DNA of 64,000 nucleotides from an uncultured Rhizobiaceae group bacterium (GTDB lineage Bacteria; Pseudomonadota; Alphaproteobacteria; Rhizobiales; Rhizobiaceae): positions 62,001 through 126,000 of the forward strand of contig CANMVS010000015.1 of assembly GCA_947501445.1 (NCBI GenBank). Reading direction: 5' to 3'. Shown here piece by piece: positions 1 through 64,000 of this stretch. The stretch's first letter is position 1. The number at the start of each line of letters is the position of its first letter. Position numbers and translations under genes: made by a program. The notes below the pieces were generated by a model, which was not told where the DNA came from, made no database searches, and saw only the letters and a list, made by a program, of their open reading frames with translations.

Positions 1-343
1 CGGGGTCTCTCCGCGTATTATGGGCATTGGACCAGCGCCAGCGACACAAAAACTGCTGAGCCGTATTGGCCTGTCTATTGCCGACATTGGTGTTATCGAA
101 CTCAATGAGGCTTTTGCCAGTCAGGGTATTGCTGTTCTGCGTCAACTGGGTGTTGCCGAAGATGCTGAATTCGTCAATGCAAATGGTGGTGCCATTGCAT
201 TGGGACACCCTTTGGGCATGTCCGGTGCACGTATCACCGGAACCGCGGCACTGGAGCTTGGTGAGCGTGATGCGCGCTATGCAATTGCCACCATGTGTAT
301 CGGTGTCGGGCAGGGCATAGCGATTGCACTGGAGCGGGTGTGA
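1..343 (+). CDS. Thiolase C-terminal part (3-oxoadipyl-CoA / acetyl-CoA acyltransferase, PcaF-like), truncated by window start
   Basis: Translation has thiolase motifs [24 protein letters not shown] and CIGVGQG; pobA lies downstream. Confidence 0.85.
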
Positions 344-403
344 AAGCAACCTGCTGCAGGCGGTGGCGCGCGGAATACGAAATTTCCAAGGGGAGAGTGG
401 CCT

Positions 404-1600
404 ATGCCAATTGGCGAAAACATTATTGATCAGAGCGGGTTGGCACCGTTTTTCAAGATTTCGAATCCGCATGCGCTGGGCCTTGAGGCTCCGCAGATCC
501 GCCACGGTGATGCATTGCAGACCTGGGTTCGTTCGTTTTCCGGTTTTCAAAAAGAAGCCCTGGTCGTTTCGGCGCAAACGGGCCTGGCATGGCGACTGGT
601 GAGTGACGAAGGCCCCTATCTTGATGGTCATGATGCGGCGCCTTGCCCGCTGGCGTTTTTGACCGCTGGCATGATCGCTTCCTATATGAATGAGATTCTT
701 GCACTTGCAAAAACGCAGAATGTGACCATCACAAAACTGCGCCTGTTGCAGGATAATTTTTACACAATGAAAGGCTCGATGCCCAGGCGCACGATGATTG
801 GTGGCGCACTGCCGGTTGAGTTGACGGTTGAAATCGATTGCGATCTGGAAGGTGCAGCACTTAATCAGTTTTTGATGAATGCCATCCATGCATCCCCTTT
901 GAATGGCCTGATGCGTGGTCAACTCACCAGCCTGTTTGCGCTGGCCAAAAATGGCACTGCACTTGCGACCGACAAGGTGGCTGCACTTGATAGAGAGATT
1001 TATCCGGACCCGGGCGACAGGTTTGATGGTGCACAAGCCGCCGAGGGGCAGGTCAGCCTCATGGAGCGGGTTGGTTTGACGCCCAAAAAGGAGGTTGCAG
1101 GTGGAACTTCAGCGGCTTCCTCAAGCCTGGCAGATGAGCAGAACCGGACCCTGAATATTGGCGCGATCTGCACGTTGCGTGATGATGGTCTCAAGGAAAT
1201 CACCCAATTGCAAAACAGCCCTCACGGAACCTCCTTTCGATTTTTGTCGGAAGAGGCACCAATCAATGGCGGGCAGGGGCGGGCTCCCGATGCCAACAGT
1301 CTTATTTCTGCAGGTATTGCCTTTTGTTTCATGACGCAGTTTGGCCGGTTTGTAAGCATGCTTAAACTTGATCTGGAGGAATATCGCATTATACAGGACA
1401 CGCATTTTTCTCTGGGCGGCGCTTCAGGTGGAACCGGCAAAGCGGGCCATGCAGACCCGGTTGAAACCCATGTGTATTTGAACACGGGTGAAAGTGATGC
1501 CGTTGCCCGCGAAATGCTTGATATAAGCGAACAGACCTGCTTTCTGCATGCCTTTTGCCGCACGGACCTGAAAACAAAACTATCAATCGTAAAGGTCTGA
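404..1600 (+). CDS. OsmC-like protein with two tandem OsmC-like halves
   Basis: 398-aa ORF; both halves contain OsmC-like segments (AFLTAGMIASYMNEI...MKGSMPRRTMIGGALPVELTVEID and ISAGIAFCFMTQFGR...ETHVYLNTGESDAVAREMLDISEQTCFLH). Confidence 0.6.
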   Translation: MPIGENIIDQSGLAPFFKISNPHALGLEAPQIRHGDALQTWVRSFSGFQKEALVVSAQTGLAWRLVSDEGPYLDGHDAAPCPLAFLTAGMIASYMNEILALAKTQNVTITKLRLLQDNFYTMKGSMPRRTMIGGALPVELTVEIDCDLEGAALNQFLMNAIHASPLNGLMRGQLTSLFALAKNGTALATDKVAALDREIYPDPGDRFDGAQAAEGQVSLMERVGLTPKKEVAGGTSAASSSLADEQNRTLNIGAICTLRDDGLKEITQLQNSPHGTSFRFLSEEAPINGGQGRAPDANSLISAGIAFCFMTQFGRFVSMLKLDLEEYRIIQDTHFSLGGASGGTGKAGHADPVETHVYLNTGESDAVAREMLDISEQTCFLHAFCRTDLKTKLSIVKV

Positions 1601-1601
1601 C

Positions 1602-2792
1602 ATGTCCGCATCGCGCCAGCGCACACAAGTGGCTATTATTGGCGGTGGACCTGCTGGGCTGCTGCTGTCTCATATACTTGATCAACAGGGCATTGATACC
1701 ATCGTACTGGAGCGCCAGTCGAAAGACTATGTGCTGGCGCGTATCCGCGCCGGGGTGCTGGAAGCCGGTTCTGTACAGTTGTTGCGGGATGTGGGGCTTG
1801 GTGCGCGCATGGACCAGCATGGCAAACCCAAGGATGGCACGGGTATCGTGTGGCAGAATAAGCCTGCGTTCTACATCAATACAGCTGAGTGGACCGGCAA
1901 GCAGATCATGGCCTATGGCCAGACGGCGATAACCGAAGACCTGTATGCAGCGCGGGAGCGTGATGGTGGCCACATCATCAACGAAGCTGCCAATGTCGCG
2001 CTGCATGACCTTACGTCCGACACCCCCCATGTCACCTATGAGAAGGATGGGGTGATATGCCGGATCGACTGTGACTTTGTGGCCGCGTGCGACGGGTTCC
2101 ACGGTATTGGTCGCCAATCCATACCATCTGATGTTCTAAAAACCTTTGAACGTGTCTATCCGTTCGGTTGGCTTGGCATCATGGCTAAGGTGCCGCCCCT
2201 GCCTGACTTCGTCTATGCCTATCATGAAAAAGGTTTTGCACTTGCAGCTCAGCGCAATCCGATGTTGAGCCGCTATTATGTTCAATGTGACGCCACCGAC
2301 ACCATTGATGCCTGGTCAGATGACCGGTTTTGGGATGAATTGCTCGCCCGGTTTCCAAGCGACATGGCCAGCCAAATTGTAACAGGACCATCCATAGAAA
2401 AATCCATTGCGCCACTGCGCAGCTTCGTTGCAGAGCCGATGCAATATGGGCGCATGTATCTTGCGGGTGATGCAGCCCATGTTGTCCCGCCAACCGGAGC
2501 CAAGGGGCTCAATCTGGCGTTTTCCGATATCTACTATCTGTCGCGCGGGTTCATTGAACACTATAAAAATACCCGAGCACATTATCTGGAAACCTATTCT
2601 CAAATGGCGCTCAGGCGTGTTTGGAGTGCGGTCAATCTGTCCTGGCGGCTTACAAAACTGTTGCACAGATTTCCGCAGGAAGACCCATTTGACGAGCGCA
2701 TTCGTCAAAACGACTATGATCTTTTGTTGACATCACCGGCGGTTCAAAGCGCTCTGGCCCATGAGTATGTCGGTTTGCCCTATGAGGATTAA
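1602..2792 (+). CDS. pobA: 4-hydroxybenzoate 3-monooxygenase
   Basis: GGGPAGLLLSHIL FAD motif, RIRAGVLE, YLAGDAAHVVPPTGAKGLNLAFSD; typical PobA length. Confidence 0.93.
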   Translation: MSASRQRTQVAIIGGGPAGLLLSHILDQQGIDTIVLERQSKDYVLARIRAGVLEAGSVQLLRDVGLGARMDQHGKPKDGTGIVWQNKPAFYINTAEWTGKQIMAYGQTAITEDLYAARERDGGHIINEAANVALHDLTSDTPHVTYEKDGVICRIDCDFVAACDGFHGIGRQSIPSDVLKTFERVYPFGWLGIMAKVPPLPDFVYAYHEKGFALAAQRNPMLSRYYVQCDATDTIDAWSDDRFWDELLARFPSDMASQIVTGPSIEKSIAPLRSFVAEPMQYGRMYLAGDAAHVVPPTGAKGLNLAFSDIYYLSRGFIEHYKNTRAHYLETYSQMALRRVWSAVNLSWRLTKLLHRFPQEDPFDERIRQNDYDLLLTSPAVQSALAHEYVGLPYED

Positions 2793-2810
2793 CGACCAGA
2801 CGGCAATGCT

Positions 2811-3608
2811 TCAGCCTGTATCCGCATGGGCTCCGGAAAACAGCTGAGCGTAATTCAGTGTCGCCTGTGAGTGTTCGTGCATCATCGCTTCTGCGCGGGC
2901 TGATTGTCCTTTGCAGATGGCGTCAAATATTATCACATGCTGCGCATGGCCAACGCTCAGTCGCATCTGCTCACGCTTCGGGTTTTGTGTGTCAAAAGCC
3001 AATGTACCCAGTGCTGCCATGGGCAGATGCCGAATACGCTCATATGTATGCGCAATGAGATCATTGCCACATTCATGCATGATTGTCCTGTGGAACAAAA
3101 CATTGGCCTCATGGTACCCACCCATCAGGTCATTGCTGGGATGCTCGGCCTCCACCAGCGCTGCTGATTGTTTGATGCAATTTTCAAGCACCGTGCGCGC
3201 GTGTTTGGAAATGCCATCGCGGGCCATTGTACGCGCAGCCAATCCTTCCAGCACGCTGCGAACATCAATTGTCTTGGCAACATCTTCCGTTTGCACGGCT
3301 CTTGCCCGATACCCGCGCCCGGTGCGTTTTTCAATCAGACCCTCGGCTTCCAGTGCTGCCAATGCGGTGCGGGCAGGTGTGCGCGATACGCCAAGTTCCT
3401 GGGCGATGGCAACTTCAGATATCCTGTCATTGTCCTGGTAGTCGCCTTGCAGTATTTTTCGCCGGACGATCGCCAGAACCCGTTGTTCATTCGATTGCAA
3501 TTTTGTCACCGTGGCGGTTACATTTATGGATACACAATGGCTGTATTTGATGAAATTCTGGATGACATCGGACGTAAATGCAATCATAATGTATGCAAAA
3601 ATGGGCAA
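2811..3608 (-). CDS. GntR-family (FCD) transcriptional regulator; start uncertain, may be internal
   Basis: wHTH ISEVAIAQELGVSRTPARTALAALEAEGLIEKRTGRGYRA plus FCD-type C-terminus. Confidence 0.85.
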   Translation of the reverse strand: MPIFAYIMIAFTSDVIQNFIKYSHCVSINVTATVTKLQSNEQRVLAIVRRKILQGDYQDNDRISEVAIAQELGVSRTPARTALAALEAEGLIEKRTGRGYRARAVQTEDVAKTIDVRSVLEGLAARTMARDGISKHARTVLENCIKQSAALVEAEHPSNDLMGGYHEANVLFHRTIMHECGNDLIAHTYERIRHLPMAALGTLAFDTQNPKREQMRLSVGHAQHVIIFDAICKGQSARAEAMMHEHSQATLNYAQLFSGAHADTG

Positions 3609-3686
3609 TCTGCAAAATCCTCCACGTAACGTGGCGTATTTTCCGATGTTTGCAGCAGCGCCTTATTCGACAGGGAGCAGGCCGTC

Positions 3687-5177
3687 ATGAATATCCAGAA
3701 TGTCGATTCACCGATTACAACACAGCTGTTCATACGGGGTGAAACCTGTGATGCACATGATGGTGCCACCTATGCGATCCAGAATCCGGCGCGCCCTGAT
3801 GAACTGGTGGGCTATGCGGCAAAAGGCAACGCCGAGGATGTTGACCGTGCTGTAACCGCAGCCAATGGCGCATTTCCGGCGTGGTCCGCATTGTCCTATG
3901 AGGCCCGGGCCGATCTGTTGATGAAAATAGCCGATACATTGGTTGCGGATGAAGATGATGTTGGATTTCGCTCGCGGCTGTTTTGCCGTGAGCATGGCAA
4001 GATCATCAAGGAAACCCTTCTGGAAATGACCCGTCTGGGAGATCGCTTTCGCCAATCCGCCGGATATGCAGCCCGTCTTGCGGCAGATGAGAATATTGCC
4101 GGTCCACCATTCGATACGATTGTAACGCGGCAGGCGCGCGGTGTTGCAGCACTGATTGTCCCCTGGAACTGGCCGCTTTCCATACTGGGCGCAAAGCTGC
4201 CGCAAGCACTGATTGCCGGTAACACGGTGGTGGTTAAACCATCACGCAATTCTGCACTCGCGCCATCTTTGACGTTGCACAAAATCGCAGCCATGCTTCC
4301 GCCCGGAGTGGTTAATGTCATAACCGGGGATGCCTCTGAAATCGGCGATGCGCTGGTAACGCATCCTCTGGTACGCTTTGTCAATTTCACCGGTTCGGTG
4401 AATGTCGGCAAACATGTGATGAAAATGGCGGCAGAAAATATCACGCCCGTCACTTTGGAACTGGGGGGTAATGATGCCGCCATCATATGCGCGGATGCGC
4501 AATTGGACGCGGGTGCCTTCATGCGCATGTACATGGGAGCGTTCATGTCATCAGGGCAAATCTGTATGGCATTGAAAAGGCTTTATGTGCACCGTTCACG
4601 CTATGACGAATTGATCGATGGAATGACTGCGACCTGCAACAAAATGGTGGTTGGTGATGGTTTGCTTGACGAAACCAATATGGGGCCGGTCAATAATGCC
4701 AGGCAATTGAAGGTTGTGACGGACATGATCAGCCAAGCGCGTCAGGCTGGTGCTGAAGTCCACGAATGTGGGCAGGTGCCAGATGAGGAACTTTATCAAA
4801 AGGGTTATTTCCAAAAACCAACACTCGTCTATAATCCCGATTCACAACTGGACATTGTAAAAGAAGAACAGTTTGGACCAGCCTTGCCCATAATGCCCTT
4901 TGACACAGACGATGAAGCCATTGCATTGGCAAATGACAGTCGGTTTGGCCTGTGTTCATCGGTGTGGACACCGGACCGGGACCGCGCTGTGGCTTTGGCG
5001 CGACGTCTTGAGGCTGGCTACACCTATTTGAATGCGCATGGTCCTGCGGCGCAGGACGGGCGTGGCCCCTTCGGCGGCTTCAAACAATCCGGTATCGGAC
5101 GCAATCTGGGATATGAAGGCGTCATTCAGTTTCAAGGATATCATTCAATCTCCGGCCCGGCGGGCTGGCTGTCCTAA
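3687..5177 (+). CDS. NAD(P)-dependent aldehyde dehydrogenase
   Basis: IVPWNWPL, TLELGGNDA, SSGQICMALKR, EEQFGPALPI motifs. Confidence 0.9.
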   Translation: MNIQNVDSPITTQLFIRGETCDAHDGATYAIQNPARPDELVGYAAKGNAEDVDRAVTAANGAFPAWSALSYEARADLLMKIADTLVADEDDVGFRSRLFCREHGKIIKETLLEMTRLGDRFRQSAGYAARLAADENIAGPPFDTIVTRQARGVAALIVPWNWPLSILGAKLPQALIAGNTVVVKPSRNSALAPSLTLHKIAAMLPPGVVNVITGDASEIGDALVTHPLVRFVNFTGSVNVGKHVMKMAAENITPVTLELGGNDAAIICADAQLDAGAFMRMYMGAFMSSGQICMALKRLYVHRSRYDELIDGMTATCNKMVVGDGLLDETNMGPVNNARQLKVVTDMISQARQAGAEVHECGQVPDEELYQKGYFQKPTLVYNPDSQLDIVKEEQFGPALPIMPFDTDDEAIALANDSRFGLCSSVWTPDRDRAVALARRLEAGYTYLNAHGPAAQDGRGPFGGFKQSGIGRNLGYEGVIQFQGYHSISGPAGWLS

Positions 5178-5199
5178 TGGACGTTTTGGGAGGAACGAA

Positions 5200-6186
5200 A
5201 TGAATAAGTTGGTTGCAATACTGGCGGCCGGGTTTGTCGCAATGGGTATAACGACACCCATGGCGAAAGATTTGAGCCTTTCCTACTTTATGGGCCCCAA
5301 GCACCCGATGAATGGTGCGGTGTTCAAACCCTTTGCCGACAAGCTTGCTGAATTGTCCGAGGGCAATTTGACAGTGACGCAATTCCCCGGCGGTGCACTG
5401 AACTCGGTGCCACCAAAACAATATTCCATTTTGCTTGATGGTGTCGCCGATATTGCCTTTCATCTGCCCGGGTATACGTCACAGCTTTTTCCGATGACAA
5501 ATGTGGTTACCGTGCCGACGCTTTGTGACAGCGCTATTGCCTGTACAGAGGGGCTGCTGCGCGCCCGTTCAGAACTGGAGAAGGAATATAACGCGAAAGT
5601 TCTCGCCATATGGGCGAACTCGCCACCGGTGCTGATTACCCGCGACAAGCCGGTGCGCAGCCTGAAGGATCTGGAAGGCATGAAGGTACGTGTCACATCT
5701 GCGACTGATGTGCCCTTTACCGAGGCGCTTGGTGCATCGGCTGTGTCTCAGCCGGTTTCGGTGATCAACCAGAATCTGACAAATGGCGTGATTGACGCGA
5801 TTGCCATCGACCCGTCAGCGATCCGGTCCTTCAAACTGCATGAAGCCGGAAACTATGTAACGACCTGGTATCCCGGCTCCGGCTCTGCATTTGTGTTGCT
5901 GATGAACCGCGGCATCTATGACGCATTGTCTGATCAGGAAAAGGCCTGGATTGATGCGGCAGCAGACGACAGCCTCTCCATGAGCGGCGGACGTGTCTAT
6001 GAAGCAGCGGCCTCAAAGGGCATTGAGGCTGCGCGGCAGGCCGGCAATGAAATCATCGACCTGCCTGATGATGAGAAGGCAAAATTCAATGCCGCCATTG
6101 CCGATGAACTGGCCAAATTCAAGGCAGCCGAGTTGAAAGACGGTGTAACGGGAGCACAGGTTATTCAGTTGATGCGCGGCAACTGA
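5200..6186 (+). CDS. TRAP transporter substrate-binding protein (DctP family)
   Basis: Signal peptide MNKLVAILAAGFVAMG, GPKHPMN, LKDLEGMKVRV; start at ATG 5200 with upstream RBS rather than the longer ORF. Confidence 0.88.
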   Translation: MNKLVAILAAGFVAMGITTPMAKDLSLSYFMGPKHPMNGAVFKPFADKLAELSEGNLTVTQFPGGALNSVPPKQYSILLDGVADIAFHLPGYTSQLFPMTNVVTVPTLCDSAIACTEGLLRARSELEKEYNAKVLAIWANSPPVLITRDKPVRSLKDLEGMKVRVTSATDVPFTEALGASAVSQPVSVINQNLTNGVIDAIAIDPSAIRSFKLHEAGNYVTTWYPGSGSAFVLLMNRGIYDALSDQEKAWIDAAADDSLSMSGGRVYEAAASKGIEAARQAGNEIIDLPDDEKAKFNAAIADELAKFKAAELKDGVTGAQVIQLMRGN

Positions 6187-6187
6187 C

Positions 6188-6715
6188 GTGCCAACGGGTG
6201 GCTTGTTCAGTACCATAGATCGGGGGCTCGGCAGACTGGTCGGGCTCCTTTCAATTGTCGGCTCCCTATGCCTTATTGCGCTCGTGGCTATCACTGTGGT
6301 TGCTGTGGTCGCGCGCTATTTCTTCAATGATCCGATATTTGGCATTGAGGATGTGTCGACCATGGCATTGACTGTCGTTGTTGCAGCAGCTGTTGCCTAT
6401 GGCGGTCAACACGGGGCGCATGTTTCCGTTAATGTTATCGGTTTTTTTGCCGGGCGGAAGACGACAAGGATTACCGATATTCTGGCCCGGTCGTTGGGCG
6501 TCATGACGATTGCGATCGCAGCCTATGCTCTCTTTGCAAAAGGGCAGTGTGGTTTCGAATGCGGTGCATTTACCGCCAATTTGGAAATTCATCACAAGAT
6601 ATTTTATTATACGCTTGGTATTGCCATGGCCTTGTACTGCGCGCAGTTGTTGGTTCATCTCATTGCAGGTATTGTCCATTTCAATGGTGAAGACCCGCAT
6701 GAAATTGCAGATTGA
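6188..6715 (+). CDS. TRAP transporter small permease (DctQ)
   Basis: Small 4-TM protein between DctP and DctM; GTG start. Confidence 0.85.
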   Translation: MPTGGLFSTIDRGLGRLVGLLSIVGSLCLIALVAITVVAVVARYFFNDPIFGIEDVSTMALTVVVAAAVAYGGQHGAHVSVNVIGFFAGRKTTRITDILARSLGVMTIAIAAYALFAKGQCGFECGAFTANLEIHHKIFYYTLGIAMALYCAQLLVHLIAGIVHFNGEDPHEIAD

Positions 6716-6746
6716 TGAGCAACGATCCCATGGCTGGATGGTGTGA

Positions 6747-8051
6747 ATGAGCAATTTTGATATCGGTCTTTTAGGGTTTGCCACGCTCTTCATCCTGCTC
6801 CTTATTCGCATGCCGGTGGGCACAGCCATGCTTCTGGTTGGCGGTGCAGGCATCTGGATCATCAGACCACCAGCGATGATCCCGGTCATAGCGGGCGAAA
6901 TTTTTGGCGAGGCGTCCAATTATTCTCTGACGATATTGCCGCTGTTTATTCTGATGGGCAATCTGGCCGGTGTCTCCGGCATGAGCAGGGATTTATACGA
7001 TGCTGCCCACAGTTGGTTTGGCCATCTCAAGGGGGGCCTTGCCTCGTCAACGATCGTCGGGTGTGCCGGATTTTCCGCCCTTTCAGGATCTTCGCTGGCG
7101 GCAGCGCTGACAATGGGGCGGGTCAGCCTGCCTGAAATGCAGCGTTACAAATATGACAATGGGCTTGCAACCGGCGCGATCGCTGCCGGCGGAACGCTGG
7201 GGATATTAATTCCGCCATCTGCCGGTTTTGTTGTTTATGCCATTTTGACCGAGGAGAGTATCGGGCGCCTGTTCATTGCCGGTGTCATTCCGGGCATTTT
7301 GCTGACCATGCTGTTTGTGGCGGCCATTCGATTGATAGTTGGCCTCAATCCGGCAAAGGCACCGGTCGCTCTTGCCGCAGAACCCTTAGCCCGGCGGTTT
7401 GCTGCCCTGCTGCGTGCGTCATGGATACTTGGCATTATTTTCATAACGATTGGCGGTATTTACATAGGTGTTTTTTCCGCCGTTGAAGCCGCTGGCATTG
7501 GCGCGTTCTTTGCCTTTTTGGTCGCGCTTTTGCGTCGATCGCTGGGCTGGAAAAACTGCCGTGATGTATTGAGCAGCACACTGCGTTCAACCGGAACAGT
7601 CTTTCTGATCCTGTTTGGTGCTTTCGTTTTCAAAACCTTTATCGCTTTTACCGGTATCCCGTTTCAACTCGTCAGTCTGGTCTCCGAAAGCGGCCTTTCG
7701 GCGATGGAAATCGTCCTCATCATTTTGGTGATTTTCATTGTTCTGGGCACATTTCTTGAAGGGTTCGCCATCTTGGTTTTGACGATCCCGCTGGTGCAGC
7801 CGATATTGCAGGATCACGCGGTGAATATGATCTGGTTTGGTGTTTTGATGGTCATCGTCCTGGAAATGGCGCTGATATCACCACCGGTCGGGCTGAATGT
7901 TTTTGTGGTCAAGGGGATTGCCCCGGACGTGCCCATGAACACAATTTTCCGCGGCATATGGCCGTTCTGGTTCGCCATGCTGCTCGCCGTGGTCCTTATT
8001 CTGCTGATTCCAGCCTTGGCACTTTACCTTCCAAACACCATGTTTGGATGA
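6747..8051 (+). CDS. TRAP transporter large permease (DctM)
   Basis: Hydrophobic protein with LPLFILMGNLAG, GTLGILIPPS, SPPVGLNVFVVKG. Confidence 0.92.
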   Translation: MSNFDIGLLGFATLFILLLIRMPVGTAMLLVGGAGIWIIRPPAMIPVIAGEIFGEASNYSLTILPLFILMGNLAGVSGMSRDLYDAAHSWFGHLKGGLASSTIVGCAGFSALSGSSLAAALTMGRVSLPEMQRYKYDNGLATGAIAAGGTLGILIPPSAGFVVYAILTEESIGRLFIAGVIPGILLTMLFVAAIRLIVGLNPAKAPVALAAEPLARRFAALLRASWILGIIFITIGGIYIGVFSAVEAAGIGAFFAFLVALLRRSLGWKNCRDVLSSTLRSTGTVFLILFGAFVFKTFIAFTGIPFQLVSLVSESGLSAMEIVLIILVIFIVLGTFLEGFAILVLTIPLVQPILQDHAVNMIWFGVLMVIVLEMALISPPVGLNVFVVKGIAPDVPMNTIFRGIWPFWFAMLLAVVLILLIPALALYLPNTMFG

Positions 8052-8065
8052 ACACAAGTCAGGGT

Positions 8066-8944
8066 CTAATTCGCCTCAAACAGTATTCGACCAGAAGGTG
8101 GATTGTTGCCGCCACTAAATCGGTCAATATGTTCGAATAAAAGGCCAAGGCGGTCCTGCCAATCGGGAATTTGGCCGGTGGTGGCCAGCGCAAATCGCTC
8201 CGTACCTAGTCCAAAGGCAAATTGTACGGTGGCGTCAGTGGACGCTTCGCCAATCTCGCTCCAGCCTGCGGTTTGCGGATAGGTTGAAAAGACCGGCGGG
8301 TCACCTTCATCAATCCAATAGTAAATGCCAACTGTTGCAAACGCATGTGCAGAAGGATCCCCCGGGAAGCGGTAGAATCCGGACCCGTCAGCGGCAACCT
8401 GAGCCTCTTTTGTGTCTCTGAAAAATACCTGTCTATCCGTATCGATGCCGTGTTCGGCCAAAATCGGCAGAAAGGGCTCAAATTCCGATGTACTGACAAA
8501 CTGCAAATGGCTCTTTTTCAATCCGTCATTGACATCCAAGTACGCCATCAATTGTTTGAACGTATCCATCTTGCTGTGGTCTGGCGGTGCAAAGCAACAG
8601 AAAATGTGAAAGAGCGGCAATACATCCCTGCGGTGTTTGCGGGCAATATCCTCAACGCGAACACAGGGTTGAATAATCATCTGGCCGGGAAGAACATCAA
8701 CCCCGGTTTCGTCATAACGAAGGCCTGCATTAAAACTCTCATCACCGGTTATTGTCGGCAACGAACCGGCCATCCTGTAGCCTTTGTCGGCGAAATAATC
8801 GATCATTGATACATGGACGAGATGAGTTGGCCCATCAAGCCCGCTGCCTTTTGCTTCATCAGCTGAATAGGTCCTTGAGGGCAAAACCGAACTTGCCGCG
8901 ATAAGCGCGCTGGCCTTCAAGAGTGCACGACGTTGTTTCAACAC
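8066..8944 (-). CDS. Uncharacterised exported protein with Tat-like signal peptide
   Basis: N-terminus MLKQRRALLKASALIAASSVLPSRTYSA (RR-containing signal); no recognised family; divergent from znuC. Confidence 0.7.
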   Translation of the reverse strand: MLKQRRALLKASALIAASSVLPSRTYSADEAKGSGLDGPTHLVHVSMIDYFADKGYRMAGSLPTITGDESFNAGLRYDETGVDVLPGQMIIQPCVRVEDIARKHRRDVLPLFHIFCCFAPPDHSKMDTFKQLMAYLDVNDGLKKSHLQFVSTSEFEPFLPILAEHGIDTDRQVFFRDTKEAQVAADGSGFYRFPGDPSAHAFATVGIYYWIDEGDPPVFSTYPQTAGWSEIGEASTDATVQFAFGLGTERFALATTGQIPDWQDRLGLLFEHIDRFSGGNNPPSGRILFEAN

Positions 8945-9033
8945 AATGAAATTCCTTTATTCCAAAATGTTCAATAGCCCAATTGTGCATGCCTGCCCAG
9001 CAAAGATGCGTTGTCTGGTGACAGATTGAGATC

Positions 9034-9080
9034 GTAATATTATTACATGAATTGCGTTACTCTATAACATATGTAATACA
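9034..9080. promoter_or_regulatory. Candidate Zur-operator region in znuC/unknown-gene divergent promoter
   Basis: GTAATA-T-TATTAC palindrome (9034-9046) followed by GTTACTCTATAACATATGTAATAC, AT-rich, directly upstream of znuC. Confidence 0.5.
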
Positions 9081-9106
9081 CGACAGATCGAAATTTCAAA
9101 GGATAT

Positions 9107-9967
9107 GTGCCTGTGCCAGATGCACGTGAACCACTGATTTGTCTGAAGAATGCTGGACTGGAGAAGGCAGGGCGCTGGCTGGTGCGCGGTATTGAGTTTT
9201 CTGTCCGACCCCGTGAAATCGTCACGCTGATCGGTCCAAATGGTTCCGGCAAATCAACGACCGCAAAACTTGCGCTTGGTATTCACAGGCCCAGTGAAGG
9301 TGAGGCGCAAAGAAAGAATGGGATAAAAATCGGGTATGTGCCCCAAAAAATTGCGATTGACTGGACATTGCCGTTGAGCGTTGAACGCTTCATGCAACTG
9401 ACACAATCATTGTCGCCCGCGCAAATTTCAGCGGCTCTTGAGGCGACAGGTATCGCGCATCTTGCCAAAGCCGAGGTGCGGAATTTGTCCGGCGGGGAAT
9501 TTCAGCGCGCCATGCTGGCTCGGGCGATGGCTGCGAAGCCCGACTTTCTGGTGCTTGATGAGCCGGTGCAGGGGGTTGATTTTGCCGGTGAAATTGCCCT
9601 GTATGAATTGATTGGTAAAATACGTGACGAGCTGGAATGTGGGATATTGCTGATTTCCCATGATTTGCATGTGGTCATGGCAGCCACCGACCAGGTTATT
9701 TGCCTGAACGGTCACGTATGTTGCAAGGGAACCCCCGATGCCGTGGTGGAGAGCGCCGAATATCGTAGATTGTTTGGAGATCGTGCAGCGCCAGCACTGG
9801 CGATCTATCAGCATCAGCATGATCACACCCATCTTCCCGATGGTACAGTCAGGCACGCCGATGGTTCTGTAACTGATCATTGTCACCCGGACGATGGTCA
9901 TCACCACCATGAAATTGACCACAGCGAACCAGTGACAAATGCAAATCGGAAAAATGATCATGTTTGA
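9107..9967 (+). CDS. znuC: Zinc ABC transporter ATP-binding protein with His-rich C-terminus
   Basis: Walker A GPNGSGKST, LSGGEFQRAMLARAM, His-rich tail (HQHQHDHTHLPDG...HCHPDDGHHHHE); followed by ZnuB and a Fur-family gene; GTG start. Confidence 0.9.
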   Translation: MPVPDAREPLICLKNAGLEKAGRWLVRGIEFSVRPREIVTLIGPNGSGKSTTAKLALGIHRPSEGEAQRKNGIKIGYVPQKIAIDWTLPLSVERFMQLTQSLSPAQISAALEATGIAHLAKAEVRNLSGGEFQRAMLARAMAAKPDFLVLDEPVQGVDFAGEIALYELIGKIRDELECGILLISHDLHVVMAATDQVICLNGHVCCKGTPDAVVESAEYRRLFGDRAAPALAIYQHQHDHTHLPDGTVRHADGSVTDHCHPDDGHHHHEIDHSEPVTNANRKNDHV

Positions 9968-10787
9968 TGATTTTTTTACACGCGCAATCATTGCAGGTGT
10001 AGGCGTTGCCATTGTTGCTGCGCCGCTTGGATGTCTGGTGATATGGCGACGCCTGGCCTATTTTGGAGACACCTTGTCCCATGCCGCTTTGCTGGGTGTC
10101 GCATTGGCGTTTTTGCTGCAGGTGAACATAACACTGGCAGTCTTTGTGGTTTGCGCTCTGGTAGCGCTGGCACTGGTTGGACTGCAGCGTCATGCGACGC
10201 TTTCGTCCGATTCACTTCTCGGTTTGCTTGCTCATTCGTCACTGGCCCTTGGTCTGGTTGTTTTGGCTTCGATGACGTGGCTGCGTATTGATCTGATGGG
10301 GTTTCTGTTTGGCGATATCCTGTCCGTATCTATCGTTGATATCGGTATTATCTATCTGGGTGGTGCGGCAGTACTGGTTGTATTGGCTGTGATCTGGAAG
10401 CCGCTCTTTGCAGCAACCGTGAACCGGGAGCTTGCAGAGGCAGAAGGACAGAACCCGGATCGAACGAATTTGATTTTCATGCTTTTGATGGCCGTGGTTA
10501 TTGCAATCTCCATGAAAATAGTAGGTGTATTGCTCATCACAGCCTTGCTGATCATTCCCGCAGCCACCGCAAGGCGTTTTTCTACCGGGCCAGAGCAAAT
10601 GGCGGTAATAGCTGCAATCGTGGGCGTGGCGGCAGTCGTATCCGGCCTTTTTGGCTCGCTGAAATGGGACACCCCGTCGGGACCATCCATCGTGGTCGCA
10701 GCACTGGCACTGTTTCTTGTCAGTCTGTCGCCTGTGGCAGGGATCATCATCAATCTCAGCAAGCGCTCATTGGGAGAAAAACTGTGA
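9939..10787 (+). CDS. znuB: Zinc ABC transporter permease
   Basis: ABC-3 family permease: LGCLVIWRRLAYFGDTLSHAALLGVAL. Confidence 0.92.
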   Translation: MQIGKMIMFDDFFTRAIIAGVGVAIVAAPLGCLVIWRRLAYFGDTLSHAALLGVALAFLLQVNITLAVFVVCALVALALVGLQRHATLSSDSLLGLLAHSSLALGLVVLASMTWLRIDLMGFLFGDILSVSIVDIGIIYLGGAAVLVVLAVIWKPLFAATVNRELAEAEGQNPDRTNLIFMLLMAVVIAISMKIVGVLLITALLIIPAATARRFSTGPEQMAVIAAIVGVAAVVSGLFGSLKWDTPSGPSIVVAALALFLVSLSPVAGIIINLSKRSLGEKL

Positions 10788-11194
10788 AATTGCAGCAGAA
10801 TTCCAAACTCACCAAAAACCAGGGGCTTGTGTACGATGCGCTCTCAAAGGCTGATGGGCCGCTGAGCGCCTATACGATACTGGATGGATTGCGCGATCAC
10901 GGGATCCGTGCGCCACTTCAGGTATATCGTGCTTTGGACAAGTTACTTGAATTTGGAATGGTACATCGTCTGGAGAGCCTCAATTCATTCGTTGTTTGCC
11001 GACATCCCGATTGTGAAACGCAAAAAACCATGGTTTTTGCAATCTGTGAAAGTTGCGAAAATGTGTTGGAGCTTGCCGATGATGGACTTGTTGGACAACT
11101 CGCAACATTGGCTGATGCGCGAGGATTCAGCGTAAAAACCACCACGATAGAGATGTCGGGACTGTGCTCTGATTGTAGTGCAGTCCAGCCCTGA
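10784..11194 (+). CDS. zur: Fur-family zinc uptake regulator Zur
   Basis: GTG start overlapping the znuB stop; LTKNQGLVYDAL...PLQVYRALDKL and paired Cys motifs CRHPDC, CESC, CSDC. Confidence 0.88.
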   Translation: MKLQQNSKLTKNQGLVYDALSKADGPLSAYTILDGLRDHGIRAPLQVYRALDKLLEFGMVHRLESLNSFVVCRHPDCETQKTMVFAICESCENVLELADDGLVGQLATLADARGFSVKTTTIEMSGLCSDCSAVQP

Positions 11195-11197
11195 TTA

Positions 11198-11218
11198 CAG
11201 GCCAATAGCCTGATTTTT
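11198..11218 (+). terminator. Possible intrinsic terminator after zur
   Basis: CAGGC-CAATA-GCCTG stem-loop followed by ATTTTT. Confidence 0.4.
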
Positions 11219-11318
11219 CAAGCGAAATATATCACGCAGAACATTTAGCGATCTTCTTGAGCCTATTGAAATGCCAGCCTGGTTTCCAATTTTGCCCATA
11301 ATATTGTATTGATTTTTC

Positions 11319-12722
11319 ATGACAATATGGCAACCCAAATCAGGACAATTGACACGCCCCATCTATTTATCGCTTCAAAAACAATTTATTGCAGCGATTG
11401 ATAGTGGTGAGCTCGCTCCCGGCGAACAATTGCCGACCCACAGGGATCTGGCTTACACACTGGATGTTTCAGTACAAACAATTTCAAGAGCCTATGAGGC
11501 ACTTCGGGATCTGGGCTACATTACCGGTGAAATTGGTCGTGGCAGTTTTGTCTGTGCCAGGTCTGGTGATATCCCAATGCCGTTTCTTCCTGACAGGGAA
11601 GAGGAACTGATTGATCTGTCTCTGCTAAAGCCGGCTATCGACGATACACACACAAAAGCGATGAAAGAAGCACTGCATGGATTGGGAAGACGGGTTGAAG
11701 CCAACCTGATCCGGGCCTTTAGACCCGAAGCTGCTGTCAGGCCACAAGTTGAGGTATTGTCCAATTGGCTGTGCGACAAAGGTATTCCAACACGCAGTGA
11801 CGTGCTGGTTCCGACAAATGGCGCAGCCTCCGCCCTGACGACCGCTCTTATGACAGCGGTGCCCCCGGGGGCGGCGGTCGTATCAGAGGAAATCAGTTTC
11901 CATACGCTCAAACCGCTTTGCCGCTATTTGGGACTGCGTTTGTACGCTGCCAGTGCCGATGCTCAGGGGCTTACTCCGGATGCATTTGAACAAGCATGCC
12001 TGAAACATCATCCACGGGCAGTGTTTTTAATGCCGAGCGCTGCCGGTCCGAAAGCCGGACTAATGGATGAGCAGCGAAGAAAATCGCTATTGGCCATTGC
12101 AGAAAACCATAGTGTTTTCATCATTGAAGATGATGTTCTTGGAACGATGATTGAAGACGCACCCGCTACTTTCTACGCCCGCGCACCGGAATTGACCTTC
12201 TATCTAAGCTCGTTCAGCAAGACAATCATTCCCGGATTGCGCTTTGGCTTTCTGCTTACGCCGGAGGCATCGATTGTAGCCGCGCGCAACAGACACATGG
12301 TTACCAATTGGATGGCCACCCCACTGATGGCCGACATTGCTGCCCAATGGCTGGCGGATGGAACTGCAGATCGGTTGATTGCCTGGCAACGTCGCGAGTT
12401 GACAGTTCGTCAGGCCATTGTTCGTGAGATCATCGGGCACTGCGATTATTGCAGTCACACCTGCGGCATGCATATCTGGTTGCATCTGCCCGTAAGTTGG
12501 AGTGAGACTGAATTTATGCTGCAACTGCGACGGCAGAATATTGCAGTTGCCGGCAGTTTGCCATTTGTCATGGGCGATAGAAACAGTGAAGGTGAGCCTC
12601 GGGCTGATAATGCGGTTCGGATAGCGATTGGTGCGACCAGTCAGGCAAACCTTCGGCGGGCCCTGATTTCAATACGGGATCTTCTGGATGGCCATTCGGA
12701 AAAACTACTCCCGGCATTTTGA
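11319..12722 (+). CDS. MocR-type GntR/aminotransferase-fold transcriptional regulator (EnuR-like?)
   Basis: N-terminal GntR wHTH (GEQLPTHRDLAYTLDVSVQTISRAYEALRDLGYI) plus PLP aminotransferase domain with SSFSKTIIPGLRFGF. Confidence 0.85.
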   Translation: MTIWQPKSGQLTRPIYLSLQKQFIAAIDSGELAPGEQLPTHRDLAYTLDVSVQTISRAYEALRDLGYITGEIGRGSFVCARSGDIPMPFLPDREEELIDLSLLKPAIDDTHTKAMKEALHGLGRRVEANLIRAFRPEAAVRPQVEVLSNWLCDKGIPTRSDVLVPTNGAASALTTALMTAVPPGAAVVSEEISFHTLKPLCRYLGLRLYAASADAQGLTPDAFEQACLKHHPRAVFLMPSAAGPKAGLMDEQRRKSLLAIAENHSVFIIEDDVLGTMIEDAPATFYARAPELTFYLSSFSKTIIPGLRFGFLLTPEASIVAARNRHMVTNWMATPLMADIAAQWLADGTADRLIAWQRRELTVRQAIVREIIGHCDYCSHTCGMHIWLHLPVSWSETEFMLQLRRQNIAVAGSLPFVMGDRNSEGEPRADNAVRIAIGATSQANLRRALISIRDLLDGHSEKLLPAF

Positions 12723-13011
12723 TCCGGATTACCCGGCGGCCACGATGACCCCGATTGAAATTTTGGGGGTTGACGGTAAATCAAGATGTATATATCTTCC
12801 TTTGAAATTGTCATGGTTCAATGTTTCTATTGACGGCACGGCTTCTCACTGTAATTTACGCGTTGAGCAATAACGATGGTGCCTATGCACCACGAACGTC
12901 CATGATGGTAGTGATGTTTGCTCTTGCATCATATTTGATGGAAATATACGACGCGTATAATGCCGGGGGGCGTTTATATTCGGGATTGCTTAAGGAGGAC
13001 GGGTTCTGACA

Positions 13012-14199
13012 TTGCAAGAATCGGTAGCGGATCTAAATTTTACGCTCACAGAATATGCCATGCGACTTGCAGGTACGCGCGGCGCCATGGAACGCGATGG
13101 CATAGATTGCCTGATCGTCACTGACCCATCCAACATGAATTGGCTGACCGGCTATGATGGCTGGTCCTTTTACGTTCATCAATGTGTTGTTGTGCTGCCT
13201 GATGGTGACCCGATATGGTTTGGACGCGGACAGGACGCGAACGGCGCGTTGCGAACCTGCTATATTTCGCCAGACAATATAATTGGCTATCCGGACAATT
13301 ATGTGCAGTCGAATGAACGCCATCCAATGGACCTGTTGTCATCCATTCTTGCTGACAAAGGGCAGGGCAACAAAGTTGTCGGCGTCGAGATGGATAATTA
13401 CTATTTCTCCGCCGCGGCCTTCGCCTCACTAAACCAGAATATGCCCAATGCACGTTTCAAGGACTGTCGCAGTCTGGTGAATTGGCAAAGGGCAATCAAA
13501 TCACCACGCGAACTTGCCTATATGAGAGAGGCTGGCCGCATTGTCGGCGCGATGCATCAGCGTATTCGCGAAACCATCAAGCCCGGCATGCCCAAACATG
13601 AGCTAGTTGCGGAAATTTATGATGCAGGGTTGCGCGGTGTTGAGGGGCTGGGCGGTGATTATCCGGCCATTGTCCCGCTGCTGCCGTCGGGACCGGACGC
13701 GTCCGCCCCTCATTTGACCTGGGATGACAAACCAATGAAATCGGGAGAGGGAACCTTTTTCGAAATTGCCGGGTGTTACAAGCGATATCATTGTCCCCTG
13801 TCACGCACAGCCTACCTTGGAAAACCCGATCAGAAATTTCTTGATGGCGAAAAAGCGGTTCTTGAGGGCATGGATGCCGGATTGGAAATGGCCAGGACCG
13901 GCAATCGATGCGAAGATATCGCCAACGCTTTTTTTGCTGTTTTGAACAAATATGGGATCGTCAAAGACAGCAGAGCTGGCTACCCGATTGGCCTGTCCTA
14001 TCCACCGGATTGGGGCGAACGGACCATGAGCCTGCGTTCGGGAGACCGAAGTGTGCTGGAGACCGGAATGACATTCCATTTCATGACAGGGCTCTGGCTT
14101 GAAGACTGGGGTCTTGAATTGACCGAAAGTATTGTGATCGGTGAAAATGGCCCGGAACTGCTTGCCGATGTGCCACGCGAAATCTTTGTGCTGCCCTGA
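13012..14199 (+). CDS. doeA: M24 peptidase-family hydrolase, DoeA/EutD-like (ectoine hydrolase)
   Basis: 395 aa, creatinase/prolidase fold; WLTGYDGWSFYVHQCVVV and PLSRTAYLG, LEDWGLELTESI; TTG start. Confidence 0.68.
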   Translation: MQESVADLNFTLTEYAMRLAGTRGAMERDGIDCLIVTDPSNMNWLTGYDGWSFYVHQCVVVLPDGDPIWFGRGQDANGALRTCYISPDNIIGYPDNYVQSNERHPMDLLSSILADKGQGNKVVGVEMDNYYFSAAAFASLNQNMPNARFKDCRSLVNWQRAIKSPRELAYMREAGRIVGAMHQRIRETIKPGMPKHELVAEIYDAGLRGVEGLGGDYPAIVPLLPSGPDASAPHLTWDDKPMKSGEGTFFEIAGCYKRYHCPLSRTAYLGKPDQKFLDGEKAVLEGMDAGLEMARTGNRCEDIANAFFAVLNKYGIVKDSRAGYPIGLSYPPDWGERTMSLRSGDRSVLETGMTFHFMTGLWLEDWGLELTESIVIGENGPELLADVPREIFVLP

Positions 14200-14201
14200 T
14201 T

Positions 14202-15386
14202 GTGAATGTTAGTGGCATGACAAAACAAGAAACACTTGCTTCGGCGAAAAACATTCTGTCGGAGCTCGTATCTTTTGAAAGCATTTCAGGCATCAGCAAT
14301 CTTGAGATGATTGCCTATATTCGTGCCTATCTTGAAAACCTGGGCATTGAATCATCCATCAGTTATGATGATACGGGTGAGCGTGCAAACCTTTTTGCGT
14401 CCATTGGGCCCCGTGTTGCTGGCGGCGTATTGCTCAATGGTCACACAGACGTGGTTCCCGTTGTCGGGCAATCATGGAGCGACGATCCATTCCAGCTTGT
14501 TGAACGCGATGGCCGTCTTTACGGCCGTGGCAGTGTCGATATGAAAGGTTTTCTGGCGTGCATGCTGGCCATGGCACCCGTATTTCAGGACCACGACCTC
14601 AAGACACCGATATTGATCTCCTTTTGTTTTGATGAGGAAATCGGTGGCTATGGTGCACCCATTCTGGCCAAGGACATCCTTGATAAAGACATCAAACCAC
14701 GGGCGGCGATCGTGGGTGAACCAACAGGTATGCAATTGATTTGCGGCCACAAGGCGGGACTGGAAATGCGTACGGAGTTTGTTGCTTCAGAAGTGCATTC
14801 TTCCAATCCGTCCAAGGGTGTCAATGCGATTGAATATGCATCCCTCTATGTGGCCAAAATCATTGAAATTGGTAAACGTCTTGCGGCTGCGCCCGTAGCA
14901 GACTGCCCATTTGAGCCCCCTTATACCACATTCAACGTGGGGACAATTTCCGGTGGCGCTGCGCGCAATATAACGGCAGGTTCCTGCGCCATGGACTGGG
15001 AGATACGTCCTTTGCCGGAGGAAGATGTCTGCGCCATCATCGAAGAAATAGATGACTATGCCAATAATGTTCTGTTGCCCGAAATGCGCAAAACCGCACC
15101 CCTGGCGCAGATAAACACCATCCGCGAGGCCTATGTGCCGGCACTGCATGCAGCGCCGGATTCACCGGCCGTAATACTGCTCAGGCAACTCACTGGAAGT
15201 AATTCCAGCAATGTCGTGGCCTTTGGAACTGACGCAGGACATTTCCAGGCCGTTGGCATTTCAACCGTTGTCTATGGTCCAGGCAGCATCGATCAGGCTC
15301 ATAAACCAGACGAGTTCATTGAAGTTTCTCAACTGGAAAGATGTCTTGGTTTTTTGCACCAATTGGCCCGTCATCAGGCGCATTGA
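14202..15386 (+). CDS. M20-family deacetylase (ArgE / acetylornithine deacetylase-like)
   Basis: LLNGHTDVVPV, YGRGSVDMKGFLA, FCFDEEIG, GEPTGMQLICGHKAG; GTG start. Confidence 0.88.
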   Translation: MNVSGMTKQETLASAKNILSELVSFESISGISNLEMIAYIRAYLENLGIESSISYDDTGERANLFASIGPRVAGGVLLNGHTDVVPVVGQSWSDDPFQLVERDGRLYGRGSVDMKGFLACMLAMAPVFQDHDLKTPILISFCFDEEIGGYGAPILAKDILDKDIKPRAAIVGEPTGMQLICGHKAGLEMRTEFVASEVHSSNPSKGVNAIEYASLYVAKIIEIGKRLAAAPVADCPFEPPYTTFNVGTISGGAARNITAGSCAMDWEIRPLPEEDVCAIIEEIDDYANNVLLPEMRKTAPLAQINTIREAYVPALHAAPDSPAVILLRQLTGSNSSNVVAFGTDAGHFQAVGISTVVYGPGSIDQAHKPDEFIEVSQLERCLGFLHQLARHQAH

Positions 15387-15392
15387 TACAAC

Positions 15393-16163
15393 TTATTGTG
15401 CCTGAGCGTGCCCCTGGGCAATGAAGGGGCCGTTGCGAAACGCTGGTTTTCCATAGAGGAACGGCCGGTTGTCGGGCGTTGATACCAAACCGCCAGCGGC
15501 GCGTAAAACGGCATCACCGGCTGCCGTATCCCATTCCATCGTCGGGCCGAACCGCGGGTATATGTCAGCCTCACCACACGCCAGAAGACAGAACTTCAAT
15601 GACGAGCCAATGGAAACAGTGTTGCAAATCTCGTGTTTGTCCAGCCATTCATCGGTCTGATTGTCGCGGTGTGAGCAGCTTGCAACTGCGACCGGTCCCG
15701 ATGGCGGGACTGCGCGAATGGAAACGGAACTGCACACACCCTTGACCGTCTCGGTCGCACCGCCATCCACTGTGCCGGCAAACAGGCGATCAAGTGCGGG
15801 TGCGTATACAACACCCAGCACGGGAACGCCTTCTTCAATCAGGGCTATATTGACGGTGAATGAACCGCTGCCATCATGTTTGAGAAACTCTTTGGTGCCA
15901 TCCAGCGGATCAACCAGGAAAAACCGTTTTGGCACTTTCATGCAATGACTGGCTTCGTGCTCTTCGGATACAACCGGTATCTTTGGCGCGTGTTCCATAA
16001 GGCCAGTCAGGATGATTTTTTCTGCCGCTTCATCTGCTGCTGTGACCGGTGATCCGTCATTCTTGAGCTTGGCCAAGGGAACGTCGTTGTAGATTTTCAT
16101 GATAGCTGCGCCAGCGGATACAGCAATCCGGGTCAATGGCAGAGTAAGCGCGGCATAGTTCAT
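15393..16163 (-). CDS. cysQ: 3'(2'),5'-bisphosphate nucleotidase
   Basis: Inositol monophosphatase fold: DGSPVTAADEAAE, VSEE, VDPLDGTKEFL, MEWDTAAGDAVLRAAGG. Confidence 0.92.
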   Translation of the reverse strand: MNYAALTLPLTRIAVSAGAAIMKIYNDVPLAKLKNDGSPVTAADEAAEKIILTGLMEHAPKIPVVSEEHEASHCMKVPKRFFLVDPLDGTKEFLKHDGSGSFTVNIALIEEGVPVLGVVYAPALDRLFAGTVDGGATETVKGVCSSVSIRAVPPSGPVAVASCSHRDNQTDEWLDKHEICNTVSIGSSLKFCLLACGEADIYPRFGPTMEWDTAAGDAVLRAAGGLVSTPDNRPFLYGKPAFRNGPFIAQGHAQAQ

Positions 16164-16413
16164 TGGCGTCTTGTTTCGTTGAGCGACATAAACCAGCTTG
16201 ATAGTCAAGCAACGGTTCAATCATCGCTATCTCACAATTTGCTACATTTGAGCAGTTGCAAATTTTATTGGTTCTGTCGACAAAATTTTCACTCAAGTGT
16301 TAAAATTGGGTCAATAAAACTAATATTGGTGAAGTTTCAGGCGTTTCAATGGGTATTGCTTTATATCCGCTGCGCAGTTTCGCGTGTCATGGAATGCGCT
16401 GTGGAAAAAAATC

Positions 16414-17319
16414 CTAACTCAGAACATGGTTCCTGGGGGCCAATGCGGCGGGCACGTCCTTGCCAAGCGCTTCACAGGCCGAAATTTCAACCACCCTGCA
16501 CATGGCATCCATTGGCAGTCCATTTTGCGTGTGCGAGAATGGATGCTCCAATTCATTGGTAACGGCCTGGAGGCCAAAAAACATATAGGCGACTGCGGCG
16601 GCAAAGAGTGGTGCCAGCCAATTGGTGGATTCGATCAGAGCGAAAGGCAGCAGGAAACAATACAGATAGGTCGTTCGTCGAACGAGCAGGGAGTAAACAA
16701 AGGGCAGGGGTGTTGTCACGATCCGTTCGCAGCCTGCCTGAACTGTACCCAGTGTGGACAATGTCTGCGCGATTGTCATTTGGCCATAACCACTGATGGT
16801 ATCGTTGCGATTGAGATTGCCAAGACGTGTCGCAATCGTTCTGAGTGTTGCATCAGCCGGATTACTTGATGCGGTCAAACGAACAGCATCTTCCTGACCA
16901 ATCCAGTCGGTAATATCATTGTGTACACCGACACCTCGCAGAAAGCCGCGGTGCAAATGCACAAATGCAACGGCATGGGACAAAACATATCCACGTTCAG
17001 AGTTATCGTCGCAAAAGACACTCATATGCCGTCCCAGATTGCGGGTCTCGGCAATGATTGTTCCCCACAACCGACGGGCCTCCCACCACCGGTCGTAGGC
17101 GGCATTGTTTCGAAAGCCCAAAAACAGGGAAAGAGCGACGCCGAACACCCCCATGGCTGACATTGATATATGCGGTAAAGGTACAACATGCAGATCGAGA
17201 AGAAGGATAATGGCGGATAACAGGGCCACGCCCAGTATTTTGCCCACGATGCGTGGCACGACTGACCCCTGCATTACAAAAAACAGCTGCAGGGAAGATG
17301 GCTGCTTCATGACAATCAT
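16414..17319 (-). CDS. Bestrophin-family (UPF0187) anion channel-like membrane protein
   Basis: SLFLGFRNNAAYDRWWEARRLWGTIIAETRN and conserved C-terminal region. Confidence 0.85.
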   Translation of the reverse strand: MIVMKQPSSLQLFFVMQGSVVPRIVGKILGVALLSAIILLLDLHVVPLPHISMSAMGVFGVALSLFLGFRNNAAYDRWWEARRLWGTIIAETRNLGRHMSVFCDDNSERGYVLSHAVAFVHLHRGFLRGVGVHNDITDWIGQEDAVRLTASSNPADATLRTIATRLGNLNRNDTISGYGQMTIAQTLSTLGTVQAGCERIVTTPLPFVYSLLVRRTTYLYCFLLPFALIESTNWLAPLFAAAVAYMFFGLQAVTNELEHPFSHTQNGLPMDAMCRVVEISACEALGKDVPAALAPRNHVLS

Positions 17320-17640
17320 GAGAACACCTTGTGTGTATTGGACCGATGATAAAGGGCTGGCAAATGCTTGCCCTGACTTTGGATGGATGTGTGCGTAATG
17401 GCGAAATTGAGGAACGCTTCTGTGTATTCCCGTTGCCTGTGATTTGTGCAATCCAGATTTCGGACAAATTCCATTGCGATTGTGACACTCACGCGCCGCA
17501 CAATTTGAAAAAACGAAGTCACCCCATCAACAGGTTGGTCGCCACCCTTTAATTGTAGCCGTGAACCAACAGGAAATCGCACAGCAGATTGCCCGGGCCT
17601 TGAGTGTTGTCACAGGTGCCTATAGTGCCAGCGAGCACCG

Positions 17641-18264
17641 TTATTCTATATATTGAGGATCCAGTCTGCCCAGTTCCGCAATGAGGTGCTCGATGTGCCT
17701 GAGATGGTCGCCCATAGCCTTTGCTGATGCCTTGCAGTCGCGCCTTGAAAGTGCTTCCAGAACCCGGCAATGGTCTTCGATCGCGCGCTCCGTCGTAGCA
17801 GCCGGGCCAAGTGTAATGATCCGTGCCCGATCAACATGCAGCTTGCTGGGCTGCAATGCCTGCCACACGTGCTCCCTGCCGGCCGCCTTGAACAGCGTCA
17901 GGTGGAAGGCCTCATCAAGCGCGTGAAAATCGCCCCGGTCGCCAACCCCGACTGTTTGTCGTTGTCGGTCAATCAGAGCCTCCAGTTCACCAAGCGTTTG
18001 GGGCGTGATATTTTTCGCGAGTTCGCGGACGTTTTCCTGCTCTACCGCGCGTCGTATGAATGCGCCGTCCTTGACCAAATGCGAAGACACCGGTGTCACA
18101 TAATTACCCGACTGCGCCTGGCGGCGCACAAGGTTTTCGATTTCCAGCAGTCGTAGTGCTTCGCGAACATGCGCCCGACCGACCCCAAAGGCATCGCACA
18201 CCGCCGATTCCGGAATTGGTGAGCCTGGCATCAGGCGGGCCGCGATTATGTGCTGGCGCAACAC
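17641..18264 (-). CDS. GntR-family (FCD) regulator, last gene of the glucuronide-like operon; true start probably further upstream at a non-ATG codon
   Basis: PIPESAVCDAFGVGRAHVREALRLLEIENLVRR plus FCD domain; frame remains open upstream (...CPRSESLGDYLAAVLRQHI). Confidence 0.8.
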   Translation of the reverse strand: MLRQHIIAARLMPGSPIPESAVCDAFGVGRAHVREALRLLEIENLVRRQAQSGNYVTPVSSHLVKDGAFIRRAVEQENVRELAKNITPQTLGELEALIDRQRQTVGVGDRGDFHALDEAFHLTLFKAAGREHVWQALQPSKLHVDRARIITLGPAATTERAIEDHCRVLEALSRRDCKASAKAMGDHLRHIEHLIAELGRLDPQYIE

Positions 18265-18379
18265 AGCAGCCAGATAGTCGCCAAGGCTCTCCGAGCGCGG
18301 ACAGGCACCGGGATCAAATCCGTCTGCCAGCGTGGTGTCAAATTTCTGTTTCTGCCTTCCCGATACCAGCGTCTTTCCC

Positions 18380-20143
18380 CTATTTTCTGCGGTAGAAATC
18401 CGCGATGACCGAAAATGCCTGCTTGACGGTCTCCTTATCCTCAGCGATCAGCCCCTTGCGGTTCCATCCTTTTTGCACCGGATTTTGTCGGCGCTCGGAA
18501 CGAAAATCATATAGGAGCCATGGTACAATTCCCTTAACCACGTCATAGCGGTCAATGACCTCTATTTGATCATGATAGTAGCAAGCACCAAATGCTTCAG
18601 AATTCTTTTTTGTGGCAGGTCCCCCGTCGCCAGCAACAATGTCGCACCCTGTTTCCGATATCACAAGTGGTTTGCCAAGATTGTAGTTGGAAAGAATCTG
18701 GGCAAGATCCGCGATATCATTGTCGTACCAACCAAAATATTCGTTAATCCCGATGATGTCGACATAGGAAGCCAAAGTGTCCTCGATACGCAGGCTCTCC
18801 TGATTGAACAGACAAGCCGCCGAAAGCGGGCGGGTTGGATCGAGAGCACGTCCGGTATCGGCAAGGGCGCGCATGAAGGCGTTGCGGTCCTCCGTGTCAG
18901 CGGTTTCGTTCGCCAGCCCCCAGGTCAGGACGCTTGCGCGGTTCCGGTCGCGCAGAATAAGCTCTGATAGCTGGTTTGTTGCGTCGGCCAGGGTGGTTGG
19001 TGAGGCAAAGTCCAACGCCCAGTAAGCCGGGATCTCCTCCCAAAGCAATAGCCCTTCCTCGTCGGCGATTTCAGCTGCCCATTCGTGATGCGGATAATGC
19101 GCAAGACGCAGGAAGTTTGCGCCCAGGGTACGCGCATGCCGGTATCGCCGCCTGATGTCATCCCTGCTCGTTACCCGGCCGGCATCACGGTCATCTTCGT
19201 GTACGCACACGCCCTTCAGAAAAATGGGCTTGCCATTGAGCAAAATGTCTTCACCAGAAATTTCTATGGTACGAAAACCGATCCGCTCTCTTATGTGATC
19301 ATCACCAAATGTCAGCAGGATTTCATAGAGCCGCGGGTTGTCAGGTGACCACAGGACAGGTGATGCGGGCAAACGCATTGTGCCAATGCCGTCTTTGATA
19401 ACGACGACCTGGGACAGGTTCAACGCCGGGATATCAACCTTCGCCTGACCGGCGGCGCAGGACGTATGGATTTCGGCGACAATCTCGCCCGCTGAGGTAT
19501 AATGAATGAAGGTATCGCGGATGTGTTCATGCGGGACGATGAAAAGGGCGACATCGCGATGCAGGCCGCCATAGTTGAACCAGTCGAAGTGATGGCAGGG
19601 CACGCGGCCGGGATCGCGCTCATTTTCGACATGGACCATCAATTCCGCAGGCTTGGGACCAATAAGCTCGGATATATCGAAGAAAAATGGGGTTGATCCA
19701 CCCATATGACGGCCAACGAATGCACCATCCAGGAAAACGCGGGCACAATAATTGGCTGCGCCGAAGCGCAATATCAGCCGTTGATTGTGCGATGTTCGCG
19801 GGTCTTTGATCGTGCGTGTGTACCATGCGCCACCCTCATAGTGGTGTAGCTCGGGTCGCACCAAATTCAATGACGAAGGAATGGGTGTTTCTTCCGCATC
19901 ATACGGGTTCCAGTCGGTTGGTTGGGGGATCGCGTCCCTTTCAATTGCAAACCATCGTTGACGGAACCCGGTGTCAAATGGATCCAGTGCGAAACGCCAA
20001 TCACCTGACAACAGGACAGGTTCTCGCCCGGCGGTTGTCATGAATGATGATGCGCCGACCATAGGTTCTGCGAATTCGTCAAGGTAGTTTTCCTCGTGGA
20101 GGAATGTAACGGCGTTGCCCGCCAGGTCGCTCTTTTGCATCAT
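18380..20143 (-). CDS. Glycoside hydrolase family 2 (beta-glucuronidase-like)
   Basis: GH2 sugar-binding domain, FLKGVCVHEDD, LGANFLRLAHYPHHE, LTWGLANET, VISETGCDI. Confidence 0.88.
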   Translation of the reverse strand: MMQKSDLAGNAVTFLHEENYLDEFAEPMVGASSFMTTAGREPVLLSGDWRFALDPFDTGFRQRWFAIERDAIPQPTDWNPYDAEETPIPSSLNLVRPELHHYEGGAWYTRTIKDPRTSHNQRLILRFGAANYCARVFLDGAFVGRHMGGSTPFFFDISELIGPKPAELMVHVENERDPGRVPCHHFDWFNYGGLHRDVALFIVPHEHIRDTFIHYTSAGEIVAEIHTSCAAGQAKVDIPALNLSQVVVIKDGIGTMRLPASPVLWSPDNPRLYEILLTFGDDHIRERIGFRTIEISGEDILLNGKPIFLKGVCVHEDDRDAGRVTSRDDIRRRYRHARTLGANFLRLAHYPHHEWAAEIADEEGLLLWEEIPAYWALDFASPTTLADATNQLSELILRDRNRASVLTWGLANETADTEDRNAFMRALADTGRALDPTRPLSAACLFNQESLRIEDTLASYVDIIGINEYFGWYDNDIADLAQILSNYNLGKPLVISETGCDIVAGDGGPATKKNSEAFGACYYHDQIEVIDRYDVVKGIVPWLLYDFRSERRQNPVQKGWNRKGLIAEDKETVKQAFSVIADFYRRK

Positions 20144-21274
20144 TTATCCGTGTTTGAAATAACCGAGGCCGATCATCTTGCGAAAAGTCCAGCTGTGATT
20201 ATCGCGATAAAGAACCCGAGAGATCATCGCCAGCGCAATCCATCGGAAGAAAGTTCCGAAGCCGCAGGAAATGCCCTGTGGCTCTTCATACCCGCCCACC
20301 CAACCATCGAAACGGCGTATGCCCGCGCTCTGGTCTGCGAAACCGCCGTCCTGGTTCTGGAACGCAACAAGCGCGGAGGCGATCTCGGTGAGCCAGTCGG
20401 TAATCTCGTTTTTTCTGTAGTCGCTCAAAAAGGCGGCATTGGATAGTATGTCGACCAGATCTGCATCGATACAGGCCGAAACGACCTGCGGTGGCTGCGT
20501 CAGACAATAGTCGACGGATTTTTCAAAGTTTGGCACGGGACGGCCGAGCCGGAAGAAGATATGGAAATTATGCGTTGCGCCAGCCATCGCATGAAGAAGT
20601 CCTCGTGATGAAACCTGATCGTTGCCCCAAAACCCGGTTTCGGGGTTGGTTTCACTTTCATGCCATTTGAGCATCCATTCGAGTGCAACCCGTGCCTGGG
20701 TTGCGACTTTCGGGTCTGTACTATCCATGAGGACCAGAAAAAAGCTGGCCAGGTTGACGATATTATTGCCTTCCTGCCATGGGTCATCCCAGTCACGCCG
20801 ATCCATCCAGTTGCGTAGCGGTTCAATGTCGAGCAGTGCCTGTGCAAATATTGGCTGAGGCAGCGGGTGCCTGCATAACGCCTCCAATGCGCCCAACGTA
20901 TAGTTGGTGATATGCCCGGTGAGATAGGAACGGGTCTCAACCGGGTCCGGTTTTTTGTAGGTGTCACTCTCCCGCATCCCCTGCAGCCACCAGGAGCCGT
21001 CGGTACGACGCTGGCGCATGATCCAATCGATGAGCGCCTGTTGACGAGACGGGTTGATATCCATCCTGTCGCCAATCAGACGCAGGCACATTGCATTGTT
21101 GTAGGTGCCCGGCAGTGCCATTCCCGGGAATGCGACCAGATCAGTGGATTTGCTTTCCCGCCAGATCATGGTCCCTTCGTGTTCGGTTGCCATGGATGTG
21201 ATCCAATCCAGACTGGCTGCCCGGGCGCGGTGAATATCATTGGCAAGCGCGTTGGATACTGTGCGGGTTCTCAT
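20144..21274 (-). CDS. Uncharacterised 376-aa protein, possibly alpha/alpha-toroid
   Basis: Intact ORF inside the ABC/GH2 operon; repeated helical segments and FQNQDGGFAD / RRTDGSWW motifs typical of toroid folds. Confidence 0.65.
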   Translation of the reverse strand: MRTRTVSNALANDIHRARAASLDWITSMATEHEGTMIWRESKSTDLVAFPGMALPGTYNNAMCLRLIGDRMDINPSRQQALIDWIMRQRRTDGSWWLQGMRESDTYKKPDPVETRSYLTGHITNYTLGALEALCRHPLPQPIFAQALLDIEPLRNWMDRRDWDDPWQEGNNIVNLASFFLVLMDSTDPKVATQARVALEWMLKWHESETNPETGFWGNDQVSSRGLLHAMAGATHNFHIFFRLGRPVPNFEKSVDYCLTQPPQVVSACIDADLVDILSNAAFLSDYRKNEITDWLTEIASALVAFQNQDGGFADQSAGIRRFDGWVGGYEEPQGISCGFGTFFRWIALAMISRVLYRDNHSWTFRKMIGLGYFKHG

Positions 21275-22104
21275 CCTTTAACGGCTCCAGAGATCATGCC
21301 CTCGATCACATATTTTTGGGTCAACAAATAGATGACGACCACCGGTGCCGTGGTGAGTGTTGCGAGCGCCATAATGCCCTGAAAGTTCACCCCCAGCTCC
21401 GAATTGAGCGAAAGCAGTGCAACGGGCAGCGTGTAGGTGTCGGTGGAGCGCGAAATGACAAGAACCGGAAACCATTGTGCCCAATTCAGCAGGATGGTGA
21501 TCAGGGTTACTGTCATCACCACCGGGCGCGACATGGGCGCGACCACGCGCAGAAGAATTTTTGCCTCGCTGGCATTATCCATCTGCGCGGCTTCTATCAC
21601 CTCATGCGGGATCGAACGGAAGAACTGTTCGAAAAGAAAAAACTGAATGGGACCGACACTGAGGAAGAGGATAATGCCCGTCATCGTGCCGAGCAGGCCG
21701 AGCTTGAACATGACGAGATAAACGGGAAGGATCAAAAGCATATACGGATACATGATGACGAGCAGGAACCCGACCCGCAGAATGTTGAAACCCGGAAGCT
21801 TAGGGGCCCGGTAAAGCGCATAGGCTCCGAATGCGGTTGTTACCAAAGTAAAGATTGTCGAAGCAAAGGTGATCCAGAGCGAGTTCCAGACATAGGTCGA
21901 CAGCGGTATGCCAGACATGATGGCCAGACTTTCATAGGCCTTGAAACTGATGACATCCGGAATCAGTTGCAACGGTCTGGTCAGGATAGCTTCGGTGCTC
22001 TTGAACGAAGCTGACACCATCCACAGGTAGGGAAAGACGAAAAAGACGGATACAAGTGTTGCCGCCGCATAGGCCAGCAGCTTGATGGGCAAAGAGTGTT
22101 TCAC
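21271..22104 (-). CDS. Carbohydrate ABC transporter permease (MalG-type)
   Basis: EAAQMDNASEAKILLRVVAPMSRPVVM EAA loop. Confidence 0.9.
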   Translation of the reverse strand: MKHSLPIKLLAYAAATLVSVFFVFPYLWMVSASFKSTEAILTRPLQLIPDVISFKAYESLAIMSGIPLSTYVWNSLWITFASTIFTLVTTAFGAYALYRAPKLPGFNILRVGFLLVIMYPYMLLILPVYLVMFKLGLLGTMTGIILFLSVGPIQFFLFEQFFRSIPHEVIEAAQMDNASEAKILLRVVAPMSRPVVMTVTLITILLNWAQWFPVLVISRSTDTYTLPVALLSLNSELGVNFQGIMALATLTTAPVVVIYLLTQKYVIEGMISGAVKG

Positions 22105-23012
22105 CGCCAGTCCTTCCTTTGGTTAAACCAGTAGAGGCCGAATGCAAGCAACATGATGGTGGCAAAGAGCACTGTCGCCATTGCTGTTGCTTCTCCATAT
22201 TGGGCCTGATCGAATTGCCGGTAGGCATAATAGGAGACGAAATTTGTTGATGTGCCAGGACCACCCTTGGTTACGACAACAATGACTGTGAACGTCTTGA
22301 GAAACTGGATCAATGCATAGATCGAGTTGATGGTGATCGCAGGACGCAGCTGGGGAAGTGTAACGCGGGTGAACTTGCGCCAGAAACCGGCATTGTCCAT
22401 TTGTGCCGCATCATCGAGGGATTTGTCGAGCATGGCAAAATTGGCGAGAAAAATCACGACATAAAAGCCGATGTGGTACCACATTTCGGCAATCAGGATG
22501 GCGGCCGTCACACTCGATGGAGACGAGACGCCCGCAAATTCCGGCAATCCAATAGCGCCAAGGATGGCGTTAACAGCCCCAAAGTCGTTGCTGTACATCC
22601 ATTTCCACACGATATAGCCGGCAACATCCGGTGTGACGACAGGAAGGAAGCAGCACAGTTTGAATATCCAGGCGCCGCGCGACAGGATCGTTGAACTTAG
22701 AAACATTGCGTAGAAAAGTGCGATCGTCAGGTTCGCAACGACAGCCAACAGCGTGTATCGGACGGTAAGATATGCAGATTTCAGGAAGACCGGATCGTTG
22801 AAGATCTTGATGTAATTGCTGAAGCCAACATAGGTAGGCTGCGGGCTCAATGCCGTATAGCTGTCGGTGAAGGACGTCTGGATGGACAGTGCGATCGGCC
22901 ACAGTCCCATGACAATGGTCAGGATCGCGAAAGGTGCCGCAAAAAGATAAAAAATTCCATTCTTCCCGAAGCGCAACGTCAGGTGGTTTCCTACGGCGGT
23001 CAATGTGCTCAT
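22101..23012 (-). CDS. Carbohydrate ABC transporter permease (MalF-type)
   Basis: SLDDAAQMDNAGFWRKFTRVTLPQLRPAI EAA loop; 4-bp overlap with next gene. Confidence 0.9.
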   Translation of the reverse strand: MSTLTAVGNHLTLRFGKNGIFYLFAAPFAILTIVMGLWPIALSIQTSFTDSYTALSPQPTYVGFSNYIKIFNDPVFLKSAYLTVRYTLLAVVANLTIALFYAMFLSSTILSRGAWIFKLCCFLPVVTPDVAGYIVWKWMYSNDFGAVNAILGAIGLPEFAGVSSPSSVTAAILIAEMWYHIGFYVVIFLANFAMLDKSLDDAAQMDNAGFWRKFTRVTLPQLRPAITINSIYALIQFLKTFTVIVVVTKGGPGTSTNFVSYYAYRQFDQAQYGEATAMATVLFATIMLLAFGLYWFNQRKDWR

Positions 23013-23075
23013 TCTGGTCGTGCCTTGAAATAGTGTGCCCGGACAGGAGATCACCGGTCCGGGCTGACCTGCAAT

Positions 23076-24347
23076 TTACTTGAGCGAATCCCGCTTGGTG
23101 CGCATGCGTACTGCGAGTTCGTCGACAAAGCTATCCCAGTTCTTCGGTGGCGTCACCAATGCTTCGATCAGCTCGCGGTGGAACTCTGCTTCGAGTTCGG
23201 GGTAGTAGGCATGGACAGATTCAGGGAAATCATAGGCGTTCAGCGTGTGTTCGGGTTTGGCGAAAAAGAGGCGCCGGTCAGACAGGCCGTCAATCTGGAA
23301 ATCACCGCGAACGGCTGCGCCAACGTTTTCAAGCGATGCCTTTTGAGCTTCCTTTGTTAAGAGGAATTTGGCGAATTCAACTGCCAGATCGTGGTTGGGT
23401 GAATTTTCCGGTACGGCTACGCCGCGCATGCCGCCTATTACAACAGCATTTTCACTGTCAGCAAAATGCGAAGGCCATTCACCTATCACAAAGTCACCGT
23501 TCAATACGTCTGCACCGTCCCACTTCTTGACGTTCCAGTCACCGACCCGGAACATGCCGGCCCGCCCGCCTTCAATGTATTGATACATCTCGGGGAAGGA
23601 ATGCGTGATCGTGTCAGGCGAGACAAGGCCATAGTCGGTGAAGGTTTTCAAAAACTCCACAAGAACCTGCTTGTGCCTGGGATCGTCGATGACGATTTCT
23701 CCATCGGTGTCGATGAGCGAGTGCTTCAAACCTGCGCCAAATGTGTACAGATCAAGCATGTGAATAAGGTCGCGAGGTCTGGCCGCCTCCAACGCAAGCC
23801 CGTATGTATCATCCTTGCCATTGGCATCGGGGTCGTCTTCGATGAATTTCTGGCTGACACGGCGGACATCTTCCCAGGTTTGGGGAAATGGTTCACCAAC
23901 CTTCTCAAGCCATGATTTCCTGACCCCAAAGCCCATCTGGACGCGTTGTACCGGCAGCATGATCATATTGCCGTCATAGGTTGCGACCGATATATCCGAT
24001 TGAGTCAGGAATTCCTTTTCCCCGATTGATGCCAATGCGTCCGACATGTCCCGGATTTTACCAGTCTGATCGACAATGCGGATGACGCGCTCGTAGTTGT
24101 TGAAGATCAGATCAGGCGCGGTGTTGGTGTTGATGGCCGCTATGGTCTTGCCGTACCATTGGTCAGTAGGAAAAGAGACCGATTTGACAGTGACATCGGG
24201 GTGTTCCTTCTGAAACTCTGTTGAAACAGCGTTGAACCATGCGATCCCGTTGTCCCCAAGATCGTGCCAGACGACAAGTTCTTCCGCGGCTGCAATTCCT
24301 GTAATGAATGAGAGTGCTGTTGCACCCCACAATACTTTCAATCTCAT
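23076..24347 (-). CDS. Carbohydrate ABC transporter extracellular solute-binding protein (family 1)
   Basis: Signal peptide, VVWHDLGDNG, FPTDQWYGKTIAAINTNTAPDLIFNNYE. Confidence 0.9.
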   Translation of the reverse strand: MRLKVLWGATALSFITGIAAAEELVVWHDLGDNGIAWFNAVSTEFQKEHPDVTVKSVSFPTDQWYGKTIAAINTNTAPDLIFNNYERVIRIVDQTGKIRDMSDALASIGEKEFLTQSDISVATYDGNMIMLPVQRVQMGFGVRKSWLEKVGEPFPQTWEDVRRVSQKFIEDDPDANGKDDTYGLALEAARPRDLIHMLDLYTFGAGLKHSLIDTDGEIVIDDPRHKQVLVEFLKTFTDYGLVSPDTITHSFPEMYQYIEGGRAGMFRVGDWNVKKWDGADVLNGDFVIGEWPSHFADSENAVVIGGMRGVAVPENSPNHDLAVEFAKFLLTKEAQKASLENVGAAVRGDFQIDGLSDRRLFFAKPEHTLNAYDFPESVHAYYPELEAEFHRELIEALVTPPKNWDSFVDELAVRMRTKRDSLK

Positions 24348-24417
24348 CAGATCCTCCCATTTAGTCGTATCGATTTCGATGTGTCCTGTGACAGCCCTTC
24401 TTGCATGTCATCATTTT

Positions 24418-24429
24418 CTTGTATACTAG
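24418..24429. promoter_or_regulatory. Candidate FCD-GntR operator CTTGTATACTAG
   Basis: Near-palindrome centred on GTATAC in the divergent promoter between SBP and uronate isomerase genes. Confidence 0.4.
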
Positions 24430-24471
24430 ATAATATTAATTCGCAAGCGCGGAGCGAAAAAGGAATAACAA

Positions 24472-25908
24472 ATGGTATCACCGATCCAGAATACAGCGAA
24501 GTCGACATTGCATGACGACCGCCTGTTGCCGCAGGGGCAGGCAGAGCTGAAAATCGCCCGTGACCTGCTATCCTCCATGGTTGATCTGCCGATTATCAGC
24601 CCTCACGGCCACGTGCCGGCGGCGTGGTTCAGGTCAGGCTTTCGATTTACCAATGCCACTGACCTGTTGATTCGCCCCGACCACTATCTGCTGCGGATGA
24701 TGGCAAGTCAGGGGCACGGCTACGAGGATTTAGGTGTGCCAGGATCGGATGGGGCGGATGTCGCGGATGCGCGTTCCGCCTTTCGCACGTTTGCCGCCAA
24801 CTATCATCTCTTTTTGGGAACACCTTCCAGGCTCTGGCTGGAACATGCGTTGCATGATGTGCTCTCGGTGCCCAAAAGTCTGGAGGCGGATACGGCAGAC
24901 TGGATTTATGAATTTATCGGTGAAAGGTTGCAGGATGCCGCCTTTTCGCCGCGTCAGCTCTACAAGCGCTTCGGCATTGAATTGCTGGCGACAACAGATT
25001 CGGCCATCGATGAGCTTGATGATCACCGTGCGCTGCATCAGGACAATGACTGGCATGGCAATATTGTTCCAACTTTCCGACCGGATTCAGTGACTGACCC
25101 GGAACACCCGGACTTTATGCGCCATATCAGGCTTCTGGCCGAGCAGACCGGCCGGGATGTCCATACCTGGAGCGGCTATCTGGCGGCATTGCAGGATAGG
25201 CGCGACGCTTTCAAGGCGCTTGGCGCGAAGGCGACGGACCACGGATTTGCAATGCCGGACACAGCAAACTTGCCTGAAGGTGAGTGTCAGGGGCTTTTAC
25301 AAAAGGCTGTGGAGGGCAGGGGCAACAGCCAGGAAAGTGCAAAATTTCGAGCGCAGATGCTGTTCGAAATGGCAAGGATGAGCACACAGGATGGTCTGGT
25401 AATGCAGATCCATGCTGGTTCGTGGCGCAACTTTGCGCCCGATATTGAGCGTCGTTTCGGCTTCGACAGCGGTTATGATATTCCCATGCGCACCAATTGG
25501 GCCGTTGGTCTCAAACCGTTACTTGATGCATTTGGTTTCAATTCAAATCTGCGTATCGTTCTCTTCACGCTTGACGAGAGCGCCTATGGGCGTGAACTGG
25601 CGCCACTTGCAGGGGCCTTTCCGGTGCTGCGTTTGGGTGCACCCTGGTGGTTTTTTGACAGTCCACTCGGCCTGTCGCGTCATTTTGATGCGGTTATCGA
25701 AACAGCGGGTTTCTGGAACCTGTCCGGGTTTGTTGATGACACCCGTGCACTCTTGTCCATTCCGGGGCGTCACGACGTATATCGTCGATGTGTTGCATCC
25801 AAGCTGGCGACAATGGTGGGGCAACGGATGTTTTCCATGGTGCAGGCGGAAGAATTGTGCCGGGCACTCATCCTGGATCTGCCGCGCCAGACCTACCGAC
25901 TGGATTGA
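24472..25908 (+). CDS. uxaC: Uronate (glucuronate) isomerase, UxaC family
   Basis: ISPHGHVPAAWF, TTDSAIDELDDH, MQIHAGSWRNF, GRHDVYRRCV; amidohydrolase fold. Confidence 0.85.
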   Translation: MVSPIQNTAKSTLHDDRLLPQGQAELKIARDLLSSMVDLPIISPHGHVPAAWFRSGFRFTNATDLLIRPDHYLLRMMASQGHGYEDLGVPGSDGADVADARSAFRTFAANYHLFLGTPSRLWLEHALHDVLSVPKSLEADTADWIYEFIGERLQDAAFSPRQLYKRFGIELLATTDSAIDELDDHRALHQDNDWHGNIVPTFRPDSVTDPEHPDFMRHIRLLAEQTGRDVHTWSGYLAALQDRRDAFKALGAKATDHGFAMPDTANLPEGECQGLLQKAVEGRGNSQESAKFRAQMLFEMARMSTQDGLVMQIHAGSWRNFAPDIERRFGFDSGYDIPMRTNWAVGLKPLLDAFGFNSNLRIVLFTLDESAYGRELAPLAGAFPVLRLGAPWWFFDSPLGLSRHFDAVIETAGFWNLSGFVDDTRALLSIPGRHDVYRRCVASKLATMVGQRMFSMVQAEELCRALILDLPRQTYRLD

Positions 25909-25965
25909 CGGACAGTATCCGATTGAAACAAAAAACAATGATGCGATGAACAATGGAGGCCGGTC

Positions 25966-27039
25966 TTGGCAAATTTTGAACTAAGGAATCTTCACAAGAC
26001 TTTCGCAGATGTCGAGGTGATCCGTTCTGTCAGCATGGCTGCAAAAGACGGCGAATTTGTTGTATTGGTGGGCCCGTCGGGCTGCGGAAAATCAACGCTT
26101 TTGCGCATGATCGCCGGGCTGGAGTCGGTTACCAGCGGGCAGGTTCTGATTGGCGGCGAGGATGTTACCCAAAAATCTGCCTCAAGCCGGGGCCTTGCCA
26201 TGGTATTCCAGTCCTATGCGCTTTATCCGCATATGACGGTTTTTCAGAATATGTCCTTCGGTCTTGAAAACATCGGAACACCGAAGGCAGAGATCGCTGA
26301 GCGGGTTAATGAAGCAGCCAGGTTGCTGCAGATCGAACCCTATCTGATGAGGCGCCCGAAGGCGCTCTCGGGCGGACAACGGCAAAGGGTTGCGATTGGC
26401 CGGGCAATTGTTCGCGACCCCAGGATATTTCTGTTCGACGAACCTTTATCCAACCTGGATGCCGAGCTGCGCGTGAGCATGCGCAAGGAACTAGCCGGAC
26501 TGCACGCCAAGATTGGTGGCACAATGGTCTATGTGACACATGACCAGATCGAAGCCATGACCCTGGCTGATCGGATTGTCGTGTTGCGCGATGGGCGTGT
26601 TGAGCAGATGGGGACACCGCTTGAGCTCTATTTTACGCCAAGCAACAAATTTGTGGCGGGTTTTATCGGCTCCCCGGCCATGAATATCATATCTGTTGAG
26701 GCGACAGACGGACACCTTCGGTTGTCAGATGGTGGCATGATTGCAACGCCCGCGGGCCCGGCAGCGGAGATTTCAGAAATTGGTGTACGTCCTGAGCACA
26801 TTACGATTGTCGAAAATGGTGACGGGCAGCTTTCCATGCGTGTGGTTTTAGTCGAAGAACTTGGTGGCGAAACCTATATCTACGGCAGAACGGACACGAT
26901 TGACGAAATACGGGTCAAGTGCCCCGGCGTAAAGAAAGTCGGTCGTGGTGATAATGTCGGCCTGGCGTTTGATCTGGATCGGACAGTTTATTTTTCCGGT
27001 GAACAGGCTTTGCCCCTTATGGACGCCGATCGTCCATAA
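25966..27039 (+). CDS. Carbohydrate ABC transporter ATP-binding protein (UgpC/MalK family)
   Basis: GPSGCGKSTLLRMIAGLE, LSGGQRQRVAIGRAIVRDP, C-terminal TOBE-like region; TTG start. Confidence 0.92.
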   Translation: MANFELRNLHKTFADVEVIRSVSMAAKDGEFVVLVGPSGCGKSTLLRMIAGLESVTSGQVLIGGEDVTQKSASSRGLAMVFQSYALYPHMTVFQNMSFGLENIGTPKAEIAERVNEAARLLQIEPYLMRRPKALSGGQRQRVAIGRAIVRDPRIFLFDEPLSNLDAELRVSMRKELAGLHAKIGGTMVYVTHDQIEAMTLADRIVVLRDGRVEQMGTPLELYFTPSNKFVAGFIGSPAMNIISVEATDGHLRLSDGGMIATPAGPAAEISEIGVRPEHITIVENGDGQLSMRVVLVEELGGETYIYGRTDTIDEIRVKCPGVKKVGRGDNVGLAFDLDRTVYFSGEQALPLMDADRP

Positions 27040-27139
27040 AAGGCGCGCACGTTGTGAATTTGTTTGGACGTGTGATCTCGGCGTGGCCGGCTTGGTGCAT
27101 GGCGCGCGGTGGCACGCCTTAATCGGGAAATCAAACTGT

Positions 27140-28288
27140 TTAGTGGACTACGCCCATTTGCCGGATTGCCAGATCTTTCATGATTTCTTCAGAGCCGCCG
27201 CCGATGGCCATGACCTTGACCTCACGGTAAACCCGTTCAACCAGATTACCCCGCAAATAACCGGCACCGCCAAATATCTGCATCGCTTCAGATGCACAAA
27301 ACTCGAGCATTTTGGTTGACAGAAATTTTGCCTTGCAGATTTCTGGCACGGGGAGGGGGCCATCATTGGCCATCCAGCAGATCTGGTTGAGGTAGGCCTC
27401 AACCGAATCGATACGTGCTGACATATCAGCAATTTTGTGTGCAATGACCTGATGTTCAATCAGCCTTTTGCCAAATGTTCTTCGTTCATTTGCATAGGCT
27501 ATCGATTCCGACAGGCATAATTTTGCCATGCCCAACCCCTGCGCGACCATGGACAGGCGTTCATAGTTGAAATTGCCCATGACCGCTGCAAAGCCGCGGT
27601 TTTCAGGCCCCAGCAACGCATCGGCGGGCAAGCGGCATTCATCGAAATAAAGTGTCGCCTGATCTGAACTCCACCATCCCATTTTTCGCTCGAGTGCCGT
27701 GCGTGAGAAGCCTGGTGTCTCTGCCTCGACAAAAAACAGCGACACGCCGGAAAGACCGCTGTCACCGGTGCGGGCAGCAATGACGAAGTAGCGGCTTGTC
27801 ATGCCGCCTGTAATAAATGTCTTTGAACCGTTGAGGACCCATTCATTGCCGTCCTTTCTGGCCGATGTGACAATATTGGCCACATCAGATCCACCGGACG
27901 GTTCGGTTATGCCGAGTGATGCGCCTGCCTCGCCTGAAAGAATCTGCGGCAGTACCCGTTTTTTCAATTCTTCCGAACCAAGTTGTGCAATGGGGCCAGT
28001 GGTGATGTTGCGCGCGCCCAATGCTGCGGCGATGCCGGTTGCGCCGCATTTTCCCAACGCCTCGCCGGCTATGGCCCGCATGAAACAATCATCAAAACCA
28101 AGGCCGCCATAGGCCTCGTCGATACCAAAGCCATAAAGGCCCAGCGCAGCAGCTTTGCCATGCAGTGCCCAGGGAATTCCACCGGCTTCATCCCACTCAT
28201 CTGCGTAGGGACGAATTTCATTCATGACAAACCGGTTGAAATTGTCGCTGAAGGCACGCCGTTCAGGGGTGTCGAATGGGTTTTTCAT
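27140..28288 (-). CDS. Acyl-CoA dehydrogenase
   Basis: LGITEPSGGSDVANI, GSKTFITGG, QIFGGAGYLRGNLVERVYREVK. Confidence 0.93.
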   Translation of the reverse strand: MKNPFDTPERRAFSDNFNRFVMNEIRPYADEWDEAGGIPWALHGKAAALGLYGFGIDEAYGGLGFDDCFMRAIAGEALGKCGATGIAAALGARNITTGPIAQLGSEELKKRVLPQILSGEAGASLGITEPSGGSDVANIVTSARKDGNEWVLNGSKTFITGGMTSRYFVIAARTGDSGLSGVSLFFVEAETPGFSRTALERKMGWWSSDQATLYFDECRLPADALLGPENRGFAAVMGNFNYERLSMVAQGLGMAKLCLSESIAYANERRTFGKRLIEHQVIAHKIADMSARIDSVEAYLNQICWMANDGPLPVPEICKAKFLSTKMLEFCASEAMQIFGGAGYLRGNLVERVYREVKVMAIGGGSEEIMKDLAIRQMGVVH

Positions 28289-28472
28289 CGTTCATACCTG
28301 CTGAAAGTGAATTTGAAACTGTCTCGAAGAATATGCGTCAGGTGCACACTGCTGAATAAAGTCTACACAATCGCGTCCGGTAAACAAGACGAACGTTCTG
28401 TTTGTTTTGACGGGATGCACAGTTAACCCGCTGTTGCCGGCGCAACAGCCCTGATGCAAGAACCCGATTGCC

Positions 28473-29126
28473 TCACAATCCCAATTTGCTGGCTATTTTG
28501 GACAGGGCCACGGCATTGCCGCCGCCGGTTTTTTCCCGAATGGACAGCCGGTGGCTTTCAACGGTGCGCACGCTGATATTGAGCTGCAGCGCTATTTGCC
28601 TGTTAGTCATGCCTTTGGATACGGCGGCCAGAACTTGCCTTTCGCGCTCTGTCAAACCGAAGTCATCGTCAGAAAACTGGCGGTCTGTCGAGCGTCCGGC
28701 AAGGGAAGCTGCGGCTGCCGGTCCAAGGTATGTGGCACCACTGGCAACAGATTTGATGGCATTGATCATTTCGAGTTTGGATACGTCCTTCATGACGAAA
28801 CCATTGGCGCCTATGCGCAAAGCTTCCTGCACATATTCTTCATTGTCGTAGACCGACAGAAACAAGATCTTTATGGCAGGCAGAATTTCCTTGATCCGGC
28901 GTGCAGCTTCAAGCCCATTCATATGTGGCATCGAAATATCGAGCAGAATCATATCCGGCTCAAGCGTCCGGCACAGCTCCACCGCCTGAAGCCCATCACT
29001 GCCTTCGCCAACTATGTCGACGAATGCTTCATCAACGAGACGGGATTTTATCCCCTCACGCAGCAGGTCGTGGTCGTCAACGATTACAAGCCGAATCCTT
29101 CTGCCGTCTGATGGTGCAGACTGCAT
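28473..29126 (-). CDS. LuxR/NarL-family response regulator
   Basis: Receiver VDDHDLLREGIKSRL...DISMPHMNGLEA; HTH LTERERQVLAAVSKGMTNRQIALQLNISVRTVESHR. Confidence 0.92.
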   Translation of the reverse strand: MQSAPSDGRRIRLVIVDDHDLLREGIKSRLVDEAFVDIVGEGSDGLQAVELCRTLEPDMILLDISMPHMNGLEAARRIKEILPAIKILFLSVYDNEEYVQEALRIGANGFVMKDVSKLEMINAIKSVASGATYLGPAAAASLAGRSTDRQFSDDDFGLTERERQVLAAVSKGMTNRQIALQLNISVRTVESHRLSIREKTGGGNAVALSKIASKLGL

Positions 29127-29139
29127 CGGTTCCCCTTTA

Positions 29140-30504
29140 TTATTCAGTTTTTTGTTTTACTATCGGTAAAGTCACCCGTATTGCAAGCCCGCCTGATCGG
29201 GCGCGGGAAAACTGAAGCGTGCCATCAAACGTATCAATACGTTCGCGCATGTTTCGGATACCAAGCCCGCCACCGGTGCTCTGGCGCTCGGAGCCGCGTG
29301 CCATGCCCAGGCCATCGTCTTCCAGACTGAGGATGACTTTGCTGCCCCGTCTGCACAATTTGATTTTGACATTATTGGCGCCCGAGTGTCGGGCAACATT
29401 GGTCAGGGCCTCCTGTGTTATGCGATACAATGCCGTCTTTGCCTTATCCGACAGGGTGTCCTTGACCTGCTGTGCGTCTACCGTGACCTTCAGGCCGCTT
29501 TGTCGCGAGAACTCGCTGCCGAGGCTTTTTACGGCAGCAGCCAGGCCCATATCATCCAATACCGAGGGGCGCAGATCCATTGAAATTCGGCGCACTTCCG
29601 CTATTGCGCCATCGAGTGCATTCATCGATTTTTCGATCGGCTGAGATATTTCAGTGCTTTTGTTGGCATTGTTGAGGGCGTTTTCCAGTCCGTATCGCGC
29701 CGATATCAACAGTTGGCTGATGCTGTCGTGCAACTCACGCGAAACGCGTTTGCGTTCCTGTTCCTGAAAATCCACCTGCCGGGCTGTCAATTCCTTCAGG
29801 CGTGCATCGGCAAAGCGCTGCTCGGAAAAACGCGCCACTGCAATGGTAAGCGCGGTGAGCAATACGGCGCCGAACATGAGAATGAACAGAACGCGTCTTG
29901 TCTCGCTGACATTATTCTGCAATTCGGCCTGAACAACGGAGACCTGTCTGGAAACCTCATCAAGGTAAATACCGGTCCCGATCATCCAGTCCCAATCATC
30001 CAGATAGACCGAATAGCCAAGCTTTTCGACATAATTGCCGGTCGATGGTTTTTTCCAGACATAGGAATAGAACTCACCGCCGGTTTTCGCGCGATCGATG
30101 AGGTCTTTCACCACATGTTTGCCGTCAATATCTTCCAGACCGATCCAATTGCTGCCTATAAGATAGGTCAGGCGCGGATTGACAATGTTGTTGCCCTCTT
30201 CGTCATAGATGAAGAAGTAACTGTCCTCGCCAAAGGTCATTTTCCGGACAATTTCCTTGACTTGTCGCTGGGCCTGCCGCTCGGATTTCAGCTTGGATAT
30301 ATAGATGGGATTGATCGCGTTGCGGGCCAGTGTCACATAATTTTTGAGTTCGGTATGCTTGAGATCCAGAAAAAGATTTTCCACCGTTTGTGCCTGCGAA
30401 ACGGACAGGCGGGATGATTGAAAATCAATGACAAAGATCATTGCTGCCGAGATCAAAATTACCGGCAGAAGCGTAATAAAGAAGAGTTTGGTTTTGAGTT
30501 TCAT
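29140..30504 (-). CDS. Sensor histidine kinase (single Cache + HisKA_3/HATPase)
   Basis: N-terminal TM + Cache (DSYFFIYDEEGNNIVNP), RELHDSISQLLISARYGLE, GGGLGIRNMRERID. Confidence 0.9.
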   Translation of the reverse strand: MKLKTKLFFITLLPVILISAAMIFVIDFQSSRLSVSQAQTVENLFLDLKHTELKNYVTLARNAINPIYISKLKSERQAQRQVKEIVRKMTFGEDSYFFIYDEEGNNIVNPRLTYLIGSNWIGLEDIDGKHVVKDLIDRAKTGGEFYSYVWKKPSTGNYVEKLGYSVYLDDWDWMIGTGIYLDEVSRQVSVVQAELQNNVSETRRVLFILMFGAVLLTALTIAVARFSEQRFADARLKELTARQVDFQEQERKRVSRELHDSISQLLISARYGLENALNNANKSTEISQPIEKSMNALDGAIAEVRRISMDLRPSVLDDMGLAAAVKSLGSEFSRQSGLKVTVDAQQVKDTLSDKAKTALYRITQEALTNVARHSGANNVKIKLCRRGSKVILSLEDDGLGMARGSERQSTGGGLGIRNMRERIDTFDGTLQFSRARSGGLAIRVTLPIVKQKTE

Positions 30505-30842
30505 TGGCTCGTGCTCAGATGCTGAATTGTGCGATGAATGCCATAGTCGAAACGCAAATGCACCTTTGGTCTGACCGGGTGACTGAAATCCGCGGTGATT
30601 CTTGCGATGATTTGCACCGTTAGATTGCCCGTGTGACCCGTTGTCAGGCGATCATTGGCTCTAATTTCAGCGAAATTCCCGAGGCGAACCTGTTACACCC
30701 CCTGATTGCGACGGTGGAATTAACCCGTGCGTAATGTTCCAGTCAGGCAAAAAATCATTGTTTTGCAGGCATCTTGCGGGCTTGCGGTGTGTGATAAGTT
30801 GCTGCAATCCAACGGATAGACCGAGGGTATGTGCCAATCTCA

Positions 30843-30852
30843 GTAGTACTAC
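30843..30852. promoter_or_regulatory. Perfect palindrome GTAGTACTAC upstream of TRAP dctP
   Basis: 10-bp perfect palindrome 112 bp upstream of the dctP ATG in the divergent kinase/TRAP promoter. Confidence 0.35.
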
Positions 30853-30963
30853 GTATATAATTGGTATTTGCACGAATTGTGAAACTGTTGTCAAATGCCT
30901 ATTGAGGCGCGGCAACCGGGGAAAATACCTTTGGTTGAGACCGGCCACATTGGGAGGATATTA

Positions 30964-32046
30964 ATGGAACGTCGTAAATTTTTGAAGGGTGCCGCACTTG
31001 CGGGTGCCGCTTCAACACTCGCTGCTCCTGCACTTGCGCAGGGAAAAAAGGAAATGGTTATCGTGTCCACATGGCCACGTGACTTTCCAGGTCTTGGACT
31101 GCCCGCGCAGCGCCTTGCAGCGCGCATTACTGAACTGACGGACGGACGCATCGATGTGCAGTATTTTGCTGCCGGTGAGCGCGTTGGTGCATTTGACTCA
31201 TTTGATGAAGTCGCTTCAGGCAACGCACAGGCCTATATTGCCGCAGACTACTACTGGAAAGGCGTGCACCCCGGCTGGGCACCATTTACAGCTATTCCGT
31301 TTGGCATGACCTATACGGAAATTGACGCCTGGATCAAATATGGTGGCGGCCAGGAACTTTGGGACGAACTGGCTGGTGAATTTGGCCTGAAGAACTTCGC
31401 ATGCGGTAACACCGGTGTGCAGATGGGCGGCTGGTTCAACAAGGAAATTGAAAGCGCAGATGACCTCAAGGGTCTAAAAATGCGCATTCCCGGACTGGGC
31501 GGCGATGTTATGGCGAAACTGGGTGCTTCACCTGTTTCACTGCCAGGCGGCCAGATCTATGAAAACCTGGTTTCCGGCGCGATTGATGCAACCGAGTGGG
31601 TTGGCCCGTATAATGACTACTTCATGAAGTTTTATGAGGCAGCCAAATACTACTACTGGCCTGGCATGCATGAGCCAGGCGCGCAGCTCGCAATGGGCAT
31701 GAACAAAACCTGGTGGGAAGGTCTGACAAAGAATGATCAGGCCATCATCCAGGCTGCGTGTAATGAAGAAAACGCACGCACAATGGCTGAAACCAACGCA
31801 TTCAACGGCGAGTATCTCAACCGCCTGATCAATGATCATGGTGTTCAGTTGCGTGAGTTCAACGACGATGTCTATGACGCGTTTGGTGAAGCTGCTGCGG
31901 AAGTTATCGAAGAAGCACGCGATCACAGCCCGCTGTCGAAGAAAATCTACGACGCTGTACTTGAGAAAAGAGCTGAACTGGGCGCTTGGACAGAGCTGTC
32001 AGAAACAGCTTACGTGCAGAAGCGTAACAATGTGATCAACCGCTAA
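30964..32046 (+). CDS. TRAP transporter substrate-binding protein (DctP/TakP-like) with Tat-type signal
   Basis: MERRKFLKGAALAGAAS signal; WPRDFPGLG, GGWFNKEI, MRIPGLGGDVMAKLGASPVSLPGGQIYENL. Confidence 0.92.
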   Translation: MERRKFLKGAALAGAASTLAAPALAQGKKEMVIVSTWPRDFPGLGLPAQRLAARITELTDGRIDVQYFAAGERVGAFDSFDEVASGNAQAYIAADYYWKGVHPGWAPFTAIPFGMTYTEIDAWIKYGGGQELWDELAGEFGLKNFACGNTGVQMGGWFNKEIESADDLKGLKMRIPGLGGDVMAKLGASPVSLPGGQIYENLVSGAIDATEWVGPYNDYFMKFYEAAKYYYWPGMHEPGAQLAMGMNKTWWEGLTKNDQAIIQAACNEENARTMAETNAFNGEYLNRLINDHGVQLREFNDDVYDAFGEAAAEVIEEARDHSPLSKKIYDAVLEKRAELGAWTELSETAYVQKRNNVINR

Positions 32047-32064
32047 TTGCGCTGATACACATAC

Positions 32065-32115
32065 CAGGAACTTGCGAGACGGGTTTACCCGTCTCGCCTT
32101 TGGAGGAAGTTCCTG
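32065..32115 (+). promoter_or_regulatory. Compound hairpin between TRAP dctP and dctQ
   Basis: Outer stem CAGGAACTT/AAGTTCCTG enclosing inner stem GCGAGACGGG-TTTA-CCCGTCTCGC. Confidence 0.75.
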
Positions 32116-32259
32116 TAAATATGAAGATAGAACAAATAAATTGGCACAAGCCATAGGTTCTCAAATTTACGATTTGCGGCGTGTGCAAATTTTTCGATTG
32201 CTGCCTTGCAATTTGAGAATCCATGTCTTGGACCAGAATAAGGTTTTGGGGGAATAATA

Positions 32260-33255
32260 ATGGCGGAATCGCCGACGGCCCAAATGCATCTAACCTCTTC
32301 GTTTACCAATTTCGTACGATTTTTCGGCTGGAGTGTACTGACCATAATGGTTGCATTCCTGGTGAATAATTTTCTTTCGCACGGCGCCGGATTCCCGGGT
32401 GCCGCTGCGGCGCTGGGTGAGAATGGGTCAGCGGGGGCCTATTTGCAGTTGGCGCTGTATCCGCTGGCTGTTGTTGGGGCGATTGTCCACGTGATGCGAT
32501 CTGGCGATACGACTTTGCGTGCCGATGGCGCCCGCATCTCCAATATCAACACGTTTTTAATTCGTGCGGCATTCTGGAGCGTTTTGATCGTTGGTCTTGC
32601 TGATGTCGCCATATCATTCATGCGGGTCGAAGGATTGCTTGACGGTGTGGTTGGTGAGCAATTGACCAAAGAGCTTGGACGCCCTCAGTTTCGCGGGCTG
32701 TATTTGCACGTACCATTAATTGCGACCGGGATCATTTTGGCGGCGTTTACACGAACGTTGGGTTTTCACTGGCTGGCATTGCTGATTGTTGGAGCGGAAC
32801 TTGGAATTGTTTTCATGCGCTTCATATTTTCCTATGAGCAGGCCTTTATGTCTGATCTGGTGCGTTTCTGGTACGGGGCGCTGTTTCTGTTTGCCAGTGC
32901 CTATACCCTGCTGGAAGAGGGACATGTGCGTGTTGATGTGTTTTACGCAGCTTTCTCCGATAAGACCAAAGCGGTCATCAATGCAGTCTGTTCGATCATT
33001 TTGGGATTAACGTTCTGCTGGACCATCCTCATCGTTGGTATGGGGCAAAAGACGTCGATTATTAATAAGCCGGTATTGAATTTTGAAGTGACCCAAGCCG
33101 GCTTCGGACTCTATGTCAAATATATGATGGCCGGATTTCTTGGCATCTTTGCCATTTCGATGATGATTCAATTTGTCAGTTATTTGCTCGAAGCGGTTGC
33201 CAATTATCGTGGTGAACCTGGTGCGCGGGTTATCGAAGAGCCTACCGCACATTAA
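32260..33255 (+). CDS. TRAP transporter small permease (DctQ, extended ~331 aa)
   Basis: Multiple TM segments, LLEEGHVRVDVFYAAFSDKTKAVIN. Confidence 0.82.
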   Translation: MAESPTAQMHLTSSFTNFVRFFGWSVLTIMVAFLVNNFLSHGAGFPGAAAALGENGSAGAYLQLALYPLAVVGAIVHVMRSGDTTLRADGARISNINTFLIRAAFWSVLIVGLADVAISFMRVEGLLDGVVGEQLTKELGRPQFRGLYLHVPLIATGIILAAFTRTLGFHWLALLIVGAELGIVFMRFIFSYEQAFMSDLVRFWYGALFLFASAYTLLEEGHVRVDVFYAAFSDKTKAVINAVCSIILGLTFCWTILIVGMGQKTSIINKPVLNFEVTQAGFGLYVKYMMAGFLGIFAISMMIQFVSYLLEAVANYRGEPGARVIEEPTAH

Positions 33256-33467
33256 TGCCGACCGGAGGGGATGTGGTTATGTTGTCAAACAGATCCATCG
33301 TGAAATATGCGACAGCTGCAATGCCGCTCGACCTCTTGTCGGGGCGTTGCCTGACCGAAGGTTCCGGGGGCATGCAGCCCCTTGGGCAAACAATTTTTGT
33401 GAGGCCGGTTTCCCGCCAAAAATGTGAAACTGATCACCGCCGTCTCGGCCAGAAAGTGCATTAAGTC

Positions 33468-36122
33468 ATGGAATTCTATTTTCTCGCCCTGTTGGTCATC
33501 CTGATGGCCGCGGCACTTGGATCAGGATATCCGGTTGCCTTTGCACTGCCCGGTTCTTCGATAATCACCATACTTGCAGCCGCCATTTGTGGTTATCTGT
33601 TTACCGGCAGCCCCGATGCATATTTCGCTCAAGGTGGACCGGGGCAATGGCTGAGTGCGGGTGTAACCAATTTACGTGGGGTCTATTGGGAACCGGAACG
33701 CGATACATTGATCGCCATTCCGCTGTTCATCTTCATGGGCATCATGTTGCAGCGATCAAAGATTGCTGAGGACCTGCTTATTACCATGGCGCAGCTTTTT
33801 GGTCCTGTTCCGGGCGGACTTGGAATATCGGTGGTATTCGTGGGTGCACTCCTGGCCGCAACGACTGGTATTGTTGGTGCGACGGTTGTTGCAATGGGTC
33901 TGATTTCGTTGCCCGCCATGCTGCGCAATAATTATTCACCCTCGCTCGCCAGTGGTACAATCGCGGCGTCCGGCACGCTGGGGCAGATCATTCCTCCGTC
34001 CATTGTGTTGATTATTCTGGCTGACCAGCTTACCAGTGCCGCCGATCAGGCCGGGACAGCCCGAAAAACGCTGTTTCGCGACTCCACCGGCGAGCTATCC
34101 ATGCCGTCCATTTTTGATGTCGGGTCGACGAGCGCCGGAGAAATGTTCCTGGGCGCCATTGTCCCGGGGCTCGTGCTGGTTGGCATGTATATGGTCTATA
34201 TTTTGGTGATCGCTGCCATTCGACCGAAACTGGCACCACCGGTGCACTATGGTGGCAAGTTCGACCGGGCCTTTCTGCTTAAGGTCGTGCTTTCTTTGTT
34301 CCCGCCGCTAATTCTGATATTTTTGGTCCTGGGTTCTATTATTGCAGGTGTTGCTACGGTTAATCAGGCCGGCGCGATCGGTGCGGCTGGTGCTTTGATC
34401 ATGGCCGGATATCGCCTGCATGAAGGCAAGAAGAATGCCTATTATCCAGCCATTCTGGCTATCGGATCATTGGTGGCGATTGGCTTTATCCTTGCCAATT
34501 TCAACACCAACATCAAAAGCATGCGAACAAGCGCTGATGTGACCGGTGTAACACTCGCAATCATTGCCGTTGCTACCCTGACGATAGCCCTCTTCTGGAG
34601 CGGTTGGCGCGCCTTGCGCAACAATAACACCCTGCAGGGCGTGATGATCGAGACGGCCAAGACAACATCACTTGTCTTCATCATCCTGCTGGGTGCGGCC
34701 ATTTTGACAGCGGCATTTCGTGCGTTTGGCGGCGAACATCTGGTGCGTGAATTTTTGAACAGCATGCCAGGCGGCTTCTGGACCAAGTTCATCACGGTGA
34801 TGGCTGTAATATTCGTCCTCGGCTTCTTTTTGGATTTCATCGAGATTGCCGTTGTGGTGGTGCCAATTGTTGCGCCGATACTGCTTGCGGATCCTTCGGC
34901 AAATGTGACCGCAGTTTGGCTTGGCGTCATGATTGGTCTGAACATTCAGACCTCATTTTTGACGCCGCCGTTCGGGTTTGCATTGTTTTATCTGCGTGGG
35001 GTGGCCCCGGCAGCGGTCAAAACGCTGCAAATATACAAGGGCGTTATTCCGTTCATCGGCATACAGCTATTGGCACTGGTTGTCGTTGGCATGTTGCCGC
35101 AACTGGTCAATTATCTGCCAAACCGAGTGGCGCTATTGTCTGAAACAGCGCCGCCGCCGCGCAATCCGCGCCTGACCTATTGTGTTGAACAATATATCAG
35201 CGAGGAGTTGGATGGAAATCGTGGTGCGTTGCTGAGTGATGTGGATAGGGCAAGAGCGCTCGACTACACAGTATTGCCGAAAAAGCTGTCGAAATCCGTT
35301 ACGGGGAGTTTTGATGAGGTAGCGAAGGCCATTGCGCTGCTCGATGACGCCAATGTTGCTGCCGCATCGATCGATATTGCCTCAGCCGGGTTCCGCCCGC
35401 TGCATACGGATGTCCGTGGTATTGAAAGTGATATTCGGGCCATCGACAAGCGCATTGAAGAGCTGGATGTGCAAATCAGCCGGCTGCGTGACGAAACCCA
35501 GGTGATCAGGAAAGAGCGTCTTGAGGCGCGTGTGCTTGCACTTGCCGCGGATCGTGAAGCCCTGAACGCAACGATCCCGGGGAATTGGGATGCGGCCTAT
35601 GGTGAGTTCTCGGCGCTTATTGGAGAAGAGGGTGATTTACGCAGGCAGTACCGCAAGGCTGCTGACAATGCCTATGAGCCGGTTGCCACATTGCTTGCCA
35701 GCCTCAATTCCTATGACACGTTTGTGGCGCTTGGGTCCGAGTTGAACGGGATCGGTGCTCAAATTGAAAGTCAGGAACCTGAGACCATGACGGATCCTTT
35801 GAGCCAGTTGTCGAAAAAATTTGGTGCGATCGAAGGTGCAGACGACATAAAATCTGCCCTTTCCAAGGCACGGCGGGCGCTGCGCTCCAGAACACCCAAC
35901 AAGGAAAAGGCACTTGGCGAGGTCAATGATGCTTTGAAAACCTATGATGAGCAACTGGTGTGGCGTGAGAACGCCCGTGTGTTGCAGCCGGGCATTAAAG
36001 CCTATGTTGATGCCTTGCGTCCCACAATCGGTATTCGCCAGCAGCGTAAACTGACCCGTGAACAGGCACTCTATGTTGCCAGCTGTACGTCAGATCATCG
36101 TGACATTTCCCTGAATTTCTAG
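33468..36122 (+). CDS. TRAP transporter large permease (DctM) with ~300-aa C-terminal predicted coiled-coil extension
   Basis: DctM motifs FIFMGIMLQRS, GTLGQIIPPSIVLI, LTPPFGFALFYLRG; then charged extension IESDIRAIDKRIEELDVQISRLRDETQVIRKERLEARVLALAADREAL. Confidence 0.88.
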   Translation: MEFYFLALLVILMAAALGSGYPVAFALPGSSIITILAAAICGYLFTGSPDAYFAQGGPGQWLSAGVTNLRGVYWEPERDTLIAIPLFIFMGIMLQRSKIAEDLLITMAQLFGPVPGGLGISVVFVGALLAATTGIVGATVVAMGLISLPAMLRNNYSPSLASGTIAASGTLGQIIPPSIVLIILADQLTSAADQAGTARKTLFRDSTGELSMPSIFDVGSTSAGEMFLGAIVPGLVLVGMYMVYILVIAAIRPKLAPPVHYGGKFDRAFLLKVVLSLFPPLILIFLVLGSIIAGVATVNQAGAIGAAGALIMAGYRLHEGKKNAYYPAILAIGSLVAIGFILANFNTNIKSMRTSADVTGVTLAIIAVATLTIALFWSGWRALRNNNTLQGVMIETAKTTSLVFIILLGAAILTAAFRAFGGEHLVREFLNSMPGGFWTKFITVMAVIFVLGFFLDFIEIAVVVVPIVAPILLADPSANVTAVWLGVMIGLNIQTSFLTPPFGFALFYLRGVAPAAVKTLQIYKGVIPFIGIQLLALVVVGMLPQLVNYLPNRVALLSETAPPPRNPRLTYCVEQYISEELDGNRGALLSDVDRARALDYTVLPKKLSKSVTGSFDEVAKAIALLDDANVAAASIDIASAGFRPLHTDVRGIESDIRAIDKRIEELDVQISRLRDETQVIRKERLEARVLALAADREALNATIPGNWDAAYGEFSALIGEEGDLRRQYRKAADNAYEPVATLLASLNSYDTFVALGSELNGIGAQIESQEPETMTDPLSQLSKKFGAIEGADDIKSALSKARRALRSRTPNKEKALGEVNDALKTYDEQLVWRENARVLQPGIKAYVDALRPTIGIRQQRKLTREQALYVASCTSDHRDISLNF

Positions 36123-36139
36123 AAAATCAGGGAAATGTC
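36102..36139. terminator. Bidirectional terminator-like inverted repeat between convergent dctM and pccR
   Basis: Perfect 13-bp arms GACATTTCCCTGA / TCAGGGAAATGTC with 12-nt loop, overlapping the dctM stop codon. Confidence 0.65.
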
Positions 36140-36193
36140 CGCCGGTATTGCCGTGTCATTTGGTAGCCCACCAGGTGCGAAATGGTCTCATCC

Positions 36194-37612
36194 TTAATCA
36201 AAGGTATAGGGGATCGTGTTGCGGCTGTTCTGATCAACAGAGAGTTTTCGCTTGAGTGGCGGCACAGCGCGCTGGTGGCAATCTGATCGCTCACAGATAC
36301 GGCAGGAAATGCCGATTGGTTCAAAAGCAGTGTTGCTTTCGACATCGAGATCATCCGCATAGACCAGTGCACCGGCGTGTTTGATTTCACAGCCAAACGC
36401 CAGCGCATGGCGCTGAACGGGATCGCGAAACCCGCCACTTGGCTTGGTCACGGCCGTTGCCAGGCACAAATAACGCACACCATCAGGTGTTTCTGCCAGT
36501 TGCCTGAGGATGCGGGTGGATGTGGCAAAGGCGTTATGGACATTCCAGAGAGGGCAGGCAGAACCGAAACGGGCAAATTGCAATCGGGTCGCACTATGTC
36601 GTTTGGTAATGTTGCCTGCCTGATCAACCCGTGCAAAGAAAAATGGAATACCTTTGTGCCCTGGACGCTGCAGTGTACTCAGGCGGTGCGCGACCTGCTC
36701 GATACTTGCACCAAATTGATCCGCCAGCCGTTCCAGATCATGGCGATGCTCTCCGGCCGCGGCCAGAAAGTCACCATAGGGCAACAATGTACTACCGGCA
36801 AAATAGTTGGCGAGCCCGATACGGCACACAGCTGCTGCATCCTGAGAGCGCAATCCCGCCTTCTGCATGATGGTGTTGACCGTGTCACCATGCTCCAGAA
36901 GACAGATCTGGTGGGCCAGTTGAAATGCATGGGTGGAAGGTGCGTCCTTGGGGTTGACCGACAGCACACGCGAAACAGTGTCATAGCGTCTGATGGCATT
37001 GGTACCGGAGGCGCTGCCACCGATGGCGACCCGAACACGGTGCTTGCGCTCCAGATGGTCGGCAAGAGTGCGGACCCTGTTGCGCGTTGCACCCTTGAGC
37101 TGGGCTGCGAGCTGTTCCGCAGCGACATCCAGTTCGTGTACGTAATTGTTGATATAATGGAAGAAATCGCGAACCTCTTCGTAAGGGGTCGGTTCGTTAA
37201 GACCGCCAGAACGCTCTAGCGTATCATCCAGTTCAGCCAGTTGTTCACCGGCTTTGCGCAGCGCCTGATGCATGGCCAGAAAGGCTCTTGCGACAGTGGG
37301 TGTGTTTTGGGTCACCAGCTTCAGATCCTGTGCTGACGGCTGTTGACCCTTGAACAGTGGATCGGCGATTGCTTCTGCCATATCAGCCAGCAACCGATCA
37401 CTGTCGTTTTCTGAAAGGCTGGCGATGTCGACAGCAAATACTTCTGCAAGTGCAAGCAGAACCGGCGCGGTAACATGACGCTGGTTATTTTCAATCTGGT
37501 TGAGATAACTGGTTGAAATACCCAGCCGCTCGGCAAATTTTGCCTGCGTCAAGCCAGTCTCTTCGCGGATTGTGCGAATGTTTCGACCGATGAAAAGTTT
37601 ACGTGCACGCAT
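36194..37612 (-). CDS. pccR: XRE-family short-chain fatty acid / propionyl-CoA carboxylase regulator (PccR/ScfR/RamB-like)
   Basis: HTH IREETGLTQAKFAERLGISTSYLNQIENNQR, long C-terminal domain with CRICERSDCHQRAVPP; adjacent and divergent to pccB. Confidence 0.85.
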   Translation of the reverse strand: MRARKLFIGRNIRTIREETGLTQAKFAERLGISTSYLNQIENNQRHVTAPVLLALAEVFAVDIASLSENDSDRLLADMAEAIADPLFKGQQPSAQDLKLVTQNTPTVARAFLAMHQALRKAGEQLAELDDTLERSGGLNEPTPYEEVRDFFHYINNYVHELDVAAEQLAAQLKGATRNRVRTLADHLERKHRVRVAIGGSASGTNAIRRYDTVSRVLSVNPKDAPSTHAFQLAHQICLLEHGDTVNTIMQKAGLRSQDAAAVCRIGLANYFAGSTLLPYGDFLAAAGEHRHDLERLADQFGASIEQVAHRLSTLQRPGHKGIPFFFARVDQAGNITKRHSATRLQFARFGSACPLWNVHNAFATSTRILRQLAETPDGVRYLCLATAVTKPSGGFRDPVQRHALAFGCEIKHAGALVYADDLDVESNTAFEPIGISCRICERSDCHQRAVPPLKRKLSVDQNSRNTIPYTFD

Positions 37613-37624
37613 GATGTTCACAAT

Positions 37625-37646
37625 GTTGCAAAAATGAGTTTGCAAA
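37625..37646. promoter_or_regulatory. Candidate PccR binding site (two TTGCAAA half-sites)
   Basis: GTTGCAAA-AATGAG-TTTGCAAA immediately upstream of pccR in the pccR/pccB divergent region. Confidence 0.5.
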
Positions 37647-37772
37647 ATTAGCTAAATCAACTTTGTTGCTACTTCAACTCTTTTTAATGGTGCCACGACG
37701 TTGTACACCGCAGGTATGGTGACATAACCGCCGCCAACGGCATGATTTATCACAGATCCTGGGAGCCCTCCG

Positions 37773-39305
37773 ATGCTTGATATTCTGGAACAGCTAAAGG
37801 AAAAACGCCAGGAGGCCCATCTGGGCGGCGGACAACGGCGCATTGATGCGCAGCACAAAAAGGGCAAATTGACAGCGCGTGAACGTCTGGATGTGCTTTT
37901 GGATGAAGGTTCGTTCGAAGAGTACGATATGTACAAGACGCACCGATGCACCGAATTCGGCATGGAAACACAACAGATTGCCGGTGATGGCGTTGTCACG
38001 GGTTGGGGCACCATCAACGGCCGTCCAGCCTATGTGTTCAGTCAGGATTTTACGGTCTTTGGCGGTTCCCTGTCAGAAACCCATGCGGAGAAAATCTGCA
38101 AGGTTATGGATCTTGCTGTTCAAAATGGTGTGCCATTGATCGGATTGAACGATTCCGGTGGCGCGCGCATTCAGGAAGGTGTCGATTCCCTCGGCGGTTA
38201 TGCCGAAGTGTTCTGGCGCAATGTTCAGGCCTCCGGCGTCGTTCCACAAATATCCGTTATCATGGGCCCCTGTGCCGGTGGTGCAGTCTACTCGCCGGCG
38301 ATGACTGATTTCATCTTCATGGTCAAAGATACCAGCTACATGTTCGTTACAGGACCGGATGTGGTGAAAACCGTGACCAATGAAATTGTCACGGCAGAGG
38401 AACTGGGCGGTGCAGGTACCCATACCCGCAAGTCCTCGGTTGCAGATGGTGCCTTTGAAAATGACGTGGAGGCATTGCTGGAAGTGCGTCGCATGTATGA
38501 TTTCCTGCCGCTCTCAAATCGCGAAAAAGCGCCCAGGAGAACTACGGGTGATGGCGCTGCTCGCGAAGACAAAAGCCTTGATACGCTGGTGCCTGACAAT
38601 GCCAACAAACCCTACGATATGCATGAAGTCATCACCAAAATTGCCGATGAAGGTGAGTTTTTTGAAATCCAGAAGGATTTTGCCGGCAATATTCTTTGCG
38701 GCTTTGTGCGCATTGGCGGTGATACAGTCGGTGTGGTCGCAAATCAGCCTACGGTCCTTGCCGGTTGCCTGGATATCGACAGCGCCAAAAAAGCGGCTCG
38801 TTTCGTACGGTTTTGTGATGCATTCAATATCCCGATCCTGACACTTGTTGATGTGCCGGGGTTTCTGCCCGGCACTGCCCAGGAATATGGTGGAATTATC
38901 AAACATGGTGCCAAATTGCTGTTTGCCTATGCGCAGGCGACGGTACCAAAGGTTACGGTTATCACCCGCAAGGCCTACGGTGGCGCCTATGATGTGATGG
39001 CGTCGAAACATATTCGTGCCGATGTGAACTACGCCTGGCCCACCGCCGAAATTGCGGTCATGGGTGCCAAGGGCGCAACGGAAATTCTCTATCGTTCCGA
39101 ATTGGCAGATACAGACAAAATTGCCCAGCGCACCAAGGATTATGAGGATCGTTTTGCCAATCCGTTCGTGGCGGCTCAACGCGGGTTCATTGATGAAGTA
39201 ATCATGCCGCACTCCACCCGTCGTCGGGTCGGAAGGGCATTTGAATTGTTGAAAACAAAAAAAGTGGATGGTCCGGCCAAAAAGCACGACAACATTCCAT
39301 TGTAG
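37773..39305 (+). CDS. pccB: Propionyl-CoA carboxylase beta subunit
   Basis: Carboxyltransferase motifs [58 protein letters not shown]. Confidence 0.95.
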
Positions 39306-39318
39306 GTGATTGGGTCTC

Positions 39319-39780
39319 ATGACACGTCAGCACAATCTGACAAAGGGTTCGGGCGTCATCGTCGTGGCCGGATATTGTGCGATGGTTCTGGGATTGATCT
39401 TACCTGTGACGCAAAAGGGCAGAGCTGATAGTACACAGACACAGTCTTATCGGTTTGAAAGTGCAAATGTGCTGAAGCACGAAACTTACGGGACGGGTAT
39501 GGAGTTGCGGATCAGAGCGAACCGGAGGCCAACAGTGAGCACGCGGGATCTGGCACGGGAGCTGAAAAAATTGTGTGATTTACACGGATCAAAACGATTG
39601 CCCGATCTGTTGAAACAGACGCAGGATGTTGATCCACACTATGTCGCCGTGCGCATTGTTTGGAACAATGCCGCGATCAGCTCAAAATTCAATGCGCTTG
39701 GTGTGAAAGCAGGAGCCTATGCAATTGCGTTTTTCAATATCAAATCAGCTGCCTGCGGCTCAAACATGGTGACCAGATAA
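39319..39780 (+). CDS. Uncharacterised protein with N-terminal hydrophobic signal/anchor
   Basis: ORF between pccB and pccA; SGVIVVAGYCAMVLGLILPV segment. Confidence 0.65.
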   Translation: MTRQHNLTKGSGVIVVAGYCAMVLGLILPVTQKGRADSTQTQSYRFESANVLKHETYGTGMELRIRANRRPTVSTRDLARELKKLCDLHGSKRLPDLLKQTQDVDPHYVAVRIVWNNAAISSKFNALGVKAGAYAIAFFNIKSAACGSNMVTR

Positions 39781-40139
39781 TGCCAAAGCTTCCACCAATG
39801 ATAAAACACCGCGGATTTCCCTCCCGGCTGCCCGGGACAGATTTTCAGTTCACCATCCGCCGTGCCAATCCAAAACCCACACGGCTTGAAAAGAAGCCAC
39901 GCCCGGCTGATCGCAAGGTTATTTTGCGCGAGGCTGATGCGAATTTTCTCGCCTGCCTGTGGAAGGCGTTCGGTGCTGAGCCTTTTGAGCGCGGTAACCT
40001 GGATGGTGGACGCCTGAACGCACTCTTCGAGCGGGAAGTGGTGCCGATTGAGCCATTTGACCCGCTCTCATATGAGTCGCTTTTGCGCATTGATGTGGCC
40101 GCAGCTCAGATTACCTTTCCTGAAGTTTTCAATCGTTGA
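39780..40139 (+). CDS. Uncharacterised small protein between pccB and pccA
   Basis: ATG overlaps the preceding TAA (TAATG); 119-aa ORF directly before pccA. Confidence 0.6.
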   Translation: MPKLPPMIKHRGFPSRLPGTDFQFTIRRANPKPTRLEKKPRPADRKVILREADANFLACLWKAFGAEPFERGNLDGGRLNALFEREVVPIEPFDPLSYESLLRIDVAAAQITFPEVFNR

Positions 40140-40151
40140 ACGGAGCGGGCC

Positions 40152-42161
40152 ATGTTTAAAAAAATTCTCGTTGCAAACCGTGGTGAGATTGCCTGCAGAG
40201 TGTTTAAAACAGCAAAGCGTATGGGAATTGCAACCGTTGCTGTTTACTCGGAAGCGGACCGCTTGGCTTTGCATGTTGAAATGGCGGATGAGGCGGTTTT
40301 TATCGGCCCGGCACCTGCCAGTGAAAGTTATCTGCTCATCGACAGGATTATTGATGCCTGCAGGCAGGCTGGCGCAGATGCCGTTCATCCTGGATATGGC
40401 TTCCTGTCGGAACGTGCAGAATTTGCTGAACGCCTTGCCGCAGAAGGGATTGCATTTGTCGGCCCGCCTGTCGGTGCCATTCAGTCCATGGGCGACAAGA
40501 TAACATCCAAGAAAATCGCCACAGAAGCCGATGTCTCTACAGTTCCAGGCTATATGGGGCTGATTGATGATGCAGACCATGCGGTGCAAATCGCATCACA
40601 GATTGGCTATCCGGTGATGATCAAAGCCAGTGCTGGCGGCGGTGGAAAGGGTATGCGTATTGCCTGGGACGATGCACAGGCCCGCGAAGGCTTCGCGCGA
40701 TCCAAATCGGAAGCAGCGTCAAGCTTTGGTGATGATCGCATATTCATCGAAAAATTTGTCACCCAACCGCGCCACATCGAAATACAGGTGCTGGCCGATC
40801 AGCACGGAAACTGCATTTATCTGGGGGAACGTGAGTGTTCGATCCAGCGGCGAAATCAAAAGGTCATCGAAGAAGCACCGTCCCCCTTTATTGACGAGGC
40901 CACCCGCAGTGCCATGGGGCAACAGGCCATCGCACTTGCAAAGGCTGTGAATTATACCAGTGCGGGAACAGTGGAATTTATTGTCGACAAGGACCGCAAT
41001 TTCTATTTTCTGGAAATGAACACAAGGCTGCAGGTCGAACATCCCGTGACGGAACTTGTGACCGGGGTTGATCTTGTCGAAATGATGCTGCGCGTTGCGG
41101 CAGGACAAGAACTGCCTATGCAGCAGCAGGATGTTGCACTCAACGGCTGGGCAATCGAAAGCCGGTTGTATGCCGAAGATCCTTTCCGCAATTTTCTGCC
41201 GTCGATTGGAAGGCTGACACGCTATCGTCCTCCCGTTGAGGGGGAAGATGACGCAGGGTGCATCATTCGCAATGATACCGGCGTCTTTGAGGGCGGCGAG
41301 ATTTCAATGTTCTACGATCCAATGATCGCCAAACTATGCACCTGGGCACCAGATCGTAACAGTGCCGTTGAGAAAATGGCAGATGCACTTGATCATTTTG
41401 AGGTCGAGGGGATCGGGCATAATATTCCGTTTCTTTCGGCGGTCATGGACCACGACCGGTTTCGCTCTGGTGCAATCACAACAGCATTTATCGAAGAAGA
41501 ATATCCCGATGGCTTTCATGGTGTCGAAGCCGATCAGCAATTGGCAGTGGATCTGTCTGCGGTGGCCTTCGTCCTGGACACGATAACCAATGAACTGCAC
41601 AGCACACCATCTGACCATCGCTTCACAACCGGCGGATCGGCAAAATTGATAGGTAGAACGGTCAGGATGGACCGGGACAATGTTGCCGCAAGTCTTGAGC
41701 GCGATGGTGCGATGTTCATCGTCACTATCGGCAACCATACAGCCCTGACAATCGACACCGATTGGCGACCGGGAGAGCCATTGGCGCGGCTGTCCATTGA
41801 TGGCACGCCGGTTGCAATCAAGACCGATAGGATCCCGGGTGGATTTCGCTTGCGACATCGTGGTGTTGAACAACGCATACAGGTTCTGTCCGGCCGGGTG
41901 GCGGAACTGGCATCCCTGATGCCGGAAAAATTGGCGCCCGACACATCCAATCTGCTGCTTTGCCCGATGCCGGGTCTCATTGTCGCGCTCAATGTGGATG
42001 AGGGAAATACGGTAGAGGAGGGGCAGCCTTTGGCCATCGTGGAAGCCATGAAAATGGAAAATGTTCTGCGGGCGGAAAAATCCGGAACCGTTGCCAGGAT
42101 CCCGGTAAAAGTGGGTGACAGCCTGGCGGTGGATGCCGTAATAATGGAGTTCGAAACATGA
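40152..42161 (+). CDS. pccA: Propionyl-CoA carboxylase alpha subunit (biotin carboxylase + BCCP)
   Basis: ILVANRGEIACRVF, KASAGGGGKGMR, EMNTRLQVEHPVTE, C-terminal EAMKMEN. Confidence 0.95.
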   Translation: MFKKILVANRGEIACRVFKTAKRMGIATVAVYSEADRLALHVEMADEAVFIGPAPASESYLLIDRIIDACRQAGADAVHPGYGFLSERAEFAERLAAEGIAFVGPPVGAIQSMGDKITSKKIATEADVSTVPGYMGLIDDADHAVQIASQIGYPVMIKASAGGGGKGMRIAWDDAQAREGFARSKSEAASSFGDDRIFIEKFVTQPRHIEIQVLADQHGNCIYLGERECSIQRRNQKVIEEAPSPFIDEATRSAMGQQAIALAKAVNYTSAGTVEFIVDKDRNFYFLEMNTRLQVEHPVTELVTGVDLVEMMLRVAAGQELPMQQQDVALNGWAIESRLYAEDPFRNFLPSIGRLTRYRPPVEGEDDAGCIIRNDTGVFEGGEISMFYDPMIAKLCTWAPDRNSAVEKMADALDHFEVEGIGHNIPFLSAVMDHDRFRSGAITTAFIEEEYPDGFHGVEADQQLAVDLSAVAFVLDTITNELHSTPSDHRFTTGGSAKLIGRTVRMDRDNVAASLERDGAMFIVTIGNHTALTIDTDWRPGEPLARLSIDGTPVAIKTDRIPGGFRLRHRGVEQRIQVLSGRVAELASLMPEKLAPDTSNLLLCPMPGLIVALNVDEGNTVEEGQPLAIVEAMKMENVLRAEKSGTVARIPVKVGDSLAVDAVIMEFET

Positions 42162-43081
42162 TTGCTGACAACCAACCCCTGGTGATCCCGTCAAAGAGCA
42201 CGTTTCATGGGCGTGAGATCGGCAGACTTTCGTATGGTTGCTGGCGCATGCCGGGTACGCCGCAGGCCGATGTCGCCGCCAAGATTGATGCGGCCCTGTC
42301 GATCGGTGCCAATATCATTGACACGGCGGCAATCTATGGATTCGGCAAGGATGGATTTGGCGCGGCTGAAAGTATGGTTGGCAAATTTATTGCCGAGCGT
42401 CCTGCCGTGCGCGATGATATCGTGTTGGTAACCAAGGGCGGCATAACACCTCCAGTGCCGTATAATTCGAGCAGGGCGCATATCGTTGCGTCCTGTGAGG
42501 CGTCCTTGCAACGCTTGTGTTGCGAGCATGTTGATTTGTTTTTGATCCACCGGCCGGACCTGCTTGCCGGACACCAGGAGGTTGCTGCCGCACTGGAAGA
42601 GCTCGTTACGAGCGGGAAGGCACGCTCGGTCGGCGTGTCGAATTATTCTTTGGAACAGACACGCGCATTGCAGCATTTTCTGACGGTGCCTTTGACTGTC
42701 ACCCAGCCGGAAATCTCTGCCTGGCAGACAGATGTGCTTTTTGATGGAACATTGGACCACGCTCAGGCAACGGGTCTGCTGCCCATGGCCTGGTCACCAC
42801 TGGCCGGTGGATTGCTGGCCACGGGCATTGCGCCAGCCGAAGGAGGGGAACGATTTGCAAATCTGATTGCTGTGCTTGATCGGCTTGCCGCGCGCAATGA
42901 TACGACAAGAGACATTGTGGCTCTGGCCTGGCTGCTGGTTCATCCGTCCGGCATTGTGCCAATCCTCGGGACACAGTCAGTCGACAATATCGCGGCGTCT
43001 GAAGCAGCCTTCAGCGTCAAACTGACCAGGGCCGACTGGTATGATATTCTTGAGGCCAGCCTTGGCCAGCGGATGCCATGA
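42158..43081 (+). CDS. Aldo/keto reductase
   Basis: [40 protein letters not shown]; 4-bp overlap with pccA. Confidence 0.88.
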
Positions 43082-43091
43082 GGAAACAATT

Positions 43092-45227
43092 ATGACCAAA
43101 TCATCACGGGACTGGCTTGACCTCGCATCCAGGGAACTCAAGGGCAAAAACCCCGATACGCTCAATTGGAACACGCCCGAGGGTATCACCATCAAGCCGT
43201 TTTACGGGGTGGAGGATCTACCGGCTTCCGCCAATTTGGAATTGCCGGGATATGCGCCATTCACCCGTGGTGTAAAGGCAACCATGTATGCCGGTCGGCC
43301 TTGGACGATCCGCCAATACGCGGGGTTTTCTACGGCGGAGGAATCCAACGCTTTTTATCGAAAAAATCTCGCTGGTGGTCAAAAGGGTCTGTCTGTCGCC
43401 TTCGATCTGGCAACCCATAGGGGGTACGATTCTGATCATCCACGCGTTGTCGGCGATGTTGGCAAGGCTGGTGTTGCCATCGATTCCGTTGAGGATATGA
43501 AAATACTGTTTGATGGCATACCGCTGGATCAAATGTCCGTATCCATGACGATGAATGGCGCGGTCATTCCGGTGCTTGCGATGTTTATTGTTGCCGGAGA
43601 AGAGCAGGGGGTGGCAAGATCAGCGCTCTCCGGCACGATCCAAAATGACATTCTCAAAGAGTTCATGGTGCGTAACACCTATATTTACCCGCCAGAATCC
43701 TCAATGCGTATTGTTGCCGATATCATCGACTTTACCGCCCGCGAAATGCCAAAATACAATTCCATCTCAATCTCTGGCTATCACATGCAGGAAGCTGGTT
43801 CGACGCTGGCGCAGGAACTTGCATACACCCTGGCTGACGGCATGGAATATGTGCGGGCGGCCATGAACAAGGGTCTGGATGTGGACGCTTTTGCGGGGCG
43901 TTTGTCTTTTTTCTTCTGCATCGGCATGAACTTTTTTATGGAGGCGGCAAAATTACGCGCAGCGCGGCAACTTTGGGCGCGGATAATGACAGATTTCGGT
44001 GCCCAGTCAGAGCGATCCAAAATGCTGCGCACCCATTGCCAGACGTCCGGCGTGTCGCTGACGGAGCAGGATCCCTACAACAATGTTGTACGCACCGCTT
44101 TCGAGGCCATGGCGGCAGTGCTGGGTGGAACCCAGTCATTGCATACCAATTCGTTTGACGAAGCCATTGCCTTGCCAACGGAATTTTCGGCGCGGATCGC
44201 GCGCAACACCCAGTTGATCCTGCAAAATGAAACCGGTGTAACCAATGTTGTCGACCCTCTGGGCGGTTCCTATTATGTGGAAGCACTGACGAAAGATCTG
44301 GCAGAGGAAGCCTGGCGGCTGATCGAAGAGGTGGAAAGTCTCGGCGGGATGACCAAGGCTGTCGAGCAGGGTTTGCCAAAAATGCGTATTGAGGAAGCGG
44401 CTGCACGCCGACAGGCACGCGTCGACAAGGGGGAAGACATTATTGTCGGCGTAAACCGTTTTCGCCTTGAGGATGAAGCGAAGGTCGACATTCTGGAAAT
44501 TGACAATGCCAAGGTCCGTGAAGCGCAAATCGCCCGTCTGGACAAAATTCGAAGAAGCCGGGACTCAAAGGCCTGTCAGGCAGCTCTGTCTGCGCTCGGC
44601 ACGGTTGCCACCACCGGCAATGGCAATCTGCTCGAAGCTGCCATAAAGGCGGCGCGGGCGCGCGCAAGCCTTGGAGAAATCTCGGATGCGATGGAGAAAG
44701 CCTTTCACCGGCACAAGGCAACAACACGGGTTATTTCTGGCGTCTATGGCGAGGCCTATAAAGGCGATCCCGAATACGCATTGATACAGCAAAAGATTGC
44801 GGATTACCGGTCCCAGAAACAGCGTGATCCGCGGATACTTGTCGCCAAAATGGGGCAGGATGGTCACGATCGCGGTGCAAAAATCATCGCAACAGCCTTT
44901 GCGGATATGGGCTTTGATGTCTCATTGTCAGACATGTTCGAAACACCGCAGGAAGTGGCTGTCAATGCGATTGACCTTGATATGGATGTCATCGGGGTTT
45001 CGTCACTTGCTGCCGGCCACAGAACACTGGTTCCGGAGCTTATTGAACATCTGAAAGCATCGGGGCGGCAGGATATCATTGTTATCTGCGGCGGCGTTAT
45101 TCCGGAGCAGGACTATCAATTCCTGCAGGATGCAGGTGTCGCGGCGATTTTCGGACCGGGCTCCAATGTTCTGGATGCCGCCAACGTTGTGCTGGCAGAA
45201 GTTGCCGGAATGAAACGTAACAGATAG
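43092..45227 (+). CDS. scpA: Methylmalonyl-CoA mutase
   Basis: N-terminal mutase domain ([43 protein letters not shown]) and B12 domain [24 protein letters not shown]. Confidence 0.95.
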
Positions 45228-45325
45228 AATCAATTTGATCGCTCAAGCGATTGAAAAATTTACTGAAAAGAGTGCGATCAGCCCATATTTCGCCATCGAG
45301 CATTTCAGGCTTTGGCGGTATTGGA

Positions 45326-45399
45326 AAAACCTGAATGCACCAACAAAATCAAAGGTCGACACCGTTGTCCCGTTTCTGACAATACGTGAAACGGTCTAG
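45326..45399 (+). repeat. 74-bp intergenic repeat, copy 1
   Basis: AAAACCTGAATGCACCAACAAAATCAAAGGTCGACACCGTTGTCCCGTTTCTGACAATACGTGAAACGGTCTAG; matches reverse complement of 55951-56024 at 71/74 positions. Confidence 0.95.
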
Positions 45400-45415
45400 C
45401 CGAGAGGAAAGTAAA

Positions 45416-46288
45416 ATGAAAATCGGATTTATTGGTCTGGGAAATATGGGCGCGCCAATGGCCAAAAACCTGGTGGCGGCCGGTCATGATGTTATCGGTT
45501 TCGACGTTGCTGGTGTGACTGTGGATGGTGTTGAGCCTGCAGGCAGGGCAGTTGATGCGGTGAAATCGGCTGAGGCGGTTGTTACAATGCTGCCCAATGG
45601 TGCCATCTTGCGGTCGGTCTATGAGGAGATTGTACCGGCAGCCGTTGAAGGTGCTGTGTTGATTGATTGCTCGACCGTAGATGTGGAAAGCGCCCGTGCA
45701 GCCCATAAATTGGCCGCTGATACAAAAAAGCTCAGCGTAGATGCACCTGTATCAGGTGGCATCGGCGGTGCAGCAGCCGGCACGCTCACATTCATGGCTG
45801 GCGGGCAGGATGATGCCTTTCTCATGGCCAAACCACTGTTTGATGTGATGGGGCAAAAAACCGTTCATTGCGGAAAGGCGGGTGCCGGGCAGGCCGCAAA
45901 AATCTGTAACAATATGATCCTTGGTATTTCCATGATCGGCGTATGCGAGTCATTTGCACTGGCTGATAAACTGGAGCTTGACCGACAGAAGCTCTTTGAC
46001 GTTGTGTCAACGTCGTCTGGATCATGCTGGTCAGTAAATACCTATTGCCCGGCACCAGGTGTTGGCCCCGCCAGCCCCGCGGATAATGACTATAAGCCGG
46101 GATTTGCAGCGGAGCTCATGTTGAAGGACTTATTGCTCAGCCAGCAGGCGGCTGAAAATGTTGATGCAGCAACGCCGATGGGCGCCCTTGCCAGCGCACT
46201 TTATCAGGCCTTCGTTGATGGTGGCGGACGTGGTAAGGACTTTTCGGCCATGCTGCCGCATTTGATGAACGCAGGACATAAACAGTGA
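45416..46288 (+). CDS. mmsB: 3-hydroxyisobutyrate dehydrogenase family
   Basis: IGFIGLGNMGAPMAKNLVAAGHDV, DAPVSGGIGGAAAGTLTFMAGG, GAGQAAKICNNM. Confidence 0.88.
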   Translation: MKIGFIGLGNMGAPMAKNLVAAGHDVIGFDVAGVTVDGVEPAGRAVDAVKSAEAVVTMLPNGAILRSVYEEIVPAAVEGAVLIDCSTVDVESARAAHKLAADTKKLSVDAPVSGGIGGAAAGTLTFMAGGQDDAFLMAKPLFDVMGQKTVHCGKAGAGQAAKICNNMILGISMIGVCESFALADKLELDRQKLFDVVSTSSGSCWSVNTYCPAPGVGPASPADNDYKPGFAAELMLKDLLLSQQAAENVDAATPMGALASALYQAFVDGGGRGKDFSAMLPHLMNAGHKQ

Positions 46289-46437
46289 AGCAAACGGTCA
46301 TATTCAGCTTCAGCATATTTGGTTAGAGTATCCGGAGCAGCCTATCGGTCAATTGTGAATTCTGTCGAAGATTTGTGTTTCTTATTCAATGTATTCGATT
46401 ATTGTGTGCCTGGTGGTAGTGCCGGGGAGTAATTATA

Positions 46438-48615
46438 TTGGCGAGTGCTGGTTTGCGGTCTAAATATCTTCCAATACTTGTGTTATTGGGCTGCGTAAGC
46501 GGTGTACTTATTGGTTTATTTCTGCCGCAACTGGCAAATTTCATTTCCCCGGTTGGACACATTTATATCCGTTTGATGGAAGTTGTGGTTCTTCCATACA
46601 TTATCTCGTCTCTGGTTTTGGGGCTGGGGCAACTTGCACCGCAAACGGCCTTAAAACTTTTCCGCAAAAGTTGGGTGGTCTATGTTGCTCTTTGGACGAT
46701 GTCGCTTGCGGTCATTATCATTGTCGCCTCCACGGTTCCGCTTGTAAAACAGGCTGCGGTGATCAATTTTGCTGCAACGCTGGGTGCGGTGCCAAGCGAC
46801 GCGCCGTCGCTGATCGAACTGTTGATACCGAATAATTTTTTCCAGGCACTCACCAATAATTATGTGCCATCGATTGTTCTCATCGGCATCATCTACGGTG
46901 TTGCGGTGCAACATATCGAAAAGCGCGGTGAATTTCTTAATATTCTGTCAGTGATCCGCGGTGCCAGTGTTCGTATCTGGGGATGGGTTGTCTATCTGGC
47001 GCCGATTGGCGTTTGCTCGCTTTTTGCCGACACGCTCAGCTCAATGGACCCGGACGGGTTGGCCGCGATGTCGCTGTATATGATCGTGGTTACGCTATCC
47101 GCGCTGCTCATCGGACTTTGGCTCCTGCCAATGTTGCTGACATCCTTTTTGCCGATGCGTTATTGGGAAATCATGACGGAACTGAAAGAAGCGTTTCTGA
47201 TTTCCATTGTTACATCCCTGTCTGTGGCGTCCTTGCCAATGATCCAGACCGCTGCTCAAAACATGGCAAAGAAATATTGCGGCAACGAGGATGAGAAGCA
47301 GCAAAAGGAGATCATCCAGACGACATTGTCGATCAGCTATCCGCTGGCACAGGTTGGCAACTTTTTCATAATGGCGTTTTTATTTTACGCATCATTTTAC
47401 TTTTTCGTACCTTTCAGTGTTTCACAGTTGTTCGAACTGCCCTTTGTCACGCTGCTCTCGGGTGTGGGTTCTCCGTCATCTTCAATTGGCGCAGTCGCCT
47501 TTATGGCCGAGTGGTTGAATATGCCCAGTGAAACGACGAATCTCTATGTCGAGACAATGTCGCTGACCCGTTATGCCCAGGTCCTTGCCTCCGTCGCAGC
47601 CTTTGCATTCGTCACCATCCTGGTGACATTTATTTTCTATGGGCGTGTAAGGCTTGATCTGAAACGTCTGATCATGACCTTGGCTGTGACCGCAGTATGT
47701 CTTTCGGGCATCTGGTCTGTCGGTCGCTGGGGCGGCACACATATCCAGTTGCATTCCCTGAACAATTACCTGGCTATGGGATTGCCGGACGAACTTCAGG
47801 CATTCAGCGACGCCAATCTGGTTTCCAATCTGGCGTCCAAACCAGATGAAGAAATCAGTACATCGCAGACCAATCGTGCTGTCGATAAGACAGATGGCAC
47901 CCTCGACAGGATTCAATCCAGCGGCGTGCTTCGTATTGGTATCAATCCAAACGTGATGCCCTTTTCCTACATTAACACGGCCAAAGAGCTGGTGGGCTAT
48001 GATGTGGAGATGATGTATCGTTTTGCCGATAGCATGAATGTTGAATTGAAATTCGTTGCCTATACCTGGCAGGAATTGGTGGATGATCTTGAAAAGTCCA
48101 AATTCGATATTGCCGTCGGCGGCATTTACATAACCGATGATCGTTTGAGAAAACTGACAGTCAGCGACCCCTATTATGAAAACCCATTGGCTTTGATCGT
48201 CAAAACATCGGATGTGGGGAAATTCTCGTCACGTGAACTGATTGACGGCACCGAGGGCGTCAATATCGCTGTCTTCAATGATCCGGTCCTGTTGCCCCAG
48301 GCAAAGCGCAGTTTTCCAAATGCAACTGTTACGGTTCTGGATAATTATGACAAACTGGAATCGCAAACGCATATTGATGCTGCATTGTGGACGCTTGAAC
48401 AGGCGCGCGCCTGGGCCATTTCACACGAGGGATATTCCGCTGTTGTACCCAAAAATACAGCAAGCCGGTTTCTCTTCGGTTATCTCATGGCACCCAATTC
48501 ACCTGGACTTTCCGACTATCTGAATTACTGGATGGGCATCAACGTGCAAGGGGGTGTTCAGGCCGACATGGCCAAGCGCTGGATTGACCCCGCAGCAACA
48601 GATGCAAGACGGTAG
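46438..48615 (+). CDS. Dicarboxylate/amino acid:cation symporter (SDF) fused to a C-terminal family-3 solute-binding protein domain
   Basis: N-terminal DAACS transporter (LMEVVVLPYIISSLVLGLGQL, GVGSPSSSIGAVAFM) then RIQSSGVLRIGINPNVMPFSYINTAKELVGYDVEMMYRFADSMNVEL...DIAVGGIYITDDRLRKLTVSDPYY; TTG start. Confidence 0.88.
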   Translation: MASAGLRSKYLPILVLLGCVSGVLIGLFLPQLANFISPVGHIYIRLMEVVVLPYIISSLVLGLGQLAPQTALKLFRKSWVVYVALWTMSLAVIIIVASTVPLVKQAAVINFAATLGAVPSDAPSLIELLIPNNFFQALTNNYVPSIVLIGIIYGVAVQHIEKRGEFLNILSVIRGASVRIWGWVVYLAPIGVCSLFADTLSSMDPDGLAAMSLYMIVVTLSALLIGLWLLPMLLTSFLPMRYWEIMTELKEAFLISIVTSLSVASLPMIQTAAQNMAKKYCGNEDEKQQKEIIQTTLSISYPLAQVGNFFIMAFLFYASFYFFVPFSVSQLFELPFVTLLSGVGSPSSSIGAVAFMAEWLNMPSETTNLYVETMSLTRYAQVLASVAAFAFVTILVTFIFYGRVRLDLKRLIMTLAVTAVCLSGIWSVGRWGGTHIQLHSLNNYLAMGLPDELQAFSDANLVSNLASKPDEEISTSQTNRAVDKTDGTLDRIQSSGVLRIGINPNVMPFSYINTAKELVGYDVEMMYRFADSMNVELKFVAYTWQELVDDLEKSKFDIAVGGIYITDDRLRKLTVSDPYYENPLALIVKTSDVGKFSSRELIDGTEGVNIAVFNDPVLLPQAKRSFPNATVTVLDNYDKLESQTHIDAALWTLEQARAWAISHEGYSAVVPKNTASRFLFGYLMAPNSPGLSDYLNYWMGINVQGGVQADMAKRWIDPAATDARR

Positions 48616-48630
48616 CAAGACATGCCAGTG

Positions 48631-49428
48631 TCATGATTTACTTTGGTCTTGCCCAATTTTTCGCCGCATCAGGTAGGCGTAAAGTGTCGGGGAACACCGG
48701 TTAATCAGCCAGGCCAGTTTTGCAATCCGACCGACAAGAATGTGGCGTGTTTTCCTGTGAAATCCAGCGACGATAATCCGTGCCGCTTCGTCGGCCAGCA
48801 TGCTGTCGATGGCATCTGTCGCTGAGCCAGGACGGGCAATGCCGTCTGGTGTATCAGCTATGCCGCCCGCATTGGTGGCAATAAATGAAGGTGCCGCTAT
48901 CAGGACATGGACACCGAAGGGGGTTTCCTCTGCTCTTAATGTGTTGAAAAACCCCTCCATCGCGTGTTTGCTCGCGGCATAGGCCGTTCGATTGACCAGG
49001 GGTGCAAACCCAGCAACAGAAGAAATGGCCAAATGAGTTCCCTGGCTCATGCGCAGCGCCTGCAGGAAATGCCGAGCCACGATTATGGCGCCAAAATAGT
49101 TGATGTCCATGATCTGGCGATGAGTTGCAGGCTGCGTTTCACCAAACGGTTGAAGCTGTGTGACACCTGCATTGTAGATGACCAGATCAATTGTCGGACG
49201 CTCGGTGATGATCTGCGTGCATACCTGCTCCACGCTCTGCCAGTCTGTCAGGTCGCAGGCATGGGCGGTGATCATGGTTGCGGCTTTGTCGCTACACAGC
49301 TGGTCAAGCTGAGGACCAGGCAGGTCGATCACCACGACGAACCAGCCTTCATCAATCAGCCGAGCCGTCAATGCCTTTCCAAGGCCGCCAGCGCCTCCTG
49401 TAATGACGGCCGTTTGCTGTTGGTTCAT
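48631..49428 (-). CDS. SDR-family oxidoreductase
   Basis: AVITGGAGGLGKALT, YNAGVT, SSVAGFAPLVNRTAYAASKHAM. Confidence 0.88.
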   Translation of the reverse strand: MNQQQTAVITGGAGGLGKALTARLIDEGWFVVVIDLPGPQLDQLCSDKAATMITAHACDLTDWQSVEQVCTQIITERPTIDLVIYNAGVTQLQPFGETQPATHRQIMDINYFGAIIVARHFLQALRMSQGTHLAISSVAGFAPLVNRTAYAASKHAMEGFFNTLRAEETPFGVHVLIAAPSFIATNAGGIADTPDGIARPGSATDAIDSMLADEAARIIVAGFHRKTRHILVGRIAKLAWLINRCSPTLYAYLMRRKIGQDQSKS

Positions 49429-50363
49429 AGACCGACACTCCGCCGCCACAGGTCAAATGTCGCAGTACTTGATTTTTGCGGATGATAGCCGAAGACTGTT
49501 TTCAGCCGGGTGTTGTCCAGCACCGGGCGAAACTGCAAAAACCGCACCTGTTGAGGGCCGTAGCGTGACAGCCGAAGCGGGTGAGCAATGGACAGGATCG
49601 TTTTGAGTAACCACGCCGGTATATGACGCACCGGTTTGTTCAACGTTGCGGCTATATCCATGACACTCACGGCGCCATCACCTGCAACATTAAAAATGCC
49701 TGCCGGGGCATCAGTCACCGCGCGCGCCAGGATGCGGGCCAGATCCCGGGTCCAGATGAAAACAAAGGGACTGTCGCTGCCGCGAATGGCAAGGATATGC
49801 TTGCGGTGAAACAGCGCCGTAATCTGATTTTCCAGTCCTTCACCAAGCACTGTGCCGACGCGCAGAATAACCTGCTCGAGTTCAGGCGCTGACTGGCGCA
49901 ACTGTTCCGCCATCTCCTCCACCAGCCGTTTGTGATAGGCGTAGGCGAACGCCCGGTTGCCGCGGAGCGGATTTTCCTCTGTGAGCGGAACCGGGTTATC
50001 CGGGTGGTAACCATAGGCAGCTCCGGAACTGGTAATGACAATACGTCCAACACCGTGGCGGGTGCAGGCGTTGAGAACATTTTGTGTTCCGGTAACGTCA
50101 ACAGAATAGGCGAATTCACGGCTGGAGCCCTTTGGTGGTGTTACGATGGATGCAAGATGAATGATTACCTCGGGGCGATATTTTTCCACGACCGCAGCCA
50201 CAGCGCTGCCGCGCACATCCATCTGTTGATAGGTCATGTCAGCTGGTAGCTGCATCGACGTCAGGACGTCCGTGGCAATGACGCTATTATCGGATCCGGC
50301 CAGTTCTTCCAGCAGGGCACGGCCCACGGCACCACCAGCGCCTGTTATTAATATTCTGGTCAT
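49425..50363 (-). CDS. NAD-dependent epimerase/dehydratase (extended SDR)
   Basis: ILITGAGGAVGRALLEEL, HLASIV, SSGAAYGYHPDNPVPLTEENP, YAYHKRLVE. Confidence 0.88.
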   Translation of the reverse strand: MTRILITGAGGAVGRALLEELAGSDNSVIATDVLTSMQLPADMTYQQMDVRGSAVAAVVEKYRPEVIIHLASIVTPPKGSSREFAYSVDVTGTQNVLNACTRHGVGRIVITSSGAAYGYHPDNPVPLTEENPLRGNRAFAYAYHKRLVEEMAEQLRQSAPELEQVILRVGTVLGEGLENQITALFHRKHILAIRGSDSPFVFIWTRDLARILARAVTDAPAGIFNVAGDGAVSVMDIAATLNKPVRHIPAWLLKTILSIAHPLRLSRYGPQQVRFLQFRPVLDNTRLKTVFGYHPQKSSTATFDLWRRSVGL

Positions 50364-51262
50364 CGGGTCGCCTTCGTGCGTGACAGGTAGCTGGCGAGCG
50401 CTATGCCGGTAATTGCGTGCCAGATGCCCCAGAAAGCAGCCACGACGGCCATGCCGCCCAACCCGCCGAAGAAAGCGAAAATCAGGATAAGCCCCAGACC
50501 GGAGTTCTGTATGCCTGTTTCGATCATGATGGCCCGCCTGTCATAGGCGCTGACCCCCGCCAATGTTGCCACTGCAAAGCCGCCAGAAAGTGCCAGCGCA
50601 TTATGAAGAACAACAAGCAAAGCGACCATACCGGCAAAATTCAAAAAGAAATTCCAGTTTGCAGCAAGCGCCAGCAGCACAAAAGCCACAAATATTATCA
50701 TCGAAAGCCACTGCATTGGCTTGCGTATTCTGGCGGCAAAACCCGGCTTTATACTATTGAGCGCAATGCCTGCGCATAGGGGCAGGGCGAGCATGAGTGA
50801 CAGGGTCAGCGCGACCTGCCAGGGGTCAATGGCAGTTCGCGTCAACAGGGCGTTGGTCGGCGCATACAGACTGCCCCAAAAGGCAATATTAAAGGGTGTG
50901 AGTGCGATGGCACCCATGGTTGCAAAGGCTGTCATGGAGACAGATAGAGCAGTATTGCCCCCGGCGCGGTGGGTGATGAAATTGGAGATATTACCGCCGG
51001 GGCAGGCGGCCACAAGAATGAGGCCGAGTGCAATGCTTGGACGTGGTTCAACTACAATTATCATGAGAAATGTCAGGGCAGGCAGGACGACAAACTGCGA
51101 TGCCAGCCCCACCAGCAACGACTTGGGTGCCCTGGTTACATTATAAAAATCCGCCGGCTTGAGGTCCAGGGCAATGGAGAACATGACAATGGCTAAAATG
51201 GCATTGAGAAGCGTCAGGGATGCCGGGCTGAAATTGAGCGCAATGGCGTCGATGTCGCTCAT
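50360..51262 (-). CDS. Bile acid:sodium symporter (BASS) family transporter
   Basis: MFSIALDLKPADF, CPGGNISNFITHRAGGNTALSVSMTAF, ETGIQNSGLGLILIF. Confidence 0.88.
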   Translation of the reverse strand: MSDIDAIALNFSPASLTLLNAILAIVMFSIALDLKPADFYNVTRAPKSLLVGLASQFVVLPALTFLMIIVVEPRPSIALGLILVAACPGGNISNFITHRAGGNTALSVSMTAFATMGAIALTPFNIAFWGSLYAPTNALLTRTAIDPWQVALTLSLMLALPLCAGIALNSIKPGFAARIRKPMQWLSMIIFVAFVLLALAANWNFFLNFAGMVALLVVLHNALALSGGFAVATLAGVSAYDRRAIMIETGIQNSGLGLILIFAFFGGLGGMAVVAAFWGIWHAITGIALASYLSRTKATR

Positions 51263-52611
51263 GAATCCGACCCGCTGAGCGCGCGTATTTTTTTCACAAC
51301 GGCGCTTCGGTAACTGTCCTTGTCCACATAATAGGCCATGCGTGGAATATCGAGGTAATCCATGCCAGCGGTAAGTCTTTCAAACCCGGATTTCTTTTCA
51401 GCCTGCAACTGTGTTGCTGCGCCGTTACCGGATCTTTGACCACCAATAAAACGGGCAACCAGCTCCGCCTGCTCATGGCGGCCCTGCCATCCAAGTCCTG
51501 TCGCCTCAACCATGCCCATGACGAATAGATCGTCGCGGGTCGGATGCATGCAATTGAGGTAGAGATGTGGTGCGAAATGCTGCCAGTTAAGCAGTGATCT
51601 ATCGATGAAAGGATAGTTAAGTTGATATCCGGTTGCCAATAGAATGAGGTCATAGTCACCTTGTGACCCATCCATGAAATGCACGGTATTTTTGTCAAGG
51701 TGGCTGATATCGGCGCGCACCTTCACATCGCCATGTCCGGCATGAAACAGAATGAGCGAATTGACGACCGGGTGAGACTGGTACAGCAGGTAATCGGGTT
51801 TGGGGAAGCCGTATTTTTCCGGATCGCCAACAAACCATTTGAGAACTTGCAGATCAACGCGCCGTTTCAACCACATTGGCAGACGTTTGGAACCGCTTAA
51901 TGTATCCGCCGGTTTTCCAAACAGATATTTGGGAACGAAATGATAACCACGGCGCACGGAGATGTCGCAGCTCTTGCCATGATGCACCGCGTCGATTGCA
52001 ATGTCGCAACCCGAATTGCCGGCACCAACGATCAGTACCCGTTTGTCCTTGAACTGCCGGGGATACCGGTAGGCGCTTGAATGGATGATTTCTCCGGAAA
52101 AATCACCATCGAAGGTCGCCCTGTTGGGATCGGAAAGCGTGCCATTTGCAATCAGCAGACCGGCAAAGACGGCTTCGTGCATTGCACCGGAACCATCACG
52201 CCAGCACACCCGCCAGCCTGCACCACTATCTCCCAGCGGCTCGGTTTCCAGTACCTCACATCCGAAGTTAAAATGGTCACGCAATGCATAATGGTCTGCA
52301 AATTCGTGGAAATATTTTAATATTTCACGGTGAGAAGGATATTCGGCGACGTCGTCGCGCATCGGGTAGTCGGTAAACTCCGTCGTATGTTTCGATGAAA
52401 TCAGATGAGCGGTTTCATACATTGTCGAGGCGGGATTTTCGATGTCCCACAAGCCGCCAATGTCGGTATGTCGTTCAAAACCCTGAAAGGGAATGGACTG
52501 CTCGGCAAGCACTTTTGCACAGGCCAGTCCCATCGGGCCTGCACCGATCAAGGCATATTTTTCTGTTGTGTCCGAGTTATTGTGAACCGTTACGTGCTTG
52601 CTGACCGCCAC
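51259..52611 (-). CDS. Flavin-containing monooxygenase
   Basis: ALIGAGPMGLACAKVL, FERHTDIGGLWD, RVLIVGAGNSGCDIAIDA. Confidence 0.9.
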   Translation of the reverse strand: MAVSKHVTVHNNSDTTEKYALIGAGPMGLACAKVLAEQSIPFQGFERHTDIGGLWDIENPASTMYETAHLISSKHTTEFTDYPMRDDVAEYPSHREILKYFHEFADHYALRDHFNFGCEVLETEPLGDSGAGWRVCWRDGSGAMHEAVFAGLLIANGTLSDPNRATFDGDFSGEIIHSSAYRYPRQFKDKRVLIVGAGNSGCDIAIDAVHHGKSCDISVRRGYHFVPKYLFGKPADTLSGSKRLPMWLKRRVDLQVLKWFVGDPEKYGFPKPDYLLYQSHPVVNSLILFHAGHGDVKVRADISHLDKNTVHFMDGSQGDYDLILLATGYQLNYPFIDRSLLNWQHFAPHLYLNCMHPTRDDLFVMGMVEATGLGWQGRHEQAELVARFIGGQRSGNGAATQLQAEKKSGFERLTAGMDYLDIPRMAYYVDKDSYRSAVVKKIRALSGSDS

Positions 52612-52645
52612 GCAGTTTCTCCCTGTTTTTTAGTTTTTTCTTAAA

Positions 52646-52661
52646 TTGAACGATCGTTAAA
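52646..52661. promoter_or_regulatory. Candidate TetR operator TTGAACGATCGTTAAA
   Basis: Palindrome TTnAACGATCGTTnAA in the FMO/TetR divergent region. Confidence 0.6.
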
Positions 52662-52680
52662 AATAGTGCAAGGTGTTTTT

Positions 52681-53391
52681 ATGGAAATCACGGTTCAAGC
52701 ACAAAAACAACGCCAAAGAGCGCCCTCCAAACGGTCACTCGCCACCCGGGAGAAAATTCTCAACGCGGCTGAGATGTTGTTTGCCCAAACGGGTTATGAG
52801 GGGACTTCAATTCGGGAAATTGCGGAAAGGGCCGGTGTACAAAAGGCGCTGGTCAATTTTCATGGTGGCCCGAAAGAGGATCTGTTTTTCAAGGTTGTTG
52901 AGCGCCGGGCGAAAGAACTGTCGGATTGCCGGATGCAGGCATTGACTGCCATGCTTGCAGGTCAGGAAAAAGTGACAGTGGGCGACATTATTTCGTGCTT
53001 CATTGCGCCCTATATGGAAAAGGCGACAAATGGTGGCATCCACTGGCGCGCCTATGCACGGCTGGTTGCGCAGGTGTCAGCAGACGAACGCTGGGCCGGG
53101 ATAAGTCAGGCCTGCTTTGATCCCACAGCGCAGGTATTTATTGAAGAAATCTGCAAACGCCACCCCATGGCGAACCGGCTGTCGGTGTCTTCAGGATTTG
53201 TATTTTGCGTTGCTTCGATGCTGGCAATGGTGACGTCGATGTGGCGTATGGATGCGCTTTCAGCAACAAAGGGTCTCACCGGGTCGGAGGATACATTTGC
53301 GCGACTGCCGCTGCTTGTGAAGTTTTGCAACGGTGGAATGGAAGACATTCTGCAGTTGGACGGCAATTCGCTTGAAAATGAAACGGTCTAA
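52681..53391 (+). CDS. TetR-family transcriptional regulator
   Basis: TREKILNAAEMLFAQTGYEGTSIREIAERAGVQKALVNFHGGPKEDLF. Confidence 0.92.
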   Translation: MEITVQAQKQRQRAPSKRSLATREKILNAAEMLFAQTGYEGTSIREIAERAGVQKALVNFHGGPKEDLFFKVVERRAKELSDCRMQALTAMLAGQEKVTVGDIISCFIAPYMEKATNGGIHWRAYARLVAQVSADERWAGISQACFDPTAQVFIEEICKRHPMANRLSVSSGFVFCVASMLAMVTSMWRMDALSATKGLTGSEDTFARLPLLVKFCNGGMEDILQLDGNSLENETV

Positions 53392-53482
53392 ATCATTTAT
53401 TTGTGGCTGGTTCGGGATCGTTCAATCAGCACCGTGAAATCTTCAATGAAAGACCGCATTCGGGCAATGGTCTCCTTTTTTG

Positions 53483-53941
53483 TCAGGGCAATTCCATCTG
53501 ATCTGAAGACATTCCCATCAGAGGAATTTTCAGGAAATTATCCTCGTCAAAATTGATGGAGACTGTGTTCAATACATTGCGCAGCGAGTGGAGCATGTCA
53601 TCGCCACGATCTGATGCATGAACCAGGCAAATTGGTTTGGCAATGAGTTCTTCGCGTGGAACCAGCCAGTCAATGGCGTTTTTCAGACCGCCAGGCAATG
53701 CGCGGGCATATTCGGGACTGGAGAATATCAGGCCATCGGCATCGCCAACCTGCTGGGCCAGCGAACGGACGGATCGCGGTGTTTCATCCCCATTCACATC
53801 CGGTGAAAAGACGGGCAGTTGGGTAAGTCCGTCATACAGGTTGATCTGATGGTCTGAACCCGACGCCCTGGCAATCGCTGTCAGCAAAGCGCTATTGGTG
53901 GAGCCGATGCGCACACTACCTGAAATCGCCAGAATTTTCAT
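53483..53941 (-). CDS. NADPH-dependent FMN reductase
   Basis: MKILAISGSVRIGSTNSALL, FSSPEYARALPGGLKNAIDWL. Confidence 0.9.
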   Translation of the reverse strand: MKILAISGSVRIGSTNSALLTAIARASGSDHQINLYDGLTQLPVFSPDVNGDETPRSVRSLAQQVGDADGLIFSSPEYARALPGGLKNAIDWLVPREELIAKPICLVHASDRGDDMLHSLRNVLNTVSINFDEDNFLKIPLMGMSSDQMELP

Positions 53942-54162
53942 TTGCTTGCTGTCCCATGCCAGATTGCCGGTTGGTGTTGGCGGAGATGGAATCACCTCTG
54001 TTTGGGGTGCAATATGGGCAATTTAGCCGTTGCTGTGAAACTGCATTGTAATGGTTTGCTTGCATGAGTTGTTGATCATCGAACGATGGTGATTGATGGA
54101 ACCAAATGAAGATGGGTTGTTCTGCTTATTGATTTTCAGCCAATTCTGCCCATCTTGGGAGT

Positions 54163-55728
54163 ATGAATATTCACAGCGAAACATCCGGTGCCTATCGACT
54201 TGAAGTATTTCCATTGCGCGGTGAAGTTGTTGCGCGCAATGGAAACAGTATATTGGCGGCAAGCCGGTCTGCAAAATTCATGCGGGAAACGCGCCTGGCG
54301 CCGACGATTTATTTCCCGCTTGACGATGTTGCTGCAACACTGCAGGCGAGTGAAAAGAGAACCTTTTGTCCATTCAAAGGAACCGCAACCTATTGGGATG
54401 TCATTGTTGATGACCAGATCATTGCCGATGGCGCATGGACCTATCGAAGCGCACTGCCGGAATCGCGTGAAATAGAGGGTTATGTCAGCTTCACCCAAGA
54501 GGCACTCACCCATCTGGATATGGGCGGGAATGCCGTATCCCCGGGTCAGGAGGGCAATATCTCCGGCCCCATTGTTGACTGGATCATGCGAGAGGCATGG
54601 CTTTGCACGTCTCCGGAAGAACTGACAGCGGCTATTGCGCGCAAATTTGTCGAAGACGGTATCGCTGTTTCCAGAATGAGCGCTCTGATCTGGTCTCTGC
54701 ATCCCATGATTGCCGGTAAAAACTATGTCTGGACCAGTGAGGAAAACAAGGTTGAAACCTATACGCCATCGCATGATCTGTTGACGAACCCGGTTTACGT
54801 CAACAGCCCCTTGCGTCATGTGACCAACGGGCTTGGCGGCGTCCGCCAGAATCTTCAGAACGATAAGGTGGAATTCAATTTTCCCATTTTGGAAGAGCTG
54901 AAAGCAAAGGGCGCCACCGACTATGTGGCCATGCCACTACAGTTCTCAAATGGTCAGATAAATGTTGTCACATTGACCAGCAATCACCCCAATGGTTTTA
55001 CGACAGCCAATCTTGGGCTGATCTTTGAATGCCTGTCGGTGATCAGCAGACTGTATGAAGTCTTTGCCTTGCGTGACAATGCGACGGCCCTTTTGGAAAC
55101 CTATCTGGGCAGGCGCACTGGCGAGCGGGTTCTTGGTGGTGAAATTCGTCGCGGCGACGGGGATCAGATTGATGCGGCAATCCTTTTTTGCGATTTGAGA
55201 GGATCATCGCGACTTGAGGAGCAATTGGGCCGGGAGGCCTATCTGGTTTTGTTGAACCGGTTTTTTGAGACGACAACCGCGATTATCAATGAGCACGGTG
55301 GTGAGGTTCTCAAATTTATCGGTGATGCTGTTCTGGCCATCTTCCCGATGAGTGAGGACAGGGATGTTGCCTGTGGGCAGGCGCTCGCTTCGGCACTGGA
55401 AATTGATCGCCGCCTGCATGATAGCGAAAGTGAAAAAGCCGGCGGAAATATGGATTGTGCGATTGGGCTTGCGTTTGGCAATGTTACCTATGGCAATGTC
55501 GGTTCAAAAGAGCGATTGGATTTCACCGTTATCGGATCCGCGGCAAATGTCGCAGCGCGCCTCGGCGATCTGGGCAAAACTCTGGGGCATGCAATTGTTG
55601 CGACAAAAGAGATTGCCCAGAGCAATCAGGACGTCATGCAATCGCTTGGGGCTCATGAATTGCACAATGTTTCGGTAGCGGTTGAAGCCTGGGCACCACG
55701 CGTACCGGTGCCAACTTCTGTCCAATAG
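54163..55728 (+). CDS. Class III adenylate/guanylate cyclase with N-terminal DUF427-like domain
   Basis: N-term LAPTIYFPLDDVAATLQASEKRTFCPFKGTATYWDVIVDDQIIADGAWTYRSALPESREIEGYVSF (DUF427-like); C-term AAILFCDLRGSSRLEEQLG...GGEVLKFIGDAVLAIFP cyclase. Confidence 0.88.
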   Translation: MNIHSETSGAYRLEVFPLRGEVVARNGNSILAASRSAKFMRETRLAPTIYFPLDDVAATLQASEKRTFCPFKGTATYWDVIVDDQIIADGAWTYRSALPESREIEGYVSFTQEALTHLDMGGNAVSPGQEGNISGPIVDWIMREAWLCTSPEELTAAIARKFVEDGIAVSRMSALIWSLHPMIAGKNYVWTSEENKVETYTPSHDLLTNPVYVNSPLRHVTNGLGGVRQNLQNDKVEFNFPILEELKAKGATDYVAMPLQFSNGQINVVTLTSNHPNGFTTANLGLIFECLSVISRLYEVFALRDNATALLETYLGRRTGERVLGGEIRRGDGDQIDAAILFCDLRGSSRLEEQLGREAYLVLLNRFFETTTAIINEHGGEVLKFIGDAVLAIFPMSEDRDVACGQALASALEIDRRLHDSESEKAGGNMDCAIGLAFGNVTYGNVGSKERLDFTVIGSAANVAARLGDLGKTLGHAIVATKEIAQSNQDVMQSLGAHELHNVSVAVEAWAPRVPVPTSVQ

Positions 55729-55863
55729 AGCAATTCAGGTTCCTTTGGATATAGGTATCGTGCAGAAACTCCTGATCTGATCTCAAATTTCGCAGCCAAA
55801 TCAGAACGTTTCACCTTACAAAGCGCCACGCGGAAATAGAGCAGTATTATCAGCGTGTTGCAT

Positions 55864-55936
55864 ATTTGCATTCCTATGCAAAATTACCTGTTATCTAAGC
55901 GGATATTCAGTTGTTTTTTTGCATAGGAATGCAAAT
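55864..55936. repeat. Two 18-bp palindromes forming a perfect 20-bp inverted repeat (ATTTGCATTCCTATGCAAAA / TTTTGCATAGGAATGCAAAT)
   Basis: Arms 55864-55883 and 55917-55936 are exact reverse complements; each is itself TTTGCAT-N4-ATGCAAA; centres 53 bp apart. Confidence 0.95.
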
Positions 55937-55950
55937 GTATGTGACACGTT

Positions 55951-56024
55951 CTAGACCGTTTCACGGTTTGTCAGAAACGGGACAACGGTGTCGACCTTTG
56001 ATTTTGTTGATGCATTCAGGTTTT
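55951..56024 (-). repeat. 74-bp intergenic repeat, copy 2 (inverted relative to copy 1)
   Basis: Reverse complement matches 45326-45399 at 71/74 positions. Confidence 0.95.
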
Positions 56025-56117
56025 GCCGATTCCGTCAGAACATGAATTGCCCTTTTCGGCCCGTGTCAAAATTAAATCACAAGGTGGGTAATGCCGCCTG
56101 AACATGGAAGAAACAGG

Positions 56118-56885
56118 ATGACCAGATTCCCAATCACCCCCTCATTTCGACTTGATGGCCGCAGGGCTCTGGTTGCTGGCGGAACATCCGGCATCGGGCT
56201 GGGGTGCGCAGCGGCTTTGGCGCAGGCCGGAGCAAATGTATTTTTGGCCGCGCGCAACAAACACCGGGTGGAAGAAACGACTGCAGCATTTATTGAAGAA
56301 GGTTGGAAGGCCAATGGGCTTGTGATGGATGTTGCTGATATCGAGGCGACACAAAATTGCGTGGATGAAAATGGCCCCTTCGATATTCTGGTCAACAGCG
56401 CGGGCCTTGCACGGCACAGCCCGGCAGTCGACACGACACCGGCTGATTTTAATGCGGTGATGGATGTCAATCTGCGCGGTGCTTACTTTTTGAGTCAGAA
56501 CGTTGCAAAGGGCCTTATCAAAGCCGACCGACCTGGTTCTCTTATCAATGTATCGTCCCAAATGGCCTATGTCGGGGGTGTGGACAGGGCGGTTTATTGT
56601 GCGTCGAAACATGCCGTTGAAGGTTTTACGAAATCAATGGCAATTGAGCTGGGCAAGGCCGGTATCCGGGTCAATACAGTCTGCCCCACATTCATACGCA
56701 CACCACTAACAGAAGTGACGTTCGAAAATCCGGAGCGGGTGCGCTGGATCGAAGAGAAAATCAAACTGGGACGGGTTGGCAGGGTCGAGGATATAATGGG
56801 TGCGGTCGTATTTCTGGCCTCTGATGCGTCAGCACTGGTTACCGGCACCGCATTGATGGTTGACGGCGGATGGACCGCTGATTGA
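56118..56885 (+). CDS. SDR-family oxidoreductase
   Basis: ALVAGGTSGIGLGCAAALAQAGANV, NSAGLA, SSQMAYVGGVDRAVYCASKHAVEGFTKSM. Confidence 0.92.
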   Translation: MTRFPITPSFRLDGRRALVAGGTSGIGLGCAAALAQAGANVFLAARNKHRVEETTAAFIEEGWKANGLVMDVADIEATQNCVDENGPFDILVNSAGLARHSPAVDTTPADFNAVMDVNLRGAYFLSQNVAKGLIKADRPGSLINVSSQMAYVGGVDRAVYCASKHAVEGFTKSMAIELGKAGIRVNTVCPTFIRTPLTEVTFENPERVRWIEEKIKLGRVGRVEDIMGAVVFLASDASALVTGTALMVDGGWTAD

Positions 56886-57895
56886 TGGTGCAGGACAGGG
56901 TAACCTCGATTGAGGTGGCAAGGCGGGCAGGGGTCAGCCAGTCGGCTGTGTCACGGGTTTTTACGCCCGGTGCCAGCGCATCACCAAAAATGGCGGCGAA
57001 AATTCGCAAGGTGGCCGATGCCCTCGGCTACCGCCCCAATGTTCTCGCCCGTTCACTGATTACCGGCAAAAGCCGGATCATTGGTGTTGTCGTTGCTTAT
57101 CTGGAAAACCAGTTTTATCCCGATGCGCTGGAAAAACTGTCCATGGCGCTGCAGGCACGTGGTTATCACGTGCTGGTGTTCATGGCCGCACAGGATGCTG
57201 GCAATATTGACCAGGTGCTGGATGAGATCGTCGATTATCAGGTGGATGCACTGGTGATGGCGTCCGTTGCAATGTCCTCAACACTGGTCGAACGCTGCGA
57301 TGCCGCCGGTATTCCCGTTCTGCTGTTCAACCGCCGTCAGGATGATGCACGATTTGCTTCGGTTACCTCCGACAATGTCGCCGGTGGCCGAAAACTGGCC
57401 GAGTTCCTGATTAAGGGTGGGCATCGCAAAATTGCCCATATCGCCGGATGGGAAGGTGCGTCCACACAGCGGGACCGCGAGCAGGGATTTCGCGAGGGGC
57501 TTGCCGCCGGTGGTATGAAGCTGTTCAGCCGGGCGGTTGGAAATTTTGACTTTGAGCAGTCAAAGGATGCGGCGCGTGAATTGTTCAACAGCTTTGATCC
57601 ACCTGATGCTGTGTTTGTTGCCAATGATCATATGGCTTTTGCCGTTATGGAAACATTGCGCAGCGAGCTTGGTTTGCGCATTCCGCAGGATGTATCGGTG
57701 GTGGGATATGATGATGTACCAATTGCCGCCTGGCCCAGTTTCGACCTGACAACGGTTCGCCAACCTTCTGATCTGATGGTGGAGAAAACGGTTGTTTCCT
57801 TGCTGGATAGTATCGACAACCCTTTGTCTGAGCCAAGGCAGGTGGCAATTGATGGCCCGCTGATCATTCGTGGATCCGCACGAAAACCTCAATGA
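56882..57895 (+). CDS. LacI-family transcriptional regulator
   Basis: HTH SIEVARRAGVSQSAVSRVFTPGASASPKMAAKIRKVADALGYRPNVLARSL. Confidence 0.93.
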   Translation: MMVQDRVTSIEVARRAGVSQSAVSRVFTPGASASPKMAAKIRKVADALGYRPNVLARSLITGKSRIIGVVVAYLENQFYPDALEKLSMALQARGYHVLVFMAAQDAGNIDQVLDEIVDYQVDALVMASVAMSSTLVERCDAAGIPVLLFNRRQDDARFASVTSDNVAGGRKLAEFLIKGGHRKIAHIAGWEGASTQRDREQGFREGLAAGGMKLFSRAVGNFDFEQSKDAARELFNSFDPPDAVFVANDHMAFAVMETLRSELGLRIPQDVSVVGYDDVPIAAWPSFDLTTVRQPSDLMVEKTVVSLLDSIDNPLSEPRQVAIDGPLIIRGSARKPQ

Positions 57896-58334
57896 ATGTG
57901 AGAACTATGCTCAATTTTTCCGCCAATTTATCGATGCTATTTTGCGAGCATCCGTTTCTGCAACGGTTTGAAGCCGCCAGCGCTGCGGGATTTCAAGCGG
58001 TGGAGTTTACATTTCCCTATGAATTTTCACCACGGGTGGTGGCTCGGGCGGCCAAGGTGCACAATCTGGCCATCAGCGTTTTCAATTCGATATCTATCAC
58101 CACCAGATTTATCGCGGCGACATCGTGCGCAGTCTGGAACATTATTGGCCGCACATCGGTCATATTCAGATAGCCGGTGTGCCCGACCGTCATGAACCTG
58201 ATAAGGGCGAATAGAATTACCGTCCTATTTTCGATTGTCTCGAGCGCCTTGGCTATGACGGCTGGATTGGCTGTGAATATTACCCCAAGGGCAAAACAAT
58301 TGACGGTCTGGGCTGGATGACAACATTGGCCTGA
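57892..58334 (+). pseudogene. hyi: Hydroxypyruvate isomerase (hyi) remnant: internal deletion, frameshift and in-frame stop
   Basis: N-term [40 protein letters not shown]; in another frame [82 protein letters not shown]. Confidence 0.88.
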
Positions 58335-58451
58335 TTATCGGTCTTTCTGGTCGGTGCGTAGGGGTAATTTCAAAAAAATTGAAATAGACAACAGAAATAT
58401 CCATTTGATTGAAATTGGCACATGAGGGATTTTAACGTCAAAGGAGTCCCC

Positions 58452-59903
58452 ATGACTGACAATTACAAGAATCTGATCGACGGGCGTTGGCAAGAAGGCG
58501 CATCAACGATCGAAAATCGCAATCCTTCGGACGTATCGGATTTGATTGGCCACTTTGCTCAGGCAGATGACGCGCAACTGGAAGCTGCCGTTTCTGCTGC
58601 GCGTCAGGCGATGCCTGCATGGCGCAATGTTGGCTTGGAACAACGCCAATCGATGCTGGAGCGCATTGGACGCGAACTGATGGACCGTGCCGAGGAACTT
58701 GGCACATTGCTCAGCCGCGAAGAAGGCAAGCCGGTTGCTGAAGGCAAAGGCGAAGTCTATCGGGCAGGGCAGTTCTTTACCTATTATGCGGCTGAGGTTC
58801 TCAGACAACTGGGTGAAAATGCCGATTCTGTAAGACCAGGCGTTGAGATCGACGTGCGGCGTGAACCAATGGGCGTTGTTGCCGTTATTTCCCCGTGGAA
58901 TTTTCCAACGGCAACTGCAAGCTGGAAAATTGCCCCGGCACTGGCCTACGGCAACACCGTCATCTGGAAACCGGCAAACCAGACCCCGGCATCTGCCTGG
59001 GCGCTGGCGGATATCATTATGCGGGCAGGTGTGCCGCAGGGTGCGTTTCAGTTGCTCATGGGCCGGGGCGCGCAAATTGGCAACGGTCTTGCTGCCCACT
59101 CCGGTGTCGATGCAGTAACCTTCACCGGCTCCTACGCGGTAGGGCGCCAGGTGGCCATGGCCGCATCCGCAAATCTGACCAAGTATCAGCTTGAACTGGG
59201 GTCCAAGAATGCGCTGCTGGTTATGGACGACGCGGATATTGATCTTGCCGTTGCAGCAGCGGTTGCCGGTGCCTACTCAGGCTCTGGGCAGAAATGCACC
59301 GCATCGTCCCGTTTGCTGGTTCATGACCCGGTTCATGATCAATTCGTAGACAAGCTGTCGGCCGCCATCGGCGCGCTCAAAGTTGGTCATGCACTGGAAG
59401 AAGGGACACAGATTGGCCCCATCATCAGTGGTGAGCAGTTGCAGTCCAATCTCGACTGGATTGCACGTGCCAAAAATTCCGGCGCGCAGATTGTGACAGG
59501 CGGTGGGGCGATGGAGATGGCCCATGAGGGGCATTATATGGCGCCTTCGCTGCTGGTTGGCACAAGCAATGATGCTGATTTCAATCGGGAGGAAATGTTT
59601 GCTCCGGTTGCCGCCGTTCAGCGGATTGGCTCCTATGATGAGGGGCTGCATATTGCAAATGACACCGAATATGGTCTGGTTGCCGGTATCTTTACAAACG
59701 CACTGGCACGGGCAACCCATTTCCGACGCCATGTTGAAACCGGCTGTGTGACGGTAAATCTGCCGACGGCCGGAACGGACTATCATGTGCCCTTTGGTGG
59801 CAGGAAAAACTCCAGTTCCGGACCGCGTGAACAGGGACGCAGCGCGGCTGAATTTTATACGCAGATAAAAACAGCCTATATTCGCGCCGGGGAGCCCGTT
59901 TAA
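58452..59903 (+). CDS. NAD-dependent aldehyde dehydrogenase (ketoglutarate/succinate semialdehyde dehydrogenase-like)
   Basis: VISPWNFPTATASWKIAPALAYGNTVIWKPA, LELGSKNALLVMDDAD, SGQKCTASSRLLV. Confidence 0.88.
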   Translation: MTDNYKNLIDGRWQEGASTIENRNPSDVSDLIGHFAQADDAQLEAAVSAARQAMPAWRNVGLEQRQSMLERIGRELMDRAEELGTLLSREEGKPVAEGKGEVYRAGQFFTYYAAEVLRQLGENADSVRPGVEIDVRREPMGVVAVISPWNFPTATASWKIAPALAYGNTVIWKPANQTPASAWALADIIMRAGVPQGAFQLLMGRGAQIGNGLAAHSGVDAVTFTGSYAVGRQVAMAASANLTKYQLELGSKNALLVMDDADIDLAVAAAVAGAYSGSGQKCTASSRLLVHDPVHDQFVDKLSAAIGALKVGHALEEGTQIGPIISGEQLQSNLDWIARAKNSGAQIVTGGGAMEMAHEGHYMAPSLLVGTSNDADFNREEMFAPVAAVQRIGSYDEGLHIANDTEYGLVAGIFTNALARATHFRRHVETGCVTVNLPTAGTDYHVPFGGRKNSSSGPREQGRSAAEFYTQIKTAYIRAGEPV

Positions 59904-59907
59904 TCCG

Positions 59908-60897
59908 ATGACAAGCCAACCGCTCATTGATTGCCTGCAATATGCCAATTGGTCTGAAACCATCTTTCGGCAAATGCGTGAAGGCGGTGTTCATGCCGTG
60001 CATGCCACCATCGCCTATCATGAGAATTTCCGTGAAACCGTGCTCAACATTGAAGCATGGAACCGTCATTTCGAACAATTTCCCGAACTGATTTTTCATG
60101 GTCGCACCGGCGATGATGTCAGGCGGGCGGCACAGGAGGGCCGTACGGCGATATTCTTTGGATTTCAAAATCCATCGCCCATTGAAGATGACATTGGGCT
60201 CGTGGAGATTTGCCACACGCTTGGTGCGCGTTTCATGCAGTTGACCTACAACAACCAGTCGCTGCTGGCGACGGGCTGTTACGAACAGGATGATACGGGT
60301 ATTACGCGATTTGGGCGTCAGGTCATCGCGGAAATGAACCGCGTTGGCATGGTCATCGACATGAGCCATTCGGCTGAACGCTCGACACTTGAAGCCATTG
60401 AAATATCCGAGCGCCCCATCGCCATCACCCATGCCAATCCACATTGGTGGCACCCGGCACTGCGCAATAAATCCGATATTGTATTGCGCGAACTTACCGC
60501 ATCCGGTGGCATGCTCGGGTTTTCGTTTTATCCCCATCACCTGAACAACGGATCCAACTGCACGATCCGCGATTTTTGTGGGATGATCGCGCAAAGTGCG
60601 GAGCGTTATGGGGTTGGCAGTATCGGTCTTGGATCCGATTTGTGTCAGGATCACCCTGATAGCGTTGTCACCTGGATGCGAAACGGGCGCTGGACAAAAC
60701 AGATGGATTTCGGTGAAGGCTCAGCCAGCGCACCAGGGTTTCCGGAACCGGCAGCCTGGTTCAAGGACAACCGAGATTTTTCCAACATCGCACAGGGTCT
60801 GAAAACAGTCGGCTTTGCTAATGATGACGTGGCTGCCATTATGGGTGGCAACTGGCTTCGCTTTTACGATAACTCATTTGGACCGCCTCAGTCATGA
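59908..60897 (+). CDS. Membrane (renal-type) dipeptidase family M19
   Basis: FFGFQNPSPIEDDIGLVEICHTLGARFMQLTYNNQ, VIDMSHSAERSTLEAIEIS, GLGSDLCQDH. Confidence 0.85.
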   Translation: MTSQPLIDCLQYANWSETIFRQMREGGVHAVHATIAYHENFRETVLNIEAWNRHFEQFPELIFHGRTGDDVRRAAQEGRTAIFFGFQNPSPIEDDIGLVEICHTLGARFMQLTYNNQSLLATGCYEQDDTGITRFGRQVIAEMNRVGMVIDMSHSAERSTLEAIEISERPIAITHANPHWWHPALRNKSDIVLRELTASGGMLGFSFYPHHLNNGSNCTIRDFCGMIAQSAERYGVGSIGLGSDLCQDHPDSVVTWMRNGRWTKQMDFGEGSASAPGFPEPAAWFKDNRDFSNIAQGLKTVGFANDDVAAIMGGNWLRFYDNSFGPPQS

Positions 60898-62585
60898 ACG
60901 ATCATCATGCGATTGAAAATGAAGTTCCTCAAATGCCCCTTCGGGAACCTGATATGGTTATGCGGTTGTCGAGACTTGGCGCGTTTTATCCAACGCGCCT
61001 GAGCTTCATGCGATCGCTGATACGGCAGCTTTCAACGGAAAAAGTTGATGTGCGAAGGCCCGTTTGGGAAATCGACGAGGCAGGTTACGGCCGGGCAGTC
61101 TATGCCATCACGCTTGGTGGATATGTCTACAGCCTTGTTGCATTTTCTACGCGGTTGTCGCCGGATCAACGTACTGACCGGGTCATCGCTGAAGCATGGG
61201 ATACAAGCTACGCATTATTCGATGGTGTGCCGACAGTTGATGATCTGGATCGACTTGAAGCCAATGCACCCAGACAGGAGGCCGGGCGCTTTTCTGCTAC
61301 CGAGCTGGTTATCAGCCGCGCCAACAAGTCGGTGCGGTTTTTTGATCATGTTGTGGATCGGCTAGCTCATGGCCTTCAGCCTGACAGGTCGCTGGTTGAT
61401 TCCGTTGGATATCTGATGCGCACAACTGCGGTGTATGGCAATGGAAAATTCGGTATTGCCGACCGTGCACGCATAGAGGGTCGGTCTCAGCTTTCCGGGT
61501 CATTTCAAGCGGAGATGCTGACGGTATGGTTGATCAGGGGTTTTTCTGTTGATCTTGTTGAACATATTGCCCGATGCCGCTCACCGGAAAAATCCGTGCT
61601 GCTTGATCGCGATTTGAAACGACATCTGGGCATAGGCAATTCCACCGGCCTCGGCATGGCGCCCTTTCTGGTTACACACCCGATTTTGCTCAACAACTGG
61701 ATCATATCGCGCGAAACGGCGCTGGCGCGTGTGCGTGCCATCAAACAGGCCGCACCTGATCGCATTGAGCGGGTCCTGGCGCTGATGCTCAGAGCAAGAA
61801 AGCATCTCCTGCAGTGGTCTGTGCCTGATGAAAGGCAAATGCAGCGCGTGACGATATTGCGCAACGAATGGGACGCGCTCATCGGTGTGGTGACAAGCCA
61901 ATGGCTTGAGGCGGATTATCCATGGGAGCGGATGATGGCCCTATCGCAGGAGCGCTCGCAGGAATGCCAGGAATTGATGGTATCGCTGCTGCTGGAATTC
62001 AACGGTGACCTTGTTGATGGGCTGACCGATTGCATGGTTGCAACCAATGAACCGCGTCTTGTCGCCTCAATGACAGTCGCTGCTCTGCGCGCTTTATGCG
62101 CCCGGCATTTCGATTGGACGCTGAAGATTGACTTTACTGACCGCAGGCAAACAAACCAGTTCTGGTATGTATCTGAGGAAAAATTGGAACCAAGGCTTGG
62201 CAATCGCTATGAGGAGCCAGGCTCCGAGCTGGAAATGCCACTGGATATAGCCCGGCAGGTCCAGGCGCTTGATCATGATCTTGCTGCATTTGATGACACA
62301 AAGAAAATTGCCGAGTTTTTAATCGCAAATCCCAAACATCGTGAGGCAGCGCGCCGGGTCCAATGTGCAGAGCTGCATCCCTATTCCGAAATTCGTGACA
62401 ATCTGCTGGCGGACGATAGTCTTCCGATCGACATGTTACGCTGTAAATTGTCTTTCTTTGGTGCTTCAAAATTTGACCCGAAATCTGATCGCTGGACGCG
62501 CATCACCCTGTATCAGGGCGCGCCTCTTCTGGATGAGATAACCGGTGAGAATGCTGATGACTGGTGGCTGCCGGTGCTGACATGA
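60894..62585 (+). CDS. Uncharacterised 563-aa protein
   Basis: Intact ORF with 4-bp overlaps on both sides within the operon; no family recognised. Confidence 0.75.
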   Translation: MNDHHAIENEVPQMPLREPDMVMRLSRLGAFYPTRLSFMRSLIRQLSTEKVDVRRPVWEIDEAGYGRAVYAITLGGYVYSLVAFSTRLSPDQRTDRVIAEAWDTSYALFDGVPTVDDLDRLEANAPRQEAGRFSATELVISRANKSVRFFDHVVDRLAHGLQPDRSLVDSVGYLMRTTAVYGNGKFGIADRARIEGRSQLSGSFQAEMLTVWLIRGFSVDLVEHIARCRSPEKSVLLDRDLKRHLGIGNSTGLGMAPFLVTHPILLNNWIISRETALARVRAIKQAAPDRIERVLALMLRARKHLLQWSVPDERQMQRVTILRNEWDALIGVVTSQWLEADYPWERMMALSQERSQECQELMVSLLLEFNGDLVDGLTDCMVATNEPRLVASMTVAALRALCARHFDWTLKIDFTDRRQTNQFWYVSEEKLEPRLGNRYEEPGSELEMPLDIARQVQALDHDLAAFDDTKKIAEFLIANPKHREAARRVQCAELHPYSEIRDNLLADDSLPIDMLRCKLSFFGASKFDPKSDRWTRITLYQGAPLLDEITGENADDWWLPVLT

Positions 62586-63217
62586 CGGATATTGAACGCT
62601 CCTCAAATGAAATCTACACCATGTTGCGCAAAGCCGCGATGGGGTGTGGCTATGACCACGGGTCTGCGAGCGATATTGCGCAGGCGGCCGTATGGTTGTG
62701 TGAAAACGGCATGGATGGTGTCGGGGCCTTTGTCGCTGCCTGCAACAGTGGGCCAATCCGGATGTGCCAACCGGAGATCAAGCCGCAGGAGGCGATGTTC
62801 GAAAACTGCATTGTGAGCATTGATGCGCATTCGGTATTTGATTTGCTGTTGGCCGATGCGGGGATTGCCAGCGTTTATGCAACCAACATCGATGTGCCGG
62901 ACCTGTTGATTGGTTTTGCCGGCCTATGCGCACGGGTTCATGGCGTAGAACTGGTGCTGGCGGTGGAGGGCGGTGATAAATTTGCCGTTGCCGCGGATCT
63001 GTTGCCCGGGCAGCATGCTCTTCAAAGTGGGTGCTCGGTTGCCCTATCCATCTCTGGCCGACAGCCGCAGCAGGCAACGCTCTCGCCAATAAGTCCACTG
63101 GTAATAACACCGGCCAATTGGGCGTTCTGTCTGGAACGTGCTTCAAGAACCTATGTGCCCGCAACGGAAGAATCGCGGGCAAAGGGAGCTGGTGCCAGTC
63201 TCACCGATAATGATTGA
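62582..63217 (+). CDS. Uncharacterised protein, DUF3726-like
   Basis: EIYTMLRKAAMGCGYDHGSASDIAQAAVWLCENGMDG; overlaps previous stop by 4 bp. Confidence 0.65.
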   Translation: MTDIERSSNEIYTMLRKAAMGCGYDHGSASDIAQAAVWLCENGMDGVGAFVAACNSGPIRMCQPEIKPQEAMFENCIVSIDAHSVFDLLLADAGIASVYATNIDVPDLLIGFAGLCARVHGVELVLAVEGGDKFAVAADLLPGQHALQSGCSVALSISGRQPQQATLSPISPLVITPANWAFCLERASRTYVPATEESRAKGAGASLTDND

Positions 63218-63229
63218 TAGGGAAATTTC

Positions 63230-64000
63230 ATGACGAATGTAACGTTGAGCCTTGATGAAGTTGGTGCACTTGCAAAACGTGCCCTTGTGGGGGCGGGGGC
63301 GAGCGATGCGAATGCGGCGTCTGTCGCCCGTTCAACGGTATTGGCTGAGCGGGACGGTATTCGCAGCCACGGGCTGCTTTATGTGCCGATTTACGCCGAG
63401 CATGTGGTTTGTGGCAAAGTTGACGGCAAGGCTGAACCACAGGTGGAGCATCCAAGGTCCGGTGCCATATGTGTTGACGCCCAGTCAGGATTTGCCCATC
63501 CGGCCATTGATGCGGGTTGGGATATGTTGAGCGAGGCGGCGCGGCAAAACGGCGTCGCCATCATGACCGTCCACAATTCCTACAATTGCGGTGTTCTGGG
63601 TCACCATGCCCAACGGATGGCTGAATCCGGCCTGATTGGCTTGTGTTTTACCCATGCACCAGCCTCCATCGCTCCGCAGGGCGGTAGTAAACCGGTGGTT
63701 GGAACAAATCCTTTCGCGCTTGCTGTGCCTGATGGCGCAGGGCAGGCCGCTCTGGTTATCGATCAGTCCGCAAGCATTATTGCCAAATCCGAAATCCTGC
63801 TTCGCGCCAGAACCGGCGAACCCATTGAGCCTGACTGGGCACTGGATGCGCAGGGACGTCCAACGACGGATGCCAGTCTGGCGCTCAAGGGATCGATGAT
63901 GCCGGCAGGTGGCTACAAGGGATTTGGCATTGGTCTGCTGGTGGAAATCATGGCTTCCTGTCTTGCGGGCGCCGTGTCCAGTGTCAATGCCAGTCCGTTT
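63230..64000 (+). CDS. Ldh-family (malate/L-lactate/ureidoglycolate-type) oxidoreductase, truncated by window end
   Basis: Open frame from ATG 63230: LAERDGIRSHGLLYVPIYAEHV, VHNSYNCGVLGHHAQRMAESGLIGLCFTHAPASIAPQGG, VVGTNPFALAVP, GGYKGFGIGLLVEIMA. Confidence 0.88.
   Translation, partial: MTNVTLSLDEVGALAKRALVGAGASDANAASVARSTVLAERDGIRSHGLLYVPIYAEHVVCGKVDGKAEPQVEHPRSGAICVDAQSGFAHPAIDAGWDMLSEAARQNGVAIMTVHNSYNCGVLGHHAQRMAESGLIGLCFTHAPASIAPQGGSKPVVGTNPFALAVPDGAGQAALVIDQSASIIAKSEILLRARTGEPIEPDWALDAQGRPTTDASLALKGSMMPAGGYKGFGIGLLVEIMASCLAGAVSSVNASPF

Follow-up and report, generated by a model that had tools for sequence, protein, structure and literature searches.

The window analysed here, i.e. the whole stretch of 64,000 nucleotides, carries on its forward strand a gene whose product joins a membrane transporter domain to a solute-binding protein (SBP) domain (Table 1). 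All 725 codons are open, as read from the sequence, and Pfam detects an SDF domain (PF00375; 146.6 bits, cut-off 27.9) followed in the same frame by an SBP_bac_3 domain (PF00497; residues 498-716, 87.2 bits, cut-off 26.4). The preliminary description, made from the sequence, had assigned the N-terminal ~430 residues to an SDF/DAACS transporter and the C-terminal ~230 residues to an SBP within a single uninterrupted frame, and the Pfam coordinates bear this out. Two TTG codons are candidates for the start and differ by five residues; in the alignment, the orthologues begin at the second, 46453. NCBIfam matches were all weak and below cut-off, the SDF half pointing to DctA and GltP models and the SBP half to several amino-acid SBP models. 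Pfam recognised only SDF and SBP_bac_3 in the protein; no ABC permease or ATPase domain, signalling output domain, DctP/TAXI/TctC-type SBP or DctM/TctA/GltS-type membrane part was found in it, and ABC permease and ATPase domains were likewise absent from the ten window neighbours scanned. A full-length structure model of the protein, built from 7 sequences, had a pLDDT of 41 and was not used.

Table 1. Positions in the window of the fusion gene, its likely ribosome-binding site and the parts of its product
Feature	Position	Strand	Basis or remark
Likely ribosome-binding site, GGGGAG	46424..46429	+	8 nt before TTG 46438; read from the sequence
SDF-SBP fusion CDS, 725 aa	46438..48615	+	Start TTG 46438 or TTG 46453
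SDF domain, residues 13-376	46474..47565	+	PF00375, E 1.4e-42
TM7 site, residues 300-311, SYPLAQVGNFFI, without the NMDGT/NLDGT motif	47335..47370	+	Alignment with canonical SDFs
HP2 tip, residues 341-351, without GVPG and 3 residues shorter than in canonical proteins	47458..47490	+	
TM8, residues 373-391, with the canonical D, N and D/N all substituted and one Arg (R378) kept nearby	47554..47610	+	
Additional helix TM9, residues 411-429; the loop before it contains four K/R and one D/E	47668..47724	+	TM9 in 28/28 fusions
Predicted periplasmic linker, residues 430-487, ~58 residues	47725..47898	+	Evolves faster than either domain
SBP_bac_3 domain, residues 488-725	47899..48612	+	PF00497, E 1e-24; Foldseek
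R569, equivalent of the carboxylate-binding Arg in amino-acid SBPs	48142..48144	+	Sequence alignment
T652, at the position where amino-acid SBPs have an Asp for the alpha-amino group	48391..48393	+	Sequence alignment

A short-peptide scan of GTDB contigs identified the full-length fusion at seven further loci (Nitratireductor, Hoeflea, a Rhizobiaceae MAG and four Roseibium/Labrenzia), six of which were aligned and show 57-66% identity to the window fusion. Profile searches added ~20 distant fusions with the same order of parts, scattered over the alpha- and gammaproteobacteria at ~20-30% identity. A frame error or chimera joining two genes was therefore rejected, on the strength of these independent loci and of the dN/dS values given below. 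Genome surveys, which covered the Pseudomonadota, detected the full-length fusion in 7/299 genomes of the family to which the window belongs, 2/385 genomes of its class, 8/369 genomes of the gammaproteobacterial class (two further genomes there being incomplete) and 5/399 genomes across the phylum; in one of these five the match above threshold covers the SDF half only, although the ORF also includes the SBP. Thus, the SDF-SBP architecture is widespread but patchy. The scan of viral contigs yielded no further relatives. The fusion is the sole SDF protein detected in G000, G613, G553, G477 and G512, and no full-length stand-alone SDF of the fusion clade was found in the ~1450 genomes searched, so that the SBP appears to be obligatory. 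One stand-alone SDF with a low score (L104, 175 bits) has a very long branch and falls on the canonical side of the SDF tree described below.

The history of the two halves was examined in a comparison set of 28 fusions (the window protein and 27 others). In a tree of the 28 fusion SDFs and 22 canonical SDFs, a branch with an SH-aLRT value of 100 separates all the fusions, which have a long stem, from the canonical proteins. The 28 fusion SBP halves are likewise split from 14 stand-alone SBPs (SH-aLRT 99), an outgroup biased by the retrieval of its members with the fusion profile, and both trees are the product of quick searches and include some long branches. The SDF and SBP distance matrices are correlated with r = 0.92, a value reached by 0/2000 permutations, and this shared history is consistent with one old fusion event. 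In pairs of alphaproteobacterial orthologues, dN/dS is 0.05-0.11 for the SDF half and 0.04-0.14 for the SBP half, and higher in the linker, values that are rough because several pairs have high dS; as judged from these ratios, both halves are under purifying selection, the SDF half being the better conserved one in several of the pairs.

Canonical SLC1 proteins have eight transmembrane segments and a cytoplasmic C-terminus, whereas hydropathy analysis reveals an additional hydrophobic segment (TM9) after TM8 in every one of the 28 fusions. The loop between TM8 and TM9 has 2-5 K/R and at most one D/E in all of them. If the N-terminus is cytoplasmic and the preceding segments follow the canonical SLC1 topology, TM9 would place the SBP domain in the periplasm, and a periplasmic location is thus predicted from hydropathy and charge, in line with the location presumed in the preliminary description.

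The residues that form the ion and substrate sites of the family were compared between the 28 fusions and the 22 canonical SDFs after alignment to E. coli GltP. In GltTk, the NMDGT region and TM8 bear the Na+ and aspartate ligands, and the TM7 NMDGT/NLDGT motif corresponds to the Na1 and Na3 sites (PMC5110648). The TM7 Asn is present in 18/22 canonical proteins and the TM7 Asp in 13/22, both being found in 0/28 fusions, and the window protein reads AQVGN at the position of the motif. The GVPG tip of HP2 has lost 3 or 6 residues in 28/28 fusions. Within TM8, where the register is uncertain by a few residues, the Asp (19/22), the Asn (21/22) and the Asp/Asn (20/22) of the canonical proteins all occur in 0/28 fusions; most fusions keep a basic residue at the start of TM8, near the canonical Arg. 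Other positions are conserved among the fusions, namely P267 and N133 (28/28 each), G307 (27/28) and G344 (26/28). Pfam SDF scores differ accordingly, being mostly 220-450 bits for proteins with the canonical site vs ~130-185 bits for the fusions.

As the canonical Na+ and substrate residues are replaced or deleted, neither the coupling ion nor the substrate of the fusion can be inferred from the family. The claim that the SDF half is a Na+/H+-dicarboxylate-type symporter is therefore not sustained by the alignment; although the domain belongs to the SDF superfamily, this label is unsafe for it, and so are automatic 'dicarboxylate symporter' labels on SDF-SBP proteins in general. An ordinary symporter of this type, to which a functionally idle SBP had been appended by accident, would agree with the NCBI name of one relative ('cation:dicarboxylase symporter family transporter'), which describes the SDF half only; the age of the fusion, the low dN/dS of the SBP half, the lack of any observed SBP loss and the missing canonical site already disfavour this explanation, which is hardly credible.

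The closest solved sequences and folds to the SBP half are cyclohexadienyl dehydratases (5jos, 6wup, 3kbr), their reconstructed ancestors and amino-acid SBPs. For the model of the SBP half, which has a pLDDT of only 64, the best Foldseek hits were cyclohexadienyl dehydratases and amino-acid-binding SBPs, with an E-value of 2e-18, in agreement with a two-lobed fold. Comparison of the ligand residues, which rests on the fusion rows only, indicates that R569 is invariant in the window clade, the Arg being variable in the gamma-type fusions and absent from some of them, and that an Asp occurs at the position of T652 in 0/28 fusions. As R569 is retained and the Asp for the alpha-amino group is missing, a carboxylate is a more plausible ligand than a standard amino acid, most likely one that has no free alpha-amino group. 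The dehydratases are themselves enzymes derived from SBPs, from which the fusion differs in that Leu619 aligns with their catalytic Glu, presumably Glu173. Dehydratase activity of the SBP half is thus unlikely.

Upstream of the fusion lie genes for a biotin carboxylase/PCC alpha subunit, an aldo-keto reductase, a methylmalonyl-CoA mutase and a 3-hydroxyisobutyrate-dehydrogenase-like protein. Hoeflea, Nitratireductor and G477 share parts of this gene order, which do not recur at the Roseibium and gamma loci examined. A ligand deduced from the propionate/methylmalonyl-CoA neighbourhood was not adopted, the context being confined to one genus. On the other side of the fusion, positions 48631-53391 of the window hold minus-strand SDR, epimerase, SBF (bile-acid-symporter family) and FMO-like genes with a TetR regulator. 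A natural fusion-free comparison is provided by G667, of the same genus (L123, G667:C21:128000-146000), in which the syntenic locus lacks both the fusion and the 3-hydroxyisobutyrate-dehydrogenase-like gene, and PCC alpha and mutase genes are followed by the conserved SDR-to-FMO block, TetR and cyclase genes. The cyclase gene of the window (54163-55728, forward strand), ~5.5 kb from the fusion, combines a DUF427 domain with a class III nucleotide cyclase.

The neighbouring cyclase bears on the main rival explanation, in which the fusion would be a receptor derived from a transporter, with a transport-dead SDF half serving as the anchor or conformational transducer of the periplasmic SBP and signalling to a partner protein. 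Three genus relatives have a DUF427-class III cyclase as the next gene downstream of the fusion, and SLC5-STAC kinases illustrate that a transporter fold can be turned into a sensor (PMC9100948). The erased Na+ site, common to 28/28 fusions, is the strongest reason for doubt about transport and keeps the receptor explanation alive. However, the cyclase gene is kept in the G667 locus without the fusion and thus does not depend on it, and in G512 the two genes are megabases apart, which weakens any coupling between them. No regulator is common to the Roseibium and gamma loci, the fusion, unlike the SLC5-STAC type of sensor, has no signalling output domain in its own chain, and the better conservation of the SDF half in several pairs exceeds the needs of a mere anchor. 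A receptor function is considered unlikely.

A different neighbourhood is found around the gamma-type fusions. FUSC/DUF2955 and HlyD exporter genes adjoin the fusions in G368, G891, G1011 and G1194, and Pseudoalteromonas xiamenensis, found separately, is a fifth case (the gamma-type loci with these genes being L069, L073, L076, L125 and L127). FUSC within 8 kb of the fusions was observed 4 times against 0.13 expected (Poisson P ~1e-5, uncorrected and post hoc, with G368 and G891 representing one clade). The association would fit a fusion that, at least in the gamma-type branch, forms part of an exporter system and monitors or exchanges the organic acid expelled by it; FUSC and HlyD genes are, however, absent around the window and the Roseibium loci, and such a role is very improbable.

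An arrangement of the same two components in separate genes was found in the Rhizobiales. On plasmid 1 of Methylobacterium bullatum (L128:4986-7223), a canonical DctA/GltP-like SDF gene (396 bits) that is not a fusion and keeps the NLDG and DMGR motifs lies 60 bp upstream of a separate SBP_bac_3 gene. The product of the latter has a signal-peptide-like start and is most similar to glutamate/aspartate SBPs, and the next gene reads as an aspartate ammonia-lyase. Among the 12 closest homologues of this SDF (>=57% identity) in 229 genomes of the order, which possibly include M. bullatum itself, since G028 matches at 96-100%, nine have an SBP_bac_3 gene on the same strand at most 200 bp downstream. 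These pairs span four Rhizobiales families (L149-L157), with some of the ORFs overlapping; no permease gene lies between the paired SDF and SBP, and a separate SBP-plus-permease operon is close by in both genomes of family f2. The unfused pair resembles the fusion in that an SDF and a family-3 SBP are genetically joined without an ABC permease of their own. It differs from it in having separate genes, a canonical SDF of a different lineage and a secreted, GltI-like SBP. Conservation of the pair suggests that SLC1 proteins became paired with SBPs more than once, and the pair is possibly an SBP-dependent SLC1 symporter for aspartate or glutamate.

The pairing of an SLC1 gene with an ordinary secreted glutamate/aspartate-type SBP also argues against a non-canonical SLC1 transporter or anion channel that binds the solute at a site of its own and uses the SBP as a regulatory lid or gate, with no delivery of substrate. 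Such a protein would account for the fold features retained in the SDF half (e.g. P267, G307, G344 and N133) and for the variation of the SBP ligand residues between clades, but the SBP is constrained as strongly as the transporter half, and this possibility appears improbable.

Before the description of TAXI-GltS in 2025, SBP-dependent secondary transport was known only from the TRAP and TTT transporters (PMC12344293), and the view that SBPs serve ABC or TRAP systems only no longer holds. TAXI-GltS (Bordetella pertussis BP0403/BP0402 and Lachnospiraceae fusions; PMC12344293) likewise combines an elevator-type secondary transporter with an SBP, sometimes in one chain. Its SBP is of the TAXI type, N-terminal and associated with GltS of the ESS (Na+/glutamate symporter) family, whereas the fusion has an SBP_bac_3 domain at the C-terminus, behind TM9, on an SLC1-type protein that lacks the canonical site. 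TRAP and TTT transporters share the principle of SBP-dependent secondary transport, with SBP families and membrane components unrelated to those of the fusion and usually in separate chains. The fusion may work like these three systems and is not a member of their classes. ABC importers with a permease-fused SBP (GlnPQ type, e.g. PDB 6h30) also have a family-3 SBP covalently bound to the transporter, but in an ATP-driven ABC permease. SLC1/DAACS proteins themselves (GltPh, GltTk, E. coli GltP, DctA, SstT, TcyP) have in common with the fusion the SDF superfamily and the layout of scaffold and transport domain; the fusion forms a separate clade that has lost NMDGT, GVPG and the TM8 D/N/D, has a shorter HP2 and has gained TM9 and the SBP. 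A search of the open-licence literature yielded no description of an SLC1-SBP fusion, a result that does not imply absence elsewhere.

Considered together, the SDF-SBP fusion probably represents a hitherto uncharacterised type of transporter assisted by a binding protein. The preliminary description had offered this role or that of a transporter-linked sensor, and of the two the former is retained as the best reading. On balance, the fusion is somewhat more likely than not to be a single-chain secondary transporter of the elevator type for a carboxylate, assisted by its own tethered binding protein, a reading that draws indirect support from the unfused Rhizobiales pair and from the TAXI-GltS precedent (PMC12344293); transport itself is not assured, owing to the loss of the Na+ and substrate residues. 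In such a transporter, an SLC1-type elevator composed of a scaffold and a transport domain (HP1, TM7, HP2, TM8) would reside in the inner membrane, and the ninth helix would bring the C-terminus to the periplasm. The SBP, on its linker, would capture the ligand and hand it to the transport domain, as proposed for TAXI-GltS (PMC12344293), with transport driven by an ion at a non-canonical site. A more specific version, in which an SLC1-fold elevator without the classical site works only with its own tethered SBP, using a new ion coupling or none, is possible, the balance being somewhat against it; if true, it would represent a further class of SBP-dependent secondary transporter. The authors of the TAXI-GltS study asked whether the elevator mechanism permits SBP function, a question that, as they noted, additional classes would make it possible to test (PMC12344293). 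No elevator fold is better characterised than SLC1, for which many structures exist, and an SLC1-SBP fusion therefore makes the question directly testable in one purified chain, while the lost Na+/substrate site would reveal the extent to which the SLC1 machinery can be remodelled.

Profile matches in G632, G410 and G574 (L031, L032 and L033), which begin around TM8/TM9 and include a single stop codon, represent stand-alone SBP ORFs. At L080, a short upstream ORF resembles the end of an ABC permease.

Follow-up and report, generated by a model that had tools for sequence, protein, structure and literature searches.

What does DUF427 contribute when it stands at the head of a signalling enzyme? 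This question is raised by one gene in the window, by which we mean the whole 64,000-nucleotide stretch of DNA analyzed. The original prediction, made from the sequence alone, had read the gene as an N-terminal DUF427 followed by a C-terminal class III adenylate cyclase, and had proposed that DUF427 senses a ligand. DUF427 has a solved structure but, in the literature searched, no known function, and here it is attached to an enzyme whose output is easily measured; cAMP could be used as a handle on what the domain senses or does. Varied input domains are a familiar feature of class III cyclases. If DUF427 does act as a sensor in this protein, this would be the first function for DUF427 and a new class of input for class III cyclases.

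Domain architecture of the fusion protein

The ORF listing of the window contains, at 54163-55728 (+), a frame of 521 amino acids with an ATG start and no internal stop. PGAP labels the fusion 'DUF427 domain-containing protein'. Every motif quoted in the original prediction is present in the translation. From N- to C-terminus, the protein consists of DUF427, a predicted divergent GAF domain, and a class III cyclase, and we delimited its parts as follows.

54163..55728, + strand: complete gene, DUF427-GAF-class III adenylate cyclase, including the stop codon (ORF; homologues L024-L029 full-length, 57-69% identity)
54196..54507, + strand: DUF427 (beta-tent), aa 12-115; core E42, Y50, C69-P70-x-K72-G73, W92 and Y94 (PF04248; 3djm; conservation against standalone DUF427)
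54508..54558, + strand: flexible interdomain linker, aa 116-132 (variable in the alignment; pLDDT <50 at 126-135)
54559..55002, + strand: predicted divergent GAF domain, aa 133-280 (GAF_2 in 17 of 60 homologues; pLDDT 93 model against PDB GAF structures)
55003..55167, + strand: signalling helix and conserved pre-catalytic linker, aa 281-335, TYLGRRTGERVLGGEIRRGDGD (modelled helices; near-invariant columns)
55168..55698, + strand: class III nucleotidyl cyclase catalytic domain, aa 336-512 (PF00211; bPAC alignment; residues across 67 homologues)

A scan of species genomes added six homologues that match over the full length; they come from Hyphomicrobiales/Rhizobiaceae assemblies, Hoeflea poritis, Nitratireductor sp. 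XY-223, and a Rhodobacteraceae bacterium. These six loci, in independent assemblies, encode the same three-part protein at the full-length identity given above, which rules out an ORF that arose by chance or as a chimera. The fusion proteins make up a genuine and conserved family. Because the highest Kyte-Doolittle value over 19 residues was 1.46, reached across part of the signalling helix, and no strongly hydrophobic stretch was present, the protein is probably soluble. A full-length structure model built from seven sequences (mean pLDDT 68.9) had low interdomain confidence (pTM 0.41), so that no coupling geometry is readable from it and it was used for single domains only.

Both terminal domains of the original prediction proved right. 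A profile search, chosen beforehand as the check on the DUF427 assignment, matched PF04248 to residues 24-112 well above the cut-off (E=1.7e-25, 89.1 bits against 22.1). The corresponding part of the predicted structure has the beta-tent fold and superimposes on the solved DUF427 protein 3djm from Rhodobacter sphaeroides, also a PF04248 member, with a TM score of 0.90 and an rmsd of 1.4-2.1; 3djm likewise shares the invariant core residues. DUF427 is common in bacteria and fungi; its members are mostly standalone proteins, and 3djm carries no cyclase. All core residues (E, Y, CPxKG, W, and Y) are present in the window protein. E42, Y50, C69, P70, K72, G73, and Y94 were found in 35/35 fused proteins and W92 in 32/35, and the same positions are conserved in standalone copies. 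The beta-tent fold groups DUF427 with MsrB, the cereblon CULT domain, MSS4, and others, and DUF427 has been termed a domain of unknown function that is systematically without a zinc site (PMC4287342). The literature searched, which has most subscription journals outside it, yielded no description of a DUF427-cyclase fusion or of a DUF427 function; the original prediction likewise knew of no assigned role for the domain, and would have counted an earlier characterization of the fusion against itself.

At the other end of the protein, PF00211 matched residues 338-474 (E=1.9e-11, 44.4 bits against a cut-off of 21.9), and the cyclase part of the predicted structure superimposed on CyaC (1wc1) with TM scores of 0.77-0.79. 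By sequence, the closest solved catalytic domain is that of bPAC (E=3.5e-25). Alignment with bPAC located all six class III catalytic residues: D344 and D388 for metal binding, K384 and T455 for the purine, and N462 and R466 for the transition state, roles that are established for class III cyclases. D344, D388, T455, and R466 were identical in all 34 fused proteins and N462 in 33 of them, and position 384 was K in 30 and R in four. A Lys/Thr purine pair in class III cyclases goes with ATP as the substrate, and the K384/T455 pair suggests the same here. With this pair and an intact set of catalytic residues, the window protein is probably active as a soluble adenylate cyclase.

Between the two lies the middle region of about 200 amino acids that had been noted before without its GAF domain being recognized; the region exists, and it resolves into a predicted divergent GAF and a linker helix. 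The window protein's own middle region gave no Pfam match. When 60 homologous middle regions were scanned singly, GAF_2 was detected in 17 (best E=6.1e-6), GAF in four (best E=3.6e-7), and GAF_3 weakly in three. A model built from the homologue alignment (pLDDT 93.4) matched many GAF domains in the PDB, with E-values from 2e-6 downward and TM scores of 0.5-0.65; among them were 3p01, 3k2n, the PDE5 and PDE6 GAFs, phytochrome GAFs, and 1ykd, the GAF identity of some entries being taken partly from their titles. On this modelled fold, we read aa ~133-280 as a divergent GAF domain. It is connected to the catalytic domain by a long helix (aa 281-315) and a conserved stretch; the model places helices at its residues 152-186 and 188-195, corresponding to aa 281-324, and several columns of aa 281-335 are near-invariant among the homologues.

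Distribution and origin of the fusion

The survey for DUF427-cyclase fusions called for by the original prediction yielded 34 intact fused proteins in Alphaproteobacteria. When DUF427 was surveyed in 298 genomes of the order and its long frames were retrieved, nine additional fused genes came to light, spread over eight genomes, and a full-length profile run on 386 genomes of the class gave fused matches in at least about 20 genomes and many GAF-cyclase-only matches beginning near profile position 130, these counts being lower bounds drawn from the best three candidates per genome. Of 399 genomes sampled from the phylum, none outside Alphaproteobacteria gave a fused match at E<=1e-110. Two Parasedimentitalea plasmids carry the fusion at 56-57% identity, annotated there as 'DUF427 domain-containing protein'. 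The fusion is an old one, and across many families it is conserved over its full length down to ~38% identity. One genome, G071, holds two divergent DUF427-GAF-cyclase paralogues, L031 and L043, on different branches of the family.

Long DUF427 ORFs were also considered as further fusion types and rejected, since the non-cyclase frames scanned with Pfam held only DUF427, which suggests open-frame extensions or DUF427 copies in tandem. L048, L049, and L050, in relatives of the window's genome, are single frames with two tandem DUF427 domains.

In a tree of the GAF and cyclase domains, the 34 intact fused proteins grouped together, with two label changes against ~22 in shuffles. Constraining all fused proteins to one clade was not rejected in a careful GAF-cyclase tree (AU p=0.50) or in a tree of DUF427 only (AU p=0.29). 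Since a single fused clade costs nothing in the first tree and is not rejected in the second, one fusion event is the simplest reading of these phylogenies, though not proven. One non-fused protein, L071, falls among or beside the fused ones; no DUF427 remnant was found upstream of its gene, and L071 may thus be a sister protein to which DUF427 was never joined. The related group that has the GAF-cyclase without DUF427 is larger than the fused group, and DUF427 was therefore probably added to an already working two-domain enzyme.

Members of this DUF427-less group (for example L004, L005, and L006, paralogues in the same genome) have the same GAF-helix-cyclase order and the same catalytic residues as the fusion, and L004, L005, and L006 share 31-35% identity with the window protein over aa 119-515. 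They differ in beginning at the GAF, with ~400 aa in all, whereas the fusion has DUF427 ahead of it. The GAF and the long helix would be a signalling core shared with this widespread alphaproteobacterial family; an ancestor would have acquired DUF427 at its N-terminus and kept it thereafter.

The putative role of DUF427

Selection on the three parts was compared between the Hoeflea and Nitratireductor orthologues. With dS near 1, which makes the ratios rough, dN/dS was ~0.042 for DUF427, ~0.042 for GAF, and ~0.057 for the cyclase. Purifying selection on DUF427 was as strong as on the enzyme part. DUF427 also diverged in step with the other domains (r=0.81 and 0.84, over pairs that are not independent). 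With its retained core and this constraint, DUF427 looks like a working part of the protein, the kind of work not being indicated by either.

A sensing role of DUF427 that feeds the cAMP output is, to us, the best explanation, with a probability of roughly 0.55. A ligand-sensing role is plausible and fits the clustering of the fused proteins, the purifying selection, and the intact core residues of both the catalytic domain and DUF427. The more specific proposal, that DUF427 is a previously unrecognized ligand-sensing domain gating cAMP synthesis together with the GAF, is tentative and falls somewhat short of even odds. The protein would be a class III adenylate cyclase, soluble and cytoplasmic, that receives input through two domains, and its catalytic domains would probably form a homodimer in which, by analogy with other class III enzymes, both chains contribute to each active site. 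DUF427 would most likely bind, or react with, a small molecule through the C69-P70-x-K72-G73/W92/Y94 site; the bound ligand would then move cAMP output up or down through the GAF and the helix, and cAMP would pass to Crp-type regulators.

Known systems offer partial precedents for such an arrangement. In the photoactivated adenylate cyclases bPAC and OaPAC, a soluble class III cyclase is driven by a sensor at its N-terminus, as proposed here, but that sensor is a BLUF light domain and not DUF427-GAF. In cyanobacterial GAF adenylate cyclases (1ykd), a GAF of matching fold precedes the class III cyclase; 1ykd has tandem canonical GAFs, whereas the fusion has a single divergent GAF preceded by DUF427.

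The GAF lies between DUF427 and the cyclase, and domains of this kind commonly sense small molecules. The signal may therefore enter through the GAF instead of DUF427, or through both; the GAF is an equally natural entry point. Conservation of the fused group could likewise reflect a stabilizing, targeting, or partner-binding DUF427. In a rival reading, the GAF would be the only sensor and DUF427 an accessory for stability, dimerization, or partner binding. We consider this unlikely but worth weighing, given that GAF domains are classic sensors of cyclic nucleotides and small molecules, that the fold matches include the GAF pair of a cyanobacterial cyclase (1ykd), and that GAF-cyclases with the same catalytic residues but without DUF427 are at least as widespread, which means that the enzyme can work without DUF427. 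In a pure scaffold, on the other hand, one would not expect the E/Y/CPxKG/W/Y signature of standalone copies to persist almost unchanged, or dN/dS to be the same as in the enzyme.

DUF427 might instead be an enzyme itself, with its conserved Cys and Lys, making or destroying a ligand that the GAF reads in a bifunctional protein. The near-invariance of CPxKG, W92, and Y94 in fused and standalone copies would suit catalysis, and MsrB is an example of an enzyme with the beta-tent fold (PMC4287342). Against it, no activity of any DUF427 protein is reported in the literature searched, no neighbouring gene is conserved with the fusion, and the computed EC association of DUF427 with deoxyhypusine monooxygenase is a weak statistical link only (PMC5307852); we regard an enzymatic DUF427 as improbable. 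A passenger status of the fusion, as a neutral joining of genes or an artefact of annotation with no effect, would fit the minority standing of fused proteins in the class (at least about 20 of the 386 genomes) but is very hard to reconcile with their full-length conservation across many families, selection on DUF427 equal to that on the enzyme, and recovery from independent assemblies.

Gene neighbourhood and genome context

The fusion gene stands alone at its locus. A flavin reductase gene lies upstream in divergent orientation (53483-53995, -), and an SDR gene begins ~360 bp downstream of the cyclase gene. A conserved operon partner was sought and rejected: across 34 loci, no gene keeps company with the fusion over its range, and no neighbour family occurs at more than four of them. 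A xylose-isomerase-like TIM-barrel gene directly follows the fusion gene, within ~60 bp, but only in three close relatives: Hoeflea, Nitratireductor, and L024.

The window's genome contains 22 matches to the cyclase domain and 11 cNMP-binding domains, and cAMP signalling is therefore likely established in it; the latter domains are possible receivers of the signal. Genomes like this one hold many class III cyclases, to whose range of inputs DUF427 would add.

Three further features of the window were recorded. A broken relative of the TIM-barrel gene that adjoins the cyclase in L027 and L028 lies 2.2 kb downstream of the fusion gene, at 57892-58319 (+); the match covers residues 1-60 and 174-253, with the middle lost and a stop present. 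At 60894-62585 (+), a 563-aa ORF without a Pfam match overlaps the end of an M19 dipeptidase gene by four bases. On the other side of the fusion gene, a 725-aa frame at 46438-48615 (+) joins a sodium:dicarboxylate symporter (SDF) to a C-terminal family 3 solute-binding domain.
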